A stretch of DNA of 64,000 bases, from NCBI GenBank assembly GCA_958295945.1, contig OY282386.1, forward strand, positions 124,001 through 188,000, given 5' to 3'. Every line of letters begins with the position of its first letter. The first letter of the stretch is position 1. The translations under genes and the position numbers were made by a program. The notes below the pieces were generated by a model. The model searched no databases. It saw only the letters and a list, made by a program, of their open reading frames with translations, and was not told the origin of the DNA. Of this stretch, positions 1 to 64,000 are shown in pieces. The DNA comes from Candidatus Poribacteria bacterium. GTDB taxonomy: Bacteria; Poribacteria; WGA-4E; WGA-3G.

Positions 1-434
1 CATAATCTGGTATGATAATTCAATAGTTAAGAGTATCATTTCCATAATGTCTTGAGGTACACTTAATTGCGCGTCTATGACCGGTTTTGTTTCTGATCTG
101 CCACAATTTTGAACTGTCACTCTATGGAATGACGTGAACATTTGCTGGACAATCTCTGTGACATGTTTAACCTGATCTGTATACATATTTGATAACCTAC
201 ATTTCAAAACTATTTCTGTGACACATATTATAACGTAAGCAACTAACATAAGTCAAGTAAAAAAGCAATATATTTGGCATATTTTCATTCTTTTGTGTAT
301 TTTCTTAGAACAATTGTATATATTTCTCTGGATGTTGCATTTTTGAGCATTTGGTTATCCTGAATTGATGTGTTTTCGTTGGTTGGTGAGAAGTTAGTCT
401 CAAAATCTTTACACACCCCAATGAAAGAATATGT
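1..434. other. AT-rich stretch without a recognisable gene
   Basis: I see no convincing coding sequence, RNA gene or repeat here. The stretch is AT-rich with frequent stops in all frames. It ends at the promoter of the pyrimidine operon, so its right edge is upstream regulatory DNA. Confidence 0.5.
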
Positions 435-463
435 TTGCAATATTTACAGTAGTATGATATAAT
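435..463 (+). promoter_or_regulatory. Sigma-70-type promoter of the pyrimidine operon
   Basis: A -35 box TTGCAA (435-440) and a perfect -10 box TATAAT (458-463) are separated by 17 bp. Transcription would start near 470 and give a leader of about 315 nt before pyrR, which carries the attenuator described next. Seen by eye only; no start-site data. Confidence 0.65.
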
Positions 464-497
464 TCTTGTTATAGTTTGGATGCCTAAGTTCAGAAAA

Positions 498-531
498 CCT
501 TTTTAATCCCATCCAGTGAGGTGGAAAAAGG
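498..531 (+). promoter_or_regulatory. PyrR-binding RNA hairpin (anti-antiterminator)
   Basis: CCTTTTT (498-504) pairs with AAAAAGG (525-531). The enclosed loop carries ATCCAGTGAGGT (511-522), a close match to the PyrR-binding consensus UCCAGNGAGGYU known from Bacillus pyr attenuators. PyrR with bound UMP would stabilise this hairpin. Part of it (528-534, AAGGATG) can alternatively pair with CATCCTT at 661-667, just before the terminator, so a long-range antiterminator is plausible. Confidence 0.7.
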
Positions 532-691
532 ATGTTAGTTTATATTGTTGGAGAATGTATACATATTGTCTGTATTAAAAAAATGTGTTTCTCTGTAAAG
601 ACAAACATGTTTGAACAACAGTTTTTTGTCAATACATCAAGAATGCCTTTGTATATAAAACATCCTTGTTGGTATAAATTTAGTATATTTT

Positions 692-722
692 CCTTCTCAC
701 ACTTTAGTGGGAGGGTTTTTTT
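692..722 (+). terminator. Intrinsic terminator of the pyr attenuator
   Basis: CCTTCTCAC (692-700), a six-base loop and GTGGGAGGG (707-715) form a nine-pair stem with two or three G-U pairs, followed by seven T residues (716-722). It sits 62 bp before pyrR. With the upstream PyrR-binding hairpin it makes a classical attenuator: high UMP leads to termination here. Confidence 0.8.
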
Positions 723-745
723 ATGGTGTCAATGTAGAAATTTAA

Positions 746-2640
<1,895 letters not shown>

Positions 2641-2665
2641 ATATCTCTCCTACACAGGGGTAAAC

Positions 2666-3790
2666 ATGAAAGCAATTCTTGCTCTATCAGACGGAACCGT
2701 TTTTGAAGGACAGCAGTTCGGTGCGACTGGTGACACCGTTGGTGAAGTGGTCTTTAATACAAGCATGACAGGTTATCAAGAAGTCATAACGGATCCGTCT
2801 TATAGGGGACAGATCGTTACAATGACGTATCCGTTAATTGGGAATTACGGTTGTAATGAAGTTGATGTTGAATCAATTGGTCCGCAGGTAGAAGGCTTCG
2901 TAGTGCGTGAATATAGTGCGTATCATAGTAACTGGCGTTCAAAATGGAGTTTGGATGACTATTTAGCTGAGAATGGAATTATTGGTATTCAGAATATTGA
3001 TACACGTGCTTTAACACGTCGTCTTCGCGTTCATGGTGTGATGAACGGTTGTCTTGCTACCGAAGCTGCAGATGGTAATCTGGATGCAAATAGTCTTGTA
3101 GAAAAGGCAAAATCATGGCACGGATTAGTTGGTTGGGATTTGGTGAAGCGTGTAACCTGTCCGAATCCGTATACATGGGATGATCGTATTAATTCAGATT
3201 TTCAATTAGAGAGTGGTACTCCTACTGGAAAAGGCACATACCGCGTAATTGCAATGGACTTTGGTATTAAATACAATATCTTACGTCAACTCACTGAGCA
3301 TGGATGTGAAGTGCAAGTTGTTCCAGCAACAACAACGGCAGAAGAAATTCTTGCCTCGGATCCTGATGGCGTATTTCTATCCAATGGTCCTGGTGACCCC
3401 ATGCCACTTGATTATGCGATAAAGACTATCCAAGAATTAATGGGTAAAAAACCGATTTTTGGTATCTGCTTAGGACATCAACTTTTAGGTCTTGCTCTTG
3501 GTGGGAAGACATATAAACTGAAGTTCGGTCATCGTGGTGTTAATCAACCCGTTAAACACTTTGAAACCGATCAGGTTGAGATAACATCACAAAACCATGG
3601 CTTTTGCGTAGATATTGAATCTTTGCCTAATACCGTTGATATTACACATATAAATTTGAATGACGATACTCTTGAAGGGATGCAACATCAAGAGTATCCT
3701 GTGTTTTCTGTCCAGTATCATCCCGAAGCATCTCCTGGACCGCATGATGCCAGTTACCTCTTTTCAAGATTTATTGAGATGATGGGATAA
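2666..3790 (+). CDS. carA: Carbamoyl-phosphate synthase small (glutaminase) subunit
   Basis: Hydrolyses glutamine and passes ammonia to CarB for carbamoyl phosphate synthesis, feeding pyrimidines and arginine. The N-terminal CPSase small-chain domain contains [13 protein letters not shown]. The class I amidotransferase domain has its nucleophilic Cys in GICLGHQ (about residue 268) and the His-Glu pair in [10 protein letters not shown] (about residues 352-354). Length 374 is typical. It begins 25 bp after pyrC with AGGGG upstream of the ATG, so it is in the same operon. Confidence 0.96.
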
Positions 3791-3847
3791 AGTCAGATTA
3801 TCAAAGTATTGAATTCTTGATTACTAAACATTAATAACTATTAAAAG

Positions 3848-6800
3848 ATGCCAAAACGAACCGATATTAACAAAATCTTAATCATAGGATCTGGCGCGAT
3901 CATCATAGGTCAAGCGTGCGAATTTGATTATTCTGGCACACAAGCATGCAAAGCCTTAAAAGAGGAGGGTTATGAGATTGTTCTGGTTAATAGTAATCCT
4001 GCTACCATCATGACTGATCCTGATTTTGCTGACCGAACTTATGTTGAACCGATAACAGCGGATACAGTGGAACTTGTTATTGAAAAAGAACGACCTGATG
4101 CTCTATTACCGACCTTAGGTGGACAAACTGCCTTAAATGTATCTGTTGAATTAGCAGAAACGGGTGTGTTGGACAAATATGATGTTGAGCTCATTGGAGC
4201 AAAACTGCCAGCAATTCAGAAAGCCGAAGACCGTGCGCTTTTCAAAGAAGCGATGGTAAAAATTGGCTTGGATGTTCCCAAAAGTGGTATTGCGCATACA
4301 TTGCAGGGAGCCATATCCCTTATTGACGAAATCGGTTTTCCTGCAATTATCCGTCCAGCGTTTACCCTTGGTGGTACAGGTGGTGGCATTGCCTATAATA
4401 TTGAAGAATATCAAAAGATGGTCTCTGCGGGGCTTGCTCTCAGTCCTATCAACGAATTGCTTATTGAAGAATCTATTATCGGTTGGAAGGAATTTGAATT
4501 AGAGGTCATGCGTGATGGCGGGGACAATGTTGTTATAATCTGTTCCATTGAAAATGTTGATCCAATGGGTGTTCATACTGGGGATAGTATCACAGTTGCG
4601 CCGATACAAACTTTAACTGACAAAGAATACCAGTTGATGCGTGATTCAGCGATCAAAATCATCAGAGAAATCGGAGTTGATACGGGTGGATCTAATATCC
4701 AATTTGCTGTAGATCCGGAAAGTGGTAAACAGGTCGTAATAGAGATGAACCCGCGTGTATCGCGTAGTTCAGCACTTGCATCAAAGGCAACTGGATTCCC
4801 TATAGCTAAAATAGCTGCCAAGTTAGCAGTTGGTTATAATCTTGATGAGATTCCGAATGATATTACTGCAGAGACTCCTGCCTGCTTTGAACCAACAATT
4901 GACTATGTTGTTGTCAAAATACCGAGATGGGCATTTGAAAAATTTCAGGGTACGGATGAGACACTCACAACGATGATGAAATCTGTAGGTGAGGCAATGT
5001 CTATTGGGGGGACATTCAAAGAGGCACTTCAGAAAGGATTACGATCTTTAGAAACTGGATGGTCAGGTTTTGACAATCACCCTCTTGAACAGATCCCACT
5101 CTCAGAAATTTCCAGCAAGTTAACTATCCCAAATGTAGAACGTTTATTTTACATAAAAACGGCACTGAAACGTGGACTGAGTATTGATGAGATTTATGGC
5201 TATACAAATATTGATCCGTTTTTCCTGTATAATCTTCAGGAAATAGTTGATTTTGAGAAGAACTTGGAAGTATCAAACTTACAGGCGTTCATTGAAAATG
5301 GGGCACATCCCGAAACAGAATCTGAGTTGCTCTTACTCAAAGCGAAACAACAAGGATTTTCGGATAGGCAACTTGCTGACTTATTTGATGTATCTGAAAA
5401 CCAAGTGCGTGAAACGAGAAAGAGAATTGGCATTGAAGCAACATATAAAACTGTGGATACCTGTGCAGCAGAATTTGAGGCAGAAACTCCCTACTACTAT
5501 TCAACATGTTCATCTGAAGATGAGGTGCGTCCAACAGATAAAAAGAAAATCATGATTTTAGGTGGCGGGCCTAACCGTATCGGTCAAGGCATTGAGTTTG
5601 ACTATTGTTGTGTTCACGCAGCAATGGCACTCAAAACCGATGGCTATGAAACAATCATGGTGAACAGCAATCCTGAGACAGTAAGTACGGACTATGATAC
5701 CTCTGACCGTCTTTATTTTGAACCTTTGACGTGTGAAGATGTGCTAAACATCTTTGATAAGGAGAAGCCGATTGGAGTTATTGTTCAATTTGGTGGACAA
5801 ACACCGCTAAACCTTGCTATGGCACTAAAAGAAGCAGGTGTGCCGATAATCGGTACAAGTCCCGAAGACATTGCACGCTCTGAAAACCGGCAACTATTTA
5901 AAGAGGTGTTGGACGAGATCGGTCTTATGCAACCTCCAAATGCGACCGTCACCTCAAGTGAAGAAGCAATCCCCATTGCTGCCTCACTCGGTTATCCCGT
6001 GATTGTTCGTCCATCTTTTGTTCTTGGTGGTCGTGCGATGCAGATTGTGTATGATGAAAAACCCTTACAAGATTATATGGACTCTGCAGTTCAAGCATCC
6101 CCCGAACACCCTATTCTTATTGACAAATACTTGGAAGAAGCAATAGAGGTGGATGTAGATGCTATTTCAGATGGACAGTTTACCGTTATCGGTGGTATCA
6201 TGGAGCATATTGAAGAAGCAGGAGTTCATTCAGGAGATAGTGATTGTGTGCTCCCACCCTACACTTTGGTTGATGATCAGATTGACCAACTGAAGGAATA
6301 TACCTATTCACTTGCGAAAGCTTTGAATGTATGTGGGTTGATGAATGTCCAATATGCGATTAAGAACGATGAGATTTATGTTTTGGAGGTTAACCCGCGG
6401 GCGTCACGGACTGTGCCGTTTGTCAGCAAAGCCATTGGTATTCCGTTGGCTAAGTTGGCAGCACGTGTGATGGCTGGCAAAACATTGCAGGAACTTGGTT
6501 TCACAAGTGAGATAGTACCAGACTATTTTAGTGTGAAGGCGCCAGTCTTTCCCTTTAACAGATTTCCAGGTGCAAACTCACGTTTGGGACCAGAAATGAA
6601 ATCTACAGGCGAGGTGATGGGAATTGATACTGATGTATCTCGTGCATTTGCCAAGGCACAAAAAGCATGTGGATATACCTTACCACTGAAGGGGAATGCG
6701 TTTATTAGTGTGAGGAACAAAGATAAACGTGCTGTCATATTCATAGCAAAAAAACTTACAGATATGGGATTTGCTCTCATTGCAACACATGGCACAGCAA

Positions 6801-7084
6801 AAGTCTTACTTCGGAATGGAATGGATGTAGAACTTGTTTATAGTATTGGTAAAGGGAGGCCAACAATTCATGATTATATCAAAAATCATGCAGTTGACTT
6901 GATTATCAATACACCGACTGGAGATATACACCGGACAAACGAACTGCTTATCCGGCAGATGGCAATTGAGCATGACATTCCTATTTTCTCAACGATTCCG
7001 GGTGCCGCGGCTGCCGTTAACGCTATTGACGCATTACAACGGGGTGAAATTTCAGTCAGTCCACTACAAGATTATCATAGGTAA
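3848..7084 (+). CDS. carB: Carbamoyl-phosphate synthase large subunit
   Basis: The ATP-grasp synthetase makes carbamoyl phosphate from bicarbonate, ammonia and two ATP. The duplicated architecture is visible: [21 protein letters not shown] opens the first half and [21 protein letters not shown] the second (about residue 570). Each half has an ATP-grasp core with [15 protein letters not shown] and [15 protein letters not shown]. The C-terminal MGS-like allosteric domain is the last 140 residues or so. Length 1078 matches the E. coli enzyme. It starts 57 bp after carA. Confidence 0.97.
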
Positions 7085-7094
7085 AGGTTATACG

Positions 7095-7904
7095 ATGGCA
7101 AACACAACAATTCAAAGAAATACCCGTTGGGTTCAAGCACTTGACAGGATTTTACAAGTTATAAACTTAGATGAGGATCATCCGATACGAATATTGACAA
7201 TTGAGGATGGTAGGGAAGTGGTCGTCGTGCAACCCAATGCCTTCACAGTTTCTCGTCTTTATGCATCAGGACGTCCAGATGGTGTACGACCACACGGGAT
7301 GGATTCATATTACGATTATTTTTATGGTAAATTAGAGAAATATGAAGCAGAAACTGGCAGTAGAGATGGTTTTGAATTAACAGAAGAGGAATGGGAAACG
7401 TTATTTGAGGAATCCTTTCTACGGTATACAAGGTATTTGCTATTTGCAGGCATAAAACGTTGGAATGATGTCCGTCGAGATACAGACACCAATTTATCTG
7501 TAACAAATATGGCACGGGAATTTGCGCCTTCAGAAATTGCCTGGGGTAGTTATCAGTATAAAGGCTATATGCTAATGATGAATAGCATTGCCAAAGCAGA
7601 ATTGTGTCTGCAAGATGATGATCCTGAAACTGCACTACAACATATTGACAGAGGTATTCAGAAGATTGGAGAATTTTGTGGAGAATGTCTGCGTGAGGAA
7701 CACGGTGAAGCCGAAAATATTACGCGTGAACGTTACCTTAGCAATCTATTAGAATTTCGCTCAGATTTAGAGACAACCCAGGAAGGCGACAACGATTCCA
7801 ACCAAGATGATAATATTGACGATGAACAAGAAGACACAGACCTTTTGGCTGAATTAGAACGTTTGTTGAATGATGATGATAGTCCAGAAAATGGAAGGGA
7901 TTAG
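7095..7904 (+). CDS. Conserved-looking protein of unknown function at the end of the pyr operon
   Basis: I do not recognise this 269-residue protein. The start chosen is the ATG at 7095, ten bases after the carB stop and with AAAGG upstream; the in-frame ATG at 6966 lies inside carB and is unlikely. The N-terminus has a beta-rich stretch (HPIRILTIEDGREVVVV). The central part is helical, with aromatic residues and a TPR-like segment ending ALQHIDRGIQKIGEF. The last 45 residues are highly acidic (runs of D, E, N), probably disordered. No signal peptide or membrane segment. Position suggests co-transcription with carB; a link to pyrimidine metabolism is only inferred. Confidence 0.75.
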   Translation: MANTTIQRNTRWVQALDRILQVINLDEDHPIRILTIEDGREVVVVQPNAFTVSRLYASGRPDGVRPHGMDSYYDYFYGKLEKYEAETGSRDGFELTEEEWETLFEESFLRYTRYLLFAGIKRWNDVRRDTDTNLSVTNMAREFAPSEIAWGSYQYKGYMLMMNSIAKAELCLQDDDPETALQHIDRGIQKIGEFCGECLREEHGEAENITRERYLSNLLEFRSDLETTQEGDNDSNQDDNIDDEQEDTDLLAELERLLNDDDSPENGRD

Positions 7905-7984
7905 GTGGACCCGCACTGTAGTTTGTTACATATACAATCACAATGTTGTCCACCATACACTTATTTGTAAAACTCTGAAGGCAA

Positions 7985-8611
7985 TTATGACTCCCATTTT
8001 TCATTCACTCTTTGGCGAGTTGCCAATATTAACACACCTCCGAGAAATAGGAATGCAAGACCCCGCACCAAGACATGCCAGTAAAACTCTACTCCAGGGA
8101 TAAATGTAATTGCAAAGGATAATGCGGCAATTATCAGTAAATATGCTGATGTAGGATTACCCCAAGTACGTAGAGAAAGACCGTAGCAAAGTGCTGCTAA
8201 AGAAAATAGGAAGGCACTAATTTTTATAAGAGCATTTCCCCATTCTTCCCATACCGCGATTAAGTTCTTTTCGGCTTTTTCAGTTGTTGAATTTGGCATG
8301 AGTTCGTTGATAGTACTCAAAGGTGCTGATTGTGAACCGTGTGCGATCAGTTCTATCACGACCCAAAGTACTGCGAAACCGACACCTAATAATGCACCTG
8401 TTTTCACATCCTTAATCAGAAGCACAGTTGTAGCGATTACTGTTGGAACAATCAGGATTGGTATTACAACACTAATCCCATGTATCACATCTGGACGTTG
8501 GTTTCCTTGGATAAGAAACAAAATACTTGTAAACAACATCAAGAGACCCGCGATAAACGAAGTTACTCCGCCAATAAAATAGATTCTATTTGAATCATCA
8601 ATCATAAACAA
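7985..8611 (-). CDS. Multi-pass membrane protein of unknown function
   Basis: The 208-residue protein has about six hydrophobic segments: IYFIGGVTSFIAGLLMLFTS, a pair around ISVVIPILIVPTVIATTVLL, LLGVGFAVLWVVIEL, ISAFLFSLAALCYGLSL, YLLIIAALSFAITFI and LVRGLAFLFLGGVLILA. A soluble loop of about 40 residues separates segments 3 and 4. The pattern resembles small DUF4386-like membrane proteins, but I cannot assign a family. It converges on the preceding operon and diverges from the sigma-54 activator gene. The GGGGAG sequence just before the ATG supports the start. Confidence 0.75.
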   Translation of the reverse strand: MFMIDDSNRIYFIGGVTSFIAGLLMLFTSILFLIQGNQRPDVIHGISVVIPILIVPTVIATTVLLIKDVKTGALLGVGFAVLWVVIELIAHGSQSAPLSTINELMPNSTTEKAEKNLIAVWEEWGNALIKISAFLFSLAALCYGLSLRTWGNPTSAYLLIIAALSFAITFIPGVEFYWHVLVRGLAFLFLGGVLILATRQRVNEKWES

Positions 8612-8793
8612 ACTCCCCCTTTTGACCCTTGTTTAGATAAATATTGTCTAGTTAAATGATTAAATGCAAGATATGTCCTTGGTTAGAAATATACGAAATT
8701 AAATGAGGTTTTATATCAATTAGTATACACATATTGAGATTCCATGTCAACAAAAACCTATATTGTTTAAACCTTTGTAATTGAACATTTATA

Positions 8794-8823
8794 TTGACGC
8801 TTCTTACAAATGTGAGGTATAAT
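8794..8823 (+). promoter_or_regulatory. Probable sigma-70-type promoter of the sigma-54 activator gene
   Basis: TTGACG (8794-8799) and TATAAT (8818-8823) are spaced by 18 bp, giving a leader of about 140 nt before the ATG at 8969. The rest of the 357-bp intergenic stretch 8612-8968 is AT-rich with nothing else recognised. Confidence 0.55.
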
Positions 8824-8968
8824 CTATATCACACAAAGGTGTAGAACGTATTCCTGTATTAGATTGCAGAAATTCACATGATTAGTTCTAAACTGTTTCT
8901 TTATATGATGATTTAATTTGTAATATTCACACTGATATTTTAATCTTGGTCAGTAGGAACAGAGATTA

Positions 8969-10408
8969 ATGAATATTGAAAATAACGTCCTGATTGTTGA
9001 TTCAGATCAACGTCAACGTGAGGTAATCTGTCAAACGCTTGACGGTGAAGGTCTGCAATTAACTGTTACAAGTAATATGTATCAAGCATTTCATATACTT
9101 GAGCATGAAACGATAAATATCTTAATTGCTCCGTTAAAGGCTGAACGGATAGATGGATTAACACTCTTGGATGCTGCTACGAAACATCATCCAGATATCG
9201 GTGTCATCTTTATCACTATTCCAAATGTATTGGAAACTGACATTGGTATCAAGGCGATGTTGGCACATGAAGGCACATTTTTTCTTTATAAACCGATCAA
9301 TCCCGTGCATTTGAGGGCCCTCTTAAAAAAGACACTCCGAAATCAACGTCTCACCTTTGAGAATCGCAAACTCAGATCACAGATAGACGAAAAAGAAGGT
9401 CTCTGTAGACTCACTGGTAAATCACCGCAACTGATGCAGATTCGTGAGATGATTACTCAGATTGCTCCGACGCGGGCAACGGTGATGATCTATGGTGCAC
9501 GAGGTACTGGAAAAGAACTGGTAGCACGAGCTATTCACCATCGGAGTCTACGAAAAGGAGATTTAATTGCTTTTAATTGTGCCACACTCAATGAGAATTT
9601 AGCAGAGTCCGAATTATTTGGTCATGAACGCGGGGCATTCAGTGGAGCATATTATCAGCGTAAAGGTAGATTTGAACTTGCTAATGGTGGAACTCTTTTT
9701 CTTGATGAAGTATCTCAACTCAGTTTGTCAAACCAATCACGACTCCTACGAGTGCTGGAAGAACGTGAATTTGAACGCGTGGGTGGCGACAAAACTATTC
9801 AGGTTGATGTTCGGATCATCTGTGCTACCAATCACGATTTAGAAGCAGCTTGTAATAACGGTGAATTCCTTCCAGATCTGTATGATCGCCTCAATGTAGT
9901 ATCCATCAACCTACCGAAACTGAATGAACGCATGGAAGATATACCACTGCTTGTGAACGATTTCTTAGAGGAATTTTGCAGAGAGAATGGTAAAACGTTG
10001 AAAAGTCTGACACCGGAGGCAGTACGTACTCTCATGAAATACAGTTGGCCTGGGAATGTGCGAGAATTGAAGAACTGTATTGAAGGACTTGTCGTAATGT
10101 CAACTGAAGAGACATTGGAACTAAATGACTTGCCTGAGCGTATCCTGAAGGAAGCGGAAGAAATGCATTCTGTGTTGCCTTCTGCACCAACTTTGCACAA
10201 TGCTGACTCTTTTGGCAACGGTGGTCCATCTTTAAATGTGTCTGTCGGAATGTCCCTTGAAGATATTAATCGTGAAGTTTTGCGCGCTACGCTTGAATAT
10301 ACTGACAATAATAAAGCAAAGGCGGCAAAGATTCTTGAAATTAGTCGGCGAACAATACAAAGAAAAACTAAAGAATACGGTTTATGCGACGAAGAAAATG
10401 ATGTCTGA
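8969..10408 (+). CDS. Sigma-54-dependent transcriptional activator with degenerate receiver domain
   Basis: NtrC-type architecture: receiver-like domain (1-125), AAA+ sigma-54 interaction domain (145-380), Fis-type helix-turn-helix (about 435-475, KAAKILEISRRTIQRK). The AAA+ part has Walker A GARGTGKE (about 175-182), GAFSGA (about 222-227, a Ser variant of the GAFTGA sigma-54 contact loop), and Walker B GGTLFLDE. The receiver keeps acidic Asp11/Asp13 and the Lys of YKP (about 108). The site where the phospho-accepting Asp should be is Pro55 (ILIAPLKAERIDG), so normal phosphorylation is not expected. No adjacent histidine kinase. It probably activates sigma-54 promoters constitutively or through another signal. 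Confidence 0.9.
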   Translation: MNIENNVLIVDSDQRQREVICQTLDGEGLQLTVTSNMYQAFHILEHETINILIAPLKAERIDGLTLLDAATKHHPDIGVIFITIPNVLETDIGIKAMLAHEGTFFLYKPINPVHLRALLKKTLRNQRLTFENRKLRSQIDEKEGLCRLTGKSPQLMQIREMITQIAPTRATVMIYGARGTGKELVARAIHHRSLRKGDLIAFNCATLNENLAESELFGHERGAFSGAYYQRKGRFELANGGTLFLDEVSQLSLSNQSRLLRVLEEREFERVGGDKTIQVDVRIICATNHDLEAACNNGEFLPDLYDRLNVVSINLPKLNERMEDIPLLVNDFLEEFCRENGKTLKSLTPEAVRTLMKYSWPGNVRELKNCIEGLVVMSTEETLELNDLPERILKEAEEMHSVLPSAPTLHNADSFGNGGPSLNVSVGMSLEDINREVLRATLEYTDNNKAKAAKILEISRRTIQRKTKEYGLCDEENDV

Positions 10409-10449
10409 ACCTAATCACGTTTTGCTATGAACAGAAAGTTCTACTGTGA

Positions 10450-11226
10450 TTACAGGGACAGCATATTAGCATAAGACCTGTTATAGTATTCTACCTCACT
10501 TAACATTGATGATGCCGCTTCATCAATTATCGTAACTGTGTTTGGATGCATCTGTAAAATTGATGCTGGTACCATTGAAGTAATAGGCCCTTCTATTGCT
10601 TTGGCTATTGCCTGGGATTTTGATGTGCCACAAGCTAAAAGTAGACACTTCTTTGCTTCCATGATGGTTGCTATTCCCATTGTTAATGCCATTTGTGGAA
10701 CAGCATTAACATCGCAATTGAAATGTATGGCGTTTGCTTCAAGTGTACTTTGTGATAGTGTAACTATTCGTGTTCGTGAAGCAAGTGATGAACTTACCTC
10801 ATTAAATCCGATGTGTCCATCAGTCCCAATACCTAATATTTGGATGTCAATACCACCTGCACATACTATTTTTTCCTCATAAGATGCGCAGAACTCTTCA
10901 TGATTATCTGATATGTTCTGCGGGATATGCTGATTTGCCTTTGGTATATTGACATGATCAAAAAAGTGATGTGCCATGAATGTGTGGTAACTTTGCGGGT
11001 GGTCAAGTGGAATACCAACATACTCATCCAAATTGAAGGTAGTCACATCAGAAAAATCAAGTCCATCATCTCTATGCATGCGTACGAGTATTTTGTATAA
11101 CTCTATTGGTGTGCTTCCTGTTGCTAAACCTAGGACAAGGTTTGGTTTTTTAAGGATAGCATCCCGAATAATGTTGGCTGCAATAGATGCAATTTGATGG
11201 TGGTTGGGTTGAATAATAACTTCCAT
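10450..11226 (-). CDS. nagB: Glucosamine-6-phosphate deaminase
   Basis: Converts glucosamine-6-phosphate to fructose-6-phosphate and ammonia in amino-sugar catabolism. Signature elements are GLATGSTPIELYK near residue 33, FNLDEYVGI with the catalytic Asp near residue 66, and GIGTDGHIGFNE near 131-142. The 258-residue length fits the family. It is 14 bp downstream of a sugar isomerase gene on the same strand, so the two are probably one transcript. Related 6-phosphogluconolactonases lack the FNLDEY/GHIGFNE combination, so NagB is the better call. Confidence 0.93.
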   Translation of the reverse strand: MEVIIQPNHHQIASIAANIIRDAILKKPNLVLGLATGSTPIELYKILVRMHRDDGLDFSDVTTFNLDEYVGIPLDHPQSYHTFMAHHFFDHVNIPKANQHIPQNISDNHEEFCASYEEKIVCAGGIDIQILGIGTDGHIGFNEVSSSLASRTRIVTLSQSTLEANAIHFNCDVNAVPQMALTMGIATIMEAKKCLLLACGTSKSQAIAKAIEGPITSMVPASILQMHPNTVTIIDEAASSMLSEVEYYNRSYANMLSL

Positions 11227-11240
11227 ATAGATTCAGAATG

Positions 11241-12029
11241 TTAAACTTCTCCAGCAATTATTTTACTCATATCTTCGCTAATCTGATGTACGGTGCCTTC
11301 TGGGTCATCTGCACCTACCGGTAACTCAGCAGTCATGTAATCGTCATAACCGACATCATTTAGAGAAGTCATCACAGCATTCCAATCAATCGTACATTCT
11401 TCAATCAGATAAGTAAATCTATGTTCATTAGCATTGAAGCCTTTGACATGGACTTTGGAGATGCGTGAACCGAGTGAACGTATCCAATGTTGCGGAAAAC
11501 CGTAAGCAACAATATTACCAACATCAAAATATGCAGTCACAGCATCGCTCTCACATTCATCAATATAACGTGCGAATTCAATGGGACTCAACAGGAATTT
11601 ATTCCAAACATTTTCTATTGCAATACTAAGTCCTTTTTCCTTTGCAGTTGGTATCAATCTCCGTATTTCTGCTTGTGAACGTTGGTATGCGTCTTCATAA
11701 GTTATTTGATTATTGACGACAGCTGCAACAAGGAGGACAGTATCTGCTCCAATAACATCTGCAGTAGCGAGTGAATTCAACATCGCTTGATGGCATTCTT
11801 CTCTCACTGATGGATCTTCATGTGATAGTGGATGTGACCAATGTTTTCCGTTCATCACACTGCACAACTCAATTCCGATCTTGTCGGCTAATTGTTTGAT
11901 GTTGACGCGTTCTTCATCTGAATGCAAAGTTCCAATTTCAACGCCATCAAAACCTGCTTTTTTCGCAATTTTAAACCGTGCTTCGGTTGAATCTCCGGGT
12001 AATGACCCAATACATATACCTTTTTTCAT
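11241..12029 (-). CDS. Sugar phosphate isomerase/epimerase family TIM barrel protein
   Basis: AP-endonuclease-2-like TIM barrel (262 residues) of the xylose isomerase superfamily. Seen: GFDGVEIGT near the N-terminus, IAIENVWNKFLLSP in the middle, AYFDVGN (metal-ligand Asp) and KVHVKGFN, with DYMTAELP near the end. The ATG at 12029 is chosen because AAAGGAACACA precedes it; the longer reading frame to 12089 would run through a terminator hairpin. Upstream of nagB in a two-gene operon, which suggests sugar or amino-sugar catabolism; the exact substrate cannot be read from sequence. Confidence 0.85.
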   Translation of the reverse strand: MKKGICIGSLPGDSTEARFKIAKKAGFDGVEIGTLHSDEERVNIKQLADKIGIELCSVMNGKHWSHPLSHEDPSVREECHQAMLNSLATADVIGADTVLLVAAVVNNQITYEDAYQRSQAEIRRLIPTAKEKGLSIAIENVWNKFLLSPIEFARYIDECESDAVTAYFDVGNIVAYGFPQHWIRSLGSRISKVHVKGFNANEHRFTYLIEECTIDWNAVMTSLNDVGYDDYMTAELPVGADDPEGTVHQISEDMSKIIAGEV

Positions 12030-12073
12030 TGTGTTCCTTTGAAATGGATTTACTGTGATAAGAAAATGAATAA

Positions 12074-12097
12074 GGGATGGTATTTTCAAACCATCCC
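12074..12097 (-). terminator. Terminator of the LamG protein gene
   Basis: GGGATGGT (12074-12081) and ACCATCCC (12090-12097) form an eight-pair stem with an eight-base loop. Read on the minus strand it lies 20 bp after the LamG gene stop and is followed by a T-rich run (TTATTCATTTTC). Confidence 0.65.
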
Positions 12098-12117
12098 TAT
12101 GTTGTTTGGAAATGACA

Positions 12118-12903
12118 TTAATCTCGTTGCGTTTTCAACAGTCCCCAAGTGGTCGTGAGTTTGTTTTGAACTTCAACCGGCAGAAGATCGCCATCCATTA
12201 CACTGGAAACTTCATCGGCATCAAGTGCTCTGTTGTATACATATAGTTCATCAAGATAGAATTTTGCTGAATTGTAACCTGTTTTACCAATATACATTTT
12301 TTCAACGCCCTGGACGTGATCAGCTGGGACATTGTTTTGTTGGGTTTGTTTACCATCCACGAAAAAAGTAAGTAAACCACCTTTCTTAGATCCAGCGATA
12401 TGATACCATTTACCGATTTCGAATACTGAACCCTCACCATTAGGACCCGCACATTCTGGACCTTGATTTCCTGGCTCAAACCGATAGTGGATATGTAATG
12501 GAACTCGATTACAAGTCCATATCCCTGGCGAACGGTCTGACCCTGGTGCCTTTTTTGCTATGATTTGGTCCCAACCGCCTGAATTCGCCTTGGTGAAATA
12601 GAGCCAGAAAAGGAAAGTATTGTCTTTGTAACTTTCCAACTCGTTAAAGGATTCTACCGTCACACTAGAATTGTTAGTGTCACACAGTAAAGCCCCATTA
12701 CCGTATACTACTTCATCTTTACTAATCTCAGCATCAGCAATAATCGTGGCATCATTTCCTCCACCAGTTTCATCTTCAATTGTCTTCCCATCGGCTTTGT
12801 CAAAACTGAAGTAGAGGAGCAAACCGTCGTCTTTCACAGCATGTGTTGTTGTTATTCCTACAAAAAGTAGGAGTGGAATTGACAGATATAGTAAGAATCG
12901 CAT
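12118..12903 (-). CDS. Secreted LamG (concanavalin-like) domain protein with C-terminal TWG motif
   Basis: Starts at the ATG preceded by GGAGGTCTACTCA. Residues 1-22 are a signal peptide (hydrophobic LLYLSIPLLLFVGIT). A LamG-type jelly-roll follows (about 25-225), opening with GLLLYFSFDKADG and closing with FYLDELYVYNRALDADEV, the standard LamG end. Such domains bind glycans or other ligands outside the cell; the ligand is unknown. The last 20 residues, LPVEVQNKLTTTWGLLKTQR-D, carry the C-terminal motif shared with six other secreted proteins of this window. A terminator follows the stop. Confidence 0.88.
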   Translation of the reverse strand: MRFLLYLSIPLLLFVGITTTHAVKDDGLLLYFSFDKADGKTIEDETGGGNDATIIADAEISKDEVVYGNGALLCDTNNSSVTVESFNELESYKDNTFLFWLYFTKANSGGWDQIIAKKAPGSDRSPGIWTCNRVPLHIHYRFEPGNQGPECAGPNGEGSVFEIGKWYHIAGSKKGGLLTFFVDGKQTQQNNVPADHVQGVEKMYIGKTGYNSAKFYLDELYVYNRALDADEVSSVMDGDLLPVEVQNKLTTTWGLLKTQRD

Positions 12904-12990
12904 TGAGTAGACCTCCATATAGATTATGTTTTTAAGATGTGGATGTATCAATAAAACCACAAATTACTTTTCAAACCATTGTTTTAATTT

Positions 12991-14448
12991 ACAATACCTT
13001 CGCCAATTATCCTGGGCTTAGATCGGTTTGCGTCCAATGAATAGCACCGATTGAACCCAGATGTTCAGTGATTTTCTCAATAACAATTGGTTCAGGTTTT
13101 TGCGGAAGCATTTTTAATATTTCGTCTTTATATTTCAACCCCCTATAGTGTGATTTCAGATCTATAACACTATAGAGTGTCCTCTCACCACGGAATGTTT
13201 TGATGAGTTTCGCACTGACATTTACCATAAACATTGATAGATTTGCTGCAGTGTTCACGGGTATTTCGTTGACATTCATAGCATCTTGCAATCCCCAATA
13301 TTGTTTTGCATCCCGGAAGTTGAACTCGATTTGGAAACGAAGGGAATAATAGTCAATCATCTTTTCTGCGTCTAATGCTAAATCAGAGCTAAACAATAGG
13401 ATGTGTGATTGCCGTTTTGTTTTCAAGTTTGTCTTGAGGAGGCAAACGATGTTTAGAAGTTCTGGGAACTTTCGGTTTCGCATGTGTCCTTGATAGATTT
13501 CGGTTCTGATATTTCCATCGGTTTGGATAGAGATGCGGTATTTCGGATCAATCTGTTGTGGGTTGAACCTTTCCCCGTAGAGCTGTGGGCGTCCGGGGCC
13601 TTCTTTTTCGTCTGTCGGTTGCCAAAACAGTGCGGCATCCGAGCGAAGTTTTGAGATGAGATGGAGATCACATTGTCTTGTCATTTGTAGTGCGTTATTA
13701 TGTCCAAAATATCCATCAAGCACTAAATACCGGAGTTGGATCGAACCTCCGACTTTTGCCAGTAGTCCTTTGATCATCGTTTGAAGTTGTTTCAAAACAC
13801 CGATAATCACGACATCGGTTTTATCTCGGTTTTTGCTCCCTTTTGGGCGTCCGCGCGGGCGTTTCAAGGGTTCCTTTGGGGTAGCATCTTGTTTGGAAGC
13901 TGAAGCCGATGATGTGTCATCTCGGACGATTTGTTCTATAGCCATTGGATAAGAACGCCGTTCATTGACACTCACTAAGGACACGGCTAAGAATGACAAA
14001 CTTGGGATCGCTTTGCCGTGTGTTGAAGAAAAGAAACGGTCTAAACCAAAAGTCTTCAAACCAGTTTTTGGCTTGATTGTTTCGTCTCCTGCGATGATAA
14101 ACTCGCTTTCACGATCAAGGAGGTGTGTGCGAAAAAACACCCAGAAGAGGGTCGGCCAAGGCAGCACCGTGTTGAAAAAGCGTTGAAGTGTGCGGTAGCT
14201 ACCGCCTTTTGATGTCCAACGAGAGATATTTAACATGGTGACCCGTCCTGTCATCGCAAGCACTGCGAATACAATACGCGATAATTGGCGTCCTGTCGTT
14301 GTAGATAAATGTGGTATAAAAACTGCAAAAAGTGCTATAATTTCTTGCATGGGCGATTGTCCTTTCAAAGTTATTTCTTAATATAATATTTGTATAACTT
14401 TAGGACATTTGCCCAATTTATTCAACTATTTTTTGGCGAAGGTATTGT
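12991..14448. mobile_element. Complete insertion sequence with 16-bp inverted repeats and 6-bp target duplication
   Basis: Terminal inverted repeats ACAATACCTTCGCCAA (12991-13006) and its exact complement (14433-14448) bound a 1458-bp element with one minus-strand DDE transposase. Both outer flanks are TAATTT (12985-12990 and 14449-14454), a perfect 6-bp target site duplication, so this is an intact, fairly recent insertion. IS4/IS701-like by transposase type. The left end overlaps nothing; the transposase stop lies right next to the left inverted repeat. Confidence 0.9.
13007..14350 (-). CDS. IS4/IS701-type DDE transposase
   Basis: A 447-residue transposase filling the element. The DDE catalytic core shows FIIAGDETIKPKTG (first Asp), YLVLDGYFGHNN (second Asp) and MIDYYSLRFQIEFNFRDAKQYWG (the Y-(2)-R-(3)-E-(6)-K signature of IS4-like enzymes). 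The ATG at 14350 with AAAGGACAATCGCCC upstream is preferred over a TTG six codons earlier. A basic Lys/Arg/Pro linker (RPRGRPKGSKNRDK) lies in the middle. The frame is undamaged, so the element may be active. Confidence 0.9.
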   Translation of the reverse strand: MQEIIALFAVFIPHLSTTTGRQLSRIVFAVLAMTGRVTMLNISRWTSKGGSYRTLQRFFNTVLPWPTLFWVFFRTHLLDRESEFIIAGDETIKPKTGLKTFGLDRFFSSTHGKAIPSLSFLAVSLVSVNERRSYPMAIEQIVRDDTSSASASKQDATPKEPLKRPRGRPKGSKNRDKTDVVIIGVLKQLQTMIKGLLAKVGGSIQLRYLVLDGYFGHNNALQMTRQCDLHLISKLRSDAALFWQPTDEKEGPGRPQLYGERFNPQQIDPKYRISIQTDGNIRTEIYQGHMRNRKFPELLNIVCLLKTNLKTKRQSHILLFSSDLALDAEKMIDYYSLRFQIEFNFRDAKQYWGLQDAMNVNEIPVNTAANLSMFMVNVSAKLIKTFRGERTLYSVIDLKSHYRGLKYKDEILKMLPQKPEPIVIEKITEHLGSIGAIHWTQTDLSPG

Positions 14449-14555
14449 TAATTTAGTTGTGTGATATTTTACAGGAATCAAGAATTTTTGTCAAGTATAA
14501 TGACTAAAGTACCAGAGGCATTCAATTGTCGATATTGGTTGTGTATATTCATAAT

Positions 14556-14591
14556 ATAAGATATAGCATGACTTCTCATGCTATATCTTAT
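14556..14591. repeat. Perfect 15-bp hairpin in front of the ISAs1 transposase
   Basis: ATAAGATATAGCATG (14556-14570) and its complement (14577-14591) are separated by ACTTCT. It lies inside the element, 47 bp before the transposase ATG. Such hairpins in IS leaders often shield the transposase from read-through transcription; that role is inferred. Confidence 0.6.
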
Positions 14592-14638
14592 GGACTTTAC
14601 CTCAAAGTTTATATAGATTTTATTCTTTGGAGGTAAAA

Positions 14639-15832
14639 ATGACGAAAGAAGATCCTCGCCACTTACTTAATAGATTAGCAGAAGTGCCTGATAAACGCAA
14701 CCCACGTGGAAAACGACATCCGTTATCCGCTATTTTAAGTCTTTCAGTGATTGCCATGATGTGTGGATACCGCAGTTATAGTGCTATCGCACAATGGGGT
14801 CGGACATACCCTCCCGAATTTGCGAAAACACTCGGGTTCACGCATCCGAAGACACCTTGTGCCTCAACACTCCATTATTGTTTCAACGATTTAGACGTTG
14901 TTGCTTTAGAAAAGACACTCAGTGAGTGGGCAACCGATGTGTTCGCAGCGACGCAGGAAGACGATAAGAATGCGGTAGCGATAGATGGCAAAACCTTATG
15001 TGGCAGTCTCACGCAAGATGCGCAAATCACACATCTGTTATCTGTTGTGACACATCAACTCGGTATCACACTCACACAGCGACCTGTGTCTGATAAGACG
15101 AATGAAATCCCTATTGCTTCACGCATCCTTGAAGCGTTTGATGTCGCAGGAAAAGTGGTGACAACAGATGCGCTGCTGATACAACGTTCGTTCTGTCAAG
15201 ACTTATGTGATGCGGGTGCGGATTATGTCATGCCTGTAAAAGAAAACCACCCCACTCTATTAGAAGATATTCGCGCCGTATTTGAAAGTGAACACTCGGA
15301 CACTCGGACATCACACCCCACAAAAACAGGTGAACAGGGACATAAGGAACTTGGTGCACGGACAGGGACTTGCACCACTGTTGAAAAAGACAATGGGTGG
15401 CTCCAAACGCGCACGATGACGACAAGCACACTCCTAATAGGGACAGGATATGTGGACTGGCCGGGGCTTGCACAAGTTTACCAATACAAGACAGAACGAG
15501 AACACACCCGCACCGGTGAAAAGAGCACCATGACGCAATATGGCATCACAAGTCTAACGCCTGAGTGTGGGTCAGCAGAACGGATTTTGATGCTCCGCCG
15601 TGGACATTGGGCGATAGAGAACCTGTCGCACCGCACACGGGATGTGCTCTTTGATGAGGATGCGTCTCAAGTCCGGTGTGGCAACGGACCTCAGGTGATG
15701 TGCGCATTACGAAATGCAACTATTAGTCTATTACGCACTTCTGGGAACACTGAAATCGCTTATGCATTCCGATATTTTGCAGCAAAACCTAAAGAAGCAC
15801 TCATGCTTTTAGGAGCAAACATCGACAATTGA
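14639..15832 (+). CDS. ISAs1-family transposase
   Basis: A 397-residue DDE transposase of the ISAs1 (H-repeat associated) family. Diagnostic pieces are VPDKRNPRGKRHPLSAIL at the N-terminus, VAIDGKTLCGS (first catalytic Asp), VTTDALLIQRSF (second Asp) and DYVMPVKENHPTL, with RGHWAIENLSHRTRDVLFDED at the end containing the catalytic Glu. The ATG at 14639 is preceded by TTTGGAGGTAAAA. Its stop TGA is inside the right inverted repeat and touches the ATG of the hsdS remnant (TGAATG). Confidence 0.92.
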   Translation: MTKEDPRHLLNRLAEVPDKRNPRGKRHPLSAILSLSVIAMMCGYRSYSAIAQWGRTYPPEFAKTLGFTHPKTPCASTLHYCFNDLDVVALEKTLSEWATDVFAATQEDDKNAVAIDGKTLCGSLTQDAQITHLLSVVTHQLGITLTQRPVSDKTNEIPIASRILEAFDVAGKVVTTDALLIQRSFCQDLCDAGADYVMPVKENHPTLLEDIRAVFESEHSDTRTSHPTKTGEQGHKELGARTGTCTTVEKDNGWLQTRTMTTSTLLIGTGYVDWPGLAQVYQYKTEREHTRTGEKSTMTQYGITSLTPECGSAERILMLRRGHWAIENLSHRTRDVLFDEDASQVRCGNGPQVMCALRNATISLLRTSGNTEIAYAFRYFAAKPKEALMLLGANIDN

Positions 15833-17197
15833 ATGCCTCTGCCGTTTGTGCCGATGAACTTGATTCCAATTGCTACGTTATTTTCTAAGGAATATATACT
15901 AAAATCATCAGACACACTCAGTAGTGGAACTTATTTTGAACCAGAAGATATACTTCTCGCGAAAATTACACCGTCTTTTGAGAATGGTAAACAGTGCATT
16001 ATTCAAGAATTGCCAACGCCATTTGGTATTGCCACGACTGAGGTAATTCCAATTCGTGAAGTTGAAGGTGTCAGTGATAAAATTTATCTTTTCTACTATT
16101 TGTTATCTCCTGATGTCCGCGCTTTGCTTACCGCGAGAATGAAAGGAACAACGGGAAGACTGAGATTAGGGACAGAAGCACTTGTTGACTTGGCAATCCC
16201 ACTACCCCCACTGGCAGAACAACACCGCATTGTTGACAAGTTAGAATCTTTATTTACACAATTAGACGCAGCAGTTGATAATCTCAAAAAAGCACAAACA
16301 CAGTTGCAGCGGTATCGTCAATCGCTTCTCAAGGCTGCTTTTGAAGGGGAGTTGACAAGGGAATGGCGTGACGGGTATCCGGGGAAATTAAAACCGATGT
16401 CGGTTTCAGAAGTTTCTGAGATGGACAATTTACTTGAGCTGCCAGATGGTTGGAGGTGGGCGAAGGTTAAGGAGATAGCAGAATTGATTCGAGGCGTGTC
16501 ATATAAAAAAAATCAATCATCTAAAGCTCCATCAGATGACTATGTGCCTATATTACGGGCGAACAATATCAATACACAATTGAACTATGAAGACCTTGTT
16601 TATGTTCCGCGAGAAAAAGTCAAAAATGAACAATTTGTAAAGGTTTATGATATTATCATCGCGATGTCGAGCGGTAGTAAACACCTCGTCGGTAAAGCAG
16701 CGCAAGCTTATCAGGATTTTGAAGGTGGTTTTGGTACTTTCTGTGGATTGGTCAGAGCTTCGGAAGAAGTAAATCAAAAATTCATTGGTTTATTTTTCCA
16801 AAGTCCTGTTTATAGAAAAGAAATATCTCGTCTCTCTATCGGAATAAACATCAATAATCTCCGTAGAGAAAACATAGAGGATATGTTTATACCTCTTCCA
16901 CCACTTGCCGAACAGGAACAGATTGTCTCTGAACTTGAGCGGTACCTTTCAGTTGCTGATGCAGCAGAAGCAACCCTTGAAGTAGAACTGAAACGTGCGG
17001 AACGTTTGCGACAGTCTATCCTCAAGCATGCGTTTTCTGGCAAACTTGTCCCGCAAGACCCAAACGATGAACCGGCAAGTATCCTCTTAGAGAAAATCAG
17101 AGATGAAAAAGCAGATCAGCAACCGAAGCGAAAAAGAACTAAAACAAAAGTGAAAATACCTACTTCGGTAAAGCAATTGCCGCTTCCACTTGACTAA
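15833..17197 (+). pseudogene. hsdS: Type I restriction-modification specificity subunit, 5'-truncated by ISAs1
   Basis: HsdS supplies DNA recognition for type I methylase/restriction complexes. The remnant keeps the end of the first target recognition domain, the central conserved helix (LPPLAEQHRIVDKLESLFTQ, about 125-180), a complete second recognition domain, and the distal conserved helix (PLPPLAEQEQIVSELERYLS) with a basic tail. The N-terminal conserved part and start of the first recognition domain are missing. hsdS-derived sequence starts at about 15842; the ATG at 15833 belongs to the IS inverted repeat, and read-through from the transposase stop could still translate a 454-residue product. 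Intact function is unlikely; a half-HsdS that dimerises is conceivable. A weak hairpin (arms 17204-17214 and 17217-17227) follows the stop. Confidence 0.88.
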
Positions 17198-17232
17198 AAG
17201 TGATTTTAACTTTTACAAAAGTTAAAAGTTGT

Positions 17233-17261
17233 TTGCAATTTATGGAAATATGTGCTAAAAT
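17233..17261 (+). promoter_or_regulatory. Promoter of the TIGR04255-led gene cluster
   Basis: TTGCAA (17233-17238) and TAAAAT (17256-17261) with a 17-bp spacer, 45 bp before the TIGR04255 gene. It would drive that gene and probably the A1/B1 pair behind it, making the cluster transcriptionally separate from the hsdS remnant. Confidence 0.5.
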
Positions 17262-17305
17262 AGGGATATATTAGGAACTTTCTTAAACTTTAAGGGTAAG
17301 ATACT

Positions 17306-18121
17306 ATGGAAAATTTGCAAAAGAAACTTGATTTTGCGCGGCCTCCAGTAGACGAGGTCGTGTTGAGTGTCCTTTTTCAATCTCTTGACGGTCTACTGGC
17401 ACCACATCTTGGACAAATCTGGACAGAATTTAAGGCAGATGGGTTCGTGCACATTGAGGAGCAACCACCGTCTAATCGAATAGTGGAGGAATTTTCAGGC
17501 CGAATTCCTGAACCTCAGCTAGAGTTTCTTCGTGCCCCTGAGTTGGCGCGTATTTGGTTCACTCCTGATGATAGAAGCCAAATCTTGCAGGTGCAACGCG
17601 ACCGATTCACATTCAATTGGTGTAAAACTGAATCGAGTCAACAATATCCAGGGTTTTCCTCCATTTGTGATAAATTTGAAGGCTTCTATAATCGCTTTTG
17701 CCAAATTATAAATAAAATAGGGATTGGCGAAGTCAATCCATTACAATACGAGTTAACCTACATTGATCAGCTTAAATGTGGAGATGGCTGGAATACACTT
17801 GATGATATTGGGAAAATATATAATCTATTTGCTGATTCTCAGAATTCGGATTCATTTTGGTCCGAGTCAGAGTCAGTGATGTTGCGAACTTCATTTACAC
17901 TTCCAAATTTACATAGTCGTTTACACCTTACCATCAGCAATCGTGTAAAGATGCCCGAAGAAAGCCAAACACTACAAACTGATTTTACATTACGCGGTTT
18001 TCCAGAAAACACTGACTACACAATGATAGATTGGTTTAAGTCTGCTCGTGAACAGATTCGGGAAAAATTCGTTTCTCTCTTTACAGAAAGTATTCAAACA
18101 CAAATATGGGGAAGAAAATAA
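17306..18121 (+). CDS. TIGR04255 family protein
   Basis: The N-terminus FARPPVDEVVLSVLF matches the start of the sporadically distributed TIGR04255 family, whose function is unknown. Length 271 fits. The rest is mixed alpha/beta: YELTYIDQLKCGDGW and a C-terminal SLHSRLHLTISN-like strand are typical of the family. No signal peptide or membrane segment. The next gene begins one base after its stop, so the two are tightly linked. Members are patchily distributed and often lie in accessory DNA; a defence role is speculation. Confidence 0.8.
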   Translation: MENLQKKLDFARPPVDEVVLSVLFQSLDGLLAPHLGQIWTEFKADGFVHIEEQPPSNRIVEEFSGRIPEPQLEFLRAPELARIWFTPDDRSQILQVQRDRFTFNWCKTESSQQYPGFSSICDKFEGFYNRFCQIINKIGIGEVNPLQYELTYIDQLKCGDGWNTLDDIGKIYNLFADSQNSDSFWSESESVMLRTSFTLPNLHSRLHLTISNRVKMPEESQTLQTDFTLRGFPENTDYTMIDWFKSAREQIREKFVSLFTESIQTQIWGRK

Positions 18122-18122
18122 T

Positions 18123-18686
18123 ATGAGAAAATCAAGAAGTCCTCTCATACACCGTGAGGAACTTCAAAACGAAATGGAGTCAAATTTTATGGCTGCTCCT
18201 AATGTTTCACTCTCAACGTCCTATCATCCGGTTTGGCAAACTCAAGACTATGTACTTTTAAGAACATCTGATGAAACAATGTATAATCCAGTTTCTGCTG
18301 CAGACCTTGATTTCTCTTGGTTAATGGATGCAAAACAACAATTACAAGAAGTTCACAAAGAGGTAACGGAAACCTGTACATTGGACGACGAAATTGATCC
18401 TGTCCCAAGTTCAGTTTATTATGATGCATTTTGGCTGCTGCAACTTCTTGATAATTATAATGTCCCCATGCCCGATATTGGTTGGTTGATAGATGGCGGT
18501 ATTGGATTTGAGTGGCGTTCAGCGGATGGTAAAGGAATAGGTACAATGAGCATATATGGAGATAATAAAGTCATTTATGGAGCCTCTTTAGGAGACAAGC
18601 GTAGAGTCAAAGGCACTTGCGTCCTAAATGATTCAGTCCTGCTTATTCGTTTCCTTCCAATGTTAAAGACCCTATGCTCTCAATAA
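18123..18686 (+). CDS. Module protein A, copy 1 (unknown function)
   Basis: A 187-residue protein I cannot name. The ATG immediately after the TIGR04255 stop is chosen; a longer in-frame start would overlap that gene by 75 bases. Features: a helical segment QQLQEVHKEVTETCTLD, then EIDPVPSSVYYDAFWLLQ, then VPMPDIGWLIDGGIGFEWR followed by a beta-hairpin TMSIYGDNKVIYGAS and a C-terminal helix FLPMLKTLCSQ. The last three blocks recur in copy 2 (20076) and partly in copy 3 (20946). Always followed by a module B gene here. Soluble, no signal peptide. Confidence 0.75.
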   Translation: MRKSRSPLIHREELQNEMESNFMAAPNVSLSTSYHPVWQTQDYVLLRTSDETMYNPVSAADLDFSWLMDAKQQLQEVHKEVTETCTLDDEIDPVPSSVYYDAFWLLQLLDNYNVPMPDIGWLIDGGIGFEWRSADGKGIGTMSIYGDNKVIYGASLGDKRRVKGTCVLNDSVLLIRFLPMLKTLCSQ

Positions 18687-18695
18687 GGACTTGGT

Positions 18696-19082
18696 ATGAA
18701 CGTTCCACCAGATGAAAAGTTGACTCGTTTTATTTCTTCTAAAAGTGGTTTTTCTATTCAAAAGAAGACAGTCAGTTATAGAGCATTTATCCCGCAGAAA
18801 AAGAGTCCACAAGATATTTCTGTATATCGTATTTCTACCCTCATAGAAAACGAAGTGTGGGAAATAGGAAGAGAATATGTACAAGGAGAAAATGAAATAA
18901 AAGCAAGGGCAGACTTTTTGGCTCAGATTGTTTACGAGAATAACCTTATAGTCATTGCAGATACGCAAGTTCATGAACTACATGCGAATATTATGCCCCT
19001 CCCAATAAATAAGGAGGATCGGGATGAGATCTTAAGAGAACTTGCTCTCGCTAGTGAGTTAGTTCTCATCCCACCTGAATAA
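18696..19082 (+). CDS. Module protein B, copy 1 (unknown function)
   Basis: A 128-residue soluble protein starting nine bases after A1. Order of blocks: PPDEKLTRFI, VSYRAFIPQKK, DISVYRISTL, EVWEIG, ARADFLAQIVYENNL, HELHANIMPLP and a C-terminal helix LRELALASELVLIPPE. The same blocks appear in copy 2 (20504), with about 40 percent identity by eye. The invariant HAN-I-x-(P/G)-(L/F)-P and ARAD segments are the best family markers. I recognise the pattern as an unnamed bacterial family but cannot assign a function. Confidence 0.75.
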   Translation: MNVPPDEKLTRFISSKSGFSIQKKTVSYRAFIPQKKSPQDISVYRISTLIENEVWEIGREYVQGENEIKARADFLAQIVYENNLIVIADTQVHELHANIMPLPINKEDRDEILRELALASELVLIPPE

Positions 19083-19202
19083 CTTCTTTCTATAGTATAC
19101 TTTAGAATTACTTGAACATTTCAACTGCTTCGGTTCCGCTCCCCTCGCTTGCTGGGAATAAAAGAGGTTTTTAAATAGAATGGTCCTACAAAGGAGAATC
19201 TG

Positions 19203-19637
19203 ATGAACGATCAAGCATTCCGAAAACATATCTTAACATTTATCGCTAAGTCAGAACAGTGGATGCAGGATGTGAATAAAAAACTTGATGTTATTGATGA
19301 TTTACAGCAACAAGTGACAACAATGCGTAATAGGTTGGAAGACCCGCGAGAATCTGAAGACGAAAAACGAGATGCAGCGAATAGAGATGAAGAAACACAG
19401 GAAACCGATCCGCTCCTCGCGCTTGCGGGGACACTTAAATGGGATGATATAAGTGGTCCTAACACCGTATCACTGCCGGAGATACGAGTAATTAAAGGAT
19501 CACACGAAGACAATCCGGATCCGCTCCTCGCTCTTGCGGGAACGCTGCAATCTGATGTTGCTGACATCGGTGAACGTCACGATGACTACATTGCAGCTGC
19601 TTTACTTGCAGAGTTACGAGGAGATAAGGATGAATAA
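19203..19637 (+). CDS. Antitoxin of a PIN-toxin pair, copy 1, with duplicated DPLLALAGTL block
   Basis: The 144-residue protein has an N-terminal coiled-coil-like helix (MQDVNKKLDVIDDLQQQV), an acidic linker, and two copies of DPLLALAGTL (about residues 75-84 and 105-114). The second runs into ADIGERHDDYIAAALLAEL, the usual C-terminus of short antitoxins that accompany PIN-domain toxins. A good ribosome site (AAAGGAGAATCTG) precedes the ATG. It overlaps the toxin gene by eight bases (ATGAATAA), the typical coupling of toxin-antitoxin pairs. Almost identical to copy 2 at 21386. Confidence 0.78.
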   Translation: MNDQAFRKHILTFIAKSEQWMQDVNKKLDVIDDLQQQVTTMRNRLEDPRESEDEKRDAANRDEETQETDPLLALAGTLKWDDISGPNTVSLPEIRVIKGSHEDNPDPLLALAGTLQSDVADIGERHDDYIAAALLAELRGDKDE

Positions 19638-20046
19638 GGTTTTCGCAGATACATCTGGGTGGGCGAGTTTTTTCCTTGAGGATGACCCCCATCATGCGAA
19701 AGCGTATTCGTTGATAAAACAGTGGAAACAACAAAACAGAAACGTCGTTACGACAAATTACGTTCTGAGTGAACTAATTGTTCTACTTAGCAGTTCACGT
19801 GGACAGCAGCGTTTAGCAGTTTTAAACTTTATTGAGACCATTTGATCAGATGATTGGGTCGAAATCCTTCATATAGACATAACATTGGACCAGAAAGCAT
19901 GGCAGTTGCTTGTAAGTCGATTGGATAAAAAGTGGAGTCTCGTTGACGCTGTTAGTTTTATTGTGATGGAAGAACGGGGCATGATTGAAGCCTTGACTGC
20001 AGATCATCACTTTGAACAAGCAGGATTTGTACGTCTTTTGAAATAA
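19630..20046 (+). pseudogene. PIN-domain toxin, copy 1, broken by a nonsense codon
   Basis: Compared with the intact copy at 21813, this gene has TGA at 19843-19845 where the other has CGA, a single C-to-T change. The frame then stays open to the normal stop at 20044-20046, so the full 138-residue reading is preserved apart from that codon. The truncated 71-residue product keeps the first acidic site (ADTSGW) and the SELIVLL Glu but loses the two downstream Asp residues (SLVDAVSF, LTADHHF) needed for PIN ribonuclease activity. It should be inactive while its antitoxin remains intact. Confidence 0.88.
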
Positions 20047-20075
20047 TGTAGTCATTCTTAGATAGGTGAAATATT

Positions 20076-20489
20076 ATGGAAACTGGACAAAAGGAACATA
20101 ATCTCACTCTACCGCCAACAGATAAGACACTATTTCGCAAACAGGTGCAACGCGAATTAGACGAAATCCGACAAGAAGCTGAGAACGCTTATGCCTTGGA
20201 TAACGAGATTGATCCTGTCCCAGATTCTGCTTATGATCAAACATCTGGTTTGTTAGAAAAACTTTCTAGTTTCAAGATCCCTATGCCACACATCGGTTGG
20301 GCAGAAGATGGTAGCATCGGGCTTGAATGGCGACCAGAGGGTGGTATAGTAACTATGGGAATCTATGGTGATAATGATGTGATTTATGGTGCTTTTTTTC
20401 AAGAAAACCGTCAAGTTGATGGCGTTTGTAATTTATCAGATACAGCCCTATTGGAGGGTTTCCTGGAAACTTTAAAACGGCTTATTTAA
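20076..20489 (+). CDS. Module protein A, copy 2 (unknown function)
   Basis: A 137-residue homologue of A1 with a shorter N-terminus. It keeps QVQRELDEIRQEAENAY, EIDPVPDSAY, IPMPHIGWAEDGSIGLEWR, TMGIYGDNDVIYGAF and a C-terminal helix FLETLKRLI. The N-terminal 45 residues are nearly identical to copy 3, showing a local duplication. It starts 29 bp after the broken toxin gene and is followed 14 bp later by B2. Confidence 0.75.
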   Translation: METGQKEHNLTLPPTDKTLFRKQVQRELDEIRQEAENAYALDNEIDPVPDSAYDQTSGLLEKLSSFKIPMPHIGWAEDGSIGLEWRPEGGIVTMGIYGDNDVIYGAFFQENRQVDGVCNLSDTALLEGFLETLKRLI

Positions 20490-20503
20490 TAAGGATTTTC
20501 TTT

Positions 20504-20911
20504 ATGGATATTCCACCGGGTGAGAAACTCACCCGTTTTATTCGTTACAATAGGGATTTTGCTGAACCGGACACAGTTAGGCATCAAGTGTTCCTTCCAC
20601 ACAAAAAGAAGACAGATATATCTGTGTTTCGTATCTCTCAGCTTCCTGACAATGAAGTGTGGAGAATTGGATTGGAACATGTCCAGACAGATAAATTACC
20701 CGTACTTGCAAGAGCTGATCTATTAGCAAGTGATGTATATGGTAATAATCTTGAAGTTATTCCAGATCCACAATTTCATAAAGCACACGCAAACATTACC
20801 GGTTTTCCAGCCGAAAGAGAAAGAAGTAAAACAGAAGACAGAAAGTTTCGTAGAGCGATAGCCAGAAAACTTGCTCATGCCAGTAAATTAGTTCTAATAC
20901 CGACAGAATAG
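20504..20911 (+). CDS. Module protein B, copy 2 (unknown function)
   Basis: A 135-residue homologue of B1: PPGEKLTRFIR, VRHQVFLPHKK, DISVFRISQL, EVWRIGLEHV, LARADLLASDVYGNNL, HKAHANITGFP and the end ARKLAHASKLVLIPTE. It is somewhat longer in the loop before the last helix (ERERSKTEDRKF). Adjacent to A2 as B1 is to A1, so A and B probably work together. This is the only A/B pair here that is intact without toxin-antitoxin genes directly behind it. Confidence 0.75.
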   Translation: MDIPPGEKLTRFIRYNRDFAEPDTVRHQVFLPHKKKTDISVFRISQLPDNEVWRIGLEHVQTDKLPVLARADLLASDVYGNNLEVIPDPQFHKAHANITGFPAERERSKTEDRKFRRAIARKLAHASKLVLIPTE

Positions 20912-20945
20912 ACTTTTTTCTAAACATTCATAAGGGTAACATAAT

Positions 20946-21215
20946 ATGGAAACCGGACAAAAGGAACATGATCTCCCTATACTACCAGCAGATAAAGTGC
21001 TGTTTCGGAATCAGGTGCAACGCGAATTAGACGAAATCCGACAAGAAGCCGAGGATGCTTATGTCTTAGATAAAATGAGTGTATATGGAGACATCAAAGT
21101 CATTTATGGAGCATCGTTAGGAAACGGGCAAAAAGATAAGGGAACTTGTGAAATAACTGATTTAGTAGAACTTGTCCACTTCCTTCCAATGTTAAAGACC
21201 CTATGCTCTCAATAA
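20946..21215 (+). pseudogene. Module protein A, copy 3, chimeric with an internal deletion
   Basis: This 89-residue frame joins an A2-like N-terminus (METGQKEHDLPILPADK to EDAYVLDK, residues 1-43) directly to an A1-like C-terminus (MSVYGDIKVIYGASLG to FLPMLKTLCSQ). The about 45-residue middle with EIDPVP and the PMPxIGW/GIGLEW block is missing. The frame is kept, so a short product is possible, but half of the conserved region is lost. The structure indicates recombination between the A2 and A1 type copies. Confidence 0.75.
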
Positions 21216-21225
21216 AGGACTCGGC

Positions 21226-21264
21226 ATGAACGTTCCGCCAGATGAAAAGTTGACTCGTGAATAA
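21226..21264 (+). pseudogene. Module protein B, copy 3, reduced to 12 codons
   Basis: ATGAACGTTCCGCCAGATGA begins a 12-residue frame MNVPPDEKLTRE that equals the first 11 residues of B1 joined to its final Glu and stop. About 116 internal codons were deleted; upstream and downstream DNA still aligns with the B1 locus. The product cannot be functional. Confidence 0.8.
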
Positions 21265-21385
21265 CTTCTTTCTATAGTATACTTTAGGATTACTTGAACA
21301 TTTCAACTACTTCGGTTCCGTTTCCCCTCGCTTGCGGTGAATAAAAAGGGCTCTTAAATAGAATGGTTCTACAAAGGAGAATCTG

Positions 21386-21820
21386 ATGAATGATCAAGCA
21401 TTCCGCGAACATATCTTAACATTTATCGCTAAGTCAGAACAGTGGATGCAGGATGTGAATAAAAAACTTGATGTTATTGACAATTTACAGCAACAAGTGT
21501 CATCAATGCGTAATAAATTGGAAGACCCGCGAGAATCTGAAGACGAAAAACGAGATGCAGCGAATGGAGATGAAGAAACACAGGAAACTGATCCCCTCCT
21601 TGCACTTGCGGGGACACTTAAATGGGATGATATAAGTGGTCCTAACACCGTATCACTGCCGGAGATACGAGTAATTAAAGGAGCACACGAAGACAATCCG
21701 GATCCGCTCCTCGCTCTTGCAGGAACGCTGCAATCTGATGTTGCTGACATCGGTGAACGTCACGATGACTACATTGCAGCTGCTTTACTTGCAGAGTTAC
21801 GAGGAGATAAGGATGAATAA
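21386..21820 (+). CDS. Antitoxin of a PIN-toxin pair, copy 2
   Basis: A 144-residue near-identical copy of the antitoxin at 19203 (a handful of substitutions, such as NLQQQVSS for DLQQQVTT). It keeps the coiled-coil-like N-terminus, both DPLLALAGTL blocks and the IGERHDDYIAAALLAEL tail. The ATG follows AAAGGAGAATCTG. It overlaps the intact toxin by eight bases. Because the copies are so alike, each antitoxin probably neutralises the product of either toxin locus. Confidence 0.78.
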   Translation: MNDQAFREHILTFIAKSEQWMQDVNKKLDVIDNLQQQVSSMRNKLEDPRESEDEKRDAANGDEETQETDPLLALAGTLKWDDISGPNTVSLPEIRVIKGAHEDNPDPLLALAGTLQSDVADIGERHDDYIAAALLAELRGDKDE

Positions 21821-22229
21821 GGTTTTCGTAGATACATCCGGATGGGCAAGTTTTTTTCTTGAGGATGATCCCCATCATACGAAAGCGTATTCATTGATAG
21901 AACAGTGGAAACAACAAAACATACAGGTTGTTACGACAAATTACGTTCTGAGTGAATTAATTGTTCTACTTAGCGGTTCACGGGGGCAGCAGCGTTCAGT
22001 TGTTTTACACTTTATTAAGAACATTCGATCAGCCGATTGGGTCGAAATTGTCCATATAGACGAATCATTAGACGCTGAAGCGTGGCAGTTTCTGGCAAAT
22101 CGTTTGGATAAAAAATGGAGTCTCGTTGACGCTGTGAGTTTTGTTGTGATGCAAGAACGTGAAATGACAGAAGCATTAACTGCAGATCATCACTTTGAGC
22201 AAGCAGGATTTGTCCGTCTTTTGAAATAA
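21813..22229 (+). CDS. PIN-domain toxin (VapC-like ribonuclease), copy 2, intact
   Basis: A 138-residue PIN-domain protein. PIN ribonucleases cut RNA with a cluster of acidic residues: here Asp in FVDTSGWASFF (residue 7), Glu in YVLSELIVLL (about 48), Asp in KWSLVDAVSFVVM (about 101) and Asp in LTADHHFEQAGF (about 120). The ATG overlaps the antitoxin stop (ATGAATAA), consistent with coupled translation. It lies 17 bp before hsdM. The target RNA cannot be inferred. Confidence 0.85.
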   Translation: MNKVFVDTSGWASFFLEDDPHHTKAYSLIEQWKQQNIQVVTTNYVLSELIVLLSGSRGQQRSVVLHFIKNIRSADWVEIVHIDESLDAEAWQFLANRLDKKWSLVDAVSFVVMQEREMTEALTADHHFEQAGFVRLLK

Positions 22230-22246
22230 TACATTGAGGTAAGATA

Positions 22247-23713
22247 ATGTCAAACGAATCAGCAACAATCGTCCAAAAACTATGGAATTTCTGTAATGTA
22301 CTCCGAGATGATGGAGTCAGTTACGGAGATTACGTTGAACAACTCACATATCTACTTTTTCTCAAACTCGCTGACGAACAGAGCAAACTACCTACCAACA
22401 CATCATCCAAAATACCTTCTGGTTTGGATTGGGAAAGTTTGCTCAAAGAAAGCGGTGCTGCGTTAGAGGATCAGTATGTCAAAATCCTGCGAGAATTGAG
22501 TAATGAGAAAGGGTTGCTTGGTGTTATCTTCCGAAAATCGCAAAACCGCATTCAGACACCTGCACACTTACAACGGCTTATCAAGCTAATTGATGCGGAA
22601 AACTGGAGCGGGATGGCAGCCGATGTCAAAGGTACAATTTATGAAGGACTTTTGCAGAAAAACGCTGAAGACACAAAAAGCGGCGCAGGACAATACTTCA
22701 CACCCCGACCACTCATCAAAGCAATAGTTGAAGTGATGCAACCTAAACCGATGAAAACGATATGTGATCCTGCATGCGGTACAGGTGGTTTTTTCCTTGC
22801 TGCTTATGAGTATATTTCAGAAACATATCGAACAACATTAACTCGTGAACAGAAAAAGTTTCTGAGATTTGATACGTTCACCGGAACAGACATCGTTGAT
22901 AACGTTGTTCGTCTCTGTGTAATGAATTTATACTTGCACGGTATTGATGGAGCAGAAAGTCCAATTACAACCAACGATAGTCTCGCCAAGGATACAGGAG
23001 ATCACTACGATATGGTGCTGACAAATCCACCGTTTGGTAACAAAAGTAGCGTTACGATCACTACTGATGGCGAAAAACGTAGCAACGCATCCGTCACGTA
23101 TGAACGCGATGACTTTTGGTCTACGACTTCAAATAAGCAGTTTAACTTCCTGCAACACATTAAAACGATTTTGAAGGAAGATGGTCGTGCCGCCGTAGTC
23201 CTACCAGATAACGTGCTTTTTGAACGGGGCGCGGGTGAAACGATTCGACGCCAATTACTAAAACTTTTTGATGTCCATACGTTGTTGCGATTGCCTACTG
23301 GTATTTTTTACGCACAAGGTGTGAAAGCAAACGTCCTCTTTTTTGATAAACGACCCGCACGTGAGGAACCTTGGACAAAAAAACTATGGATATATGACCT
23401 TCGCACGAATAAACATTTTACGCTCAAAACCAATCCATTACGGGATGCAGATCTACAAGATTTTATTGATGTCTATAAAGCTGAGAACCGGCATGCTCGT
23501 GTTAACACAGAACGTTTCCGTTCCTTCAGCTATGAAGAACTAACACAACGGGAACATGCAAACCTTGATATTTTCTGGTTGAAAGATGACTCAACTGAGG
23601 ATGTTGCGGATCTACCAACTCCGGATATATTAGCAGCGGAAATAACACAAAGTTTAGAATCTGCTTTAGAATTATTTCAAAATATCCAAGCAGAATTAGG
23701 AGACAGCGACTAA
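22247..23713 (+). CDS. hsdM: Type I restriction-modification methyltransferase subunit
   Basis: HsdM methylates adenine (N6) at sites chosen by HsdS. The N-terminal HsdM helical domain (IVQKLWNFCNVLRDDGVSYGDYV) precedes the SAM-binding motif DPACGTGGFF (about 174-183) and the catalytic NPPF (about 259-262). GQYFTPRPLIKAIV before motif I is typical. Length 488 is normal. GAGGTAAGATA precedes the ATG. The only hsdS visible is a truncated one 5 kb upstream, and there is no hsdR, so the system is at best an orphan methylase and perhaps inactive here. Confidence 0.94.
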   Translation: MSNESATIVQKLWNFCNVLRDDGVSYGDYVEQLTYLLFLKLADEQSKLPTNTSSKIPSGLDWESLLKESGAALEDQYVKILRELSNEKGLLGVIFRKSQNRIQTPAHLQRLIKLIDAENWSGMAADVKGTIYEGLLQKNAEDTKSGAGQYFTPRPLIKAIVEVMQPKPMKTICDPACGTGGFFLAAYEYISETYRTTLTREQKKFLRFDTFTGTDIVDNVVRLCVMNLYLHGIDGAESPITTNDSLAKDTGDHYDMVLTNPPFGNKSSVTITTDGEKRSNASVTYERDDFWSTTSNKQFNFLQHIKTILKEDGRAAVVLPDNVLFERGAGETIRRQLLKLFDVHTLLRLPTGIFYAQGVKANVLFFDKRPAREEPWTKKLWIYDLRTNKHFTLKTNPLRDADLQDFIDVYKAENRHARVNTERFRSFSYEELTQREHANLDIFWLKDDSTEDVADLPTPDILAAEITQSLESALELFQNIQAELGDSD

Positions 23714-23784
23714 CTGTGCTTCAATAAATATGCTTTATGTCTTGACAATGAAAAGATAGCATTTAACCTAAGGAGGATTTACAA

Positions 23785-24603
23785 ATGCACAAATTTAACA
23801 CGTTAACACTCATCACACTCATCATGGTAGCCGCATTCAGTTCTATTGCATCAGCAACTTTGCAGAACGGCTTAATCGTCTATTATCCATTTGATGAAGC
23901 CGTAGGAAACACTGCATCTGACAAAAGCAAAAACAACAACGATGGAGAACTGATGGGTTCAGCCGCTTGGGCACCAAATGAAGGTAAAATTGAAGGTGCG
24001 GCAAGATTCGATGGCGGTGAAGGTTCTGTCGTTGACGACAACGGAGCAGATTATATCAACGGACTTGAAGCCTTTTCAATTTCTGTCTGGGTAAAGTCTG
24101 ATTCTATTGGACACGACAGAGGAATTGTCTTCGCAGTAGATCCGGATGGCGGAGATAATGTATTCGGTTTACGGTACGATGCCGCAAGTTGGTCAACGAA
24201 AGGCGGAGTTAATCTTGTTAAAGGTGCCATCACAACAACTGGTGGCGGTCAGGCGTATGAAGGTAAAGATGATATACAAACCACTGAATGGCAACACCTC
24301 GTGTTTACTTGGAAAAGTGGTGAACAACTTGCACTCTATATTGATAGTGAGCTTGACGATAATCCTACACACAATGATGCTGCCAAAGAAGGAGCAATCT
24401 CAGGTGCTACCAAATTCATCGTTGGAAAAGGTGCAAAAGATAACAATGGCACATCATGGACAGGTCTCATTGACGAAGTTCGTATTTACGACAGAGTTTT
24501 GAATATTGATGAGATAGAAGAGTTATCTACTGGTGTCCTTCCTGTGGAAGCCAAAGATAAATTGGCTACGACTTGGGCATTACAGAAGAAAATTAGATTT
24601 TAG
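23785..24603 (+). CDS. Secreted LamG domain protein with C-terminal TWA/TWG motif
   Basis: A strong ribosome site (AAGGAGGATTTACAA) precedes the ATG. Residues 1-24 are a signal peptide (LTLITLIMVAAFSSIASA). The LamG jelly-roll spans about 28-245: NGLIVYYPFDEAVGN opens it, ISVWVKSD and WQHLVFTWKSGEQLALYID are middle strands, and WTGLIDEVRIYDRVLNIDEI ends it. The C-terminus LPVEAKDKLATTWALQKK is the shared motif, with Ala in place of Gly after TW. Probably cell-surface or exported; ligand unknown. Confidence 0.88.
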   Translation: MHKFNTLTLITLIMVAAFSSIASATLQNGLIVYYPFDEAVGNTASDKSKNNNDGELMGSAAWAPNEGKIEGAARFDGGEGSVVDDNGADYINGLEAFSISVWVKSDSIGHDRGIVFAVDPDGGDNVFGLRYDAASWSTKGGVNLVKGAITTTGGGQAYEGKDDIQTTEWQHLVFTWKSGEQLALYIDSELDDNPTHNDAAKEGAISGATKFIVGKGAKDNNGTSWTGLIDEVRIYDRVLNIDEIEELSTGVLPVEAKDKLATTWALQKKIRF

Positions 24604-24617
24604 GTTGACTTGATCCC

Positions 24618-24649
24618 GTATCAGTGGGGAAGATCTTCCCCACTGATAC
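24618..24649. terminator. Perfect 32-bp palindrome after the LamG gene
   Basis: GTATCAGTGGGGAA and its complement meet at GATC, giving a 14-pair stem 15 bp after the stop. GC-rich in the core, so it probably terminates transcription, though only a weak T tract follows. It also argues against the longer upstream start of the next gene. Confidence 0.55.
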
Positions 24650-24720
24650 ATTACTCAAAAAAATTATTGAACGCTTTCATATTTTATACAGATGCACGTG
24701 CATGCCATATACTTCTATAC

Positions 24721-27138
24721 ATGAATACCTTTGAAATCATTGAAGACATCCTCAATTGTCCACTTGAAGACATCACAGAAGGAATGGATGTAAATCCAGA
24801 TACATTACATACCTTCCTTAATTCATTACCATCGGATAGTCTTGAAACATACCTGTCCCCTCAATGGGTAGTTCTTGCTGCAGGCAAAGGTACACGTATA
24901 GATCCAACAGGACGTTTTAGCAAAACATTAGATATTATGCTTGGCGAAAAGAATGTGTTGCAGCTATCACGTCAATATCTACCGGGAAATCTCCCACATA
25001 TTATCGTCATCAACCCACAAACGGCAAATCGTCTTACCAATAGCAATTCTGTTGAATACTTATTGGGTCCAAATACAATCACATGCATTCAAGAAGAAAT
25101 GAATGGAACAGGTGGTGCATTACAAGCTGCCCTCCCTGAAATCCAAAAGTCAGACGCTGAATGGATTGGTGTTTCATTTGGTGACGAACCTTTTTTGGAT
25201 AGAACCATCTTTGCTCAGACATGGTTATCACATTTCATGTCAGGGGCGGACGTTACTTTATGTGGAAAAACACCCGAAACTGTTGAGGACAAAGGTGGAC
25301 TATTCTTTGACGCAGAAGGAAGATTCCTTGAAACAAAAGAATGGTACGATATGACAGCGTCCGAAAAAGACAAAATGTGGGAAAGGTTGAAATGTGGTGA
25401 GGCATATACAAATACGGGGATAACAATCATTCGAAAGAGCGCATTAATTGAAAGAATACATCACTTGCAGCCACATGCAAATCGCAACGACGAACGCCAC
25501 CACGTTGATCTAATTCGTCTCTGTTATGAGGATGGATTAAAGACGAATGCCTTTATCTATCGCGGTGAAGTTTTGTCAGGAGTGAATCGATGGTCAAATG
25601 TCCTGTCTGGTGAGACTGACATCTATGCAAGAAATCGCAATCTCCTTGTGCAGCAAGGAATTCGTGTTGATCCTGCAGCGCAGATTACTTTGGATAGTGA
25701 TGATATTGAAATTGGGTCAGCATGCCACTTAATTGGTAGAGTTCATATTGGTAAGGATGTAAAAATAGGTGATTACTGTAGACTCGAAGATGTTACATTG
25801 ACAGGGGCATCCAATATAGGAGACTCAGTCGGTCTACAGAATGTAACTGCTAAGGATACAACTATTCAATCAAATGTTTTACCAACAGCGTTGGCAGAAC
25901 CGCTCACTGGTCTCTCAACTACAAGTTATATTCTCAATAGTACATTTGATGGTGTGACTATCGGGGCAGGTGTTGAATTAACAGACATTAAGGCACATAT
26001 AACAGTTATCCCTTCTGGGATTAGACTGAAGAACCAAACAATTGGTGTGCCTTATGCTAAAACACCCCATGGAGTTTCAGCAACACTTTTCAACAAAATA
26101 ATACCAGAAGATTACAGACCTGGTGTCTACACCTTTGGTGAAAAAAAAGATTTACCCGATTGGAATAATCTACGCAATCATGTCAGTTCACATAGTGCAT
26201 CGGAGTTAATTCCGCGGGCAACCAAAGACCCACAACTACAACAAGACGTATCTATTGCTGTAAATACTTTGTTGGACATGCTTCGTGTTAACGGAGACTA
26301 TCTAATTGAACCGCTCACAGCCGAAGAATTGTGGGGAACAATATTTGAGATGGTTCAGTTATATACAGGAAATCCTAATCCTTATGTTCACGACAAACTA
26401 AAAGCACGACAAACGGCACTCTCACTACTACCTGAGTTCTGGAATGAACAATGGTTGACGAGGTTAAAACTTGTAGTCTCAGGAAATGTCATTGATTACA
26501 GCAGTGCGCGGGTTGTTGAAAAAGTAAATGCAAATCCAAATTATTTCTCTCAGGCACTCCGTGCAGCAGTTGAAACACCTTTTGCTATAGACTGTTATGA
26601 TATGTTTATGGAGAAAGTCATTGAAGGGAAACCCAAACAAATTATGTGGCTTGCTGACAATGATGGGGAAATCATATTTGATATGGCATTGATTCAAGAC
26701 CTGATAAAGTGTGGACATCGGATAAGTATAGTTGGCAAAGCAGACAACGCAAGTAACGATGTTACTTTAGCAGATTTACATGACATCACGTCCTACCCGC
26801 AATTTGCCTCAATAAAACAAGCATTACAGGATGGAGTTGTTACCCTTATTTCTTCAGGAGCAAAAACGATTGGCACAAACCTATATAATGCAACACCAGA
26901 ATTTGTAAATGAACTGTTACACACCGACTTGGTAATCTCAAAAGGTCAAGGCAATTTCTTTACAACACCCAGATGGAAAATGGATACTTTCTATCTCCTA
27001 ATGTCAAAAGGATTGACAGCAGAAAGAACAACGGGTGTGGTTGCAGATAGAAGTCTGCCAGTAGATGGTCTTATTTTAGCATATCTACCAGCAGAAACAA
27101 AAAGGGATGCACCCTTGTGCGATCTATGTAAGTCTTGA
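24721..27138 (+). CDS. Nucleotidyltransferase fused to DUF89 phosphatase domain
   Basis: An 805-residue multidomain protein. Residues about 45-300 are a GlmU/RmlA-like sugar nucleotidyltransferase (VVLAAGKGTR at about 51-60, GTGGALQAAL, GVSFGDEPFL). About 330-460 look like a left-handed beta-helix (IGSACHLIGRVHIGKDVKIG). From about 500 to the end is a DUF89/AF1104-like metal-dependent phosphatase domain: LKLVVSGNVIDYS, LADNDGEIIFD (about 643-653), NDVTLADL, ISSGAKTIG, LVISKGQGNFFT (about 737-748). DUF89 enzymes remove damaged or excess phosphometabolites. The fusion suggests making a nucleotide sugar and cleaning up its sugar phosphate. The 24610 start would cross the palindrome, so 24721 is preferred although no strong ribosome site is seen. 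Confidence 0.85.
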   Translation: MNTFEIIEDILNCPLEDITEGMDVNPDTLHTFLNSLPSDSLETYLSPQWVVLAAGKGTRIDPTGRFSKTLDIMLGEKNVLQLSRQYLPGNLPHIIVINPQTANRLTNSNSVEYLLGPNTITCIQEEMNGTGGALQAALPEIQKSDAEWIGVSFGDEPFLDRTIFAQTWLSHFMSGADVTLCGKTPETVEDKGGLFFDAEGRFLETKEWYDMTASEKDKMWERLKCGEAYTNTGITIIRKSALIERIHHLQPHANRNDERHHVDLIRLCYEDGLKTNAFIYRGEVLSGVNRWSNVLSGETDIYARNRNLLVQQGIRVDPAAQITLDSDDIEIGSACHLIGRVHIGKDVKIGDYCRLEDVTLTGASNIGDSVGLQNVTAKDTTIQSNVLPTALAEPLTGLSTTSYILNSTFDGVTIGAGVELTDIKAHITVIPSGIRLKNQTIGVPYAKTPHGVSATLFNKIIPEDYRPGVYTFGEKKDLPDWNNLRNHVSSHSASELIPRATKDPQLQQDVSIAVNTLLDMLRVNGDYLIEPLTAEELWGTIFEMVQLYTGNPNPYVHDKLKARQTALSLLPEFWNEQWLTRLKLVVSGNVIDYSSARVVEKVNANPNYFSQALRAAVETPFAIDCYDMFMEKVIEGKPKQIMWLADNDGEIIFDMALIQDLIKCGHRISIVGKADNASNDVTLADLHDITSYPQFASIKQALQDGVVTLISSGAKTIGTNLYNATPEFVNELLHTDLVISKGQGNFFTTPRWKMDTFYLLMSKGLTAERTTGVVADRSLPVDGLILAYLPAETKRDAPLCDLCKS

Positions 27139-28491
27139 AATCGTAAATTCCCTTTTCCCGGACCTTGAAAGAGGGATTTCTTCCACATACTTCACATCAA
27201 CAGACACATCTGTCCCCAGTTTTTCTTGAATCTTCAACACAATTTCATCACAAGTCTTCTCTGTCCATTCTCCATTAATCACAAGTTTCAATGTACACTC
27301 TTCAAAAGAGTCTTGAATTAATTGAAACTGCGAAACACCTTCAATGTTATAGAACTGTTGTGTGAAATACCCACCATGAACCAACATTCCACTTTTCGTG
27401 CGAAAGGTTGCAGTACTGCGACCCAGAAGTTCTGCTAATACCGGCAATTGATTGCCACACGGACATCTTTCGTTAGATAATCTTCCAATATCACCAATAC
27501 GATAACGTATGAACGGCATTGTCCAGTTGTTTAGTTGTGTGATGAGTATATCACCAGGTATCCTATATGGATCATCACTATCTATCTCAAAAAAAATGTC
27601 TCTGCAATTAATATGCATGCGTCCTTCACAACACTCCATTGCAATTAATCCTACCTCTCTGCCACCATACCTATTATATATCTTCGTGCCAAAGGTAGAT
27701 TCAGCTAACGTCCTATAATGTGGATACAACATCTCCGCAGAAGAAATAATTCCTTTTAAATCCCAGTTAGGTTTCAGATTCTGTTCATTGAGGTATTTTG
27801 CAAACTGATGTAGAGAGGAAGGATATGCCAGAATTGTCTTGGGTTGCCACTGTCGCATCTTCTCAAATGTTGTGTGCATTGCTGTTTCTGTAAGCTGAAA
27901 TCCATCAAGCCAAAACTGATTTCTCCAATAACGGTTCAGTTTCTGTTTCCAACGACTACCTGTGTTTACATCTGCAGGTGCACCCCAAATAACTAACTGC
28001 GGTTCTCCAAAATCCCATCCTCCCCATCTGTCAAAATAATAGACACTTAGATTCCTTTGATTCCAATAGGTTCTATCCTGATAGAACTTCAACGGAGTGC
28101 CTGTAGAACCACCCGTAGCATTCTCAATCCGTTTTTGGTCTGGAGATATATCAGAAAGAAGATTGTGCAGCTGATCACGTATAGATTTCTTTTCAAGTGG
28201 TGGAATTATGGATATGTCAGTTGAATCCGTAGAAAATAACTGTGTCAAGTCATCGTGGCTCAATCCAATGTCTATTAACAGATCACGGTAGTAAGGAGTT
28301 GTTTGGACAGCATGCTGAATGAGTTGTCGGACGCGAGTCCTCTGATATTCCAATATATTATCACGAGAGGAATTGAACAAAGTCTCTGTTTTTGAGTATT
28401 GAGAGGGAAAGGATAGACCCTTACGGTAGGTATTATATGTACACCAAGCAGCTTTTGAGATCAACACTTTGGTTGAACGATGAATTAACAT
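27124..28491 (-). CDS. CapK/PaaK-like AMP-dependent ligase family protein
   Basis: A 455-residue member of the phenylacetate-CoA ligase/CapK superfamily. The P-loop-like adenylation motif ATGGSTGTPLKF lies near residues 124-135. Also seen: NRYGGREVGLIAMEC, FIRYRIGDIGRL and a Cys-containing CPCGNQLPVLAELLGR block typical of CapK-like members. Members activate acids as AMP esters; those near sugar genes often modify surface polysaccharides. The 3' end overlaps the convergent fusion gene by 15 bases. The substrate is unknown. Confidence 0.85.
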   Translation of the reverse strand: MLIHRSTKVLISKAAWCTYNTYRKGLSFPSQYSKTETLFNSSRDNILEYQRTRVRQLIQHAVQTTPYYRDLLIDIGLSHDDLTQLFSTDSTDISIIPPLEKKSIRDQLHNLLSDISPDQKRIENATGGSTGTPLKFYQDRTYWNQRNLSVYYFDRWGGWDFGEPQLVIWGAPADVNTGSRWKQKLNRYWRNQFWLDGFQLTETAMHTTFEKMRQWQPKTILAYPSSLHQFAKYLNEQNLKPNWDLKGIISSAEMLYPHYRTLAESTFGTKIYNRYGGREVGLIAMECCEGRMHINCRDIFFEIDSDDPYRIPGDILITQLNNWTMPFIRYRIGDIGRLSNERCPCGNQLPVLAELLGRSTATFRTKSGMLVHGGYFTQQFYNIEGVSQFQLIQDSFEECTLKLVINGEWTEKTCDEIVLKIQEKLGTDVSVDVKYVEEIPLSRSGKREFTISRLT

Positions 28492-28509
28492 GTCTTCTAT
28501 TCTATTCGG

Positions 28510-28541
28510 TCTAAATGTCTAATCAATCTTAGACATTTAGA
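28510..28541. terminator. 13-bp hairpin between sulfatase and CapK-like genes
   Basis: TCTAAATGTCTAA (28510-28522) and its complement (28529-28541) are separated by TCAATC. It sits in the 67-bp gap between two minus-strand genes, just after the sulfatase stop. AT-rich, without a clear T tract, so termination is tentative. Confidence 0.4.
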
Positions 28542-28558
28542 CACATTTTGCTCTATAT

Positions 28559-30046
28559 TCAGCTACGTCTTCTAATTGGGTCAATATGTGGAACATATCC
28601 AGGTGGCAATTGGTCACTGGAAGAACGTCCATCTTGAAAAAGTTGATCCGCGTCACGATTTTCTGGTTCATAAGGTTGAGGGAATTCGCGCCAATTATTA
28701 CCATCAAGCGGCTGCTCATACCCATCATTTTTGAACCAGTTGATCAACCTATCACGGTATTCTCTGAGAATACTACCATAAGCATGGTTTCCAGCAAGAT
28801 TACGTTCATCAAGTCTACCAGCAAGTCTTCTGAACAACCATTCTTTCCTATCCGCAGCAGAATAGATGTACTTGTAATCTTCTGTCAATAGCATATATAA
28901 GCCTCTACTCTCACCTGCCAATTGTCCAATTATCGCATCACGATCAGCATTTCCATTAGCGATCTCTGCCAAATCTGTTCCACTTCGATCTGCATCTGGT
29001 GTCAAACCGGCTGCATTTAGACTCGTTGGAAAGACATCAACAAGACTTGTTGGTGTATCACACTGAACGTTGGTTTCAAATCGTTCAGGATACCGAACAA
29101 GCAGCGGTATACGTGCAGCTGCATCAAGCCAAGACCTCTTGCCATAACAATCATAGTCCCCAAGAAGTTCTCCGTGATCAGATGTGAACAGTATCAATGT
29201 ATTGTCAAGTTCTCCTTCAGATTCAAGATATTCAAGAATGCGTCCAACTTGATAATCTATGAAAGATATAGCCGCATAATAGGCAGCACGCATCGTCCTA
29301 ATGAGGTTTAAATCTCTACCTTGGTCCCGGTATTTATACCGATTTTGATGCCGATTCCAATGTGTATGAAGCTGCTCAAAATCTGGTGGAAGAAACGGAA
29401 GTGGCATTTCTACAGAGCGGTAAAGTCTGTTCCAAGGAACTGGAGATTCAAAAGGAGGATGTGGTTTTATAAAACTTGACCAGCACAAAAACGGTCGGTC
29501 AGAATCACGTCCAGAAAGGAACTGCAATGTTTTATCACCAACCCATTGTGTGTGGTGAAGTCGTGCTGGGAGTTGCGATTGCTGAGGTATATAATAATAC
29601 TCACTTCTTTCACCGTGGGGAGCAATGATATGGTCATATCCGTTTTCATGTAAAGATTCCGTGAAATCATCTGGTCCAGCACCCTCTTCAGAGAAATCTC
29701 TGGTCTCAAATCCCCATAACTTGCGACTTTGCGGCGTAAAGTGCATTTTACCGATACCGTGTGTCTGATATCCATCTTTATTAAGTATATCCATGACAGA
29801 TGACCGGTCCTGTGGCATCGCAGAATTGGTAGCACAGCCTGTTTCGTGAGGCCACTGCCCAAGCAGAAAACTACAACGAGAAGCCACACACACTGGTGAA
29901 GGACAGTATGCAGATGTAAAACTTGTCCCCTCCTGAACAAGCCTATCAAGTGCTGGTGTTTGTATAACAGGGTTTCCAAGTGCACCTACCGTATCAAAAC
30001 GCTGCTGATCTGTCATCAAATATAGAATATTAGGTTTCTTTGCCAT
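28559..30046 (-). CDS. Sulfatase family protein (choline-sulfatase/arylsulfatase-like)
   Basis: A 495-residue type I sulfatase, hydrolysing sulfate esters on small molecules or glycans. KKPNILYLMTDQQRFDTVGA at the N-terminus carries metal-binding Asp13. The formylglycine site is CVASR (residues 53-57), so the usual CxPSR has Ala instead of Pro. GIGKMHFTP, KPHPPF and LFTSDHGELLGDY are other family blocks. No signal peptide, suggesting a cytoplasmic enzyme. Sulfatases are common in sponge-associated Poribacteria. GGAACACT lies before the ATG. Confidence 0.92.
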   Translation of the reverse strand: MAKKPNILYLMTDQQRFDTVGALGNPVIQTPALDRLVQEGTSFTSAYCPSPVCVASRCSFLLGQWPHETGCATNSAMPQDRSSVMDILNKDGYQTHGIGKMHFTPQSRKLWGFETRDFSEEGAGPDDFTESLHENGYDHIIAPHGERSEYYYIPQQSQLPARLHHTQWVGDKTLQFLSGRDSDRPFLCWSSFIKPHPPFESPVPWNRLYRSVEMPLPFLPPDFEQLHTHWNRHQNRYKYRDQGRDLNLIRTMRAAYYAAISFIDYQVGRILEYLESEGELDNTLILFTSDHGELLGDYDCYGKRSWLDAAARIPLLVRYPERFETNVQCDTPTSLVDVFPTSLNAAGLTPDADRSGTDLAEIANGNADRDAIIGQLAGESRGLYMLLTEDYKYIYSAADRKEWLFRRLAGRLDERNLAGNHAYGSILREYRDRLINWFKNDGYEQPLDGNNWREFPQPYEPENRDADQLFQDGRSSSDQLPPGYVPHIDPIRRRS

Positions 30047-30229
30047 AGAGTGTTCCGTCCCTTTCTGTGAATAAATTCAGAAGCTTGATTGCCTATTTGA
30101 ACAATATCATAGCATCTTTTCGGACATCATACAATTAGAATATTGATTTCGATTGTGTAAAGTATTTGGCACCTTACGCTTCAATTGAAGATTTTTAAAA
30201 CTAAATTACCCTGATAAATATAAAAAGTA

Positions 30230-30258
30230 TTGCACAAAAAATAAACTGTGTGTATAAT
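30230..30258 (+). promoter_or_regulatory. Consensus-like promoter upstream of a secreted protein gene
   Basis: TTGCAC (30230-30235) and a perfect TATAAT (30253-30258) with 17-bp spacing. Transcription from about 30265 would give a leader of about 160 nt before the gene at 30424, unusually long and with several inverted repeats. Confidence 0.6.
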
Positions 30259-30275
30259 ACAACTAACTCCTAAAA

Positions 30276-30390
30276 CAGAAACCGCAAGATAGGCCCCTTC
30301 TCAACATTAATTTGGAGAGTTTCTGGTTTCGTAGCCAGGGTGCCCCACCCTTATTATCTCTGGTAGAAAGTCTGCCGAACAACAATAGGG
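30276..30390 (+). promoter_or_regulatory. Possible structured RNA leader
   Basis: Within the 5' leader, CAGAAAC (30276-30282) can pair with GTTTCTG (30319-30325). GGGTG (30338-30342) can pair with CACCC (30346-30350), and an outer CCAG/CTGG pairing is possible. The stretch is more GC-rich than its surroundings. It matches no riboswitch class I know. Upstream 30047-30229 shows nothing else. Confidence 0.3.
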
Positions 30391-30423
30391 GACCCGATAA
30401 ACACTACGATATGCTACAAAAGC

Positions 30424-31326
30424 ATGTCAATAAGATCAACCCGTATCGTACTCGCGATACTATACTCTCTCTTCTTGTTCGGAATAGTTAATAATAGTCT
30501 GGCAATAGAGATTGTGGATTTTCCATCTAACACTGAAGACACTTCTTATAACGGCTACACATACCACATGGCTTATGTAAAAACAGATGTGCCTATTTAT
30601 CATGTCAATTGGTATATTGATGACGTGATTGCATACAGTGAGACATTAGACTCAACCACAAAACGTGCCAGTTACTTTCCTTGCTATGATCCAACTTCAA
30701 GTGCTAAAATACCCGGCAGGGTTAAAGGCACAAAGTATAAGATCAGTGTAAAAGTGTGGGCATGGGATGCCGATGATGAAGTATTTCGCTCCGCAACTGC
30801 TTCCTACACAGTGAAAATGTTTGAACCCATCTATTTGTATAAACAAGGTGAAAAAACAGGTGCCTGGGGCAGTGTAGAAATCTCGCGTTTCTACTATAAT
30901 GGTTCGGACATTGTTATGAGTGCTTCCGCCTATGCCTCTAACCCAAGCGATAATCCAAAGGCAGGGGACCTTGATAAGTTCCCGCTTACAGTTTTGCCGT
31001 GGTTCTGGACGCAAAAATACCCTGCCCCCGATGGTAACGCGTCAGATGAACATCGAGACACCAAAGACTCCGAAACTATTGACCTTGGTGAATCCTCTCA
31101 GTATTATAACCCAGGACCTGATAGACAAGCGCAAATTGGTGGTCCCGATGTTGGACCATTCCATCGTAATATCGGCGTACTTGAAGAAGGGGAGCGGCGT
31201 TATTTTAAGGCACACGCGCACCTTCAGGTGTATGGTGCTCGGACAGGAACAGACGACTGGGAAGTAGACACACAACAACAGACAGGTACAGCTGCTGTGA
31301 CGTTTACTTGGGAAGATGGTCCATAA
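30424..31326 (+). CDS. Secreted protein of unknown function
   Basis: A 300-residue protein with a signal peptide (residues 1-27, IVLAILYSLFLFGIVNNSLA). The mature part is beta-rich: two Ig-like blocks are suggested by YHVNWYIDDVIAYSET and YKISVKVWAWDADDEVF. A Pro/Asp/Asn-rich region follows. No catalytic motif, no C-terminal TWG motif. It starts 58 bp before the TolB-like pair and may share their transcript. No convincing ribosome site precedes the ATG. Confidence 0.75.
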   Translation: MSIRSTRIVLAILYSLFLFGIVNNSLAIEIVDFPSNTEDTSYNGYTYHMAYVKTDVPIYHVNWYIDDVIAYSETLDSTTKRASYFPCYDPTSSAKIPGRVKGTKYKISVKVWAWDADDEVFRSATASYTVKMFEPIYLYKQGEKTGAWGSVEISRFYYNGSDIVMSASAYASNPSDNPKAGDLDKFPLTVLPWFWTQKYPAPDGNASDEHRDTKDSETIDLGESSQYYNPGPDRQAQIGGPDVGPFHRNIGVLEEGERRYFKAHAHLQVYGARTGTDDWEVDTQQQTGTAAVTFTWEDGP

Positions 31327-31384
31327 ACCTATTACAACGGCAGGGGACACGTTCCCCTGCCACTCTTTTTTAAGGAGCATACCT

Positions 31385-32389
31385 ATGAACACACGAAAAG
31401 TTATTTTGCTCTGTTGGGTCGGACTGCTACTCGCAACCGCAGCCCATGCCAAAATCGTTTTTAGCTCTACACGCGATGGGGTAAAAGGTGTCTACCTGAT
31501 GGACGATGACGGTAGCAACCAGACACTTATTAGGCACCAGAACGACAGGCTGGTACCCTTCCCATATTGCTGGTCGCCTGATGGCACACAAATACTGATT
31601 CAGACTTACGGGTTGTCTTTGATGAATGCAGATGGCACAAATGTTCGGGAACTTATAGGTAGGGGCTTTGGAGGTTCTATCGGCAGAGGTTCATTTTCAC
31701 CAGACGGTAAAAATATCGCTTTTGAGGGACTTTTTAACCACGGGGTGGAACACGGCATATATGTCCTAAATATACGGACCTTAGAGATGGAAGCAATCGC
31801 ACCGCAAGTTATGTTAAACAATCCTGATTGGTCGCCGGACGGTAAGCATATTATTTGCGATGAATGGAACACGTTCGGAGTCCATACCACGATTTGGATC
31901 ATGGATGCCGATGGTCACGACCTCCGGAAACTGATACCGACACCTGTAGGCGGGGAAGGGGAATTCACGATTGAACGTGGAAGACCGCGCTGGTCACCTG
32001 ATGGTCAACGGATTGTGTTTCACCAGCAAGAGTGGGTAGATGGGTCTTTTTACAAGGCGTTTCGGTATATAATATGTGATCGCAACGGAGAGAACAGCAA
32101 ACAGCTCCGAATACCGAAGGACATGCAAGGGATTAGCCTTAGCTGGATGGATGACGGCGAATCCATCGTTTTTAGTGCGGTTGCCCCCATACCTTTGAAC
32201 GTAAAACTACCGGAGGATTTTAAGGAACCAAATGCCAATATCTATAAGTATCATATCTGGACGAACAAAATGACACGACTTACAAACCACCCAGGCATGG
32301 ATCAAACATTAGACTGGATCAGCGATGATGTGCTACCAGTATCTCCACAAGGCAAAAAAAAAGTGACGTGGGGAAAACTCAAGCAGTAG
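31385..32389 (+). CDS. Secreted TolB-like beta-propeller protein, first of a tandem pair
   Basis: A 334-residue protein; the ATG preceded by AAGGAGCATACCT is chosen over a longer frame. Signal peptide residues 1-22 (ILLCWVGLLLATAAHA). The body has repeated WD40/PD40-type blades with the hallmark (W/F)SPDG: KIVFSSTRDG, CWSPDGTQI, SFSPDGKNIAFEG, DWSPDGKHIICDE, RWSPDGQRIVFH. Such propellers bind proteins or ligands in the periplasm or outside. It ends SPQGKKKVTWGKLKQ, a variant of the shared motif. The next gene is a near-identical copy. Confidence 0.88.
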   Translation: MNTRKVILLCWVGLLLATAAHAKIVFSSTRDGVKGVYLMDDDGSNQTLIRHQNDRLVPFPYCWSPDGTQILIQTYGLSLMNADGTNVRELIGRGFGGSIGRGSFSPDGKNIAFEGLFNHGVEHGIYVLNIRTLEMEAIAPQVMLNNPDWSPDGKHIICDEWNTFGVHTTIWIMDADGHDLRKLIPTPVGGEGEFTIERGRPRWSPDGQRIVFHQQEWVDGSFYKAFRYIICDRNGENSKQLRIPKDMQGISLSWMDDGESIVFSAVAPIPLNVKLPEDFKEPNANIYKYHIWTNKMTRLTNHPGMDQTLDWISDDVLPVSPQGKKKVTWGKLKQ

Positions 32390-32420
32390 AACCGACAAAA
32401 TCAAATTAAGAAGCAGAACT

Positions 32421-33425
32421 ATGAATACACGAAAAGTTATTTTGCTCTGTTGGGTCGGACTGCTACTCGCAACCGCAGCCCATGCCAAAATCGTTTTTAG
32501 CTCTACACGCGATGGAGGAGATGGTATCTACGTTATGGACGATGACGGTAGCAATCAGACACTTATTAGGCAATCTAAGGACGGACTGGTACCCTTCCCA
32601 TATTGCTGGTCGCCTGATGGCACACAAATACTGATTCAGACTTACGGGTTGTCTTTGATGAATGCAGATGGCACAAATGTTCGGAAACTTATAGGTAGGG
32701 GCTTTGGAGGTTCTATCGGCAGAGGTTCATTTTCACCAGACGGCAAAAATATCGCTTTTGAGGGACTTTTTAACCACGGGGCGGAACACGGCATATATGT
32801 CATAAATATACGGACTTTAGAGATGGAAGCAATCGCACCGCAAGTTATGTTAAACAATCCTGATTGGTCGCCGGACGGTAAGCATATTATTTGCGATGAA
32901 TGGAACACGTTCGGAGTCCATACCACGATTTGGATCATGGATGCCGATGGTCACGACCTCCGGAAACTGATACCGACACCTGTAGGCGGGGAAGGGGAAT
33001 TCACGATTGAACGCGGAAGACCGCGCTGGTCACCTGATGGTCAACGGATTGTGTTTCACCAGCAAGAGTGGATAGATGGGTCTTTTTACAAGGCGTTTCG
33101 GTATATAATATGTGATCGCAACGGAGAGAACAGCAAACAACTCCGGATACCGAAGGACATGAAAGGGATTAGCCTTAGCTGGATGGATGACGGTGAATCC
33201 ATCGTTTTTAGTGCGCGTGCGCCCATACCTGTAAACGTAAAACTACCGGAGGATTTTGAAGCCCCAAATGCCAATATCTATAAGTATCATATCTGGACGA
33301 ACAAAATGACACGACTTACAAACCACCCCGGCACGGATGAAACAATAGACTGGATCAGCGATGATGTGCTACCAGTATCCCCACAAGGCAAAAAAAAAGT
33401 AACGTGGGGAAAACTCAAGCAGTAG
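32421..33425 (+). CDS. Secreted TolB-like beta-propeller protein, second of a tandem pair
   Basis: A copy of the preceding gene with the same length of 334 residues and about 95 percent identity by eye. Differences cluster near residues 31-35 (GDGIYVM for VKGVYLM), around 55 and near 280-320. It has the same signal peptide, the same SPDG blades and an identical C-terminal VSPQGKKKVTWGKLKQ. The 31-bp gap lacks a terminator, so both are probably co-transcribed. A strong terminator follows. A recent tandem duplication. Confidence 0.88.
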   Translation: MNTRKVILLCWVGLLLATAAHAKIVFSSTRDGGDGIYVMDDDGSNQTLIRQSKDGLVPFPYCWSPDGTQILIQTYGLSLMNADGTNVRKLIGRGFGGSIGRGSFSPDGKNIAFEGLFNHGAEHGIYVINIRTLEMEAIAPQVMLNNPDWSPDGKHIICDEWNTFGVHTTIWIMDADGHDLRKLIPTPVGGEGEFTIERGRPRWSPDGQRIVFHQQEWIDGSFYKAFRYIICDRNGENSKQLRIPKDMKGISLSWMDDGESIVFSARAPIPVNVKLPEDFEAPNANIYKYHIWTNKMTRLTNHPGTDETIDWISDDVLPVSPQGKKKVTWGKLKQ

Positions 33426-33457
33426 AACCGACAAAATCAAAAACACAGTAAGCACGG

Positions 33458-33488
33458 GGCTGATAACTTCAGTTATCAGCCTTTTTTT
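33458..33488 (+). terminator. Intrinsic terminator after the TolB-like pair
   Basis: GGCTGATAACT (33458-33468) and AGTTATCAGCC (33471-33481) form an eleven-pair stem followed by seven T residues (33482-33488). It lies 33 bp after the stop. Confidence 0.9.
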
Positions 33489-33643
33489 ATGTCAGGTTAC
33501 CCCATGACAATGGGGTTCATGTTCAGATTGGACATTAATCAGGGCTATTTAGTTTTAAGGAGTCGTCCTTATTTAGGTTAACGACTTGTGCCAGTTAACT
33601 ATTTATTTTTAAAGTTTTCACATATATTAGGTTTTTAGGACAC

Positions 33644-33720
33644 ACATATCGTCCCTACGGGACTAAAGAAGGTGTACTCTGACGTTTTCTATAAACATAT
33701 CGTCCCTACGGGACTAAAGA
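33644..33720. repeat. Two copies of a 26-bp palindromic intergenic repeat
   Basis: ACATATCGTCCCTACGGGAC plus TAAAGA occurs at 33644-33669 and again at 33695-33720, 25 bp apart. GTCCC-TAC-GGGAC forms a small hairpin in each. A partial copy, reversed (GGGACGATATGTTTAT), is at 59426. It looks like a REP-type dispersed element. Confidence 0.65.
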
Positions 33721-34035
33721 CCGTTCAAAATCCTGGAAATCTACTAATCCTGAAAATCCTGGTTCAGACAAATAGGAGGACAAACCCATAATAAATGTTA
33801 ACGAATGTGATAAAGTTCGACAAAATAGCGAAAACTAAATAGCCCTGCCTATGAATCAATCAGATTGAAATTTAACCAAGAACATGGTATTATGTATATC
33901 ATTTATGGTGAAGTATAAAAATATATCTACACTTTCTATCTACGGTAGACAGTGTAGAATTACTTCAATAATTTACCATATAATTGCAATACACTGCCTA
34001 TCAACAGAGATTATTTCATCTAAGAAATTGAACCA
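33721..34035. other. Intergenic stretch without a gene
   Basis: AT-rich DNA with near-repeats of AATCCTGGAAATC type at its left edge and nothing else I can support. Upstream, 33580-33600 holds CGACTTGTGCCAGTTAA, a near copy of which is reversed at about 59483-59503. Confidence 0.45.
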
Positions 34036-34233
34036 ATGTCAATGCAGAAATGGTACGAAAACAGAACTCTATTAAACATCCTTATCTTCCTAATGGTTGT
34101 CTTTTTCATTTTATACTTCTTTCTTCAATGGCGGTGGGGATTGCCTTTATTTCTTGCTTTTGGCACTGCAATCATGATCAGAGGTGTAACCAAAATTACA
34201 ATGCGGATGCGTGGCAAAAACATCAACAAATAA
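34036..34233 (+). CDS. Small membrane protein
   Basis: A 65-residue protein with two hydrophobic segments (LLNILIFLMVVFFILYFFL and GLPLFLAFGTAIMIRGV) and a basic C-terminus. It lies 21 bp before the sulfite-oxidase-like gene and might be its membrane partner, but it has no heme-binding signature. An overlapping frame is open too, so reality rests on membrane character and spacing. Confidence 0.5.
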   Translation: MSMQKWYENRTLLNILIFLMVVFFILYFFLQWRWGLPLFLAFGTAIMIRGVTKITMRMRGKNINK

Positions 34234-34254
34234 TTCTAATATCAAGGAGTTAGA

Positions 34255-35262
34255 ATGAAAAGACGAACCTTCATCAAATTAAGCGTCATCAGTGCAGCAG
34301 GAATTGTTTTACCACTGCAGTTAGAAGCGCAAACAGACGATGCACCTTTGCTTAAACCGAGAACCTTAATTACACCAAATGAAGAATTCTATATCCTACA
34401 ATTAGACGAATCAGTTGAACTTGACGAAGCAAGTTGGAGATTAGCAATAACAGGTTTGGTAGAAAGACAAATCAAACCACTTACACTTGAAGAGATCAAA
34501 ACAATGGAAGCGGTTGAGGTAATGCGAACTTTGAAATGCATCGGTGATCCTATTGGGGAAGAACAGATGGGGAATGCAGCATGGAAGGGAGTTAGACTCC
34601 GTGACCTCATCCAAAAAGCTGGTGTAAAAGAAAACACAAAAGTAGTCGTATTTCAATGTGCCGATTCCTATCATACTGCGATCCCTTTAGAAGACGCAAT
34701 GCACGAGGACACTATTCTCGCATACCAAATGAATGGTGAAACGCTACCGAAAGAACACGGTTATCCTGTCCGTCTACTCAACCCTGGTCACTATGGAACA
34801 AAAAATCCAAAATGGATAGTAAATATACAGTTGGCAGAAAAACACGAAAGTTACTGGGAAAAACGAGGATGGGATCCTGTGGCAAATGTAAAATTAGCTA
34901 CTGTTATTGGCACACCAAGTCAAGAAGAAGAGATATTAGTAGGAACTGATTTTGTTGTGAGTGGGGCAGCATTTGATGCCGGACACCATGGTGGAATTAA
35001 GAAAGTTGAAGTTAGTATTGACTATGGAGAAACATGGCAGGAAACTGAGATTTGGGCAAAAGACACTCCGCTTGCATGGGTACTATGGAAATGGAAATGG
35101 CAAGTGCCAAAAGAAAAAGGTCCCATTGAGATTTACGCAAGAGCCACTACGAACAGCGGAGTCACTCAAGAGGAAATGGGTATCAAAGCTAAACCAGTTG
35201 ACGCAGTAGGTTACCACACAGTTGATGTCAAAATTGTAGATGAATTGGAACAAACTAACTGA
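34255..35262 (+). CDS. Sulfite-oxidase-like molybdopterin oxidoreductase
   Basis: A 335-residue member of the sulfite oxidase fold. A twin-arginine-like leader (KRRTFIKLSVISAAGIVLP) implies folded export to the periplasm. The molybdenum ligand Cys is in MRTLKCIGDPIG (about residue 95). HGYPVRLLNPGHYGTKNPKW is the conserved core, and the C-terminal Mo-co dimerisation domain has KKVEVSIDYGETW. AAGGAG precedes the ATG. Likely oxidises sulfite or another small compound. The stop TGA is also the first three bases of the adjoining IS inverted repeat, so the native C-terminus may have been slightly altered. Confidence 0.88.
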   Translation: MKRRTFIKLSVISAAGIVLPLQLEAQTDDAPLLKPRTLITPNEEFYILQLDESVELDEASWRLAITGLVERQIKPLTLEEIKTMEAVEVMRTLKCIGDPIGEEQMGNAAWKGVRLRDLIQKAGVKENTKVVVFQCADSYHTAIPLEDAMHEDTILAYQMNGETLPKEHGYPVRLLNPGHYGTKNPKWIVNIQLAEKHESYWEKRGWDPVANVKLATVIGTPSQEEEILVGTDFVVSGAAFDAGHHGGIKKVEVSIDYGETWQETEIWAKDTPLAWVLWKWKWQVPKEKGPIEIYARATTNSGVTQEEMGIKAKPVDAVGYHTVDVKIVDELEQTN

Positions 35263-36393
35263 GGGGTGTGCATAATTGAATTTAGTCAGGATATAGGTTA
35301 AACTCTTATTAAAAGAATAATCTAAAAGGAGTATTAACCATGAGTTATCCTGACCAAAGATATTATATCACATTTTTCTCTAAACGCTACAAAGATTTTG
35401 AAAAGTCTATCAACGCCAATCAATCCAAACCGAAAGGAAGACCTAAAGTGCATCCTGATAGTTCACTGATTATCTTTTTTGCGATTATGCTGATGAGAGG
35501 CATAAATCGGTTTAAAGCACAGCACGCTTTTCTTTGTGAACATCCAGCCTGGGTAAAAAAACTCAAGTTCAAAAGCATTCCGGATCGGACAACTTTATCC
35601 CGTCGCTATAAACAACTTGCACCCAGGATTGAGCAGTTCGTTGACTATCTCGGTGACTTAGGTGCCGCATTAGACACCGATACGCCTCGAGATGTTGTCT
35701 TTGTTGACAAAAGCCTCTATAAAGCAGAAGGCAGTGTGTGGCATCAAAAAGACCGAAAAGAAAATCACATTCCCGAAGGTTTGCGCAACCTTGATACCGA
35801 TGCAAGTTGGTCAACAAGCAAGTATCGTGGATGGGTTTATGGGTATGGACTGCATCTGACGACAACAGCGAAAGGTTTTCCGATGTTCGCAAATGTTTGG
35901 ACCGCTTCTGTAAGCGAAAAAACAGGACTTGATCAAAGGACTGACGCACTTCTAGCGAGAAATATCCAATATGTCGTTGCGGATGCTGGCTATACCGACT
36001 TTACTCGCACTCAGACACTTGCAAAAGATGGACTTTTCCTTTTGACACCAATAACAGGTGCTAAAGCTACTGAAAAGGTAGCTTATCTAAAAGCGATTGA
36101 AACATCACCGCAGCTTGAAACTTATCAAAAACAACGCAAAACTGCGATTGAACCGGTTTTCAATCTGTTGACCGATCTGACAGGAACAAAGAACAATCAG
36201 AAACAACTGCCAATATCTCGTCTTGAAAATGTGAGAACCTTTCTGATTTTGGCAATCGTCTTGCTACAAATAGCAATGTTGGTCAACTCAATATGGAACA
36301 GACCTCACAGAGAGGTATCAAGAATGAAAACATTATTTCAATAAACGGAGTGAAAAGGACTATTTTGTTATCAATATTTATGCACACCCCTCA
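35260..36393. mobile_element. IS5-type insertion sequence
   Basis: Inverted repeats TGAGGGGTGTGCATAA (35260-35275) and its complement (36378-36393) bound a 1134-bp element with one DDE transposase. No clear target duplication (left flank ends AAACTAAC, right begins ATTAATTTT). The left end overlaps the stop codon of the sulfite-oxidase-like gene; the right end lies 50 bp before an M20 peptidase gene. Confidence 0.85.
35340..36344 (+). CDS. IS4/IS5-type DDE transposase
   Basis: A 334-residue transposase. An N-terminal helical region (SLIIFFAIMLMRGINRFKAQ, IPDRTTLSRRYKQL) is followed by catalytic Asp in DVVFVDKSLYKAEG, Asp in YVVADAGYTDF, and Glu in KQRKTAIEPVFNLLTDLTG. The frame is intact. 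AAAAGGAGTATTAACC precedes the ATG. Confidence 0.88.
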   Translation: MSYPDQRYYITFFSKRYKDFEKSINANQSKPKGRPKVHPDSSLIIFFAIMLMRGINRFKAQHAFLCEHPAWVKKLKFKSIPDRTTLSRRYKQLAPRIEQFVDYLGDLGAALDTDTPRDVVFVDKSLYKAEGSVWHQKDRKENHIPEGLRNLDTDASWSTSKYRGWVYGYGLHLTTTAKGFPMFANVWTASVSEKTGLDQRTDALLARNIQYVVADAGYTDFTRTQTLAKDGLFLLTPITGAKATEKVAYLKAIETSPQLETYQKQRKTAIEPVFNLLTDLTGTKNNQKQLPISRLENVRTFLILAIVLLQIAMLVNSIWNRPHREVSRMKTLFQ

Positions 36394-36443
36394 ATTAATT
36401 TTAAGGCTTACCATATATTGGAGAAAACTGACCAACAAGAAAT

Positions 36444-37568
36444 ATGAATGCAATAGAATTAACCAAAAAGCTTATCGGATACAACACAGTAAGTCCAAAT
36501 AGTAACGTTGAAGTCATGGACTTCTTAACAGAAACGTTAGAATCCATCGGATGTGAAGTTGAAAGAGTCGAATATAATGATCCAGCAGGTGCCTTAAAAG
36601 TAAATCTGATTGGGAGAAAAGGACCCAATAGTAGTCAACGCGGTTTAGGACTTCTCGGTCACATAGACACCGTGCCTGCTATCGGATGGTCAGACGATCC
36701 CTATGAAGCACGGATTGTTGATGGGAAAATGTATGGGCGCGGCAGCTGCGATATGAAAGGCAGTGTCGCATGCATGATTGAGACTGCTTCACGGTTCAAT
36801 ACTGCTGACCTACATGCACCGCTTTATGTAGTTATCACCGCTGATGAAGAGGTAGGTTATTTCGGTGCAACTGCTGTCGCTGAAAAATCAAAAACGTTTA
36901 ATGAACACGGTTTCCCGCAATACGGGGTCGTTGGTGAACCGACTGAACTAAAGGCAGTCTACGCGCACAAAGGAGCAGTCCGATTTTCAGTCACTGCGTA
37001 TGGACGCGCAGCACATAGTAGCACAGGTGAAGGTGACAACGCAAACCTTAAACTCATTCCATTTCTTTCAGAAATGCGGGATATCTATGAAGAATTGATG
37101 TCCGATCCGCAATATTACAACGCTGAGTTCACGCCACCCTATACGGATTGGAATATCACATTAAGTGATGGAGAGTGCACTGCCAACATCACCTCACCGC
37201 GAAGTGTATGTAATATCAACTACCGTCCGATGCCGGGTGATGATATTCAATATTGGATAGATCGTGGACGAAATGCAGCAGAGAAATATGGACTGGAATT
37301 TGACCTATTCATCAATGCTGGACCCGTCCGCACGCCACCCGATGCAGAGATCATCAAAGCAGCTCTTGAAATAACGGGAGACACAAAACCGCATACCGTG
37401 GCATACGGTACAGATGCTGCGGAATTCGCTAAACACATGGAAACTGTCATTATTGGACCTGGAAGTATTTCGCAGGCACATACTGTTGATGAATGGATGG
37501 CAATAGATCAGTTTGAGAAGGGAACAGATATTTTTTGTCAGTTTGTTGATAGGTTCTGCATTAGTTAA
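36444..37568 (+). CDS. M20-family metallopeptidase, ArgE/DapE-like deacylase
   Basis: A 374-residue zinc-dependent deacylase, closest in look to acetylornithine deacetylase (ArgE). GHIDTVP (about 72-78) gives metal His and catalytic Asp; GRGSCDMKG provides the bridging Asp; ITADEEVGYFGA has the catalytic Glu and metal Glu; GEPTELKAVYAHKGA marks the dimerisation lid; the last metal His is in ISQAHTVDEW. Soluble. The substrate could be acetylornithine, succinyl-diaminopimelate or a peptide. Right of an IS element. Confidence 0.85.
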   Translation: MNAIELTKKLIGYNTVSPNSNVEVMDFLTETLESIGCEVERVEYNDPAGALKVNLIGRKGPNSSQRGLGLLGHIDTVPAIGWSDDPYEARIVDGKMYGRGSCDMKGSVACMIETASRFNTADLHAPLYVVITADEEVGYFGATAVAEKSKTFNEHGFPQYGVVGEPTELKAVYAHKGAVRFSVTAYGRAAHSSTGEGDNANLKLIPFLSEMRDIYEELMSDPQYYNAEFTPPYTDWNITLSDGECTANITSPRSVCNINYRPMPGDDIQYWIDRGRNAAEKYGLEFDLFINAGPVRTPPDAEIIKAALEITGDTKPHTVAYGTDAAEFAKHMETVIIGPGSISQAHTVDEWMAIDQFEKGTDIFCQFVDRFCIS

Positions 37569-37611
37569 GAGGTGCAATGAATTGCGCAACTACGAACACC
37601 TATTTTGATAA
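37568..37611. repeat. 44-bp dispersed repeat, copy 1
   Basis: Starts AGAGGTGCAATGAATTGCGC and continues to TTTTGATAA. A reversed copy at 59551-59594 differs at two positions. It follows the M20 gene stop directly. No coding content. Confidence 0.7.
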
Positions 37612-37673
37612 TGACAAGTTATCTTTTGAAATTGGTATTATCAGGTGACTGATGGCTGAAAATCAAATGCGAA

Positions 37674-38117
37674 TTACGGCCGCTCAGGAAGTTCTTCAAA
37701 AAACACCTCATCTGGTTTCACCCATTCGGCATCGCCATCCTCCCATACCTCGCGTTTCCAGATAGGTACAATCTGTTTCAGACGGTTCATCGCATACTGA
37801 CATGCTTCAAACCCATCCTTACGATGTGGAGATGCAACGGCTACAGCCACACTCACTTCGCCTATTTCTAACTTACCGATGCGATGTATCATAGCAACTC
37901 GATGTACACCCCATTTATCCGCAATCTCATCAGCAATTTCCGCCATCTTCTTTTCTGCCATCGGCGGATATGCCTCATATTCAAGGTGTTTTGTCGGTCT
38001 GCCATCTGTGTTATTCCGAACAGTGCCAAAAAACAGAACAACTGCCCCAGCATCTGGTGCTTCCACAGCTTCCCGCACCTCTGCACCAGTAATAACATCA
38101 GCAGTAATCTTGAACAT
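37674..38117 (-). CDS. moaE: Molybdopterin synthase catalytic subunit
   Basis: MoaE inserts sulfur from the MoaD thiocarboxylate into precursor Z to form molybdopterin. Seen: VVLFFGTVRNNTDGR, LEYEAYPPMAEKKM, RIGKLEIGEVSVAVAVASPHR, and MNRLKQIVPIWKRE with the catalytic Lys. Length 147 is normal. It overlaps moaD by 20 bases, and the GGGGGAAGAG before its ATG lies within the moaD coding end. Supplies cofactor for the sulfite-oxidase-like enzyme and the aldehyde oxidase in this window. Confidence 0.95.
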   Translation of the reverse strand: MFKITADVITGAEVREAVEAPDAGAVVLFFGTVRNNTDGRPTKHLEYEAYPPMAEKKMAEIADEIADKWGVHRVAMIHRIGKLEIGEVSVAVAVASPHRKDGFEACQYAMNRLKQIVPIWKREVWEDGDAEWVKPDEVFFEELPERP

Positions 38118-38364
38118 CTCTTCCCCCTGTCACAGGTGGTATCAACGCCACTTCATCGCCATCTGCAAGTTCTGTGTTCTCGGTAGCATATTCCCAATTA
38201 ACAGCCATCTGCATCACTTCGTAGAACTCCGCAATTTCTGGCCATTCTTCTTCAAGTTGCTTTAATATCGTATTGACAGTGGATCCTTCAGGAAGTTGCA
38301 TCTCTTCTTCGGATCTATTCAACATCTCGTGGCATACGGCAAAGTATTTGACTGTAACCTTCAT
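38098..38364 (-). CDS. moaD: Molybdopterin synthase sulfur carrier subunit with a C-terminal extension
   Basis: A ubiquitin-fold sulfur carrier: VKYFAVCHEMLN at the start and LADGDEVALIPPVTGG near the end. In MoaD the GG must be at the C-terminus for thiocarboxylation. Here GG is at residues 80-81 and is followed by RDVQDYC (seven residues) before the stop inside moaE. No frame alternative gives a GG stop. It would need cleavage, or translation could end earlier by an unseen mechanism. AAGGAG precedes the ATG. Precedes moaE in a two-gene operon. Confidence 0.88.
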   Translation of the reverse strand: MKVTVKYFAVCHEMLNRSEEEMQLPEGSTVNTILKQLEEEWPEIAEFYEVMQMAVNWEYATENTELADGDEVALIPPVTGGRDVQDYC

Positions 38365-38512
38365 TCGAACTCCTTCTCTTCTCTATTTTCAGTAGTATCT
38401 ACTTAATATGAGTATATCATAACAGACAAAGCGTGTCAATTTCGGATTGTATTCTCATCATTTTTCTGATAAAATAGATATAGAAATAAACTACAATGAC
38501 ATACGTTAAAAC

Positions 38513-38872
38513 ATGGACAAGATCATCATAAAAGGTATTAGATTTCATGGACATCACGGTGTTCCTGAAGCAGAACGTCAAGTCGGTGGACATTACGAAG
38601 TTGATGTCACGCTGAGTTGTCCGCTGATAGATGCAGGCAAGTCCGACACACTTGAAGACACAATTGACTATGCAAGTGTTGTTGATCTCATCATTGATAT
38701 TGGCACACAAAGGTCGTTTCAACTGATAGAAGCATTAGCAGAGACAATAGCAACAGAGATTCTACAGCAGTATCCAATAGATTCAGTCCATCTTAAAGTC
38801 AAGAAACTCAATCCTCCAATAGAACAACCCATCACCTACTTTGCAGTAGAAATCTGTCGTCCAAAGGAGTGA
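38513..38872 (+). CDS. folB: Dihydroneopterin aldolase
   Basis: Cleaves dihydroneopterin to hydroxymethyldihydropterin in folate synthesis. The 119-residue protein has IIIKGIRFHGHHGVPEAER, the typical start with the GHHG segment, and DTIDYASVVDLI and FQLIEALAETIA with the conserved Glu. C-terminal VKKLNPPIE is the common end. No further folate genes are nearby. Its stop is followed almost immediately by the next start. Confidence 0.93.
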   Translation: MDKIIIKGIRFHGHHGVPEAERQVGGHYEVDVTLSCPLIDAGKSDTLEDTIDYASVVDLIIDIGTQRSFQLIEALAETIATEILQQYPIDSVHLKVKKLNPPIEQPITYFAVEICRPKE

Positions 38873-38874
38873 AC

Positions 38875-40077
38875 ATGCGTTTTTGTAGCAGAATATGCAT
38901 CGTTATTTTTTTGCTATGTCTAACAAATACTGTTTCTTACGCAGGTGGCAAAAAAACACAACTTTTTGCTGATCTGTCAACAGGTCTCAACATCTACCGC
39001 TACGACTGGGATAAGGAAACCTGCGTCCTATATGTTGCTGAGATTTCTCGGAAAGAACCGACACTACATTTTGAGGTAGGACTCGCAAATTCACAAGTTC
39101 TTGGCAAAGAGACTGTCCGTTCCATTGCCCAACGTCACACACAAAAGGGTGACCGACATGTTGTCGTCGCAGTAAACGGAGGTTTCGGTGTACTCGGTGA
39201 TATGCGAGGTTACGGTGGTGTATTAGAAAGTCTGCATATACAAGATGGTGAACTGATCACTCAACCAACAGACACAGATGCATGCTTCGGAGTAACTGAT
39301 AACGGTGCTTTCCTTAGCACTCCCGTGCAAATGAAAGCAACCATACAAATTGGATCACATTCATTAGACATCGGTTGTATAAATCAGCGAAGACTTGATG
39401 GATGTAAGGTAATACTCTATACGCCACGACTTGGGGACTCTACTCACACCAACCGCCGCAGAGGAAAGGAAATAATACTTAGCGGACTCTCGCTTCCATT
39501 GACACCAAACTATACGCATTCCTATAGTGTTAAAACAGTTTCCAACGATGGGAACACTAAAATACATAAAGATAGTGCTATTCTTTGGATAAGTTCACAA
39601 GTGAAAGACCCATCGGTTTCTCTGTTCAAAGCGGGAGCAAAGGGTAAAATCAATGTCTCACTCACACCCCCTGAATGGAATAAGGTAAAACATGCAATTG
39701 GTGGAAGATTACGCCTGCTCAAAAATGGAAAGATAAACCAGATGCTTGTGGAAATGCACAATAAAGAGAAAAAGCATGTCCCCGGCAAGCGAAATCAAGT
39801 GCTCAATCTTAGTCATGAACCCAGAACGGCACTCGCTTATAATACCGATACACTTTTTTTAGTTGTCGCTGATGGTCGGCAACCAAAGTATAGTACAGGA
39901 TTGACTCTCTATGAACTCGCTGACATTCTTATAGAACTGGGAGCGTCTGAAGCGATCAATCTTGATGGGGGTTCTTCAAGCACTTTTGTGGTCAATGATG
40001 AAGTTATCAATAAGCCTTCAGGGAACAGGGAACGGGAAGTACTCAATGCAGTGTTAATTACAAAGGATGTAGAATAA
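38875..40077 (+). CDS. Exported phosphodiester glycosidase (NAGPA-like) protein
   Basis: About 400 residues. The ATG at 38875 is chosen because AAAGGAGTGAAC precedes it; a GTG two codons earlier overlaps the folB stop. Signal peptide about 1-22. Family signatures: VVVAVNGGFG, GYGGVLESLHIQDG, PRTALAYNTD, FLVVADGRQP and the C-terminal INLDGGSSSTFVVND. The NAGPA fold covers the mammalian GlcNAc-1-phosphodiester uncovering enzyme and many bacterial exported proteins, which act on sugar phosphodiesters or exopolysaccharide. Substrate unknown. Confidence 0.88.
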   Translation: MRFCSRICIVIFLLCLTNTVSYAGGKKTQLFADLSTGLNIYRYDWDKETCVLYVAEISRKEPTLHFEVGLANSQVLGKETVRSIAQRHTQKGDRHVVVAVNGGFGVLGDMRGYGGVLESLHIQDGELITQPTDTDACFGVTDNGAFLSTPVQMKATIQIGSHSLDIGCINQRRLDGCKVILYTPRLGDSTHTNRRRGKEIILSGLSLPLTPNYTHSYSVKTVSNDGNTKIHKDSAILWISSQVKDPSVSLFKAGAKGKINVSLTPPEWNKVKHAIGGRLRLLKNGKINQMLVEMHNKEKKHVPGKRNQVLNLSHEPRTALAYNTDTLFLVVADGRQPKYSTGLTLYELADILIELGASEAINLDGGSSSTFVVNDEVINKPSGNREREVLNAVLITKDVE

Positions 40078-40097
40078 TCTTATTATGGAGGTGCAAC

Positions 40098-41138
40098 GTG
40101 AAGACTTATATATCATTACTATGTATTCTGTTTCTATTCTGTTTCGTATCGTCAAGCCAGCAAGCTGAGAAAACACCGCAATTATTGAAAGTTATCCCAC
40201 TTTCACAAACAGCAATTCAACTCCAATATGATGGTGAGTTGCAGCAGGAAACTACTGAAGATACCTCAATATATCAGATAACACCAGATGTCAAAATCGA
40301 TTTCGCTCTACTTGATGATAGGTTGAACCGTATCATGCTCTTCACTTCTCCATTAGAGATAGGTAAAACATATCAACTCTCTATAAATAATTCACAGACA
40401 GCAATTGAATTGACATTACCAGAGGAAAACGAAATCACCTTCGGTAGTGGTAACGCAGTTACATTTTCTGGGGGCCTACAAGATACCACTCTCATCGTCA
40501 ATAAAGATCGCAAAACGAGAAACAACAATTCTGGTGCGGAACCCACACTTCTCTGCAATCCAACTGGTACAGTCTGCTTCGTTGCTTTTGATCTCTTTGA
40601 TGCATTTGAAGATATGAATATCAGAGAACCGAAACAGGTTTTGGATGTAACATTTAGTCTCCATGTTGAAAAATCTGAGGTTGATACTGCTCAGACAGTA
40701 ATACTGCGACGGGTTTTGTTGCCTTGGAAAGAAGGCAGAGGAAAATCTGAACGCGCAAAAGAGGACGAACTTACATACAACAGTCCATTACATCGCAACA
40801 TGCCGTGGAATAAACCTCCGGCACAAGCGATGTTAGCAGGAATTGATGGAGACACCGAGAGTGATTACAACGGATCTGAGGATGTTGCACATCGTATTGA
40901 TGGATCTTATGAAATTCAAGAGACAGGAAAACGTTATACCTTCAAGAGCGAATTAATCACAGATGCTGTCCAATTCTGGGTCAAGAATCCTGATTACAAC
41001 TACGGTTATCTATTCGCTTTGCGTGATGGAAGTGCTCCCATCACTTTCTCTTCAAAAGAAGCAGACGATGAAAGCCTTCGTCCAACATTAACTATTCGTT
41101 ATCAGACAAAATCTGATGATATCATCCCTGTTCGCTAA
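40098..41138 (+). CDS. Secreted DNRLRE-like domain protein
   Basis: Starts at GTG, nine bases after a GGAGGTG ribosome site. Signal peptide about 1-22 (ISLLCILFLFCFVSSSQQA). Residues about 25-115 resemble a bacterial Ig-like fold. From about 125 the pattern fits a DNRLRE jelly-roll: DTTLIVNKDRK, LLCNPTGTVCFVAFDLF, VILRRVLLPWKEG, VQFWVKNPDYNYGYL and the end SLRPTLTIRYQ. Such domains are extracellular and may bind carbohydrate. No TWG motif at the end. Confidence 0.75.
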   Translation: MKTYISLLCILFLFCFVSSSQQAEKTPQLLKVIPLSQTAIQLQYDGELQQETTEDTSIYQITPDVKIDFALLDDRLNRIMLFTSPLEIGKTYQLSINNSQTAIELTLPEENEITFGSGNAVTFSGGLQDTTLIVNKDRKTRNNNSGAEPTLLCNPTGTVCFVAFDLFDAFEDMNIREPKQVLDVTFSLHVEKSEVDTAQTVILRRVLLPWKEGRGKSERAKEDELTYNSPLHRNMPWNKPPAQAMLAGIDGDTESDYNGSEDVAHRIDGSYEIQETGKRYTFKSELITDAVQFWVKNPDYNYGYLFALRDGSAPITFSSKEADDESLRPTLTIRYQTKSDDIIPVR

Positions 41139-41169
41139 CTGTTCTTTTCACAAACTGCAAATCAACAAT

Positions 41170-41199
41170 TTGACACCATCTATTTATATATGTTATAAT
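41170..41199 (+). promoter_or_regulatory. Consensus promoter close to the Rpn-like gene start
   Basis: A perfect TTGACA (41170-41175) and perfect TATAAT (41194-41199), 18-bp spacing. The predicted start (about 41206) leaves only about nine bases before the ATG at 41215, with AGGT in that stretch, so the mRNA would be nearly leaderless. Confidence 0.7.
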
Positions 41200-41214
41200 T
41201 TCCAATAGGTATAT

Positions 41215-42126
41215 ATGGCAATATTCGATACAGTTACAAAAACACAAGTACAGACACATCCGATTGATTTCGTCAACTGTTGCTTTGGCTTTAAACAAAA
41301 CGATGTCGTATTTCTTGAACACATCACACCAGAGCAACCTAATATTGAAATGCACCAAGTCGACAGTGTTATGAAAGTAATGCTAAACGGTGAAGAGGTG
41401 CTCGTACATTTTGAGTTTCAAACCAATGACAGTTATGACCCAGATATGGATATTCGGATGGCAGGGTACATCATTCGTCTGATTGAAACCTATCGAATGC
41501 CTGTTTATTCCAACGTCATTTACCTTCGTCCAGATGCAGGTAAAAATGATCGTGGGTATTATGAACAAAATATTAGAGGACATCGTATTTTTGTTGAATA
41601 TCAGGTTCTAATACTCATTGAAATGGATGGACAACAGATTCTTGATTCAAAACACGTAGGTTTAATCCCATTCACACCACTGATGACCCCTCCTAATGAT
41701 GTCGACGAAGTGGAGTGGTTACGACGATGTGTACAAGTCGCTGATAGCATTGATGTTCCAAACAAACCCGCATATTTCGCAGGATTAGCTGTTATAGGAA
41801 ACTTGAAATATGATCATCAAACAATTATTGATATAATTTCGGAGGAAACAGTGCAAGAATCCCCTCTCGTTCAATACCTAACAGAAAAAGCTACGATAGA
41901 AGGTATACAGCAAGGTATACAGCAAGGTGAAAAGTCACGTGCACTTGAAGATATTCTTGAAGTCTTGGGAGTACGTTTGCAACCAGACGCAGCCAATGCC
42001 TTCAGACCTGAACTTGTTGAAATTGATGATCTTCAACATCTCAAGGTATTGCTTCGTGCCGCAAGTCTTGCTGATACTCCAGAAGATTTCCAAAAGGCTT
42101 TGGACTCAAATGGAATCGAACAATAA
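41215..42126 (+). CDS. Rpn-like PD-(D/E)XK nuclease/transposase-related protein
   Basis: A 303-residue protein resembling the Rpn/DUF4351-type recombination-promoting nuclease families. EVLVHFEFQTN (about residues 60-70) fits the E-x-Q/K part of a PD-(D/E)XK site; an upstream Asp is present in MHQVDSVMKV. AGYIIRLIETYRMPVYSNVIYLRP is typical of the family. The C-terminus has a short repeat GIQQGIQQG and a helical tail, as in many Rpn proteins. Driven by its own strong promoter. Many genomes carry multiple copies; only one is seen here. Confidence 0.75.
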   Translation: MAIFDTVTKTQVQTHPIDFVNCCFGFKQNDVVFLEHITPEQPNIEMHQVDSVMKVMLNGEEVLVHFEFQTNDSYDPDMDIRMAGYIIRLIETYRMPVYSNVIYLRPDAGKNDRGYYEQNIRGHRIFVEYQVLILIEMDGQQILDSKHVGLIPFTPLMTPPNDVDEVEWLRRCVQVADSIDVPNKPAYFAGLAVIGNLKYDHQTIIDIISEETVQESPLVQYLTEKATIEGIQQGIQQGEKSRALEDILEVLGVRLQPDAANAFRPELVEIDDLQHLKVLLRAASLADTPEDFQKALDSNGIEQ

Positions 42127-42147
42127 AAGACACTTGGCTTAGACAGT

Positions 42148-43434
42148 TTAGATATATTGTCGCAAATGTCTTAGTGTCCGTTCCACCGCGCCGAGATTGT
42201 CCTCTATCAGTTGCCTACCAATCTTCCCAATAATAATTCGCTCCTCTTTATTATCCAACCAATCAAAAATAACTGATGCCATCTGTTGAGGTGTATGCAC
42301 TACCTTGGCAGCTCCCTTCTCCAATAATTGAGAAGCTTCATAAGCATTCTGTATTGTCGGACCAACAATTATCGGTTTACCCATTGCTGCAGGTTCCATC
42401 ACATTATGCACACTTCCATGAAAACTCCCACCCACAAATGCAACATCTGCTAACTGATATAACTTTGCTAAAATCCCTACAGTATCAACGATAAGGACAT
42501 CTATGTCACTGAAATCAGTTTCACCGCTGAGTTCTGAATAACATAAGTACGAAATTTTTCGTTTATCCAATTCAACCTGAATTTCAGCAACCCGGGCAGA
42601 AGTAGGTTCATGTGGCACTAAAATCAGATGTGGAGTTGGTTCAGGTCTGGTATCCCTCAAAATTTGATACGCTACAAAAGTCACCTTTTCATCATCTGCA
42701 TAAGTGCTACCCGCAATGAAAATAGGTCGTTGAAAAGTCGTCTGTCCAGGAAAAAACTCAGTGTCAGGTTCAACTGAAATTGCACGTTGATAAACCTGTT
42801 CATATCGTGTATCACCTGTAACAACAACCTGATTATCTGAAATACAGAGTTGTCTAAATCGTGTTGCATCCTCCTCAGAAAGAACACAATGTAATGTAAT
42901 AAACCGATGCACACTCCTAAAAAACGACTTACCGATTTTTCCAAGTCGTTTTGAACTCGGGTGGATAGTTCCCGCAATAACAACAACTGGAATCTCGTTT
43001 TTTGCCAGCTTCCAAACAAGGTTGGGCCATATATCGTATCTGGAAAAGATTAGACACGTAGGATTAATCAGTCTAATCAATCGTTTCGCATTATGAGAGG
43101 TATCAAAGGGAAGAAAAACGGATGCATCAGCATATAGATAGGATTCTACATTTGGTGTAACCGAAGGAGAGAAGAAGGTTAATACAATACGGGTTTCTGA
43201 ATAAATCGCTTCAATCAGCGGTTTTGCTTGCTCAAATTCTCCCACAGAAGTAAAGTGAAACCAGGCTGTTTTCTCTAAATTCCGTGCATCCTTGAGTTGA
43301 CGTTTCAATTTCTCAAATATCTGTCGATGTCCGACAATCCCCTCACGAATTTTGCGATTAAACATACCGGCAACATAGAAACTGATGAACATTACAGGTA
43401 GCGCGAAGACATTGTAAATAAATCGCCAAAACAT
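42148..43434 (-). CDS. waaA: 3-deoxy-D-manno-octulosonic acid (Kdo) transferase
   Basis: WaaA adds Kdo to lipid A, showing the host makes lipopolysaccharide-type outer membranes. The ATG at 43434 (AGGACATC before it) gives 428 residues beginning FWRFIYNVFALPVMFISF, the usual membrane anchor; a longer frame to 43503 is less typical. Catalytic Glu is in WFHFTSVGEFEQAKP. Other blocks: FLPFDTSHNAKRLI, IFSRYDIWPNLVW, GTIHPSSKR, VTGDTRYE, VPHEPTSARV and AFVGGSFHGSVHNVMEPA. The convergent neighbour is the Rpn-like gene. Confidence 0.94.
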   Translation of the reverse strand: MFWRFIYNVFALPVMFISFYVAGMFNRKIREGIVGHRQIFEKLKRQLKDARNLEKTAWFHFTSVGEFEQAKPLIEAIYSETRIVLTFFSPSVTPNVESYLYADASVFLPFDTSHNAKRLIRLINPTCLIFSRYDIWPNLVWKLAKNEIPVVVIAGTIHPSSKRLGKIGKSFFRSVHRFITLHCVLSEEDATRFRQLCISDNQVVVTGDTRYEQVYQRAISVEPDTEFFPGQTTFQRPIFIAGSTYADDEKVTFVAYQILRDTRPEPTPHLILVPHEPTSARVAEIQVELDKRKISYLCYSELSGETDFSDIDVLIVDTVGILAKLYQLADVAFVGGSFHGSVHNVMEPAAMGKPIIVGPTIQNAYEASQLLEKGAAKVVHTPQQMASVIFDWLDNKEERIIIGKIGRQLIEDNLGAVERTLRHLRQYI

Positions 43435-43541
43435 GATGTCCTGATATAGAATAGAACTGGAGACGAGGATCACACAAATATATATAGAAGCGCGCCGAAG
43501 CAAGGATGCCCCGGCTCTCCAACTTCTAAATACAGATCGTG

Positions 43542-43868
43542 TTATAGAGCATCCAAGATCTTTTTCTTCAGTGCTTCTTTATTCATAGCACCGACAATTT
43601 GACCCGCTACTTCCCCATCTTTGAAAACGAGCAATGTCGGAATACTACGCACACTATATTTCATTGCTGTTTGACGGTTGTCATCTACGTTGACCTTTCC
43701 AACCTTGAATGTATCCGCATTTTCTGCGGCAAGCTCATCCAAAATAGGTGCAATCATTTTGCACGGACCACACCATTCTGCCCAAAAGTCAACAACGACA
43801 GGCGTATCGGATGCAATTACCGTTCCTTCAAATGTGTCGTCGGTGATTTCAAAAGTATTCTCAGCCAT
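43542..43868 (-). CDS. trxA: Thioredoxin
   Basis: A 108-residue thioredoxin with active site WCGPC (residues 32-36), the cis-Pro in RSIPTLLVF, and the conserved VVVDFWAEW. The second of two adjacent ATGs is chosen because AAGGAG is better spaced to it. General disulfide reductant in the cytoplasm. It lies upstream of waaA on the same strand with a gap of about 107 bp. Confidence 0.95.
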   Translation of the reverse strand: MAENTFEITDDTFEGTVIASDTPVVVDFWAEWCGPCKMIAPILDELAAENADTFKVGKVNVDDNRQTAMKYSVRSIPTLLVFKDGEVAGQIVGAMNKEALKKKILDAL

Positions 43869-44065
43869 CATGACTCCTTATGAAAATAAAAATTAGGTAT
43901 ATTACCCACCACGGTTATCAATCTTTGTGGTAATCTTGCTTTATTTATGAGAAATCCATCATTTTTGATTAATTGGATTGATAGATATTCTCTCTTTGAT
44001 GAAATGCATAAATATGTTACCTTAATCTGAAATTAAATTCCACCCAATTATCAACAAATTTTTAG

Positions 44066-44094
44066 TTGCCAAAAAAAGTATTACGTGATATATT
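44066..44094 (+). promoter_or_regulatory. Promoter of the aldehyde-oxidase-like operon
   Basis: TTGCCA (44066-44071) and TATATT (44089-44094) with 17-bp spacing, 81 bp before the first gene. The remainder of the 300-bp gap (43869-44174) is AT-rich and shows nothing else. Confidence 0.5.
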
Positions 44095-44174
44095 CTTCTC
44101 AACCTGATAGAACAAAAAAGTTACCTTAGGCATTATAGATTTAATCGGATTTTCTAAGGCAAAGGAGGGAAGGT

Positions 44175-44816
44175 ATGTCAGAGAAAGATAAAGAGCAGAA
44201 ACAAGGTAAGAATATTTCTCGACGGAGTTTTATTAAAGGCGTAGGAACAGGCACCGTCGCAGCAACCGTTGCACCCGCCATATTGGTCGGTGATGAGAAA
44301 GCAGCTGAAGCACAAACTGACGAAGCTGTTGCATCAGCAAAGATTCAGTTGAATATCAATGAAGAGGTCACCGAAATTGAAGTTGAAGCACGCACCACTT
44401 TATTATCTGTACTGCGCGATGGCATTGATACAACCGGAAATAACGTTGATCTCACAGGGGCAAAACTCATTTGTGACAAAGGTGAATGTGGTGGATGCAC
44501 CGTCCTCGTTGATGGCAAACCTGTATACGCCTGTATGATGCTGGCAATGGACGCACAGGGAAAACAGATTACCACCGTGGAAGGAATCGCAAACGGAGAT
44601 GACTTACATCCAGTGCAGGAAGCATTCATCAAGCACGATGCACTAATGTGCGGATTCTGCACACCCGGTTTTGTCGTTTCATCCGTAGCACTCTTGAACG
44701 AAAACAACAAACCTACGATCGCAGAGATCAAGGAAGGCTTATCGGGCAACACTTGTCGTTGCGGCACTTACCCGTTTATATTTGACGCTGTTGAAACTGC
44801 ATCTCAAGAAATGTAG
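44175..44816 (+). CDS. Periplasmic aldehyde oxidoreductase, [2Fe-2S] subunit (PaoA/YagT-like)
   Basis: A 213-residue small subunit of the xanthine dehydrogenase family. The Tat leader SRRSFIKGVGTGTVAAT implies export of a folded complex. Two [2Fe-2S] sites are seen: CDKGECGGCTVLVDGKPVYAC (plant-ferredoxin type, about 95-115) and CGFCTPGF with NTCRCGTYP (about 158-200). AAGGAGGGAAGGT lies before the ATG. Resembles E. coli PaoA (229 residues). First gene of the operon, followed by the Moco and FAD subunits. Confidence 0.93.
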   Translation: MSEKDKEQKQGKNISRRSFIKGVGTGTVAATVAPAILVGDEKAAEAQTDEAVASAKIQLNINEEVTEIEVEARTTLLSVLRDGIDTTGNNVDLTGAKLICDKGECGGCTVLVDGKPVYACMMLAMDAQGKQITTVEGIANGDDLHPVQEAFIKHDALMCGFCTPGFVVSSVALLNENNKPTIAEIKEGLSGNTCRCGTYPFIFDAVETASQEM

Positions 44817-44883
44817 TGATAACTTACATATTATCTTAAAGTAGTCAATGTAAACGCGTTATCTATTGAGAAGGAGAAACAAT

Positions 44884-47019
44884 ATGGCATCATGGGGAGA
44901 AGCAAGCCAGTCAAGACTTATTGGCAAGCGGATTACCCGTTTGTCCGGTAAGGATAAAGTCACTGGAAAAGCAAAATATACTTATGATATCAATCGTCCG
45001 GGTATGCTGTATGCAAGGATTCTGCGGTCTGATGTTGCACATGCAAACGTGATAGATATAGATTTATCGCGCGCAGAAGAACTGCCGGGTGTAAAAGCTG
45101 TCCTGCCAATAATTGAAGTTGGTAAAAAACTACGTTATCAAGGACAGGAGATCGCAGCAGTCGCCGCAGAAACTGATGACATCGCGAAAGACGCACTCCG
45201 ATTGATATTTGTTGACTTAGAAGAATTACCCTTCGTCGTAACAGAAGAAGATGCATTGGCAGAGGGTGCGCCACAGATACGGGATTGGGTTGGGAATAAA
45301 AGCAATCCAGGCACTAATGAAAAAGGTGAAGTTGAAATAGGATTTAATGAAGCCGCAGTTACAGTAGAAGCCAAATACCACACACCCGTCCAAACACACG
45401 TCTGTTTAGAAACACACGGAAATGTCGCTGAGTGGACAGATGATCAGAACCTAACCGTTTGGGCATCCACACAAGCAGTTTTTGGTGTCAGAGACGATCT
45501 GGCAGGTCGTTTTGAGCTTCCCGCAAATCAGGTAAGGGTTATTACCGAACACATGGGGGGTGGATTTGGCAGTAAATTTGGCGCGGGTGTAGAAGGACGC
45601 ACCGCAGTACAATTGGCGAAAATCACTGGGCAACCCGTAAAACTCATGTTGACAAGGAGAGCTGAACACCTCGTTGCTGGAAACAGACCTTCTATGACAC
45701 AGCACGTCAAGGCAGGTGCATCACGGGATGGACGCCTAATCGCTTACGACATGCGTGGATACGGGACGGGTGGTATCTCCAGCGGAGCAGGTTTTCAAGC
45801 ACCCTATGTCTATAGTGTTGATAATATACGAACTGAACGATTCAATGTGACTATCAATGCAGGTAACCAACGCGCAATGCGTGCACCCGGACATCCACAA
45901 GGTGCTTTTGCAATGGATTCGTTGATGGACGAACTCGCTGAAAAACTCGGAATGAACCCACTTGAGTTCAGACGCATAAACGACCCAAGCGAAGTCCGAC
46001 AGGCACAATACACTCTCGGTGCCCAAGAAATCGGATGGCACAGACGCAATACTATCCCCGGTTCCGGCACAGGTGTAAAAAAACACGGTATAGGTGTCGG
46101 CAGCGGCCTATGGGGGGGTGGTGGCGGAAGAGGCACACAAGCACGTGTCACTATCAATGCCGATGGTACCGTTGAAGCTGTCACTGGCACACAAGACATC
46201 GGGACAGGTATTCGGACTGCAATCGCTATTATCGTCGCAGAAGAATTTGGACTCACCCCCACAGATATTGCAGTAAAGGTTGGAGACAGTGGTCCTGGTC
46301 TTCGATCAGGTGGTAGTGGAGGAAGTCAAACTACTGCATCCGTTGCACCTGTCATAAAGACTGCAGCCGAAGCAGCAATACAAAAGTTATTCGAACACGT
46401 CGCTCCACTACTTCAAGCACCCGTTGACGACCTGCGCGTTGGCAATGGCACTATCTATGTCGCATCTGATAGAACAAAGACAGTCACGTGGCATCAGGCA
46501 ACGGGATTACTCGGAATGGAAAGCATCAGTGAAGGTGGCAATTGGGATCAAGAGCTTCGTCAACATGGTGTTGCTGGCACGCAATTCGCTGAGGTAGAAG
46601 TGGATACAGAAACCGGAAATGTCCAAGTCATAAAGATTGTCGCTGTCCAAGATTGTGGATTAGCAATCAACAGATTAACCACCGAAAGCCAAATTAATGG
46701 TGGTGTTATCATGGGATTAGGACAAACCTTATTAGAAGAACGGATTATGGATCCCTTAACCGGACGAATGCTCAATGCAAACCTTGAGGATTACAAAGTA
46801 CCCGGCACTTATGAAATACCCGAAATCAAATCTATCGTTTTTGATACACACCGCAAAGTCACTGGTGTCGGTGAACCACCGTGTATTCCTACACTCGGGG
46901 CAATCGCAAATGCTGTGTACAACGCAATCGGTGTCCGTATCCGTGAACTACCGATTACACCCGACAAAGTTCTCACTGCACTCGCTCAGAAAAAGCATAA
47001 GGAGGTAAGCAATGGATAA
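44884..47019 (+). CDS. Aldehyde oxidoreductase, molybdopterin-binding subunit (PaoC/YagR-like)
   Basis: A 711-residue large subunit of the xanthine dehydrogenase family, close to the size of PaoC. The ATG at 44884 follows AAGGAGAAACA; an ATT/TTG-type start six codons earlier is less likely. Marks: SGKDKVTGKAKYTYDI at the start, EHMGGGFGSKFG (Moco contact), RAPGHPQGAFAMDSLMDELA, GSGGSQTT, and GVGEPPCIPTLGAIANAV with the active-site Glu. It hydroxylates an aldehyde or heterocycle. It overlaps the FAD subunit by eight bases. Confidence 0.93.
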   Translation: MASWGEASQSRLIGKRITRLSGKDKVTGKAKYTYDINRPGMLYARILRSDVAHANVIDIDLSRAEELPGVKAVLPIIEVGKKLRYQGQEIAAVAAETDDIAKDALRLIFVDLEELPFVVTEEDALAEGAPQIRDWVGNKSNPGTNEKGEVEIGFNEAAVTVEAKYHTPVQTHVCLETHGNVAEWTDDQNLTVWASTQAVFGVRDDLAGRFELPANQVRVITEHMGGGFGSKFGAGVEGRTAVQLAKITGQPVKLMLTRRAEHLVAGNRPSMTQHVKAGASRDGRLIAYDMRGYGTGGISSGAGFQAPYVYSVDNIRTERFNVTINAGNQRAMRAPGHPQGAFAMDSLMDELAEKLGMNPLEFRRINDPSEVRQAQYTLGAQEIGWHRRNTIPGSGTGVKKHGIGVGSGLWGGGGGRGTQARVTINADGTVEAVTGTQDIGTGIRTAIAIIVAEEFGLTPTDIAVKVGDSGPGLRSGGSGGSQTTASVAPVIKTAAEAAIQKLFEHVAPLLQAPVDDLRVGNGTIYVASDRTKTVTWHQATGLLGMESISEGGNWDQELRQHGVAGTQFAEVEVDTETGNVQVIKIVAVQDCGLAINRLTTESQINGGVIMGLGQTLLEERIMDPLTGRMLNANLEDYKVPGTYEIPEIKSIVFDTHRKVTGVGEPPCIPTLGAIANAVYNAIGVRIRELPITPDKVLTALAQKKHKEVSNG

Positions 47020-47992
47020 ATTTAGTTATGTCAACGCAACAAGTCTGAAACAGGTTACCTCGTTATTGAGCGACAGCGGATGGGGTGAAGTGATGCTGAT
47101 AGCAGGTGGAACTGACCTGCTTAGCGAACTGAAGGAATATATTGAAACACCAAAAACGCTGATAAATCTCAAGACATTGCCTGAAATGGAAGGTATATCA
47201 TCTGATGCCGCAGGAATAAAAATCGGTGCATTAACCACTATTGCTGATATTGCGATGCACCCGACTATCCAGCACCACTACACCGTACTTGCACAAGCTG
47301 CAACGTCTGTTGCTACACCGCAAATTCGAAACGTCGGCACAATAGGTGGAAACCTATGCCAACGTCCCCGATGCTGGTACTACCGGGATGAAACCGTCAA
47401 TTGCATCAAAAAAGGCGGAGACCTATGCTATGCAGTTGATGGACTCAGCAAATACCACGCTATCCTCGGTGGGGATCCCGTATATATCGTGCATCCTTCA
47501 GACATTGCACCTGCATTGATCGCACTCAACGCATCAATGAAAATCACTGGTCCAGAAGGTGAGAAAACTATGAAAGTTGAGGAATTCTTTACCTTACCAT
47601 CGGATAATCCATTCCGTGAAAATGTGCTTCAACCGAACGAAATCGTCGTTGAAATTCAGATACCAAATACGAAACCAAATACAAAGAGTTTATATCTGAA
47701 GGCGCGTGAGAAAGGTGCCCCCGATTTCGCATTGGCAAGTGTCGCAGGTGTGTTTGAGATGGCAGGACGCACATGTCAATCCGCAAACATCGTTCTCGGT
47801 GGTGTTGCTCCAAAACCATGGCGTTCTACTGAAGCAGAAAATGTTCTCACTGGTAAGATGGTAGACAAAGCAGTTAGCATGAAGGCAGGTGAGGAAGCTG
47901 TCCAAAAAGCTCGTCCCTTGAACGATAACGAATACAAGGTGACACTTACACAAAATCTCATCAGCCGTGCCGTGATGATGGCAGTGAGTTAA
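47012..47992 (+). CDS. Aldehyde oxidoreductase, FAD subunit with probable [4Fe-4S] site (PaoB/YagS-like)
   Basis: A 326-residue FAD subunit. FAD-binding segments: LIAGGTDLLSELKEYIE and TPQIRNVGTIGGNLCQRPRC. The Cys-rich stretch CQRPRCWYYRDETVNC with GGDLCYAVDG (about 112-150) matches the [4Fe-4S]-binding insertion of PaoB-type subunits, absent from simple CoxM proteins. AAGGAGGTAAGC precedes the ATG. Electrons would flow from Moco through the [2Fe-2S] subunit to FAD and then to an unknown acceptor. Confidence 0.92.
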   Translation: MDKFSYVNATSLKQVTSLLSDSGWGEVMLIAGGTDLLSELKEYIETPKTLINLKTLPEMEGISSDAAGIKIGALTTIADIAMHPTIQHHYTVLAQAATSVATPQIRNVGTIGGNLCQRPRCWYYRDETVNCIKKGGDLCYAVDGLSKYHAILGGDPVYIVHPSDIAPALIALNASMKITGPEGEKTMKVEEFFTLPSDNPFRENVLQPNEIVVEIQIPNTKPNTKSLYLKAREKGAPDFALASVAGVFEMAGRTCQSANIVLGGVAPKPWRSTEAENVLTGKMVDKAVSMKAGEEAVQKARPLNDNEYKVTLTQNLISRAVMMAVS

Positions 47993-48003
47993 GGAGGAAT
48001 AAT

Positions 48004-48243
48004 ATGTTACAGGAAAAAACACTTCCAATGTACAATCGCACAGTATGTCAAAATCTGCGGACAAAAGCACTCTATATACCAGGTGGCAACCTGCAAAACC
48101 TTGTTGAAGAAAACCCAGGAACACACTATTGGTGCAACTGCACAATGCAGGTCGTCGGACCAGACGATCAGTTTGTTTCACCAAACGCCTGTAAACAATC
48201 ACGTTCCTGTTTCAATCCTGTCGGCGCAAAACCGATAGTCTAA
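48004..48243 (+). CDS. Small Cys-rich protein of the aldehyde oxidase operon
   Basis: A 79-residue protein with AAGGAGG well spaced before its ATG, 11 bp after the FAD subunit. It contains CQNLRTKAL, YWCNCTMQVVGPDD and CKQSRSCFNP: five Cys in all, with CxC and CxxxxxC spacing compatible with an Fe-S or zinc site. The tail is VGAKPIV. No signal peptide. It takes the place where a maturation chaperone such as PaoD might lie, but it is much shorter and I do not recognise the family. Confidence 0.75.
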   Translation: MLQEKTLPMYNRTVCQNLRTKALYIPGGNLQNLVEENPGTHYWCNCTMQVVGPDDQFVSPNACKQSRSCFNPVGAKPIV

Positions 48244-48318
48244 TCATGCAAATGTAGTTATCGGTTATCAGTATGCCCTTTCAGATAACCGATAACTTAT
48301 CTGCTAATACTTTTATTC

Positions 48319-48780
48319 GTGATAAAGTTCATTGTACCTTTCATCCAATGGTTACATGTCGGTTCTGTTGTCCTGATGATAGGAGGTTTCTTTTTCTTCC
48401 GTGTCGTCCTCATCCCAATTGCACACCGATTCCCCGAACCAAAAGACATAATATCATCCGCATTAAGACGATTCAGTGGGGTTGTCTGGATTACACTATT
48501 GACTGTGCTAATTTCTGGTGTATATAACTTTATATCATTTCTCAGAACCGCACGTATCACCGCACAAGAAACTGAAGTAGATTACTCGCTTTACATACTC
48601 ATATTAGGTATCAAGTTCTTTATCGTATTCCTGATATATACAGTTGCAGTTGTGCTGACGTTTCCGTATCCAGTATTTGAAGGATTTCAGAAAAAACCGA
48701 CACCGTGGTTGAACATCATCATCGTTTTGGGCCTGATTATCATATTCTTATCAGCGTTTTTGCGTCGGTTACCGTTTTAA
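48319..48780 (+). CDS. Four-helix membrane protein, CopD/DUF4149-like
   Basis: A 153-residue membrane protein with about four hydrophobic segments. FIQWLHVGSVVLMIGGFFFF and its conserved His resemble the first helix of CopD-like proteins. VVWITLLTVLISGVYNFISF, LILGIKFFIVFLIYTVAVVL and NIIIVLGLIIIFLSAFLRR follow. Possibly heme- or metal-related, but that is a weak guess. It lies in the same direction as the oxidase operon and the following PhyH gene. The initiator is ATT/ATG-like and only weakly defined. Confidence 0.7.
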   Translation: MIKFIVPFIQWLHVGSVVLMIGGFFFFRVVLIPIAHRFPEPKDIISSALRRFSGVVWITLLTVLISGVYNFISFLRTARITAQETEVDYSLYILILGIKFFIVFLIYTVAVVLTFPYPVFEGFQKKPTPWLNIIIVLGLIIIFLSAFLRRLPF

Positions 48781-48814
48781 CACAAGAAATAGATGCACAG
48801 AAAGGAGCAAACAA

Positions 48815-49630
48815 ATGCCTGTATTAAGCAAAGAAGATCAAGCTTTTTGGGAAGAAAAAGGTTATATCATCATCAAGAATGCGGCACCACCAGAATTAAT
48901 TCAAAACGCAGCAAATGCCGTTTGGGATTTCCTTGAAATGGATGCCAACTCTCCTGAGAGTTGGTACACAGACCCACCACGTGGTATCATGGTGGAAATC
49001 TATCAGCATCCTGCATTATGGGAAACGCGTCAATACCCGCGGGTCCACCAAGCTTTCGCAGAAATCTGGGGAAACGAGAAACTATGGGTCAGCTTTGACC
49101 GCGCAAGCATGAGTCCACCTAACGTCCCCGGTAAACATGAACGAACAAGCGTTGGACTGCATTGGGATATGTCTATAGACCTACCCATCCGCTTTCATGT
49201 GCAAGGTGTCCTTTACTTGACTGATACCGCAGAGAACCAAGGCGCATTTGTTTGTGTCCCCGGTTTCCACAACAAAATTGAGGAGTGGATAAAGAGTCTT
49301 CCCAAAAATGCAGACCCACGCCAACAAAACTTGGAAGCATTAGGCATGATCCCAATACCCGCCAACGCAGGAGATCTCATAATTTGGAACAGTGCATTAC
49401 CACATAGTGCTGGCATCAATACTGCCAATGCACCGCGCGTGGCACAATACATCACAATGACTCCAACAGGTGAAGCAAATCAAGAAGCAAGAGAACGTCG
49501 CATCAACGCATGGAAAAATAGAATGGCAGGTTTCGGTGGTGAACGCGCAGAAAAAGAACATGAGACAGGAAAAACAGCTGAATTATCCGACCTTGGAAAG
49601 AAACTCTTAGGTCTTGAACTGTGGGATTGA
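48815..49630 (+). CDS. Phytanoyl-CoA dioxygenase family protein
   Basis: A 271-residue Fe(II)/2-oxoglutarate-dependent dioxygenase-like protein. The iron-binding HxD is in VGLHWDMSIDLP (about residue 112), the distal His in LPHSAGIN (about 194), followed by Arg in NAPRVAQYI for 2-oxoglutarate. AAAGGAGCAAACAA precedes the ATG. PhyH-type enzymes hydroxylate lipids or small molecules; this genome has at least two. The substrate is unknown. Confidence 0.88.
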   Translation: MPVLSKEDQAFWEEKGYIIIKNAAPPELIQNAANAVWDFLEMDANSPESWYTDPPRGIMVEIYQHPALWETRQYPRVHQAFAEIWGNEKLWVSFDRASMSPPNVPGKHERTSVGLHWDMSIDLPIRFHVQGVLYLTDTAENQGAFVCVPGFHNKIEEWIKSLPKNADPRQQNLEALGMIPIPANAGDLIIWNSALPHSAGINTANAPRVAQYITMTPTGEANQEARERRINAWKNRMAGFGGERAEKEHETGKTAELSDLGKKLLGLELWD

Positions 49631-49861
49631 ATATACCTCATTCATAACAGTTATCATCAAGGAGAATTAATACAAGCAGTAGTACAATAAAAATGCGAAA
49701 GAATGAGTTTTGCATTTTACAGGGATTCCATTTGAGATGTAGGAGTGAACTCTGATTCCCGACTATCAGTGAATTTATTCACGATTCTGAGATCCTTCCT
49801 ACGGAAAATGTATATCATTAATTTTAATGTTTACCAAAATCTCAATGTTCAATCAAATTAT

Positions 49862-50593
49862 CTAACCCATCCGAATACCACCATTAACATCAAGAGTCGC
49901 ACCAGTGATATATTGCCCTTCATCCGAAGCAAGAAAAACAATGGTACTTGCAATCTCCGATGGATCTGCAACGCGTCCCAACGGAATCTGATCCGTCATA
50001 TCAGGATGATTTTTTGCCATCTCTGTCGCAGCAATACCCGGTGCGATTGAGTTCACCGTAATCCCGTACTCACCTAAGACCCGTGCAAACGATTTCGTCA
50101 AACACATCACACCCGCTTTTGACGCAGAATAAGGGGCGGACGCAACCAGACCTCCCACCTGACCCGCCAAAGAACCAAGATTGATTATCCTCCCGAATCT
50201 CTGTTCCTTCATCGTTTCCATGACTGCCTGAGAACAGAGAAAGGGGCCTTTGAGGTTAACAGCCATCATCCTATCCCATTCTGCTTCGCTACATGCATCA
50301 ATACGTGTATAACTGAAAATACCAGCATTATTGACTAAAATATCAATACAACCAAGTTCTTCAAGTGTCCTGTTAACCATCGCACGAACAGATTCACCAT
50401 CCGCAACATCCGTTTCAATTACCAAACACCTTCTACCGAGAGCCGTAACCTCTTCTGATACCTCAGTTGCATTCGTCATATTCACTTCGGGGATAACAAT
50501 ATCTGCACCTTCTTGAGCGAAAGCAATACAGGTTGCCTTCCCAATACCGCCACCACCCCCCGTCACTATCGCAACGCGCCCATTCAAACGCAT
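49862..50593 (-). CDS. Short-chain dehydrogenase/reductase, FabG-like
   Basis: A 243-residue SDR. The NAD(P) glycine motif is TGGGGGIGKA (about 11-20), NNAG is at about 88-91, catalytic Ser is in NLGSLAGQ, and YSASKAG gives Tyr and Lys (about 154-160). The end IVFLASDEGQYITGATLDVNGG is characteristic. AGGAGAACAG precedes the ATG. Oxidoreductase of unknown substrate; sugar or polyol oxidation is common for such clusters. Confidence 0.93.
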   Translation of the reverse strand: MRLNGRVAIVTGGGGGIGKATCIAFAQEGADIVIPEVNMTNATEVSEEVTALGRRCLVIETDVADGESVRAMVNRTLEELGCIDILVNNAGIFSYTRIDACSEAEWDRMMAVNLKGPFLCSQAVMETMKEQRFGRIINLGSLAGQVGGLVASAPYSASKAGVMCLTKSFARVLGEYGITVNSIAPGIAATEMAKNHPDMTDQIPLGRVADPSEIASTIVFLASDEGQYITGATLDVNGGIRMG

Positions 50594-50793
50594 CTCTGTT
50601 CTCCTAAATATATTTATCTATTGTAGATTAATTCCGTTCAATTCATACATTACGTCATTTAATCTTGAATTCATTATGTGTTTAATAGTAACATATAGAC
50701 ATTATCACACGTATTCTTTAAAGAGTCAACATTGCTAATGACATAGAATTACATTCATACATTCCACAGCAATACACATTAGGAGCATACATC

Positions 50794-51822
50794 TTGAAAA
50801 AGTCTGCATTGATTCAATCCCTAACAACACTAATTGTGTCGCTATTTTTTTCTACATTCCCAATGACAGCGACAGCACAAAACTATTACCCCGCAGAAAT
50901 CGGTAATGAGTGGATCTTGGATAGCACTGACGGAAAAGAACGTCAAACGTACACACTTGAAGTACCTGATGATGATGCCGATAACCATCTTATCCTCCTA
51001 AAAATTGTAACTGAAAACCTTAACAACGACAAAGTTATTGATACAGACAAATACTTTTTGTCTGATACCCCCGAAGGAATAAAACTTCATAAAACAAACT
51101 TACAAACAGTATTTAACAATAATGTTATTACTGCAACAGCGAATTTGACTTCACCGATGGTTTTCTTTCCTAAAGCCTTAGAACAAGAAGGACAAAAGTG
51201 GAATATAGTTACAGATGCTAAAATAGATCTTCAAGGTGCTAAATTAGATGTTGAAAGCAGAACCAATTTAGAGATAGTTAGTTTTGAACCTGTAGAAACA
51301 TCGTTGGGTATATTTCGGAATTGTGCAAAAATCCAGTTAGATTTATCAATTACTGGTCTTCTTAAACTACAATCTACCTCCTACCAATGGTTAGCACCAG
51401 GAGTAGGACCTGTCCAATTTGAGAGTAGTGATGGAGATGTCTATAAAATCACAAGTTTCAAAAGAAGTCCACCTGAAATTATTGCTCAGAATCCTCCCGT
51501 ATGGCAATCACTACCTCAAGGTTTTACAGGTACTGGAACACGTCTCGGTGGAATTCTCAACGCCAAAATACTTGAAAATGTTGAAGATTATGTGTCAGAG
51601 CCAGATAAATTACTAAATTTAGGTATAGTTTCCATATCTGGAAATATCGTTCCACCGGGTGATGGAACAGGTTTCGCAACAAACCTACAACGAAAACAAG
51701 ACCTATGGGTTGCTGGACGGTTTGAAAACGCCCCAATTATAGGTACAATTAGGCTTTTTGCAGAAAACAGCAAAGGTAGAACTGAACGAATTATTAATGT
51801 AACAATAAATACAAGTCAGTAG
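50794..51822 (+). CDS. Secreted protein with an IGNEW-type N-terminal domain
   Basis: A 342-residue protein beginning at TTG about seven bases after AGGAGCATAC. Signal peptide about 1-29 (LTTLIVSLFFSTFPMTATA). The mature part starts NYYPAEIGNEWILDSTDGK, and the N-terminal 220 residues are homologous by eye to the protein at 52843 (both have YYP-x-xIGNEW, EGIKL, GxFxxCxKI and SYQWLAPGVGPVQFES type blocks). The C-terminal 120 residues (LGGILNAKILENVEDYVSE) look like an Ig-like beta domain. No recognised enzyme motif. Confidence 0.75.
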   Translation: MKKSALIQSLTTLIVSLFFSTFPMTATAQNYYPAEIGNEWILDSTDGKERQTYTLEVPDDDADNHLILLKIVTENLNNDKVIDTDKYFLSDTPEGIKLHKTNLQTVFNNNVITATANLTSPMVFFPKALEQEGQKWNIVTDAKIDLQGAKLDVESRTNLEIVSFEPVETSLGIFRNCAKIQLDLSITGLLKLQSTSYQWLAPGVGPVQFESSDGDVYKITSFKRSPPEIIAQNPPVWQSLPQGFTGTGTRLGGILNAKILENVEDYVSEPDKLLNLGIVSISGNIVPPGDGTGFATNLQRKQDLWVAGRFENAPIIGTIRLFAENSKGRTERIINVTINTSQ

Positions 51823-51846
51823 GGCGAATTATTTGGAAAAGCCGCT

Positions 51847-52071
51847 ATGGTAAATTGGAAAGTGGTATTAATTGTCTTAGCCATCGCAATTTTACTAATG
51901 GCAATCGGAATGTGGTTAGGATACCGATATATATCAGAACAAGATGATATCCACTATGAAGTACACAATGTAAACGTTGTCGTAGGATACACTTTTGACA
52001 TTCGCATCCACTTGTTTGGAAATTTCAGTCAAAGTAATGTCTATGACTTCCCATTTAAGTTCCTATATTGA
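51847..52071 (+). CDS. Putative small single-pass membrane protein
   Basis: A 74-residue frame with one strong hydrophobic segment (VVLIVLAIAILLMAIGMWLGY) and a short beta-like tail. It begins 24 bp after the preceding stop, with no clear ribosome site. It could be real or a remnant; the next gene is itself broken, so the region may be decaying. Confidence 0.4.
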   Translation: MVNWKVVLIVLAIAILLMAIGMWLGYRYISEQDDIHYEVHNVNVVVGYTFDIRIHLFGNFSQSNVYDFPFKFLY

Positions 52072-52085
52072 AAAGGAGACAATAT

Positions 52086-52698
52086 ATGAAAGAGTGCTTG
52101 GGCGTTTGTCATCACAAGCAACTTGCAAGGCAAACAAGCAGATGCATCTTACACAATGCTTGCTAAAAACCTACGCACAAGCGTTATAGCGAGTAAGAAT
52201 GTTGAATCCGATAAAAGTCAAGTTTCGGCTGTGTGGGCAAACCTAAATCGCAAGAGTGTCATCCAAGTTAATGACAAAATTGAGTTCACACTTGTTGATG
52301 AAAAAGGCACTATCGTGTCCGGTCCCTACCAACGCACCATAACTTCCACAGATATAAACAATGCATATCTGAGCGTGCAGATGTGTGTTGATGATGTCCG
52401 TCTGAAGGAACCAATTCTTGCACAGAACTTCCCGAATCCGTTCAATCCAGAGACTTGGATCCCATTCCAACTGAATCGTGCAGCGAATGTAACAATCCAG
52501 ATTTATAACGTATCAGGTAATCCAGTACGGACATTAAATCTTGGACATAAGTCAATCGGTTCATACATGACAACTTCAAACGCGGCTTATTGGGATGGGA
52601 AAAATAAGACAGGAGAAACTGTTTCAAGTGGTGTATATTTCTATACACTACAAACAAAGGATTTCTCCGCAACCCGCAGAATGGTAATCCTGAAATAA
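52086..52698 (+). pseudogene. Frameshifted remnant of a secreted protein with FlgD/T9SS-like C-terminal domain
   Basis: The clear open frame runs 52123-52698 from a TTG (191 residues). A proper ribosome site and ATG (AAAAGGAGACAATATATG) lies at 52086 one base out of frame; dropping one A in its AAA run gives MKSAWAFVITSNLQGK in frame. The C-terminal 90 residues are the sorting-type domain QNFPNPFNPETWIPFQL to SGVYFYTLQTK and RRMVILK, as found in many Poribacteria and related exported proteins. The N-terminal part is too short to classify. A strong terminator follows. Confidence 0.65.
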
Positions 52699-52719
52699 GC
52701 TGACAATGAACCCACGATA

Positions 52720-52789
52720 AACGCCTTGATACTACAAGCAATCTAACAACTTAACAGATCGCTTGAAATGTCAAAATCAAGGCGTTTTT
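52720..52789 (+). terminator. Intrinsic terminator with long loop
   Basis: AACGCCTTGAT (52720-52730) pairs with ATCAAGGCGTT (52776-52786), followed by TTT. The loop contains a second small pairing CAAGC/GCTTG. It lies 21 bp after the FlgD-like fragment. Confidence 0.7.
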
Positions 52790-52842
52790 CTATGATATAT
52801 AATCTAATAGACATCTATTAGGATATGAAGTTGAGGAAAAAA

Positions 52843-53682
52843 ATGAAGAAAAACAACGCAACTATAATTCTTTTCGCAGCAATACTCACCTTAACCACTG
52901 CTGTTATAACAAATGCACAAATTTATTATCCAACAGATATTGGCAACGAGTGGGTATTGGAAAGCGAGGATAGAGCGGAACGAGTTACTTACAGTATTGA
53001 AGCATCCGAGGAGACAATCAACGAGAAAAATCTGGCACTACTGAAAATTCAGCATGAAACCATAGGCACAGATTCAATCACGGCTGAGAGATATTTTGTG
53101 GATTTTGACGAGGAAGGTATTAAACTGTATAAATATGAAGTAGAACTCGGTGACCCTTTCGGAGTCGCAACTGGCTTATTATACCCACCGATCCTCTTTT
53201 ACCCGTTGACTCTGGAAGTCGGTGACACATGGGAATTCTCAACTGAAACAGAAGTTATCTTAGTCGGACCGGTCCTATTCACAAGTATCAGTAAAGTCGT
53301 TGACAAAGAAGAGGTTGAAACACCTGCGGGAATATTTAAAGATTGTCTAAAAATTACGATACGCACTATAAGTGAGGTTGCGTTATCAAGAACGCGTTCA
53401 ACTTCTCATCTGTGGCTCGCTCCAGATTTCGGACCAGTGAAATTTGAGAACAGTCAAGATATCGTTTATACATTGGTCAGTTCCAACCTGTTGCCAAATA
53501 TTTCTGACTATGATGTGACAGGAGATGGTGTCATCAACATCTTAGACCTCGTATATGTAGCTGCTCGCTTCGGTGAGGATACTGATGAAGGGGATGTTAA
53601 CAACGATGGGAAGGTTAATATTCTGGATTTAACGCTTATCGCAAAGTATTTCGGAATAGAAGTCAATGCAGAATCAGACTAA
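52843..53682 (+). CDS. Secreted protein with IGNEW-type domain and C-terminal dockerin-like repeats
   Basis: The ATG at 52843 is chosen because GAGGAAAAAA precedes it; another ATG lies six codons upstream. Signal peptide about 1-28 (IILFAAILTLTTAVITNAQ). The mature start IYYPTDIGNEWVLES parallels the gene at 50794. From about residue 225 two calcium-loop repeats appear: DVTGDGVINILDLVYVAARF and DVNNDGKVNILDLTLIAKYF, which is a type I dockerin pattern (D-x-N/T-x-D-G then L-x-x-(D/A)). Dockerins bind cohesins or calcium; no cohesin is visible here. Confidence 0.85.
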   Translation: MKKNNATIILFAAILTLTTAVITNAQIYYPTDIGNEWVLESEDRAERVTYSIEASEETINEKNLALLKIQHETIGTDSITAERYFVDFDEEGIKLYKYEVELGDPFGVATGLLYPPILFYPLTLEVGDTWEFSTETEVILVGPVLFTSISKVVDKEEVETPAGIFKDCLKITIRTISEVALSRTRSTSHLWLAPDFGPVKFENSQDIVYTLVSSNLLPNISDYDVTGDGVINILDLVYVAARFGEDTDEGDVNNDGKVNILDLTLIAKYFGIEVNAESD

Positions 53683-53706
53683 AACAAGTCTTTCGTATTC
53701 GCGCGT

Positions 53707-53782
53707 TGATGAAGATTAAATTATTAATTGGGTAATTCTCATATTTACTGCAAACCCCGTAGGCGCGCTTTGTAAGCGCGCT
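53707..53782. repeat. Dispersed element arm (GATGAAGATTAA type) plus GCGCGC hairpin
   Basis: TTGATGAAGATTAAATTATT and GGGTAATTCTCAT (53707-53740) match arms of the elements at 59221-59430 and 61914-62053. GCGCGCTT (53763-53770) and AAGCGCGC (53774-53781) form a hairpin; AAGCGCGCTGG recurs in the other two elements. Only one arm is seen here, so this copy may be incomplete. Confidence 0.6.
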
Positions 53783-53820
53783 GAAATAACAAAACCCTTG
53801 AAAGTGTGCAAGCTCTAATT

Positions 53821-55416
53821 CTATATTTTCCGCTGTTGCATTTCGTTCGCTTCAAGCGTCTCCTCAAACCATTGACTGTCTTCAATAGTCTTGCATTCTA
53901 CATCAAACTGTAAATGTGCTTGCCAAGAGAATTTTAGCGGTGAATCACCACTATTATAGAAGATTACTTCTGCTTTCTCTTCCCCATCTACTATAGGTCT
54001 TACCAAAGAAAGCAGAGCTGATGGAATCTGATGCGCCCCATCCGCTTTTCTAATAGTAATGAGTGAGGAAACCTTACCCAAAATCTCGCGTGTCCCAAGA
54101 ACCAGAGGACCATAGCAAGCCGTGACTGCACCTTGTCCCCAATTGCGGCCATGTCCAGCAGCAACTGAACAAACCGCACCACCCATATCCGCATGTTCCC
54201 TACCACCTCGTAGGACACGCCGCGCCATATTCAGACGCGTTGCAGCATTTTGCAATGCACGTAACGCATATCCAATCTCACCTGTTATCTGATAAGCAAG
54301 CGTTAGTGTCGCAGTTGTTGGTTCCTGAATCGGTTTCACAGAACCATCATCCGACCATTCACCCCAATATGTCATATCTGCGCGCTTACCGACACCCGAC
54401 TCTCTCCGACGGTATTGCTCAGGAAATACAAGAGCAAGCAGTTCAGGTGGAGTAGATGGAAGCTGTTGCAAACCTTCTATTATCGCATCATCAAAGCAGG
54501 TATCGTTGAATGTCCAACGATAATAACTCAAGGCTGCTGCTGCAGGATCGTTAAACGGATCGTCCAGTGATGGGATGAGTGGTTCAACAATACGTTTCGC
54601 AGCAGATTGAAAAATCTCATCTCCCGATAAGAGAAACAAGTCACCCAACGCATAGATTGCACCAGAGGCCAGTAGAACTTCAATCCCCGCCAACGGATCT
54701 CCCGGTATGTGATGGGAACTCGCAACTAACCTGTGCAGATTCTTTGTATTCACCTCTTCTTCGTTGAGTCCGATTCCATTCAAATCCCACAGCAACGGCA
54801 TCGGACTCGGTGCTTCAATGATACGTTCAGCACGTTTTCGTCCATAGCGCAATCCCCACTCCACATATCGCTTTTCTCCTGAATAACGATATGCCGCAAG
54901 TGCAATGTGAATAAAACGGAAGTGTTCCGCAAGTTGATACGCATTCCTGTCATCGTTCTCAACATATTCCGTGCCTATATTATACCCGATAAAGACATCG
55001 CGTGAATAGTCATACCACGGTGGTACTTCCGACACCCAATTACCGATATGTTCGGCAGCATCAATTAGGAGTGCTATCGCTTCAGAATCATCAGGTTTGA
55101 GACCGATATAACGAGGTAGGAAAAGAAGGAATGGTTCAGGGCCATGGTGTGCTTCTGCTTTCGGCTCATACCCATGCACACAATCACGTTCTATCCAACC
55201 AGCAAGTTCAGATTTGAGCACATCAAAGTGCCGTAGAACGGCCGCATCACCAGTGATTAAATAGTGGGGAAACCAAGAGAGTGCGTAGTTTGCCTCGTCC
55301 TCACCACCTTTGTTTGGTCCAGGCGGATCGAGAAGCATGCTCTGTTTAAGCCAACGTCCCATCTCAGATCTCAGGGAATCGAAAGCGTTATAACATTCGT
55401 GGATTTCAGATTTCAT
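53821..55416 (-). CDS. Predicted alpha-helical (toroid-like) protein, possibly carbohydrate-active
   Basis: A 531-residue protein with many paired helices and aromatic/acidic residues (ANYALSWFPHYLITGD, PPWYDYSRDVF, YIALAAYRYSGEKRYVEWGLRYG), resembling an (alpha/alpha) toroid as in glycosidases and lyases. A C-terminal small beta part (EVIFYNSGDSPLKFSWQAHL) looks like a jelly-roll end. No signal peptide. It overlaps the upstream sugar isomerase by four bases (ATGA). I cannot assign a CAZy family or catalytic residues. Confidence 0.75.
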   Translation of the reverse strand: MKSEIHECYNAFDSLRSEMGRWLKQSMLLDPPGPNKGGEDEANYALSWFPHYLITGDAAVLRHFDVLKSELAGWIERDCVHGYEPKAEAHHGPEPFLLFLPRYIGLKPDDSEAIALLIDAAEHIGNWVSEVPPWYDYSRDVFIGYNIGTEYVENDDRNAYQLAEHFRFIHIALAAYRYSGEKRYVEWGLRYGRKRAERIIEAPSPMPLLWDLNGIGLNEEEVNTKNLHRLVASSHHIPGDPLAGIEVLLASGAIYALGDLFLLSGDEIFQSAAKRIVEPLIPSLDDPFNDPAAAALSYYRWTFNDTCFDDAIIEGLQQLPSTPPELLALVFPEQYRRRESGVGKRADMTYWGEWSDDGSVKPIQEPTTATLTLAYQITGEIGYALRALQNAATRLNMARRVLRGGREHADMGGAVCSVAAGHGRNWGQGAVTACYGPLVLGTREILGKVSSLITIRKADGAHQIPSALLSLVRPIVDGEEKAEVIFYNSGDSPLKFSWQAHLQFDVECKTIEDSQWFEETLEANEMQQRKI

Positions 55417-56222
55417 AATAGAGAATTCAAAAAGTCAATGCTCTTGCTTGCGATGGTCTTCGGATCTGGTTTGAAATCAAACACCTCTGTTGAGAGATAA
55501 CCGCTATAGTCGATTTCTTTCAACGCGTCAATTATCGGCGGGTAATCCACATTTCCAGAACCAGGCAGATAACCATTATCGTCATTGGAGTGGAAATGAG
55601 CAACGTGTTTGGCACAGTTGCGAATCTGTGTCGGCATATCCAGTCCTTCTTTAGCCGTACTACACACATCCAAAATCATCTGAAAGTTAGGATGATCCAC
55701 TGCCTCAACCATTTCGACCGCCTTGTCAGGATGTGTAATAAAATCGGTTTGATCACTGGATAACGGTTCCATACACAATACAACACCTCTTTCACCAGCA
55801 AGTTCCGCGCCTGCCGTAAAGGTATCCTGGGCATAATCCCATGCCTGTTCAAAACTGAGGGGTTCCATAACGTTCCGTTGTTGCGGAGAACCAAAAACCA
55901 ATATCTTCCCATCCAAATCCGCACAGAGATTAACAAGTGCAAGCAAATAGTCTCTCGTTTCGTTTCGAATCTCCTCCTCAGGATGGTTGATGTAGAGTCC
56001 TGGTGGCGACACAAGCAGCCAATGCAGCCCTGCGATCTCTATCTTAGTATCTTGAGCAACCTTTCGTATCTGTGTTCGTTCTGCTTCACTGATATCCAAT
56101 ACAGAATCTGCCAAAGTAAAAGGTGCTATTTCAACCGCATCATAACCCAATTCTACAGCGTAAGTGAATACATCTTCTATCTTCCAATTTTCAAACATCT
56201 CATTGCATATCGCAAGTTTCAT
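55413..56222 (-). CDS. Sugar phosphate isomerase/epimerase family TIM barrel protein
   Basis: A 269-residue AP-endonuclease-2-like TIM barrel. Blocks: AVELGYDAVEIAPFTL, LHWLLVSPPGLYINHPEEE, VLCMEPLSSDQTDF (metal Glu), NFQMILDVCSTAKEG (Asp), HFHSNDDNGYLPGSGNVDYP (His, typical of this family) and SGYLSTEVFDF near the end. It is followed by the toroid-like gene with a four-base overlap, a strong operon signal. Different from the isomerase at 11241. Probably in sugar or polyol degradation. Confidence 0.88.
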   Translation of the reverse strand: MKLAICNEMFENWKIEDVFTYAVELGYDAVEIAPFTLADSVLDISEAERTQIRKVAQDTKIEIAGLHWLLVSPPGLYINHPEEEIRNETRDYLLALVNLCADLDGKILVFGSPQQRNVMEPLSFEQAWDYAQDTFTAGAELAGERGVVLCMEPLSSDQTDFITHPDKAVEMVEAVDHPNFQMILDVCSTAKEGLDMPTQIRNCAKHVAHFHSNDDNGYLPGSGNVDYPPIIDALKEIDYSGYLSTEVFDFKPDPKTIASKSIDFLNSLL

Positions 56223-56418
56223 TCTTTTCTCCGTTCAAGTTTTTCTATGAATTCTACTTGATTATTGGAATTTTGTCAAGTTCTTGCTTTCACTCCTATA
56301 GATTCTATAGAAGTTGCCGGAAGGCTAAATTTGTAATTCTAATGCTAATCTGATATACTTATATTATCTGGTTTTAGACCATATCCAATTACTTCTTTTA
56401 ACTCAAAGATATCAAGAG

Positions 56419-57381
56419 ATGAACACTGCAGTTGGTACGGGAACAATCATGGATACAGACACATTAACTAATACAATTATCGTTGCAGATGCAACGAAGG
56501 TATTACCCAAACTCATTAAGGCAAAAAAGCAATACGATGTGATTATTGCCGATCCACCATACAACATTGGTAAAGATTTTGGGGATCACACTGAAGTCAT
56601 GCCGATTGACGATTATGTTCAGTGGACGAAGGAATGGATAAAGGAATGTCTTCAACTATTGACAGATGACGGTTTGCTTTACTTGTATGGATTTCCAGAA
56701 ATTATTGCAAGAATATCGGTGCATTTCCCTATTCACGAGCAACGTTGGCTGGTATGGCACTATACTAATAAAACGGTACCTTCATTGAAATTCTGGCAAA
56801 GGTCACACGAAACGATATTATGTCTTTGGAAACCAAATACACCTCGCACTGATTTGGAAATAGACCAAATCAGGGAACCTTATACCAAAAGTTTCCTAAA
56901 GAACGCAGCAGGTAAAGAACGAAAGGACACACCATCGCGCTACGGATCAGTAGGTAAAACAACCATCTATAATGCACACAAGAACGGTGCCTTACCGAGA
57001 GATGTTATAAAAATTCCTGCCTTAGCGGGTGGTGCAGGCCGGTCTGAAAGATGGTTTCTTTGTAAGACGTGCGGTTCTCAGGTTTATCCTCCTGCCGAAC
57101 TATCTGTACATCGTGAACACGATATATTAAAGCATCCTACTCAAAAGCCGATGGAATTAACGAGACGACTCATCTTGTCCCGTATCAATGGAAATAACGG
57201 TAAGGTACTTATTCCATTTGCAGGCTCTGGTTCAGAGTGTGTTGTAGCACAGACATTGGGAGTTGAATTTCTTGGTATAGAGATAAACCCTGAGTTTTCA
57301 GACTTTGCTGAAAAATGGATTGAATATGAACGTGAAAATTCACCAAAGATGTTGCTCTTTGGAGACATAAATGAAATATGA
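56419..57381 (+). CDS. Orphan beta-class DNA methyltransferase (N6-adenine/N4-cytosine)
   Basis: A 320-residue amino-methyltransferase with the beta-class order: catalytic DPPYNIG first (residues 45-51), SAM motif PFAGSGSECVVAQTLG last (about 266-281), ending with FLGIEINPEF. KHPTQKPMEL precedes motif I as usual. A Cys pair with a beta strand (CKTCGSQVY) in the middle is an unusual insertion, possibly a zinc knuckle half. No restriction gene nearby, so it may be a regulatory orphan. Confidence 0.9.
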   Translation: MNTAVGTGTIMDTDTLTNTIIVADATKVLPKLIKAKKQYDVIIADPPYNIGKDFGDHTEVMPIDDYVQWTKEWIKECLQLLTDDGLLYLYGFPEIIARISVHFPIHEQRWLVWHYTNKTVPSLKFWQRSHETILCLWKPNTPRTDLEIDQIREPYTKSFLKNAAGKERKDTPSRYGSVGKTTIYNAHKNGALPRDVIKIPALAGGAGRSERWFLCKTCGSQVYPPAELSVHREHDILKHPTQKPMELTRRLILSRINGNNGKVLIPFAGSGSECVVAQTLGVEFLGIEINPEFSDFAEKWIEYERENSPKMLLFGDINEI

Positions 57382-57460
57382 GAGAAAGATGTACAGGCTA
57401 GCAGTGAAATGGATTGGTTAATACATATTCGTACTATTTTATATGTATGATCACTTAAGA

Positions 57461-57488
57461 TTGGAGTCAAAAAACAACTTGACTCCAA
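57461..57488. terminator. Bidirectional hairpin between convergent genes
   Basis: TTGGAGTCAA (57461-57470) and TTGACTCCAA (57479-57488) form a perfect ten-pair stem with an eight-base loop. It lies between the ends of the methyltransferase and an SDR gene, where a shared terminator is expected; neither side has a long T tract. Confidence 0.55.
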
Positions 57489-57499
57489 CGAAATCTAAA

Positions 57500-58336
57500 C
57501 TAATCCATCAATGCCCCACCCGCAACAGGAATTGACAACCCTGTCAGATACGCTGATTCTTCCGAAGCAAGAAACGCTGCCATCTTCGCAACATCCGCAC
57601 CCGTTGCAAGTCGTCCTAACGGTACAGACTGCTCAGATCGCTCAACAAATTCTGCAAGTTGTTCCTCAGCAGAAAGGTCTTTTGACATAAGTGCAGATGC
57701 CAAATGCAACACACGTTCTGTATCTACAAGACTCGGACACAACGCATTGACATTAATCTGATAAGGCGCAAGTTCGTGTGCTAAGGATTGCGTCAATCCT
57801 ATAACAGCAAATTTTGATGCACTATACGCAGCATAACTTGCCGCACCTTGTTTGCCTCTAAGTGATGAAAGATTGATTATTTTTCCACCAGTTCCTTGGG
57901 CAATAAGATGACGCGCCACCACTTTGCAGCAGAGAAACACTCCTTTCACATTCACGCGCTGCACCCTATCCCAATCCTCTTCGGTAAGGTCAACCACAGG
58001 CACACGATCCTTTCCGGCTTTTGTTCCAGCATTGTTGACAAGGATATCAATGCTACCGAAATGAGAAACGGTATTATCAACCATCTTCTCTACCTGCTTC
58101 GCATCCGAAACATCAGCAACAACACTAATTGCACGCCGGTTCATCGCTTCTATTTCCGAAACAACATCCGATAAACCACCCCAAGCCGTATCATCAGCAG
58201 CATAAGGATTTTCAGCGATATCGTTGACTGCAACATCTGCCCCTTCCTTAGCTAAACGCAATGCGATAGCGCGACCAATACCGTTCCTGCCGCCCGCCCC
58301 CGTAACTAATGCCACTTTGCCTTTGAGATTATACAT
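57500..58336 (-). CDS. Short-chain dehydrogenase/reductase
   Basis: A 278-residue SDR: ALVTGAGGRNGIGRAIALRL is the NAD(P)-binding start with an extended Gly loop, NNAG near 104, INLSSLRG with the Ser, and YAAYSASKFAV with the Tyr-x-x-x-Lys. The end AAFLASEESAYLTGLSIPVAGG is typical. It is separate from the SDR at 49862 (about 30 percent similar by eye). Substrate unknown. Confidence 0.92.
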   Translation of the reverse strand: MYNLKGKVALVTGAGGRNGIGRAIALRLAKEGADVAVNDIAENPYAADDTAWGGLSDVVSEIEAMNRRAISVVADVSDAKQVEKMVDNTVSHFGSIDILVNNAGTKAGKDRVPVVDLTEEDWDRVQRVNVKGVFLCCKVVARHLIAQGTGGKIINLSSLRGKQGAASYAAYSASKFAVIGLTQSLAHELAPYQINVNALCPSLVDTERVLHLASALMSKDLSAEEQLAEFVERSEQSVPLGRLATGADVAKMAAFLASEESAYLTGLSIPVAGGALMD

Positions 58337-58404
58337 TGGGAGAGTAGTTCCTTATCATCCCATAGAAGTAGGAGAAAATATAGATAGAAACAACTGATGT
58401 GAAT

Positions 58405-59193
58405 CTACTGTTTGAGTGCACCCCACGTCAACGCAAGTTTACCGGCAGGTTCAACATCCAAAAACTCTTTGTCAAAAGTCAGATCACCATACGCCACTGG
58501 ATCCCATGCCTGACCCGGCATCCAACCAGCCTGAAGTTCACGACTACCATTTTCACAATCATTGTAATGGAAACTCAGACCGATCGTTAACCCATCTTTT
58601 GCTTTAAAGTTATTACCCTTTTCCGCGTTACCCGGATTCGGTCCACGTGCAGCTGATGCATCTATTGCAATTTCATAGGTGTAATTATTACCATCCACAA
58701 CCAATTCCCATTCTGTATTCGCTTTTGATGCCGCCGCAGAAAGATCTTCACCATTTGCGCCAAGTGTCCATTGAACAAGTGAATCTCTTATAATATCGTT
58801 GTCAAAATCAAACATCAATTCAACACTATCGTCCTCCCACCATTTACTGTCCGGCGGGTTGATGTCCTGAAGTTTATCATCTGTGATTTCAACAAGAAAA
58901 TAGATACGAGTGGGGTCGGATGCACTCCAAGCAACGCGTCCTTGTCCTTCAAAATCTTTGGCATTCGGCAATGCACCACCCACATCCTTTACTTCGTCAA
59001 AGGCAACTATCTCTGCACGCTCCCATTCACCAATTTTACCGTCTATCTTGAGATTAGAAATCTGTTTTGCCACATATTCTTTATCACGTTTTGCAGCATA
59101 AGTCATGTCCATCAGAAATATTATTAACAGAAGTCCGATGAAAACTACAATTACGCGCTTAATCTCCACAAAAAACCTTACTTTATTAATCAT
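58405..59193 (-). CDS. Secreted CBM9-like domain protein with C-terminal TWG motif
   Basis: 262 residues. AAAGGAAAG lies seven bases before the ATG. A hydrophobic segment (RVIVVFIGLLLIIFLMDMTYA) after a basic start serves as signal peptide or anchor. The mature part is a CBM9/DOMON-like sugar-binding fold: LKIDGKIGEWERAEIV, RVAWSASDPTRIYFLVEITD, WWEDDSVELMFDFDND and YTYEIAIDASA. The C-terminus VEPAGKLALTWGALKQ is the shared motif. It probably binds carbohydrate outside the cell. Confidence 0.85.
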   Translation of the reverse strand: MINKVRFFVEIKRVIVVFIGLLLIIFLMDMTYAAKRDKEYVAKQISNLKIDGKIGEWERAEIVAFDEVKDVGGALPNAKDFEGQGRVAWSASDPTRIYFLVEITDDKLQDINPPDSKWWEDDSVELMFDFDNDIIRDSLVQWTLGANGEDLSAAASKANTEWELVVDGNNYTYEIAIDASAARGPNPGNAEKGNNFKAKDGLTIGLSFHYNDCENGSRELQAGWMPGQAWDPVAYGDLTFDKEFLDVEPAGKLALTWGALKQ

Positions 59194-59220
59194 GTGAACT
59201 TTCCTTTATTAGTAGTGTTA

Positions 59221-59430
59221 GTCCCGTATGAAGATTAATTTATTAAACGAGTAATCATAATCACACCAAAACTTGTAGGTGGGGAATGCCAAAAGGCATT
59301 CATACCCGCCAAATGCCACACGGGGAATGCCTCAATGGCATTCATACCTTTGATTTCTTGATTTGGCACTTTGCAAGCGCGCTGGACTGTCTCAAATTAC
59401 CCCATTTATTCCTTAATCTTCATTAGGGAC
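59221..59430. repeat. 210-bp inverted-repeat-bounded element (MITE-like)
   Basis: Begins GTCCCGTATGAAGATTAATT and ends with the reverse complement of a similar 35-bp arm (59396-59430). Within it are two GGGGAATGCC-N5-GGCATTCATACC hairpins (59281-59306 and 59322-59348) and AAGCGCGCTGG. No coding sequence. The same arm type recurs at 53707 and 61914. The flanks of the outer arms include GTCCC/GGGAC. Confidence 0.65.
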
Positions 59431-59550
59431 GATATGTTTATACTGTTAATGCTATTAAATGTCTAAAACAACAAAACAGGTTTTTAACTAGCACAAGTCG
59501 CTATATAGTGAATGCTCTTGTAGGAGGGGTTTCTAACCCTGATTTTTACC

Positions 59551-59594
59551 TTATCAAAATAGGTGTTTGTAGTCGCGCAATTCATTGCACCTCT
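59551..59594. repeat. 44-bp dispersed repeat, copy 2 (reversed)
   Basis: Reverse complement of 37568-37611 with two differences. It lies between the MITE-like element and the IS left end. The stretch 59431-59736 otherwise shows nothing beyond a CGACTTGTGC-type near repeat at about 59483. Confidence 0.7.
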
Positions 59595-59736
59595 AACAAT
59601 TAAATAAAAACAGTGAAAATCATTTTTAGAATTGGTATTAGGTTATAATATAAAACTATTCTCAAGATAATGGACGGATAATGAATCCGTCCATATACCT
59701 GAGAATCAGGAAAGTAATTTGCTATGAGAAATATTT

Positions 59737-61098
59737 AACTGACATTTATCAGAATAGCGGAGAATTCACTAAATATCACTATATTGAGGGTTTTGAGCAA
59801 TGAAAATGCGTCCATTTTGAAGATTTGACTTGATTTTAGACGCATGAGTTGCCATCCTAATAATAAAAAATAACATCATTTGATTATTTTTAGGAGGACA
59901 TCTCATGCGTCATCAGATTATCAAATCTGCTAAGTTTTTTCAACATCTTCTTTTTTCTCGTTTTCACCGTATTCGATCACAAATCATTGACACTGGACTT
60001 TTGTTATCCGTTTGTCATCTATTTGGTCTCTATAATCCGAACCAAGTTGCGGATGCGTTGACACTTCCCAAAGCGGGTCTTTATCGGGATCTTCACTCAT
60101 TGAGCCAGTATCACTGGAAATGTTTGAATGTGCGGCTCGGATGTGCTATGGCACTAGAATTGATCAAAGATACCGAATCTAAGAGTGCTTCAACACAATC
60201 TCGTCGGTGTCCTACCCTCAGTGTAGATGACAGTAATGTGGATCGATATGGAAAAACAATATCGGACTGCTCAAACTGGTGGTCTAAAAAACGGAATAAC
60301 ACCACTTGGGGGCAGAACATATTAGGCATCACGATTAAGATTGGCGATATTGTTATTCCACTCAATACACGGCTTGTTTCAAAAAAAGGGCGTGGCAGGA
60401 CAAAGAAACCGGTTCTTTTTGTTGCCATGATGAAAGAAGTGTTAGATTTCTTTGATGCCCACAGCATTGATATCAGAAAATATCCGATCACTTTCGATTC
60501 GTGGTATGGTAGCAAGAAACTAGTCAACACCTTATCAGATTTAGGGTTTGTGTCCATATTGGTTCATGGTAAAAACAACTATGTGATGACAATAAACAAC
60601 AAAAAAGTGAAACTTTCGGTTCATAAGAAATCCGGACAACTGCAGCCAGAGCAATGGGGATGTGATAAACCTGTCTGTCGTGTCCAAGCCACAAGTCCAA
60701 CATTTGGTGAGTGTATTGTGCTTTTCTTTTCAGATATGGGAAAGGGACGCACACTCTTAGTCTTTGGTAAACCCTTACGCACTTGTGAAGCACTCAGAAT
60801 ATGGTCTCAACACAACGGCATTGAACTCTATTGGAGACAACTGAAATCCAACCTGCATTTATCCGATATGTGTTTAGAAAGTGCGCAAGGCGCATGTGCG
60901 GGGCTCGGTATAAAAGTAATGAGTTACCTCATGTTGTTGCAGGTAAGCATCTCAGAACGTCGCACATTCCATCAAATACAACTTGAACTCACTGGACAAA
61001 GACACATGTTACTTGAAATCATGGCGCATTTTCATGAACTAAACCCAAAAGAACCTTGATAATAACTGATATTCAACAACTTTTGAGAAATATCAGTT
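59737..61098. mobile_element. Insertion sequence with imperfect 18-bp inverted repeats
   Basis: AACTGACATTTATCAGAA (59737-59754) matches the reverse complement of 61081-61098 at 15 of 18 positions. A single DDE transposase fills the 1362-bp element. No target duplication is obvious. Its right end stops five bases from the stop codon of the LamG gene at 61104. Confidence 0.7.
59905..61059 (+). CDS. IS4-like DDE transposase
   Basis: A 384-residue transposase; TAGGAGGACATCTC precedes the ATG. DDE positions: LSVDDSNVDRYG (first Asp), ITFDSWYGSKKLV (second Asp, with the W typical of IS4-like enzymes) and IELYWRQLKSNLHL (Glu). It differs from the transposases at 13007, 14639 and 35340, so it belongs to a fourth element type. 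The frame is intact. Confidence 0.85.
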   Translation: MRHQIIKSAKFFQHLLFSRFHRIRSQIIDTGLLLSVCHLFGLYNPNQVADALTLPKAGLYRDLHSLSQYHWKCLNVRLGCAMALELIKDTESKSASTQSRRCPTLSVDDSNVDRYGKTISDCSNWWSKKRNNTTWGQNILGITIKIGDIVIPLNTRLVSKKGRGRTKKPVLFVAMMKEVLDFFDAHSIDIRKYPITFDSWYGSKKLVNTLSDLGFVSILVHGKNNYVMTINNKKVKLSVHKKSGQLQPEQWGCDKPVCRVQATSPTFGECIVLFFSDMGKGRTLLVFGKPLRTCEALRIWSQHNGIELYWRQLKSNLHLSDMCLESAQGACAGLGIKVMSYLMLLQVSISERRTFHQIQLELTGQRHMLLEIMAHFHELNPKEP

Positions 61099-61103
61099 TA
61101 ACG

Positions 61104-61859
61104 CTACTTTTTTATATTACCCCATGTAGTAGCGAGTTTTGCTTTCGGGTCAACAGCAGTGACGTTTGTTACCAAACCGTTATTCATAATATCCTGGACA
61201 TCGCCTTCATCCAAAAATGCGTTAAAAATAACAAATTCATCTATCAAACCTTGCCAATGTCGGCTGCCACCCCAGTCACCAATTCTACCAGGGTCAAGAA
61301 CACCAGGGTTACCACCCCAATCACTCTCTGCATCAAGTTCTCCGTTAATAAAAAACCTGATCTTTTTCTCAGTTGCACTGTACGCAGTTGCAACATGAAC
61401 CCATTTATTCATTTCTCCCGATGTAAATGCAAAGTCTGCAAACGCATCATTACCACCGGGATTCCCATTAATAGAAAACTCTACTTTGTTGTTTGGATGC
61501 ACTTGATAATGGATATCCCCTGCCTTCCAACCCGCGTTGTTGAAGAAAGCACGCCATCCATTTAACCGACCAGTGCAATTAACCCAGTGAGTGAAAGTTA
61601 GTTCCTCAAATGAACCTATCCTATTTGGAATATTAACCCATTCATTTGAACCGTTCAATTGGATTGCCTTGCCGAATTTTCCATCAACATAACTGCCGCC
61701 TTGTGCTTCACCGTCAAAGCCGTTATCCGAAAAATCTTCTGCATTGCCATCAAATAACCACGCGGCAGCAACCATATCTAACGACACTTCTGCAGATACG
61801 GGTAGACAAACGAGTATTAGTATCAATGCACCCAAAATGCTTGTTGCTAATTTGAACAT
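61104..61859 (-). CDS. Secreted LamG domain protein with C-terminal TWG motif (twin 1)
   Basis: 251 residues; AAGGAGATACATT precedes the ATG. Signal peptide about 1-23 (SILGALILILVCLPVSA). LamG domain about 30-225: AAAWLFDGNAEDFSDNGFDG at the start, EWVNIPNRIGSFEELTFTHW, HVATAYSATEKKIRFFINGE, and HWQGLIDEFVIFNAFLDEGD at the end. C-terminus VDPKAKLATTWGNIKK carries the shared motif. About 70 percent identical by eye to twin 2 at 62168. An IS lies right behind its stop. Confidence 0.87.
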   Translation of the reverse strand: MFKLATSILGALILILVCLPVSAEVSLDMVAAAWLFDGNAEDFSDNGFDGEAQGGSYVDGKFGKAIQLNGSNEWVNIPNRIGSFEELTFTHWVNCTGRLNGWRAFFNNAGWKAGDIHYQVHPNNKVEFSINGNPGGNDAFADFAFTSGEMNKWVHVATAYSATEKKIRFFINGELDAESDWGGNPGVLDPGRIGDWGGSRHWQGLIDEFVIFNAFLDEGDVQDIMNNGLVTNVTAVDPKAKLATTWGNIKK

Positions 61860-61913
61860 AATGTATCTCCTTTATATTAGTCAGAGATTATACACAAACG
61901 GTAGGCACGTTTT

Positions 61914-62053
61914 GATGAAGATTAAGAAATAAATCAGGTAATTTCCTTGAGAAGTCTGTCAGCATACGCGTTAGGTATGCTGAATTGGTTAGGAAACCGC
62001 ACCTACTAGGTTTGAGAAAATGAGAATTACCCGTTTAATAAATTAATCTTTAT
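61914..62053. repeat. 140-bp inverted-repeat-bounded element (MITE-like)
   Basis: Left arm GATGAAGATTAAGAAATAAA (from 61914) and right arm AATTACCCGTTTAATAAATT (from about 62024) are inverted copies of the arms in the 59221 element. The interior has an imperfect hairpin around GCATACGCGTTAGGTATGC, and AAGCGCGCTGG follows the right arm. It occupies most of the 308-bp gap between the LamG twins. Confidence 0.6.
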
Positions 62054-62167
62054 GTAAGCGCGCTGGATACTCAGAATTATACCGAAAATTACACACCATT
62101 TGTGTGAGAGTTGTTGAATAAATTGCTAATAATGACTGCATCCTATTCGTGTAGAAATAGATGTTTT

Positions 62168-62920
62168 TTATTTTTTGAGACTACCCCAAGTGACTGTGAC
62201 CTTCTCCTTAGGATCAACAGCAAGACCACTTTCCAACCCATCGTTCATGACAGAATTTATGTCATCTTCACTCAATACGGTATTGAAGATAATAAATTCG
62301 TCAAAGAGACCTTGCCAGTGGCGTTGATTGTCCCATGAACCAATTTTGCCGGGATCAAGAACTCCTGGATTTCCACCCCAATCGCTCTCAGCGTTTAGTT
62401 CACCATTGATATAAAATCTGATCTTTTTTTCTATAGCACTGTAAGCAGTTGCGATATGAATCCACTTATTCAATTCACCACCTGTTACCTTGAAAGTAGC
62501 AAATTGATCGTTTCCACCAGGGTTATCTTTGATGGAAAATTCTACTCTATTGTCAGGAGGCAATTGGTAGTGAATATCACCACCTTTCCAACCAGCAACA
62601 TTGTAGAATGTCCGCCAATCACTATCTCTACCAGTGCATTTGACCCAATGCGCGAACGTAATCTCTTCAAATGACCCCATTTTTTTACTAATGGTAACCC
62701 ATTCGTTTGTTCCGTTGAGTTCAATTGCTTGTCCTATTTTGCCCTCAACATATTTTCCACCTTGAGCTTCACCATCAAAACCATTTACAGACATATCTTT
62801 GGCATCGCCATCAAAAAGCCATGCCGCGACAATAGAATCTTCTGAGATCTCCGCCACCCCGGACATATTCAGACACAGTAATAGCAGCAGAACCATCGCA
62901 TAAGTTAATATTCTTAACAA
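62168..62920 (-). CDS. Secreted LamG domain protein with C-terminal TWG motif (twin 2)
   Basis: 250 residues starting at TTG, seven bases after AGGAGG, the best-placed start. Signal peptide about 1-23 (YAMVLLLLLCLNMSGVA). LamG domain about 30-225: VAAWLFDGDAKDMSVNGFDG, FEEITFAHWVKCTGRD, HIATAYSAIEKKIRFYINGE and HWQGLFDEFIIFNTVL. C-terminus VDPKEKVTVTWGSLKK is the shared motif. It lies directly upstream of twin 1, separated by the MITE-like element, so one arose by duplication. Confidence 0.87.
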   Translation of the reverse strand: MLRILTYAMVLLLLLCLNMSGVAEISEDSIVAAWLFDGDAKDMSVNGFDGEAQGGKYVEGKIGQAIELNGTNEWVTISKKMGSFEEITFAHWVKCTGRDSDWRTFYNVAGWKGGDIHYQLPPDNRVEFSIKDNPGGNDQFATFKVTGGELNKWIHIATAYSAIEKKIRFYINGELNAESDWGGNPGVLDPGKIGSWDNQRHWQGLFDEFIIFNTVLSEDDINSVMNDGLESGLAVDPKEKVTVTWGSLKK

Positions 62921-63046
62921 AATGGACCTCCTGTGTAAAAACAGAAAATAGAGAACAGAAAAGCTCTCTTACTTTTGAATTTCTATGCTTAAACCAACGT
63001 ATATTTTTATATTATCACAAAAACAGATTAAATACAACAAACAGTG

Positions 63047-63928
63047 TTAAATTGACCTATGTTTAGCCACACCGCGTGGGTTTTCAAACGCATCCGCCCA
63101 CAAATGACACCATGCCGCGTGGTCTTTCAATACAGAATCAGGATTCTTACGACTGCGAACAATAAAATCAGGATGAGAAGTTCTGCCAGTATGATGTCCT
63201 GTCGTTTGGAAACGCAAGTCTAATGACCAACGACATCTATCTGACTGATTCGGTTGTGAACGGTGTGGGGCAAAACGACTGAATAAGATAATATCCCCAC
63301 GATAACACTCAAGCATTATCGGTTCAAAATCTGGCATCAAATCAGGCACTATCATCGTACCACCCTCTTTCTGATGTGTCAGGTATCCAATATCCTCGGT
63401 AACACCGGGTAACGCTTCCAAACACCCCATTTCAATAGTGCTATCACCCAACGGCAACCAACATGTAACTACATTTGAACATTCAGCCTCTTCCATCATT
63501 ACACCCGCATCCTGATGCCACGGCACACCACCTGCCCAACTTGCATTCCCATCAATTACGGGAGGTTTTGCCCGCACGTGTTGAATCGGATTGCATGTGA
63601 TTTCTGGTCCAACAACCCCTTCAATAACATCCAACAGGTTATCATTTCTCATGAACTCAAAGATTGCCGTACCCCGATAATGCATAATATCCATTCCACC
63701 GCCAATCTCTCCCGATTGAGCAAGCAGTTTGCCAAAACGTCTATCAAAAGGTTCATCCTCATACAAGTTCTCAATCTTTCCATGCTGGTGTAATTCATCC
63801 GCACGTTCTGAAATCCAATCTGATATTTCATCAATAACAGGTTGAGTATCTTCATCTGTCAAGGCATTTTTGACAATCAGAACGCCTTGTGTTCGATATG
63901 TTTCCTTCTGTTCAGGTGTAAGTTGCAT
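63047..63928 (-). CDS. Phytanoyl-CoA dioxygenase family protein
   Basis: A 293-residue PhyH-type protein. Iron HxD is in VPWHQDAGVMM (about residue 138), the distal His in FAPHRSQPNQSD (about 223) and the 2-oxoglutarate Arg in CRWSLDLRFQ. GCLEALPGVTED is a typical strand-loop. AGGAGAAAGTAT precedes the ATG. Only moderately similar to the PhyH gene at 48815 in motif region. Substrate unknown; such genes are very numerous in Poribacteria. Confidence 0.9.
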   Translation of the reverse strand: MQLTPEQKETYRTQGVLIVKNALTDEDTQPVIDEISDWISERADELHQHGKIENLYEDEPFDRRFGKLLAQSGEIGGGMDIMHYRGTAIFEFMRNDNLLDVIEGVVGPEITCNPIQHVRAKPPVIDGNASWAGGVPWHQDAGVMMEEAECSNVVTCWLPLGDSTIEMGCLEALPGVTEDIGYLTHQKEGGTMIVPDLMPDFEPIMLECYRGDIILFSRFAPHRSQPNQSDRCRWSLDLRFQTTGHHTGRTSHPDFIVRSRKNPDSVLKDHAAWCHLWADAFENPRGVAKHRSI

Positions 63929-64000
63929 ATACTTTCTCCTAAAATCTCAAGTTAGCATTTATAATATCATTAACGCAAATGATAGACAAGAAGAAATAGG

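Follow-up and report, generated by a model that had tools for sequence, protein, structure and literature searches.

A GlmU-type nucleotidyltransferase fused to a DUF89 phosphatase in one class of Poribacteria

The fusion gene and its surroundings

In the 64,000-nucleotide stretch of Candidatus Poribacteria DNA analysed here, which we call the window, we find an open frame at 24610-27138 on the forward strand, with an in-frame TTG at 24610 upstream of the ATG at 24721. Homologues align from about this ATG, supporting an 805-residue product (P0001; Table 1), whose gene lies within a single 5.34 Mb contig of the source genome and is single-copy there. The original prediction described one protein joining a nucleotidyltransferase and a beta-helix to a DUF89 phosphatase, and both the profile searches and the AlphaFold model examined with Foldseek confirm this; the three motifs that it quoted, LAAGKGTR, NDGEIIFD and KGQGNF, are all found in the protein. 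The AlphaFold model, made with 36 alignment rows, has a mean pLDDT of 82.8, being poor at the beta-helix (residues about 313-399) and good elsewhere.

Table 1. Coordinates of the fusion gene, its domains and motifs, and its convergent neighbour in the window
Feature	Residues	Position	Strand	Basis
Whole fusion gene (P0001)	805 aa	24721..27138	+	ATG at 24721; N-terminus matches homologues
N-terminal helical segment	1-46	24721..24858	+	Weak conservation, mean 31% identity
GlmU-type nucleotidyltransferase domain	47-300	24859..25620	+	Profiles, PDB matches, Foldseek
LAAGKGTR nucleotide-binding signature	52-59	24874..24897	+	Sequence, family alignment
GDEPF	154-158	25180..25194	+	D155 aligned to the Asp that binds metal in GlmU (GD-PL motif)
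Short hexapeptide left-handed beta-helix	about 326-390	25696..25890	+	Profiles; low model confidence
DUF89/ARMT1-like (PF01937) phosphatase domain	about 475-775	26143..27045	+	Profiles, PDB, model
DNDGE	646-650	26656..26670	+	D646/N647 match the metal-site D-N of DUF89
KGQGN, DUF89 signature	741-745	26941..26955	+	Sequence, family alignment
Convergent neighbour, 3' end overlap of 15 bases		27124..28491	-	PaaK/CapK AMP-dependent ligase-like by eye

Upon examining the N-terminal half, we found a Pfam match to NTP_transf_3 (PF12804) at residues 50-180 (E 4.9e-7, above cut-off) and a Hexapep match at residues 329-355, which with 23.8 bits is slightly below the cut-off of 27. The closest NCBIfam profile is that of GlmU (TIGR01173; residues 50-378, E 7e-24), to which the fusion scores 84.4-85.9 bits, far below the equivalog cut-off of 366.85; the archaeal-type sugar-1-phosphate nucleotidylyltransferase/acetyltransferase profile TIGR03992 gave 30.5 bits, below its cut-off of 292. 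Because the GlmU alignment, which covers profile positions 4-318 of 452, stops there, the fusion is without a GlmU-type acetyltransferase half and carries the short beta-helix and the DUF89 domain in that place. Sequence and profile searches of the PDB with this half returned GlmU structures of several bacteria, with other sugar nucleotidyltransferases aligning mainly over the first 100 residues, and GlmU structures also stood at the top when the model was searched with Foldseek. Each of the 15 catalytic-site positions tested in the transferase domain is retained in 30-34 of 34 diverse family members, with GxGxR, K68, Q124, G129, D155, E207, N231 and N289 invariant or nearly so, the catalytic roles being those generally ascribed to GlmU residues.

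The placement of a DUF89 domain at the C-terminus found strong support in the domain search run as a check, with a PF01937 match at residues 540-763 (E 2.5e-33; 116 bits against a cut-off of 25), and the damage-control phosphatase profile NF040824 also matched this half (E 2.6e-21), with a score below its cut-off. When the whole source genome was searched with PF01937, the fusion scored 118.7 bits and no second DUF89 gene was found. PDB searches returned PH1575 (2g8l), AF1104 (2ffj) and At2g17340, and Foldseek with the DUF89 half of the model placed it close to PH1575 (TMt 0.83) and AF1104 (TMt 0.79). The conserved metal and phosphate motifs (DN-GE, ND and KGQGN) are intact in the protein. The PF01937 match starts at profile position 56, and the N-terminal C-x-x-C segment, which is not known to be required for catalysis and which we did not count as family-defining, is not present in the fused domain; in the four stand-alone DUF89 proteins of Poribacteria, CxPC lies close to the N-terminus.

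Regarding the surroundings, the convergent neighbour has no Pfam match, and in 38 of 68 loci the fusion has ORFs related to it nearby; this neighbour is probably not part of the fusion system. The neighbours in the window (sulfatase, PaaK-like, HsdM and LamG) recur in only part of the loci and indicate no pathway, and with no gene neighbour common across families the gene order offers no operon evidence for one. Elsewhere in the window, we observe a duplicated module at 19140-19845 and 21323-22229, in which a near-identical 144-aa ORF precedes a PIN-domain gene in each copy, the PIN gene of the first copy being truncated (103 vs 170 aa); the module resembles a toxin-antitoxin pair that has been duplicated and partly broken. 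An HsdM-type N6 DNA methylase (22247-23713; PF02384, PF12161) directly follows the PIN gene, and no HsdS or HsdR was recognised beside it in the stretch read. Two tandem PD40/TolB-like beta-propeller proteins at 31316-33425, about 93% identical over a 300-nt stretch, are a recent duplication.

Distribution, selection and loss of the phosphatase site

Two conserved patterns, scanned against 84,980 species genomes, gave 67 loci, all recorded as Poribacteria; the patterns were derived from the fusion family itself, and a strongly diverged fusion elsewhere could escape them. Protein matches occur in 80 of the 85 Poribacteria genomes, or in 78 once G060 and G061 are removed, in which the match is to a stand-alone DUF89 only. 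Both halves lie in one frame in 75 genomes, and three more (G022, G054 and G059) hold fragments or copies cut by contig ends. By taxonomy, all the fusions found belong to families f1-f7 of one class of Poribacteria; the single f8 genome (79% complete) gave none, and neither did f9 and f10 outside the class, where stand-alone DUF89 genes occur. Of the high-quality genomes among the 85, G016 alone gave no match at all. Within this class the fusion gene is old, single-copy and nearly universal. A mobile or viral origin was also considered and rejected, with no relative in viral contigs and plasmid matches that span only one half each.

That two genes were joined by an assembly or sequencing error, a possibility which the original prediction had raised against itself, can be practically dismissed, and we found nothing in its favour. 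The single frame in those 75 independent genomes includes other single-contig assemblies (G024, G044 and G082-G084), and the fused DUF89 domains form one group, separate from the four stand-alone Poribacteria copies (support 100/100). The fusion is real and its architecture established.

Next to the transferase positions, we examined the DUF89 site, in which N589, D592, D646, N647, E650, D654, N679, D680 and KGQGN are intact in 32 of the 34 diverse members. Close pairs gave dN/dS ratios of 0.05-0.11 in the transferase and 0.07-0.09 in DUF89, compared with 0.12-0.26 in the helix and linker that separate the two; these ratios are approximate, with several dS values above 1. Strong purifying selection acts on both catalytic halves. 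The DUF89 site is lost, with the transferase site retained, in two deep lineages, represented by L032 (f6) and by L117/L033 (f7, the same gene). In the tree of the DUF89 half the end branches of the f6 and f7 rows are 2.7 and 4.3 vs a median of 0.16, and in the transferase tree they are 0.84 and 0.61; the phosphatase half is under relaxed constraint in these two families. Because the motifs are common to stand-alone DUF89 proteins, the loss is a derived state. The two families are not grouped on the transferase tree, where support is moderate (87/88 and 81/58), so that one loss and two losses cannot be told apart. Since the site was lost there while the transferase was retained, the phosphatase is dispensable in lineages f6 and f7.

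These results bear on two further readings. In the first, the enzyme would work in sequence, DUF89 dephosphorylating a bisphosphorylated sugar and the transferase then activating the sugar-1-phosphate, as a biosynthetic step. The order of phosphatase and then nucleotidyltransferase is known from the textbook heptose pathway, in which the phosphatase GmhB acts between the kinase and nucleotidyltransferase steps of ADP- and GDP-heptose synthesis; the fused phosphatase is as constrained as the transferase, which fits an obligatory step, and the source genome has an HddC/ManC-like transferase, so such pathways may exist there. However, the GlmU match spans the whole catalytic domain, whereas heptose and mannose transferases align chiefly over the first 100 residues, the fusion has no conserved gene for a kinase or isomerase next to it, and the retention of the transferase in two lineages that lost the phosphatase site is unlikely for a substrate-making step. 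The decay of DUF89 in f6 and f7 argues for an accessory role and against an obligatory sequential one, and we regard the sequential reading as unlikely.

In the second, DUF89 would sense sugar phosphates in a regulatory or structural role and do no important catalysis, as the retention of a domain remnant after loss of the catalytic residues in f6 and f7 might suggest. We consider this very improbable, given the intact metal and phosphate residues and low dN/dS of the domain in the rest of the family, and the decayed copies sit on very long branches, as expected once catalytic constraint is lost. Separately, we observe that G051 (f6), whose fused DUF89 is without catalytic residues, has a stand-alone DUF89 gene at L042:4440-5300, the neighbours of which indicate no clear pathway; no sugar nucleotidyltransferase was recognised beside the stand-alone DUF89 genes of f6 and the rest of the phylum.

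UDP-GlcNAc supply in Poribacteria

When searching for canonical GlmU, we found no match above the TIGR01173 cut-off in any of the 85 Poribacteria genomes, compared with 9 of 14 control genomes. For the alternative bacterial GlmU (TIGR03991), scores above the cut-off occur in five genomes only, namely G040 (f3), G051 and G055 (f6), G052 (f7) and G061 (f10), the source genome not being among them. The source genome encodes MurA (543 bits) and LpxA, both consumers of UDP-GlcNAc, and must therefore make this compound. Among single matches to the GlmU profile in this genome the fusion ranks first (85.9 bits), followed by an archaeal-GlmU-like two-domain protein (L046, G000:C1:2253765-2255132), which reaches 61.7 bits in its best piece and, scanned whole, 106.7 bits over two pieces, above the fusion. 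Against TIGR03992, L046 scores 209 bits, below the cut-off of 292. Its GxGxR motif reads GLGRK, and across the aligned orthologues the motif is altered to GLGRK (or GLGKK, in one case among those examined, GSGRK or GVGRK), and the Asn of the GlmU NTG motif is replaced in those examined. L046 is possibly an acetyltransferase with a weakened transferase half, and it could be the maker of UDP-GlcNAc in the source genome, most genomes of whose family contain it. At E <= 1e-25 no relatives of L046 were found in f2, in most of f4 (including G044) and in several f1 genomes. In G044 (f4; one contig, 98% complete), which has LpxA, the fusion is the only GlmU-profile match above 50 bits. Because of the lack of canonical GlmU, these absences of L046 and the G044 result, the fusion is the best candidate, judging by sequence, for the GlcNAc-1-phosphate uridylyltransferase, at least in f2 and f4.

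A broader proposal would have the fusion as the UDP-GlcNAc pyrophosphorylase of Poribacteria, replacing GlmU throughout the class, with the acetyltransferase half exchanged for a DUF89 phosphatase that polices the sugar phosphates of cell-wall precursor synthesis; we hold this tentatively, as a possibility more doubtful than probable. That the fusion is always the UDP-GlcNAc enzyme is weakened by f6 and f7, which also have an alternative GlmU, and for the same reason the idea that it simply replaced GlmU everywhere was not kept.

The fusion might instead serve another sugar (GalNAc, a uronic acid or a surface-glycan sugar specific to Poribacteria, for instance), guarded by DUF89, with UDP-GlcNAc coming from L046 or an unrecognised enzyme. 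Such a role would accord with the low GlmU score of 84 bits, a family-specific WYDM...TNTG region, the presence of L046 in most genomes of the source genome's family and the co-occurrence of fusion and alternative GlmU in f6 and f7. All GlmU sugar- and nucleotide-binding positions examined are, however, conserved in the fusion, and the altered GxGxR motif of L046 and the families and genomes in which no relative of it was found also speak against this role. We judge this alternative improbable, on a par with the sequential one.

Apart from these, we observe a second type of fusion, of a GHMP kinase (galactokinase-like) with a GlmU-type transferase, at L121:16-2265 and L128:2393-9149 (both G052), L129:6148-8595 (G051) and L130:1228-3876 (G053). 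In G052 it lies in a run with ackA- and pta-like genes, the alternative GlmU (TIGR03991) and a nagB-like gene, which suggests hexosamine salvage to a UDP-sugar. There may be a connection between the decay of DUF89 in f6 and f7 and two features of these families, the alternative GlmU and the galactokinase-like/transferase fusion, though it is a correlation over two lineages only.

Interpretation and comparison with known systems

Of the several readings, we find damage control the better one, namely that a UDP-GlcNAc-type pyrophosphorylase is tethered to a DUF89 phosphatase for overflow or damage control, and we are evenly balanced between accepting and doubting it. The first half, as a GlmU-type uridylyltransferase, would combine a nucleotide with a sugar-1-phosphate to give UDP-GlcNAc or a related UDP-sugar, the likeliest substrate being GlcNAc-1-phosphate or a closely similar hexosamine compound. 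The second half, as a metal-dependent DUF89 phosphatase, would hydrolyse sugar phosphates, and its tethering would let it remove surplus or wrong ones beside the transferase, which would then neither accumulate nor enter nucleotide sugars. What we infer is that the two halves have these activities, which sugar is used, that UTP is the nucleotide and that the fusion serves damage control; since the transferase reaches no more than 84-86 bits where the GlmU cut-off is 367, its sugar and nucleotide are not fixed. The view of the original prediction, that the transferase pathway generates a sugar phosphate or that one poisons it, is plausible.

To our knowledge, DUF89 enzymes are widespread and their bacterial substrates poorly known. 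A fusion that runs through a class names the partner reaction, and DUF89 substrates can thereby be searched for in one defined pathway. The fusion also bears on how Poribacteria, which have no canonical GlmU, make UDP-GlcNAc, and the two lineages that have lost only the DUF89 site offer a natural experiment for learning under what conditions the phosphatase can be dispensed with. The architecture, which the original prediction did not know as described, is new and built from two known families; no description of it was found in the open papers searched, with a mention in the founding DUF89 paper being possible.

Among known systems, GlmU (TIGR01173) resembles the fusion in that the whole N-terminal transferase domain aligns, the catalytic residues are identical and GlmU structures are the top Foldseek matches. 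The fusion differs in scoring below the equivalog cut-off, in having a short beta-helix and DUF89 instead of the acetyltransferase half, and in an extra WYDM region ahead of the NTG motif. The GHMP kinase fusion (L121, f6-f8) likewise joins a GlmU-type transferase to a sugar-phosphate enzyme in the same phylum, but that enzyme is a galactokinase-like kinase and not a phosphatase, and this fusion was not found in the source genome.

In the PANK4 architecture, a pantothenate kinase domain is joined to DUF89. The second half of the Poribacteria fusion shares its profile, metal and phosphate motifs and fold with the DUF89/ARMT1-like phosphatases (PH1575, AF1104, At2g17340, Ymr027w and ARMT1); in contrast to these it is fused to a nucleotidyltransferase, and it is without the N-terminal C-x-x-C of the stand-alone Poribacteria copies, apart from which the fused domains form their own clade. 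That DUF89 enzymes act on phosphometabolites, as the original prediction stated, is published (PMC8669784): fructose-1-phosphate is the preferred substrate of Ymr027w and human ARMT1, and oxidised 4'-phosphopantetheine is a substrate of PANK4. PMC4921024 also lists a fusion of DUF89 with the CoA pathway. The PANK4-type fusion is like the Poribacteria protein in joining DUF89 to an enzyme whose product or substrate is a phosphometabolite, whereas its partner enzyme, the pantothenate kinase, and its pathway are different.
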